Assembly (NCBI GenBank): GCA_041623475.1 | Contig: JBFJWU010000080.1 | Span: 1-11,347, forward strand | From: JBFJWU01 sp041623475 [NCBI: bacterium] | GTDB taxonomy: Bacteria; J088 | Length of the DNA stretch: 11,347 nucleotides | Direction of reading: 5' to 3' | Shown: positions 1 to 11,347 of the stretch, piece after piece | Layout: each line of letters opens with the position of its first letter | Numbering within the stretch: position 1 is the stretch's first letter | Notes under the pieces: model-generated | What the model was told of the DNA's origin: nothing | The model's input: only the letters and a program-made list of their open reading frames with translations | The model's database searches: none | Made by a program: the position numbers and the translations under genes

Positions 1-1485
1 ATCATCTTCTTCGAGATGGCAGTGCTGTACTTTGCCGGACCGATTGCCCTGAGCTGTCGCCTGCCGGCGCCCAAGGTCGGCTGGGCCAGCTTTGTGTTGA
101 TGGTGCTGGGGGCGGTGATTGTCAATGTGACAGTATTTGCCGGCAAGGCCGATGTGCTGTTCACGTCCTATCCTCCCCTCAAGGCGCATCCGGCCTTTTA
201 CCTGGGGATCATCCTGTTTGCCGTGGGCGCGCTGATGGTTTGCATGCTGTTTATGGCAACGCTTGTGGTGGCCAGGAAAGAACAAACGTACAAGGGATCG
301 ATCCCGCTGGTGACATTTGGCGGGATGACCGCGGCCATTATTGCGATTGTGACACTGCTTCACGGGGCGATTATCTACATCCCGACGTTCCTGTGGTCGA
401 TGGACATGATGGAAATGGATGCGCAGGTCTATCGTCTGGTCTGGTGGGGGTTGGGTCATTCGTCACAGCAGATCAACGTCGCGGCGCAGGTATCGATCTG
501 GTACCTGCTGGCCGGGTGGACGGTCGGCGGCGTTGTCCTGAACGAAAAAATCAGCCGGATGGCGTTTGTCCTGTATATCGGTTTCATCTCGATGGCATCG
601 GCGCACCATCTGCTGGTTGACCCGGGTATGGGCCCGGCCTGGAAGGTGTGGAATACCAGCTACGCGATGTACCTGGCAGTTCTGGCGAGCATGATCCACG
701 GTTTTACTGTTCCCGCCGGGATCGAGACCGGTCAACGGCTGCGCGGATACACCAACGGTGTTTTCGAATGGCTGCGCAAGGCCCCGTGGGGCGACCCGGG
801 ATTTTCCGGCCTGATGCTGTCGCTGGTGATCTTTGGCTTTCTGGGCGGAATCACCGGTGTCACGATCGGTACCGAACAGATCAATATCATTGCCCACAAT
901 ACAATGCGGATTCCCGGCCACTTTCACGTGACCGTTGTTGGCGGTACGGCGTTGGCGTTCATGGCGGTGACCTATTACGTACTGCCGCTGATTTTCCAGC
1001 GCAAGGTCGCCCTGTGGGGACTGGCCAGGATCCAGCCGTATTTGTTCGGGGTCGGTATCTCGGTGATGGCGATGTCCATGACATTTGCCGGGATCTTTGG
1101 TGTCCCGCGCCGTCATTGGGATATCTCGTTCAGTCAATCGCTGTTTAAGCTGGAGTTCCCGGCGGCTGTAGACCTGTTGATGGGAACCATGGCCCTGGGC
1201 GGAATGGTCGCGGCGATCGGTGTCCTGGCATTTGTGGCCATTGCCGTGATTACCGTCTTTTTTGGCAAGCCAATTGATTTCGACGCACTGGAGCCAGGTA
1301 TGGACGGCGTGCCGCAGGGCGTGATCAAACTGCCGGACCAGGTTCACAGCGACGAGGCTGTGGCCAAGGTCCATGCCCAGGGAAATCCTGGCACGCTGGT
1401 ACTGGTTTTCATCTTCCTCGCGGTGTTTGTACTGTATTACTTCACCAACTGGAAGATGCTGTCGATGATCTGGAAGATCGGCTGA
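1..1485 (+). CDS. B-family heme-copper oxidase subunit I, predicted NO reductase (sNOR-like), 5' truncated
   Basis: Polytopic inner-membrane catalytic subunit. The frame is open to base 1, so the N-terminal part, including the first heme b ligand, lies outside the window. Numbering from the ATG at 16, it follows Thermus ba3 subunit I closely: FTSYPPLKAHPAFYLG near residue 50, AHHLLVDPGM at 196-205, and IPGHFHV at 299-305. His148 and His197-His198 match the three histidine ligands of the active-site metal. His302 and His304 match the high-spin and low-spin heme ligands. The HPxVY motif is HSSQQ, so the cross-linked tyrosine of oxygen reductases is Gln152. Loss of that tyrosine is characteristic of NO reductases in this superfamily, and the same +4 position holds the FeB-ligand Glu in cNOR. 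The neighbouring SenC/SCO gene matches the sNOR gene order known from Nitrosomonas (norSY-senC). The CuA-type small subunit is probably upstream. The family is certain; NO rather than O2 as substrate is an inference. Confidence 0.85.
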   Translation: MIFFEMAVLYFAGPIALSCRLPAPKVGWASFVLMVLGAVIVNVTVFAGKADVLFTSYPPLKAHPAFYLGIILFAVGALMVCMLFMATLVVARKEQTYKGSIPLVTFGGMTAAIIAIVTLLHGAIIYIPTFLWSMDMMEMDAQVYRLVWWGLGHSSQQINVAAQVSIWYLLAGWTVGGVVLNEKISRMAFVLYIGFISMASAHHLLVDPGMGPAWKVWNTSYAMYLAVLASMIHGFTVPAGIETGQRLRGYTNGVFEWLRKAPWGDPGFSGLMLSLVIFGFLGGITGVTIGTEQINIIAHNTMRIPGHFHVTVVGGTALAFMAVTYYVLPLIFQRKVALWGLARIQPYLFGVGISVMAMSMTFAGIFGVPRRHWDISFSQSLFKLEFPAAVDLLMGTMALGGMVAAIGVLAFVAIAVITVFFGKPIDFDALEPGMDGVPQGVIKLPDQVHSDEAVAKVHAQGNPGTLVLVFIFLAVFVLYYFTNWKMLSMIWKIG

Positions 1486-1498
1486 GGCAGGCGGCCGC

Positions 1499-2416
1499 GT
1501 GAGCGATATGTTGGCTGACGCCGGCGGCGACGGCCGCCGGCAGGCCACCGGCATCTGGATGCTGGTCGCCTGGTCGCTGGTCACCGCAATGTGGTGGATG
1601 CTGGCGCTGGCCCCGGTGCCGGATCCGCCCGCGTGGCTGGCGGTGGCCCGGCAGGTCTGTTTCGGTACCACTGATTCGGGACTGCCGGATACATACGGCT
1701 GGGTGGCTTTGTTTGTCGGGCCAGGCAGCCTGCTGTTGGGTATCGCCGGCGCCTGGGGGCGGGACATCTGGAATGATATCCACCAGTTGTGGCGGTCCCA
1801 GGCGGGTCAGGTCGCGTGCCTTGCGTTTGTAACCTGTCTGGCTGTGGTGTTCAGCCTGGTGGCTGTACAGGTCAACAAAGGGCTGGCAATTGCCAATACA
1901 GATTATGGGCCAGGTGACCTGGGCGCATTGCCCGCTGATTATCCACGCCTGGGGCAGGAGTTGCCAGGTTTTTCATTGCAAAATCAGCACGGTCACCCGT
2001 TTACAGATGCGGACATGCAGGGATCGACGACATTGCTGACGTTCGCGTTCGGACATTGCCATACGGTCTGCCCGGTGGTCGTCAAGTCGGTTGCCAATGC
2101 GGTTGAATCAATTGACGATCCATCGGTGCGGGCGATGGTGATAACTCTGGATCCCTGGCGTGACACCCCCAATCGCCTGCACCATATGATTGGCCATTGG
2201 CAGCTGCCGGATAACAGCGTCCTGCTGTCCGGACCCGTTGATGATGTGCAGCAGGCCCTGGACGGCCTGAATGTCGCCCGCCAGCGCGACGAATCTTCAG
2301 GCGACGTGGCCCATCCGCCATTGGTTTACGTCGTCGATCGCGATGGCCTGATCGTTTACGCCTTCAATAACCCGCCGGTTGACTGGCTGGTCGAGGCCGC
2401 TGATCGCCTGAACTGA
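1499..2416 (+). CDS. SCO1/SenC copper chaperone fused to an N-terminal multi-TM domain
   Basis: The protein has 305 residues. Three hydrophobic segments (about 19-40, 67-86 and 103-126) precede a periplasmic thioredoxin-fold SCO domain (about 150-305). The copper-binding signature is complete: C187-H-T-V-C191 (CxxxC) plus His272 in AHPPLVYVVD, with LDPWRDTP as the typical SCO loop. SCO proteins load or reduce the binuclear CuA site of oxidase-type subunit II, so the likely client is the CuA subunit of the NOR-like enzyme encoded immediately upstream. Most SCO proteins have a single TM anchor. The extra region with VCFGTTDSGLPDTYGW and two further TM segments is unusual and may be a separate small oxidase-associated membrane protein fused on. 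The start is GTG, 13 bases after the preceding stop, with GAGG about 11 bases upstream. An in-frame ATG at 1508 is the alternative. It is probably cotranscribed with the upstream gene. Confidence 0.85.
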   Translation: MSDMLADAGGDGRRQATGIWMLVAWSLVTAMWWMLALAPVPDPPAWLAVARQVCFGTTDSGLPDTYGWVALFVGPGSLLLGIAGAWGRDIWNDIHQLWRSQAGQVACLAFVTCLAVVFSLVAVQVNKGLAIANTDYGPGDLGALPADYPRLGQELPGFSLQNQHGHPFTDADMQGSTTLLTFAFGHCHTVCPVVVKSVANAVESIDDPSVRAMVITLDPWRDTPNRLHHMIGHWQLPDNSVLLSGPVDDVQQALDGLNVARQRDESSGDVAHPPLVYVVDRDGLIVYAFNNPPVDWLVEAADRLN

Positions 2417-2553
2417 GCGTTGGCCCGACATCCTGCGGGGACCGTGGTGTTGGGCCCCTGCTGTTTCAGACTGGAATTAGAAATAGATATGTTGACGGTC
2501 TCGGACCGCCTGGCACGGAAACGGTCGCGGTTTTGATACCGTGGGCGGGGCGA
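2417..2553. other. convergent intergenic region with two hairpins
   Basis: This 137-base gap separates convergent genes. One RNA hairpin pairs 2422-2430 (GGCCCGACA) with 2448-2456 (TGTTGGGCC) through nine pairs, one of them G-U. A second, tight hairpin pairs CGGTC at 2496-2500 with GACCG at 2504-2508 around TCG. Neither is followed by a clear T tract on either strand, so these may be rho-independent-like or mRNA-end structures, but an intrinsic terminator cannot be called. No ORF or operator-like site was seen. Confidence 0.3.
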
Positions 2554-3087
2554 TTAATGAAGGACCAGGTCGTGGTCTTCGTTGTCCAGGAACACGACGT
2601 AGATTCGACCGGGAACGGCACCAATGGTCGCGGCCAGCGCGTGTGGTTTCAGAAACGTGACATCGGTGGTCGGCGCGATCCCTTCCGGTGAAAAGGTAAC
2701 GCGGATCTGTTGCCGACCTGCCGGGATGGGCACCAGTTCTTCCACCACCATTGGCCGGTCTCCTCGGGCACCGGCGGGGAAGACCTGCTGCCTGAGCAGC
2801 GTGTGTCCGTTACTGGTGGCCGTAACCCAGTACGGCACCACAGTGGATTCACAGACTTCCGGTCGGCGCATATGGGCGGCCAATTTTTCCAGTTCGCTCG
2901 CAGACAGGGTGCGGCATTCCTGGATGACCCCGCCTGCCCGCCGCAGCGATAATCGCAGGTTGGCGTGATCGGGCGTTGCGCCCAACTGGCTCCGCGGAAT
3001 CCAGACCAGGAACGCCGTCAGCGAAACGCCAACGCCGATTCGCAGAGCGGTGCGCAAGACCGACGGGCCAGCGCTAGAAACGGCCAC
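2554..3087 (-). CDS. membrane-anchored periplasmic protein of unknown function
   Basis: I do not recognise this 177-aa protein. Residues 10-30 form one hydrophobic segment after an Arg-containing N-terminus (LRTALRIGVGVSLTAFLVWIP), consistent with a signal anchor and a periplasmic body. The rest is rich in alternating hydrophobic residues (for example PIPAGRQQIRVTF and GRIYVVFLDNEDHD), suggesting a beta-sandwich. There are two cysteines, in QECRT and PEVCES, and the C-terminus is acidic and His-containing (NEDHDLVLH). The start is GTG at 3087, inside the end of the upstream cytochrome b fusion gene (14-base overlap). The two are therefore translationally coupled and probably functionally linked, perhaps as an accessory subunit on the periplasmic side. 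No strong Shine-Dalgarno is visible, as expected for coupling. Confidence 0.7.
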   Translation of the reverse strand: MAVSSAGPSVLRTALRIGVGVSLTAFLVWIPRSQLGATPDHANLRLSLRRAGGVIQECRTLSASELEKLAAHMRRPEVCESTVVPYWVTATSNGHTLLRQQVFPAGARGDRPMVVEELVPIPAGRQQIRVTFSPEGIAPTTDVTFLKPHALAATIGAVPGRIYVVFLDNEDHDLVLH

Positions 3088-4714
3088 GACGGATCACCGG
3101 TTTGGGTTCGCAGTCAGTTTGCTCATCGGCGCCAGACCGGGAATCAGGTGCACCCAGTTGCGCCAGTTCGTTTTCCAGATCCCTGATCTGTCGGGCCAGG
3201 GACTGCGCCTCGCCAACCCCCAGCGAACAGATGCGCACCCGGCGGCGGTCAACGCGGGCCTGCAGCTCGGCCTCGCGGTCGTTGTAGACCCGTTCGCGAA
3301 GCCATTTGGGCCCTTCACGGCAGGCTGCGTCACGGGATGGGCAGGTCAGGACGATGACACCGGATGCCCCTCGTTTGAGTACCTGTTCAATTGCTGATGT
3401 ATGCAAATTCCCACCGCATTCCACCGTGATGATGAGAACATTTTCGAACTGTGACAGCGCCGGGCTATGGCTCAGGGAATTGGTTCGGCAGGCAAACAAC
3501 ACCATGCCGTTTTCCGCGAGATCCTGCGGTTTTGCGAGGATGGAATCAATCAACGTCAGCTGGCTGCGCCCTGTAAAGGCAGGTGGGCCGACACCCATTG
3601 GTGCGCACGACCCGGCGCAGATGCCACACGATGTGCATGAATCGGGATTAACAACGGCGACGTGCTTTGATCGACTGCCCGGCTGCTGCCGTTCCTGCAT
3701 CTGGATTGCGTCGAACGGGCAGTCCAGGTAGCAGGTCGTGCAGCCAGTACACAGGTCTGGGTTGACCCACGACGGCGCAAGGTCTGGCTGCCGGCGCAGC
3801 CACCACCAGGGAACAGACGTCAGCAGTAACCAGCTGCCCAGCCAGATCCCCAGGTGCGCCAGGGGCGAGACCGCAAGAGCTACGGGAACCCAGAAATTGT
3901 AGAACAGGTCGGTGGGTACATTGGCCGGAACCTGCAACAAATCCGCCCGCGGTGCCAGCGGCAGTGGCAGCAATGCACCGACAACGCCAAGGCAAAAGAC
4001 AATTGCGGCGCTCATTTGCCGAGGCGGCAGCAGGACCGGGCGGACAATCCTGACCAGATGAATCCACAGCAGGAGCGCCAGGAACAACGGCAGGCACACG
4101 TGCAGGAAGAGGTTCATGAAAAAGAAGGTACCCGGCACCGGTTGGGCGCCGGCAAACGTCCTGCCGATGGGAACCGAGAAGATCGGCAGCAGGTCCAGCA
4201 TCCGGGTCAGCTGGACCGCGACCACCTGGCCCTGCTGATCCCATGCCATGATCTGTCCGGTCCAGCCACAGGCCAGGAATATTGCCAGCAGGCCGACACC
4301 GCTGATCCAGGCGATGGTGCGTGGACCCCAGGCACGTCCGGCCAGGAATATTTTCAATGCGTGGACCAGGATCGCGACAATCGAAAGGTCGGCACCATAG
4401 GTATGGACAGCGCGAGCCCAGGCTCCCAGGGGAATCTCGTTCTGAATCCGCAGGACGGACGCGTAGGGCGCATCGACCTGATAAAACAGGAACAGGTACA
4501 GTCCGGTTACAAGCGTGACCAGGAACGCCAGGATGGCGATCGTTCCGGTCTGGTACAGGGGATTCCAGGCGGATGAAAAGAACCGGTTGAACATCGCGTC
4601 GGCCAATGTCACAGCGCGGGACAACAGGCGCACCCAGACCGACCAATGCTCGGGCCGGCGATCGGCGTGGGAGATTCCTGGCGTTTGTTCTGTGTCGGTC
4701 GGTTCGGCCTGCAT
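3074..4714 (-). CDS. cytochrome b - 2[4Fe-4S] ferredoxin - MvhD-like iron-sulfur fusion
   Basis: This 546-aa protein has three modules. Residues about 35-305 are a cytochrome b/b6-type N-terminal domain with both bis-His pairs at canonical 14-residue spacing: His104/His118 and His205/His219. It should hold two b hemes in the membrane. Residues 318-372 form a ferredoxin with CTGCTTCYLDCP (Cys322, 325, 328, 332) and CTSCGICAGSCAP (Cys360, 363, 366, 370), giving two [4Fe-4S] clusters. Residues about 400-500 resemble the hydrogenase iron-sulfur subunit family (MvhD/FrhD-like, [2Fe-2S]), with Cys409, Cys433 in VECGGNLH, Cys458 and Cys465. The C-terminus (505-520) is a short charged helix. The order of cofactors suggests electron transfer between the quinone pool and a cytoplasmic partner. 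The transcript likely starts near 4761 under the palindrome at 4789-4816. The ATG lacks a clear Shine-Dalgarno. The modules are clear; the physiological role is unknown. Confidence 0.85.
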   Translation of the reverse strand: MQAEPTDTEQTPGISHADRRPEHWSVWVRLLSRAVTLADAMFNRFFSSAWNPLYQTGTIAILAFLVTLVTGLYLFLFYQVDAPYASVLRIQNEIPLGAWARAVHTYGADLSIVAILVHALKIFLAGRAWGPRTIAWISGVGLLAIFLACGWTGQIMAWDQQGQVVAVQLTRMLDLLPIFSVPIGRTFAGAQPVPGTFFFMNLFLHVCLPLFLALLLWIHLVRIVRPVLLPPRQMSAAIVFCLGVVGALLPLPLAPRADLLQVPANVPTDLFYNFWVPVALAVSPLAHLGIWLGSWLLLTSVPWWWLRRQPDLAPSWVNPDLCTGCTTCYLDCPFDAIQMQERQQPGSRSKHVAVVNPDSCTSCGICAGSCAPMGVGPPAFTGRSQLTLIDSILAKPQDLAENGMVLFACRTNSLSHSPALSQFENVLIITVECGGNLHTSAIEQVLKRGASGVIVLTCPSRDAACREGPKWLRERVYNDREAELQARVDRRRVRICSLGVGEAQSLARQIRDLENELAQLGAPDSRSGADEQTDCEPKPVIRRGRF

Positions 4715-4788
4715 TTGCGTTTGTAAGGATTGGGCACCAGGGCCCGGGTTTGTCGGCGTTGATGGATATTGTTGACTAAACGCGGTAC

Positions 4789-4816
4789 CAGCGATATGAC
4801 CTAAGTCATATCGCTG
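4789..4816. promoter_or_regulatory. 28-bp palindromic operator, DNR/FNR-type core
   Basis: The arms are 12 bases (CAGCGATATGAC and its exact reverse complement), separated by CTAA. The core ATGAC-N4-GTCAT at 4796-4809 has the half-site spacing of Crp/Fnr-family boxes (FNR consensus TTGAT-N4-ATCAA) and shares TGAC-N4-GTCA with the site before nnrS. It lies between the divergent cytochrome b fusion gene and the DUF2249 gene. The likely binder is the DNR-like regulator encoded at 5175-5873. The symmetry is seen directly; the protein assignment is inferred. Confidence 0.75.
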
Positions 4817-4832
4817 CCTCGGGAACGTTGTG

Positions 4833-4838
4833 TAAGAT
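4833..4838 (+). promoter_or_regulatory. -10 element of a class II activated promoter for DUF2249
   Basis: TAAGAT lies 23 bases after the end of the operator core (4809). Class II FNR-type promoters centre the box near -41.5, which here predicts a start at about 4844-4846. There is no good -35, as expected for activator-dependent transcription. On the opposite strand a weaker CAATAT at 4766-4771 occupies a similar position for the divergent gene. Confidence 0.4.
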
Positions 4839-4845
4839 TGATCCG

Positions 4846-4878
4846 ATGGATAACGCTACGGAACTGCGAGCCCAATGA
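4846..4878 (+). CDS. possible 10-codon leader ORF coupled to the DUF2249 gene
   Basis: ATG at 4846 opens a ten-codon frame (MDNATELRAQ). Its TGA stop at 4876-4878 overlaps the next gene's start as ATGA. The ATG falls within about two bases of the transcription start predicted from the operator and -10 element, so the leader ORF would be translated from the very 5' end, and ribosomes finishing it would be delivered to the DUF2249 start, which lacks a strong Shine-Dalgarno. The arrangement could also be chance, because the ORF is very short. Confidence 0.3.
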   Translation: MDNATELRAQ

Positions 4879-5159
4879 AAATTGATCCGGCAGAAATGGA
4901 TCCCCGGGCTGAACTGTCTGCTGGTGATCAACCCGCGACCTGGCACCTGGATGTTCGCCCGATCCTGGAAGACGGCGGCGAACCGTATGCAACGATCATG
5001 TCGTGCGCCAGCCAGTTGCTGCCCGGTGACGTGTTGGTGCTGCACACGCTGTTCAAGCCAGAGCCCATGATTCGGCAGTTGGCACGAATGGAATTCGATC
5101 TGCTCGTTGACCACCCGGGACCGGACCACTGGACGGTGCGCGTTGCCCGCAATACCTGA
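4875..5159 (+). CDS. DUF2249 domain protein
   Basis: This small soluble protein of 94 residues has no signal peptide or TM segment. The DUF2249 hallmarks are clear: HLDVRPILEDGGEPYATIM (24-42) and LLPGDVLVLHTLFKPEPMIRQL (48-69), followed by a short beta-rich end (WTVRVARNT). The family often occurs in denitrification, NO-stress and hemerythrin-linked loci and is related in fold to the SirA/TusA group, but its biochemistry is not settled. Its single cysteine (in SCASQLLPG) is not the TusA-type catalytic Cys. The start overlaps the stop of the ten-codon ORF above. It is driven from the palindromic operator divergently from the cytochrome b fusion, so both probably respond to the same signal. 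It ends 15 bases before the convergent regulator gene. Confidence 0.8.
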   Translation: MKIDPAEMDPRAELSAGDQPATWHLDVRPILEDGGEPYATIMSCASQLLPGDVLVLHTLFKPEPMIRQLARMEFDLLVDHPGPDHWTVRVARNT

Positions 5160-5174
5160 ATCGAGCTGAACGGA

Positions 5175-5873
5175 TCAGCCCGGTCGAACGATTCGTTTCA
5201 GCGCCGGCCGATTGAGGATTGTGATTCGGCCGTTTTCAGTGCGGATATAACCGTCCTTGCCCCACTTGCTCATGATGCGAATGACCGTTTCGATGCGGGC
5301 GCCGACCAGATCAGCGATGTCCCGACGGCTGAGCGGGATTGGCACCGGGATCCCGCCACCAGAAACTTCTTCGTTCTTTGAGAACTGCAGCAGTGCGGTC
5401 GCAATGCGGAAATCGACACCGCCCCCACCAAGATCCTTGACGCGGCGGCTGAGCGAGCGCATTCGCAATGTGAGGTCACGAACCAGTGCCAGGGTCGCAT
5501 CAGGATAGGCCTCGATCAAATGAAAGTAATCCCGGGCGGCCATGACATAGACGATCGAGTCCTCTTGTGCCGCTGCGGATGCCGGGTAGCCGGCGCGGTC
5601 AATCAGGGCGACTTCACCGACGGCTTCGCCGAACCCGAAGATGTCAAGGATCAGTTCGCGGCCGGAGTCCAGCGATTTGTAAACCTTGATTGCCCCGGAA
5701 TATACGACATACAGATGCTCGCAGGGCTCGTCTTCCAGGAACAGGATCTCGCCCGCGCCAAAGGCCCGCGCAGAAATTCGTGACGACAGCCATTCTGATG
5801 CCTTGTCGGAAAGACCTGCAAAACGCGGAATCTGTCGCAGGGCCGCGATGTCGGCGGAAGCGCTGGTGCTCAT
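5175..5873 (-). CDS. Crp/Fnr-family regulator, DNR/NnrR-like
   Basis: The protein has 232 residues. An N-terminal cyclic-nucleotide-binding-like beta-roll spans about 15-120 (GEILFLEDEPCEHLYVVYSG, FGFGEAVGEVALI), the dimerisation helix is at about 122-147, and a winged HTH spans about 150-225 (LSRRDIADLVGARIETVIRIM). There is a single cysteine (Cys51), so FNR-type [4Fe-4S] oxygen sensing is unlikely. The lack of cluster cysteines and the nir/nor/nnrS setting point to a DNR- or NnrR-like sensor, which in known members responds to NO through heme. In the recognition helix, Glu195 and Arg199 match FNR Glu209 and Arg213, while FNR Ser212 corresponds to Ile198. It probably controls the TGAC-N4-GTCA-type sites in this window. 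It is divergent from nnrS. The ATG has no visible Shine-Dalgarno. Confidence 0.88.
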   Translation of the reverse strand: MSTSASADIAALRQIPRFAGLSDKASEWLSSRISARAFGAGEILFLEDEPCEHLYVVYSGAIKVYKSLDSGRELILDIFGFGEAVGEVALIDRAGYPASAAAQEDSIVYVMAARDYFHLIEAYPDATLALVRDLTLRMRSLSRRVKDLGGGGVDFRIATALLQFSKNEEVSGGGIPVPIPLSRRDIADLVGARIETVIRIMSKWGKDGYIRTENGRITILNRPALKRIVRPG

Positions 5874-5881
5874 GTCTAGAC

Positions 5882-5909
5882 GTTATCACGGTGGTTGGCC
5901 GTCCAACAA
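5882..5909 (-). promoter_or_regulatory. possible promoter of the Crp/Fnr regulator gene
   Basis: Read on the minus strand, TTGTTG (5909-5904) and GATAAC (5887-5882) are separated by 16 bases. GATAAC ends eight bases before the ATG at 5873, so the transcript would have almost no leader. The match is moderate and the call is tentative. Confidence 0.25.
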
Positions 5910-5935
5910 ATGGCCAGTTTGCAAATTCCAGAATA

Positions 5936-5977
5936 TTGACAAATGTCATACAACGGCAGGCGCAAACGGACTATCCT
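5936..5977 (+). promoter_or_regulatory. nnrS promoter: DNR/FNR-type box plus -10
   Basis: TTGACAAATGTCAT at 5936-5949 contains the perfect palindrome TGAC-AAAT-GTCA, the same half-sites as the operator at 4796-4809. Exactly 22 bases follow before TATCCT (5972-5977), the class II FNR arrangement, which places the transcription start at 5984-5985, at the nnrS ATG. The ATG at 5943 lies inside the box and is therefore an unlikely start codon. The regulator gene lies on the other side, so autoregulation from the same site is possible. Confidence 0.6.
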
Positions 5978-5984
5978 TTCAACC

Positions 5985-7199
5985 ATGGCGACACCGGCAC
6001 AACAACTGCACCGCATTGAACTGGACCTGGTACCCGGTCGACCGGGGGCTTTGCAGACCGTTTTTGCGATTGGTTTCAGGCCGTTCTTCCTGATGGCAAC
6101 CGTCTTTGCGACGCTGGCAGTCGCGGTCTGGACCGGATTCCTGGCTACGGGAACGGGCGCTGGATTTTTCGGAACCTGGGGAATCCCCGGCTGGCACGGG
6201 CACGAGATGGTCTTCGGGTATGGCAGCGCCGTTGTTGTCGGGTTCCTGCTGACCGCAAGTGCGAACTGGACCGGCTTGGAGACCTTGCGTGGCTGGCCAC
6301 TGGCCGGCCTCTGCGGGCTGTGGCTGGGAGCCAGGGTGTTGGCCTGGTCCGGTATTGATCCGGTCTGGCCCGGCGCATTTGACTTCATGTTTATGCTTGC
6401 AGCCAGTATCGCTTTCGCTGATCCGGTTTTGCGAGCGGACAACCGGCGCAACCTGATCTTTGTCCCGTTCCTGGCGGTCCTGACGCTGGCAGGTGTGATT
6501 TCTGCCAGCGGTGCGGCGGCAGGGCAGCCGCATTGGACCCGGACGGGCAACCTGATGGGCCTGTGGTCGATCATTGGCATCCTGCTGATTGTTGCTGGCC
6601 GGGTCGTCCCGTTTTTTGCCGAGCGGGCGCTGGGAACCCGCATCCCGCGAGCACCGCGATTGGATCGTTATGTTCTGGGTGGGCATGTGGTTTGGGCGGC
6701 GGCACGGCTGACAGGTTTTGACCTTGGTGCAGCTGCGGTAGCGCTGGTGGTCGGTGGGGCCCTGATTATGCGGATCGTCCAGTGTTTCGACCGCGGGGTC
6801 CTGCAGGTTCCGTTACTGTGGATCCTGGTGGCAGGGCAGGCCCTGCTGGCATCTGCTTACCTGGTGGATGCCGCCGAAATAGCCGGGTGGTTCGTCCCGG
6901 GCGCGTCCATTCATCTGTTTACGATCGGGGGCATCGGCGTCTTTACCATCGGCATGATGGTGCGTGTGTCACTTGGGCACACGGGTCGGGCGTTGCGCGC
7001 CCAGCCAGCACACGTTGTCGCCTTTGTCGCCATTGTTGCTGCGGCGGTCATGCGACCGGCAGCGGTATCCGTTGGCGGTGATGCCGCGCGCTGGCTGATG
7101 CTGGGCAGTGGCGGGGCGTGGCTGGTGGCGTTTGCGAGTATCGCGATGTCGTTGGCGCCCCTGCTGTTGACCCCTCGCGTGGATGGGCGGCTGGTGTAG
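5985..7199 (+). CDS. nnrS: NnrS family membrane heme protein
   Basis: This inner-membrane protein of 404 residues is made almost entirely of hydrophobic helices (about 12). NnrS hallmarks are present: GFRPFFL near residue 30, [10 protein letters not shown] with His71 and His73, [12 protein letters not shown], and a C-terminal half with [26 protein letters not shown]. Characterised NnrS proteins bind heme and copper and protect against NO stress during denitrification; the exact reaction is unknown. I chose the ATG at 5985 over the upstream ATG at 5943 because the latter lies within the operator and the extra residues are atypical. No Shine-Dalgarno precedes 5985 and the predicted transcript starts there. 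The gene is 110 bases upstream of nirK with no clear terminator between, so it probably heads the nirK operon. Confidence 0.93.
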
Positions 7200-7296
7200 C
7201 CGTGTGTTTTTCGGCCAAATTTTTCCAATCCAAACCTTCGGGCGCAGGCAGTTGGACGCCGCCGACCAAGCTCGAATTTGTCTTGTCCAATCGACC

Positions 7297-7303
7297 AAGG
7301 AGG
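7297..7303 (+). promoter_or_regulatory. nirK ribosome binding site
   Basis: AAGGAGG lies six bases before ATG 7310. It fixes the start there rather than at the longer in-frame opening from 7118, which runs inside nnrS. Its strength contrasts with the absent Shine-Dalgarno of nnrS. Confidence 0.85.
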
Positions 7304-7309
7304 ACCATC

Positions 7310-8428
7310 ATGATGTCGATTAATCCGTTCAAGGTGCTTGCAGCCGCCGTAGTGGTGTTTGTGGCATCGCCTGCCTGGTCAGAGGAATACAAACCTTTGA
7401 CCGAAGAGAAGATTGCAAAACTGGCCAGGGTCAAGCAAAAGCTGGTGCCCCCGCCGGCGTTTCCGGCACACGAGCAGACCGCCAAGGATTTCAAGGTGGT
7501 TGAGGTCGATCTGCCAATCATCGAAAAAGAAATCGTCATTGACGATTCCGGTACCAAAGTCTGGGCGTTTACGTACAACGGGTCAGTGCCCGGTCCGATG
7601 ATCGTTGTCCACGAGGGCGACTATCTGGAGTTTACGCTGCGCAACATCAAGACCAACCTGCTGGGGCATAACATCGATTTCCATGCGTCGACAGGCGCCC
7701 TGGGCGCCGGTGCGATTTCGCACGTGGCCCCCGGCGAAGAGGTCAAGATCAGGTTCCGGGCGACCAAAGCCGGAACATTTGTCTATCATTGTGCGCCCGG
7801 TGGAACGATGATCCCCTGGCATGTCGTACGAGGTATGAACGGCGCAATCACCGTGCTGCCCCGTGACGGGCTCCGCGATGACCGTGGCAAGCAGATTACG
7901 TATGACAAGGCCTACTATATCGGCGAGCAGGACTTTTACGTCAAGCAAGGCGAAAACGGCATCTACAAGTCATACGAAAACGCCGTTGCCGGAATGGCCG
8001 ACGATATGGAAGTCATGCGAACGCTGATCCCGTCCCATATCGTTTTCAACGGTAAGGTCGGTGCCTTGACCGGTGACAACGCGATGACCGCCAATGTCGG
8101 CGACACGGTTCTGTTTGTCCACAGCCAGGCCAACTACGACACCCGGCCGCACATTATCGGCGGGCATGGGGATTATGTCTGGGAGCGCGGCTCATTCGAC
8201 GACAAACCCGAGACCGATCTGGAAACCTGGTTCATTGCCGGTGGCAGTGCCGGCGCCGCGATTTATACATTCCGGCAGCCGGGCATTTACGCCTATGTGA
8301 ACCATAACCTGATCGAGGCCGTCATCAAGGGTGCAACAGCACACATCAAGGTCGAAGGCGAATGGGACGACGACCTGATGAAGGTGTTGTCCAAGCCCAA
8401 GGGCAAGAAAGCGCCCGCAGAGCACTGA
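7310..8428 (+). CDS. nirK: copper-containing nitrite reductase NirK
   Basis: The protein has 372 residues. A Sec signal peptide (residues 1-24, ending SPAWS) is followed by two cupredoxin domains. NirK reduces nitrite to NO in the periplasm as a trimer. All ligands are visible: type 1 Cu His120, Cys161, His171 and Met176; type 2 Cu His125, His160 and His332. The catalytic Asp123 (HNIDFH) and the active-site His of [12 protein letters not shown] (281-292) are present too. The loop [11 protein letters not shown] is one residue longer between Cys161 and His171 than in the Alcaligenes/Achromobacter proteins as I remember them. There is no C-terminal cytochrome or cupredoxin extension, so an external donor is needed. 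It is flanked by nnrS and nirV in one orientation, consistent with an NO/nitrite-responsive operon. Confidence 0.97.
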
Positions 8429-8467
8429 TCGCGGGCTGCATGTGACCGGCGAAACCCGGAGTTTGCA

Positions 8468-9259
8468 TTGAGGCACTTCGTTGCCAATGGACTCCGGGTT
8501 TCGTTTGTCCTGTGCATGGGGTTGTCTTTTCTGGCGGCCGGCGCGCCGGCCAGAGGTGCCAGCGCCGTGCCCGATTATCCCGTTGTGCTGGTCCCGGCCG
8601 GGGAGATGAGCTACGACATTCCCGTGCCCAGTTACGAGGGCGTCAGTTATGTCAATGTCCAGATCCGCATCGATCGGCCATTCCGGATTGGCAGGTACGA
8701 GGTGTCCGTGGGGCAATGGAACGCCTGCGCCGACGACGGTTGGTGCCAGGCGCGCCCCGAGTTGGCTGACCCCGACCGGCAGTCGCACCCCATGGTCAAG
8801 GTTACCTGGCACGATGCGTGGCGATTCGCGCGTTGGCTGTCATCCAGGACCGGACAGACATACCGGTTGCCCACTGAACACGAATGGTTCTACGCGGCGA
8901 ATGTTGGCCAGTACCGGCGCGAACAAAGCCTGACCTATGACTACGCCAACCTGGAACAGATTCGCCAGACGCCCAAGATCACCTATCCGGTGGGTACATT
9001 CGGTGCCAACGAATGGGGCATCTTTGATGTCTCCGGCAACGTCTGGGAATGGACATTGGCCTGTTATGCACTGGACCAGGATGTCCTGCGCCTGCCACAG
9101 CGGGCGAGCGAATTGAATGACCCGTCGCGCTGTGCGACCCGGATCACCGGTGGCGAGCATCGGGCCCACGTACCTGATTTCATTGCTGATACCTATAACG
9201 GCGGCTGCGCTGCACTGAAACCCGCCGCCAACCTGGGCTTTCGCCTGGTGTTGGAATAA
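8468..9259 (+). CDS. nirV: NirV-like formylglycine-generating-enzyme-fold protein
   Basis: This exported protein of 263 residues has the FGE/SUMF1 fold. Motifs run in family order: VVLVPAGEM (39-47), MVKVTWHDAWRFARWLS (109-125), YRLPTEHEWFYAA (132-144), FGANEWGIFDVSGNVWEWT (178-196) and NLGFRLV (255-261). An FGE-like gene directly after nirK is the known nirKV arrangement; the role of NirV is not established. The usual FGE catalytic Cys pair is not evident: the C-terminal segment has one Cys (Cys247 in GGCAAL), so formylglycine formation is unlikely. The start is TTG at 8468, with GGAG at 8458-8461. Starting there completes a signal peptide (MRHFVANGLR, a hydrophobic stretch, then ARGASA), whereas the ATG at 8516 would remove its basic n-region. 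It lies 39 bases after nirK and 15 before the SCO gene. Confidence 0.85.
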   Translation: MRHFVANGLRVSFVLCMGLSFLAAGAPARGASAVPDYPVVLVPAGEMSYDIPVPSYEGVSYVNVQIRIDRPFRIGRYEVSVGQWNACADDGWCQARPELADPDRQSHPMVKVTWHDAWRFARWLSSRTGQTYRLPTEHEWFYAANVGQYRREQSLTYDYANLEQIRQTPKITYPVGTFGANEWGIFDVSGNVWEWTLACYALDQDVLRLPQRASELNDPSRCATRITGGEHRAHVPDFIADTYNGGCAALKPAANLGFRLVLE

Positions 9260-9261
9260 GC

Positions 9262-9267
9262 AGGAGG
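9262..9267 (+). promoter_or_regulatory. ribosome binding site of the second SCO gene
   Basis: AGGAGG lies seven bases before ATG 9275 and sits right after the nirV stop. It supports this start and operonic translation. Confidence 0.8.
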
Positions 9268-9274
9268 ACAATCG

Positions 9275-9922
9275 ATGAACTTGATGACAAAGCCCAGGCC
9301 GGCAATGGTCGCACCGCTGCTGGTTGTCGCTGCCCTGGTACTGGTGCCTGGCGTTGGCCACAATGGCCACCCGCACCATCACCACAGTGACCATGCCACC
9401 GCGCCCGTCCCACCGCTGCCGATCCAGGCCGAGCTGATTACCGGTAACTTTTCACTGGTCAATGTCCGCACCGGCGAGCAGGTCACCCAGAATACGTTCA
9501 GCGGGCGACATCGACTGGTCTTTTTTGGCTTTACCAGCTGTGGAACGATCTGCCCGATCGGGTTGGCGGTGCTGGGGCAGGTAATAAAGATCCTGTCGGA
9601 AAAGCGGGTCGACGTTGTGCCGATCTTTATTACAATCGATCCCCGACGGGATACGCCGGAAAAGATGAAGACCTATATGGACCATTTTGACCCGGCAATC
9701 ATTGGGCTCAGCGGCACGGCCGGACAGGTCGACCAGGCAATGCAGGCGTTTCGCATCGAGGCCCACCTGATCGGCAATTTGTCAGACGACAACTACCAGT
9801 TCGATCATCCCGGCATCTTCATGTTGATGGGTCCGGACGGCGGGTACGTTGACAGCATGCCCAGCTCGGGCGACCCCGATGCACTGGCAGGCCGGATCGA
9901 ACAGGTGGTCGGGCAAGACTGA
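9275..9922 (+). CDS. SCO1/SenC/PrrC family copper chaperone
   Basis: The protein has 215 residues. One N-terminal hydrophobic segment (about 9-28) serves as signal or anchor, followed by a His-rich linker (HNGHPHHHHSDHA, 29-41) and a thioredoxin-like SCO domain. The copper site is complete: Cys89-G-T-I-Cys93 and His178 (FDHPGIFML), with TIDPRRDTP as the SCO loop. It probably binds Cu in the periplasm. Placement after nirK and nirV suggests delivery to NirK or to the CuA site of the NOR. The His-rich segment may be an extra metal-capture region. It differs from the SCO at 1499-2416, which has additional TM helices and no His-rich stretch, so the two are not a recent duplication. Confidence 0.9.
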   Translation: MNLMTKPRPAMVAPLLVVAALVLVPGVGHNGHPHHHHSDHATAPVPPLPIQAELITGNFSLVNVRTGEQVTQNTFSGRHRLVFFGFTSCGTICPIGLAVLGQVIKILSEKRVDVVPIFITIDPRRDTPEKMKTYMDHFDPAIIGLSGTAGQVDQAMQAFRIEAHLIGNLSDDNYQFDHPGIFMLMGPDGGYVDSMPSSGDPDALAGRIEQVVGQD

Positions 9923-9940
9923 GGGGCGTCATCGACCGTT

Positions 9941-9962
9941 GTGCCGCTGGCACGCATTTTTT
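9941..9962 (+). terminator. possible weak terminator after the SCO gene
   Basis: GTGCC at 9941-9945 and GGCAC at 9949-9953 form a five-pair stem around GCT. After GCA comes a run of six T (9957-9962). The stem is short, so termination would be partial. It could end or attenuate the nnrS-nirK-nirV-sco transcript 19 bases past the SCO stop. Confidence 0.35.
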
Positions 9963-9970
9963 GCGACAAT
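9962..9970 (+). promoter_or_regulatory. possible extended -10 promoter for the reductase gene
   Basis: TGCGACAAT has a TGn extended -10 motif followed by GACAAT (4 of 6 bases of TATAAT). It ends six bases before GTG 9977, so transcription would begin at the start codon. TTGTGC at 9939-9944 is a poorly spaced -35. The call is tentative. Confidence 0.25.
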
Positions 9971-9976
9971 ACCGCC

Positions 9977-10525
9977 GTGCGCGTATCGGTTTACATTGCG
10001 GCCAGCCTGGACGGATATATCGCCCGGGCTGACGGCGGCCTGGACTGGCTGACCAACCACCCGGTCATACCCGGCGAGGATTTCGGCTACGGCGAGTTCA
10101 TCGATTCGGTTGACGGCCTGGTGATCGGGCGGCACACGTACGAAACGGTGGCAGGATTTCCGGACTGGCCCTACGCCGGCAAGCCAGTGGTCGTCATGTC
10201 GCAGACTCTGCGCGCGCTGCCTGATGACCACGATGGATCCGTCCGTCTGTTTTCGGGAACCGTCCGGGCGCTCTATGAGCAACTAACGGCGGCCGGGCAT
10301 CAGCGGATTTACCTGGATGGTGGTCGACTGATCCAGTCGTTCCTGCGGTCAGGTCTGGTGACAGACCTGACGATTAACCGTGTTCCGGTGTTGCTTGGCG
10401 CCGGAGTGCCGCTGTTCGCGTCGCTGGATCAGGATATCCCGTTGGACCACGTTCAAACGGCCAGTTACGAAAACGGCTTTGTTATTTCGAGATACCGGAC
10501 GATCCCGGACAGTCCCGTCATCTAG
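9977..10525 (+). CDS. dihydrofolate reductase / RibD C-terminal domain family protein
   Basis: This cytoplasmic protein of 182 residues is a single Rossmann-like RibD-C domain. Family features: VSVYIAASLDGYIA at the N-terminus, GGLDWL, DGLVIGRHTYETV (near 45-57), KPVVVMSQTL, RIYLDGGRLIQSFLRSGLVTDLTINRVPVLLGAGVPLF, and a C-terminal strand (GFVISRY). Members are probable NAD(P)H-dependent reductases of pterin or flavin-related substrates; the substrate is not predictable. The start is taken as GTG 9977, where the family's N-terminal strand begins; GTG 9941 is an in-frame alternative that adds 12 atypical residues and lies in the hairpin. It is 54 bases after the SCO gene. It may be a bystander or share the operon. 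No Shine-Dalgarno precedes 9977. Confidence 0.8.
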   Translation: MRVSVYIAASLDGYIARADGGLDWLTNHPVIPGEDFGYGEFIDSVDGLVIGRHTYETVAGFPDWPYAGKPVVVMSQTLRALPDDHDGSVRLFSGTVRALYEQLTAAGHQRIYLDGGRLIQSFLRSGLVTDLTINRVPVLLGAGVPLFASLDQDIPLDHVQTASYENGFVISRYRTIPDSPVI

Positions 10526-10729
10526 TTCTATTCTTGGCAGCCTGGTTCTGTTTGTTGACCGGGTGGCCGCAAATCGGATGCGATCTAAACCACTTTCGCG
10601 GATCGACGCGTATTGCGGCGACAGATTGCAGGTAGCTTTTTTCAGCAGCCTCCGATGCGTATCCTGCTGATCCAGTGATCACGATTCCGGTCTTGTTGCA
10701 GGCCGGCCCGGACCACACAGGTTCAAAAA

Positions 10730-10771
10730 TAGACATAAATCAATGAATTTCAACACCAGTCCGGCTACCCT
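10730..10771 (+). promoter_or_regulatory. candidate DNR/FNR-type promoter of the outer-membrane protein gene
   Basis: TAGACATAAATCAA (10730-10743) combines a TaGAC half with an ATCAA half at N4 spacing. Exactly 22 bases follow before TACCCT (10766-10771), the same geometry as the nnrS promoter (22 bases, TATCCT). The start of transcription would be about 10778, giving a 37-base leader with a good Shine-Dalgarno. The box is imperfect, so confidence is moderate. Confidence 0.35.
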
Positions 10772-10802
10772 TGATCCCAAGGTTGGAAGCGAACGTGCGA
10801 GT

Positions 10803-10809
10803 AAGGAGG
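10803..10809 (+). promoter_or_regulatory. ribosome binding site of the terminal gene
   Basis: AAGGAGG lies five bases before ATG 10815 and decides the start of the truncated gene. Confidence 0.8.
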
Positions 10810-10814
10810 ATCCG

Positions 10815-11347
10815 ATGGCCTACCGTAATGTATGCGATCAACCGTCCCGCCGACTCCGGTTGAGCGGTTTCGGAATCGCCCGGGCCAGTATCGTCCTGTA
10901 CGGGACAGTCGTCATGTTCGGGACTTTGGTCGCTGCGTCCGAGCTGGACCTCGAGACACTTGCTGATATCGATGTGATCGAAACGCAAGCGATTGATGTT
11001 CATACTGCGGTCGGCATCCACCGGCATTATGCAGATGAATTCATGGTGTCCTACAAGGTCAAACACATGAGCATGGCCGGTAATCTAAAGGGGACGAGCA
11101 ATCTGTCTGTTCGGGATGTCCTTGATACGTACTTGATTGCGCCCGAAGCCATGACCATGACAATGCACATGTTGGGTGTAATGTATGCACCTTCGGACCG
11201 GGTGACGTTAATGGCAATGGTCCCGTTCGTCGACCTTGAAATGGACCACGTCACACGAAGCGGAAGCAAATTCACCGCAAAAAGCAAAGGTCCTGGTGAT
11301 GCTGGTATTGGCAGCGTGGTCAGTTGGAATACTGGCATCGATATTCG
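10815..11347 (+). CDS. probable outer-membrane beta-barrel protein, 3' truncated
   Basis: The frame is open for 177 codons to the window edge. A long N-terminal region with a hydrophobic core (about 23-41, ending TLVAAS) looks like a signal peptide. The mature part contains amphipathic strand-like segments rich in Met and His: FMVSYKVKHMSMAGNL, APEAMTMTMHMLGVMYAP, VTLMAMVPFVDLEMDHV, then GPGDAGIGSVVSW. This resembles a family of conserved outer-membrane 'transporter' proteins (phenol-degradation MetA-like barrels) that I recall near copper and SCO genes. The Met/His richness fits a Cu(I)-related surface but no function is established. The start has a strong Shine-Dalgarno, and a candidate DNR-type promoter lies upstream, tying it tentatively to the denitrification regulon. 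Confidence 0.75.
   Translation, partial: MAYRNVCDQPSRRLRLSGFGIARASIVLYGTVVMFGTLVAASELDLETLADIDVIETQAIDVHTAVGIHRHYADEFMVSYKVKHMSMAGNLKGTSNLSVRDVLDTYLIAPEAMTMTMHMLGVMYAPSDRVTLMAMVPFVDLEMDHVTRSGSKFTAKSKGPGDAGIGSVVSWNTGIDI

What the first reader, a model, noticed from the sequence alone, without database searches (positions are those of the whole stretch)
3074..4714. Cytochrome b fused to a 2[4Fe-4S] ferredoxin and an MvhD-like module, in a denitrification island
Four heme-ligand histidines at canonical spacing, eight ferredoxin cysteines and a Cys-containing MvhD-like domain sit in one chain. MvhD normally joins hydrogenase to heterodisulfide reductase; tying it to a diheme cytochrome b gives a quinone-to-cytoplasm wire. 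It shares a DNR-type operator with DUF2249 and is coupled to a novel periplasmic-anchored protein. This is the best candidate for an undescribed electron-transfer system here.
Basis: partly seen in the sequence, partly recalled or inferred. Interest (0 to 1): 0.78.

Follow-up and report, generated by a model that had tools for sequence, protein, structure and literature searches.

The report
Membrane electron wire beside eNOR reductase
A membrane protein that joins a two-heme cytochrome to iron-sulfur domains, with an uncharacterised membrane-anchored partner, turns up almost wherever one class of bacterial nitric oxide reductase (eNOR) does in the groups examined, so it probably moves electrons for that enzyme or for building it.

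Summary
Window 3074-4714(-) encodes 546 aa: diheme cytochrome b, two [4Fe-4S] sites and an MvhD/FlpD domain. In 82 aligned proteins all four heme His and eight ferredoxin Cys are kept (the ferredoxin was partly the search bait). The neighbouring heme-copper enzyme is not sNOR: its active-site Gln marks eNOR. Of 802 genomes sampled from three phyla, 119 have this protein, 112 eNOR, 108 both; 9 of 13 inspected exceptions are cut clusters. Its partner (window 2554-3087), a membrane-anchored beta-sandwich without a Pfam family, is found in 77 of 81 loci, fused to it in 14. Best reading: a transmembrane redox module of eNOR clusters; electron supply to eNOR is favoured over copper maturation, unproven. 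Against a universal need: Thermus and Thermomicrobium plasmid clusters with Gln-type enzymes lack it. NirK, NnrS and DUF2249 are rarely near it elsewhere. The Hdr/hydrogenase analogy is not supported. My searches found no description; the main eNOR paper could not be read, and one appendix-table row already lists the architecture.

The parts
3074..4714 (-). CYTB: 546-aa cytochrome b - 2[4Fe-4S] - MvhD/FlpD fusion protein
3779..4639 (-). membrane domain (residues ~26-312): cytochrome b helices A-F, heme His 104/118/205/219; Asp269 at the position of the Glu of the Qo-site PEWY motif
   Evidence: (Z 24.5, 257 residues, 2.6 A to a mycobacterial bc1 cytochrome b)
3602..3769 (-). two [4Fe-4S] sites (residues 316-371)
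3152..3505 (-). MvhD/FlpD domain (residues ~404-521), Cys 409/433/458/465
   Evidence: MvhD 5odc_D, E 3.2e-4
2554..3087 (-). HYP: 177-aa partner, one N-terminal helix (10-34, probable TM anchor) and a beta-sandwich, Cys58/Cys79; its start overlaps the CYTB end by 14 nt
4789..4816 (.). 12-nt perfect inverted repeat with 4-nt spacer, CRP/FNR-class site (ATGAC-N4-GTCAT) between the divergent CYTB and DUF2249 genes
1..1485 (+). eNOR-type heme-copper subunit I, 5' end cut by the window edge; active site GHSSQQINV
1499..2416 (+). SCO1/SenC copper chaperone of the eNOR cluster
4875..5159 (+). DUF2249 protein, divergent from CYTB (neighbour here, seen in 1 of 81 other loci)
5175..5873 (-). CRP/FNR-family regulator, candidate for the palindromes at 4796 and 5936 (binding untested)

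Best explanation
CYTB and HYP form a two-protein (sometimes one-chain) membrane redox module that belongs to eNOR-type nitric oxide reductase gene clusters. Shown by sequence: co-occurrence with eNOR in three phyla, fusion of the two partners, conserved heme and Fe-S ligands, cytochrome b fold. Inferred: electrons enter from a cytoplasmic low-potential donor (ferredoxin or a partner of the MvhD domain) through the Fe-S head, cross the membrane over the two b hemes and leave on the periplasmic side, to quinone at a Qo-like pocket or through HYP, ending at the CuA-bearing eNOR, so that NO can be removed without the ordinary respiratory chain.
For: Co-occurrence (CYTB / eNOR / both, of genomes searched): Gemmatimonadota 62/61/58 of 249; Pseudomonadota 34/30/29 of 398; Myxococcota 23/21/21 of 155; the centre genome of each draw was itself chosen as a carrier. 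In 12 of the 29 Pseudomonadota with both, the two lie on different contigs, so plain neighbourhood does not explain the pairing. In 81 loci: heme-copper subunit I in 64, SCO in 68, subunit II in 62, all 62 with CxxxCxxxH. HYP domain in 77 of 81; the other four (L029, L043, L070, L080) are those whose CYTB match stops within about 10 nt of the end of the locus. HYP is fused C-terminally to CYTB in 14 of 81, which puts HYP across the membrane from the Fe-S head if its helix spans the membrane. The 12 fused rows in the CYTB tree lie in two separate parts of it. No c-type cytochrome gene recurs near CYTB in 81 loci. In nine loci a paralogous cytochrome b stands in the same cluster; in the three intact sequences printed its head is [2Fe-2S]-FAD-NAD like (Pfam on L079), a normal NADH-oxidising head, which favours electron input from the cytoplasm. 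Dyads within one mismatch of TTGAY-N4-RTCAA are found at the start of 23 of 38 co-directional clusters (mean 1.25 in 20 single-base shuffles).
Against: Thermus thermophilus and Thermomicrobium roseum plasmid clusters with a Gln-type subunit I have no CYTB, HYP or SCO annotated beside them, nor does one genome of the Gemmatimonadota draw with a divergent GHGTQQIN enzyme have CYTB nearby (G210): the enzyme type can do without the module. G115, G391 and G399 carry CYTB with no eNOR found and no clear cut to explain it. No dyad of the above kind stands before 22 divergent clusters (0 of 22, 0.45 in shuffles). Some carriers have ordinary cytochrome b genes (three seen), so a quinol-to-cytochrome c route may exist anyway. 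Direction of flow, donor, acceptor and contact with eNOR are untested. The p-values are not corrected for kinship.
Confidence: 0.45

Rival explanations
1. Maturation reductase: CYTB passes cytoplasmic electrons across the membrane to reduce Cu(II) or disulfides (HYP Cys pair, SCO) while the CuA/CuB sites of eNOR are assembled, in the manner of CcoG or CrpH.
For: SCO stands in 68 of 81 loci; HYP keeps a Cys pair in 75 of 77 loci; CcoG, an Fe-S cupric reductase with an Ig-like periplasmic domain, and CrpH, a PepSY_TM membrane protein with heme-binding motifs, support heme-copper enzymes (PMC7558416 passages; PMC13038864 abstract). The Thermus and Thermomicrobium clusters lack SCO, CYTB and HYP together.
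Against: No CcoG-type membrane Fe-S domain is among the 13 Pfam families matched (the name Fer4_5 is recalled). A Qo-like loop with Asp269 in 80 of 82 suggests quinone chemistry. The HYP Cys pair is missing in L031 and L055.
Confidence: 0.3
2. Quinol-oxidising bifurcating complex: quinol at the Qo-like site gives one electron to HYP/eNOR and one through the b hemes to cytoplasmic ferredoxin.
For: bc1-like helices A-F; Asp269 aligned with the Glu of PEWY in two of three cellular cytochrome b proteins; an anchored beta-sandwich partner in the topological place of the Rieske protein.
Against: No metal site is known in HYP; driving ferredoxin through b hemes would need unusually low heme potentials (general knowledge); the paralog with an NADH-type head argues for input instead.
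Confidence: 0.12
3. One reading: an MvhD bridge to hydrogenase or heterodisulfide reductase.
For: FlpD domain above cut-off; best NCBIfam hit of the C-terminal half is HdrA2, far below its cut-off (76.9 of 1100 bits); eight of 26 carriers have a second FlpD protein, in seven of them in a frame of 736-791 aa.
Against: No hydrogenase or Hdr gene among the window proteins scanned; sole FlpD of the genome in 18 of 26 carriers.
Confidence: 0.04
4. Hitch-hiking: the gene merely travels with eNOR on a mobile island and has an unrelated role.
For: Most pairs are neighbours (55 of 58 and 17 of 29 on one contig), and one lies on a plasmid.
Against: Co-occurrence holds when the two lie on different contigs (12 of 29 Pseudomonadota), and eNOR and CYTB trees show the same three main groups.
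Confidence: 0.05

Closest known systems
Cytochrome b of bc1/b6f complexes (PF00033; VIA-align Z 24.5 to a mycobacterial bc1 cytochrome b)
   Same: helices A-F, four His ligands, near-invariant Gly 57/71/139/153, an ef loop
   Different: structural match ends near residue 312, PEWY becomes xDWFY, no Rieske or c1 match among the window proteins scanned, an Fe-S head added
HdrA2-MvhD C-terminus / MvhD (FlpD, PF02662; 5odc_D)
   Same: 2[4Fe-4S] followed by an MvhD domain with a Cys set
   Different: no flavin HdrA part and no hydrogenase here; fused to cytochrome b
eNOR / ba3-a1 heme-copper clusters
   Same: the cluster in which it stands (subunits I and II, small TM subunit, SCO, often CyoE)
   Different: CYTB and HYP are not named in the passages read (PMC8756737 text, PMC8879329, PMC6431628)
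RME88945.1 (appendix Table A3 of PMC8756737)
   Same: cytochrome b6, DMSOR-beta-like (Fe-S) and FlpD domains in one ORF
   Different: also holds a c-type cytochrome (C1) domain; listed only, not discussed in the passages read
CcoG and CrpH (membrane reductases that support heme-copper enzymes)
   Same: transmembrane redox protein needed by or encoded with a heme-copper enzyme
   Different: different membrane domains (cytochrome b here)

Membership tests
eNOR (window subunit I) | heme-copper subunit I fold | tested here: met
   PF00115 183.8 bits, cut-off 34.8; the 5' end lies outside the window
eNOR (window subunit I) | Gln at the active-site Tyr position | tested here: met
   GHSSQQINV in the window; criterion from Table A4 of PMC8756737, modified there from Hemp and Gennis; GHxxQQ[IV]N in 60 of 64 loci with a subunit I hit, the other four being fragments of 256-330 aa
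eNOR (window subunit I) | CuA/cupredoxin subunit II | tested here: inconclusive
   would lie beyond the window edge; CxxxCxxxH in 62 of 62 relatives that have it
eNOR (window subunit I) | NO reductase activity | not testable with these tools
   needs an enzyme assay
sNOR (NorSY) | Asn at the active-site position | tested here: not met
   Gln in the window
cytochrome b of bc1/b6f complexes | four heme His on helices B and D | tested here: met
   82/82
cytochrome b of bc1/b6f complexes | Qo PEWY motif | tested here: not met
   xDWFY in the family, TDLFY in the window
cytochrome b of bc1/b6f complexes | C-terminal helices and Rieske partner | tested here: not met
   no C-terminal cytochrome b or Rieske family matched among the 12 window proteins scanned; Rieske genes elsewhere were not searched
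MvhD/FlpD | PF02662 domain with conserved Cys | tested here: met
   52.8 bits, cut-off 22.3; Cys 409/433/458 and a shifted fourth
MvhD/FlpD | functional link to hydrogenase and HdrA | tested here: inconclusive
   no such gene among the window proteins scanned; only FlpD in 18 of 26 carriers; HdrA without FlpD not searched
CcoG/NosR-type polyferredoxin reductases | their membrane Fe-S domain (Fer4_5, recalled) | tested here: not met
   not among the 13 Pfam families matched

The most novel reading that the evidence does not exclude
CYTB-HYP is a Rieske-free relative of the bc1 complex: quinol is oxidised at a DWFY-type Qo pocket, HYP replaces the Rieske protein and hands one electron to the CuA of eNOR, and the other runs inward over the b hemes to the ferredoxin/MvhD head, so that NO respiration pays for reduced ferredoxin.
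Probability: 0.1. Interest if true: 0.92.

Novelty: new variant of a known kind. Interest (0 to 1): 0.62.

Why it matters
eNOR is one of the non-canonical nitric oxide reductases (NO to N2O); its electron donor and assembly are, as far as I recall, not settled. A membrane redox module that accompanies it in 108 of 112 eNOR-bearing genomes drawn from three phyla, with a partner that no Pfam family covers, is a direct and testable candidate for its electron input or its maturation, and a marker for one large branch of eNOR.

Tried and rejected
Single-protein scans of viral contigs and genome contigs found no relatives; the second genome-contig scan, allowed after an empty first, used the two-row alignment A1 and kept the best 80 of 289. 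Literature: MvhD + cytochrome b (seven papers, only the listing seen); hydrogenase delta subunit + NO (none); norSY-senC-orf1 (listing; passages of PMC6967387 and PMC3475470): I set this cluster aside because its enzyme has Asn and the fifth gene described for Bacillus azotoformans is a protein with six predicted TM helices; that this is orf1 is my inference; NOR family names (passages); eNOR with cytochrome b or ferredoxin; PEWY motif (listing only). TTGAT-N4-ATCAA: five hits with two mismatches in the window against 3.4 expected, no signal. The exact window palindrome is in none of the other 101 loci. Foldseek of HYP gave nothing at E 0.001 or below; VIA-align gave Z 8.7 over 92 residues to HGSNAT, near the level the tool calls common, so no kinship is claimed. 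CxxCH in six CYTB chains lies at the ferredoxin region, and I do not read it as a c-heme site. Window eNOR groups with L027-L029 (support 99/91) while window CYTB groups with Gemmatimonadota (97/91); the CYTB branch is long (1.05), the tool warns of such rows, and I ran no test of the clash, so no transfer is claimed. A first count of the HYP Cys (64 of 76) was made on rows cut at 260 residues, which spoils fused chains; the profile count (75 of 77) replaces it. That profile comes from A5, whose rows had been picked with a Cys motif (51 rows), so only the remaining rows are an independent test. The Myxococcota exceptions G733 and G749 were not opened. Acidobacteriota and Verrucomicrobiota were not surveyed.

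Full report
What is there. The ORF 4714->3074 on the minus strand encodes 546 residues with Pfam matches above cut-off to cytochrome b (46-223), Fer4 (317-338 and a second stretch) and FlpD/MvhD (420-521). The partner gene 3087->2554 overlaps its end by 14 nt. Around it: a heme-copper subunit I whose 5' end lies outside the window, SCO, DUF2249, a CRP/FNR regulator, NnrS, NirK, an FGE-type protein, a second SCO and a RibD_C protein. No whole genome is held for the window.

Conservation. From a plasmid homologue (Defluviimonas, 33% identity; locus L001) I made a two-row alignment and fetched 80 loci from species genomes (289 relatives confirmed, best 80 kept). In 82 aligned proteins the four heme His are invariant, as are the eight ferredoxin Cys and MvhD Cys 409 and 433; Cys 458 is 81/82 and the fourth MvhD Cys column 76/82. 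Ferredoxin patterns were the bait, so that part is partly circular. The AlphaFold model (mean pLDDT 90.5) matches bc1 cytochrome b over about residues 47-312 (Z 24.5, 257 residues, 2.6 A), that is helices A-F; a profile of the family reaches as far in sequence. Aligned to three cellular cytochrome b proteins, Asp269 (80/82) falls on the Glu of PEWY in two (L104, L105) and on the Val of PVWY in the third (L106); the blocks there are insignificant on their own in L104 and L106 and continuous with the rest only in L105.

The enzyme next door. In 60 of 64 loci with a subunit I hit the motif is GHxxQQ[IV]N; the other four are fragments in which it was not found. The window reads GHSSQQINV. Table A4 of PMC8756737 (passage seen) gives Gln for eNOR, Asn for sNOR, Asp for gNOR, Glu for cNOR and qNOR. 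PMC8879329 (passages) equates eNOR with the B-family subtype ba3-a1, and PMC6431628 (passages) notes the missing Tyr and SCO in the ba3-a1 operon of Magnetospirilli. So the window enzyme is eNOR-type by sequence; its activity is not shown.

Co-occurrence. With one profile for CYTB (28 rows, E <= 1e-40) and one for eNOR (21 rows, E <= 1e-120), thresholds set by me: Gemmatimonadota 249 genomes, CYTB 62, eNOR 61, both 58; Pseudomonadota 398 genomes, 34, 30, 29; Myxococcota 155 genomes, 23, 21, 21. Phylum names come from record titles and tree labels of the centre loci; completeness is not told, and the centre genomes were chosen as carriers. Fisher p for the first two is 6e-48 and 8e-38, not corrected for kinship. 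Sum: 802 genomes, 119 CYTB, 112 eNOR, 108 both, 11 CYTB only, 4 eNOR only. I opened 13 of these 15 exceptions. Nine are cut clusters: G375, G481, G532, G148, G184 (contig ends at CYTB or SCO), G237 (a truncated eNOR is there), G323, G182, G125 (contig ends on the CYTB side). Four are not explained that way: G115, G391 and G399 (CYTB, no eNOR found; G399 has CyoE beside it and 1.9 kb of contig before that) and G210 (divergent GHGTQQIN enzyme, no CYTB near). The two Myxococcota exceptions were not opened. In 12 of 29 Pseudomonadota carriers the two genes lie on different contigs.

Neighbourhood. In the 81 loci (L001-L081): subunit I in 64, SCO 68, subunit II 62, small TM subunit 60, CyoE 39, hemerythrin 17, CRP-type regulator 7, NnrS 3, NirK 2, DUF2249 1 (flanks of up to 9 kb, often cut by contig ends). 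The eNOR core is the constant company; the NirK-NnrS-DUF2249 surroundings of the window are not.

The partner. A profile finds HYP in 77 of 81 loci; in the four others (L029, L043, L070, L080) the CYTB match stops within about 10 nt of the end of the locus. Both Cys are kept in 75 of the 77. In 14 of 81 HYP is fused to the CYTB C-terminus behind a hydrophobic helix; the 12 of these in the CYTB tree lie in two separate groups, and in the Myxococcota draw 21 of 23 CYTB frames are 688 aa or longer, the other two matches being partial at a contig start. HYP stays with CYTB where CYTB is away from eNOR (L083, L098-L100). The model (pLDDT 92.3) is one N-terminal helix and a beta-sandwich. No Pfam family matches any of the 51 members of A5, and no convincing PDB fold match was found.

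Regulation. WTGAC-N4-GTCAW occurs twice in the window (0.04 expected), both times between divergent genes: CYTB/DUF2249 and the CRP-type regulator/NnrS. Around the start of 38 co-directional clusters, 23 have a dyad within one mismatch of TTGAY-N4-RTCAA (1.25 in single-base shuffles); of 22 divergent clusters none has (0.45). Of seven CYTB genes with no eNOR close by or on another contig, three have such a dyad upstream (no chance estimate). Which regulator binds is unknown.

Mechanism. The common ground is a transmembrane electron path tied to eNOR. For input from the cytoplasm: the Fe-S head, and a paralog in nine loci whose head, in the three intact sequences printed, is [2Fe-2S]-FAD-NAD like. 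For direct supply: no c-type cytochrome recurs near CYTB. For maturation: SCO and the Cys pair of HYP, and the precedents CcoG and CrpH. For a quinone site: the Qo-like loop. In Thermus and Thermomicrobium, Gln-type clusters (GHGAQQVN) stand without CYTB, HYP and SCO, in Thermus a few genes from nirS; a tblastn of CYTB found no hit on those plasmids, but the chromosomes were not seen. Hence the module is an accessory of one large branch, not of the enzyme type as such.

Novelty. I found no description of the pair in the searches. The architecture itself is in print as a table row (RME88945.1, with a cytochrome c domain), and the plasmid record calls the homologue 'cytochrome b N-terminal domain-containing protein'. 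The main eNOR paper was not held, so prior description there cannot be excluded.

Noticed in passing
L079:11096-13012; also L053, L061, L068, L069, L074, L075, L076, L077: A second cytochrome b related to CYTB in nine loci. In L079 (Pfam), L075 and L053 (sequence seen) its head is [2Fe-2S] + FAD + NAD-binding; the L068 frame is cut or broken; the other five were not looked at further. L097 (genome G620) has one too.
   Followed up: partly
L035:4147-5562, L036:4039-5529, L040:3868-5433, L079:15336-16793 and 13 other loci: A second, very divergent heme-copper subunit I (GH[VITMA][LIV]Q motif, 30-68 bits to the eNOR queries, mostly no HH pair by a simple pattern) recurs in 17 loci.
   Followed up: no
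L085, L086, L095, L096: Two tandem CYTB copies in genomes G481, G532, G455 and G390.
   Followed up: no
L001:11104-11508 and 16 other loci: A hemerythrin-like protein is near the cluster in 17 of 81 loci.
   Followed up: no
L102, L103: Gln-type subunit I on Thermomicrobium roseum and Thermus thermophilus plasmids, in Thermus a few genes from nirS, without CYTB, HYP or SCO annotated nearby.
   Followed up: partly
window 7118-8428, 8468-9259, 9275-9922: NirK (likely start near 7310) followed by an FGE-sulfatase-type protein and a second SCO protein.
   Followed up: no
window 5936-5949: Second CRP/FNR-class palindrome, between the regulator gene and NnrS.
   Followed up: partly
G126, G303, G299, G355, G291, G272, G311, G359: These carriers have a second FlpD protein: open frames of 736-791 aa in seven (about the size of an HdrA2-MvhD fusion), 259 aa in G126.
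   Followed up: no
window 1-1485 and 3074-4714 against L027-L029 and Gemmatimonadota loci: The window's eNOR and CYTB group with different relatives (supports 99/91 and 97/91), a possible sign of separate histories; the CYTB branch is long.
   Followed up: partly
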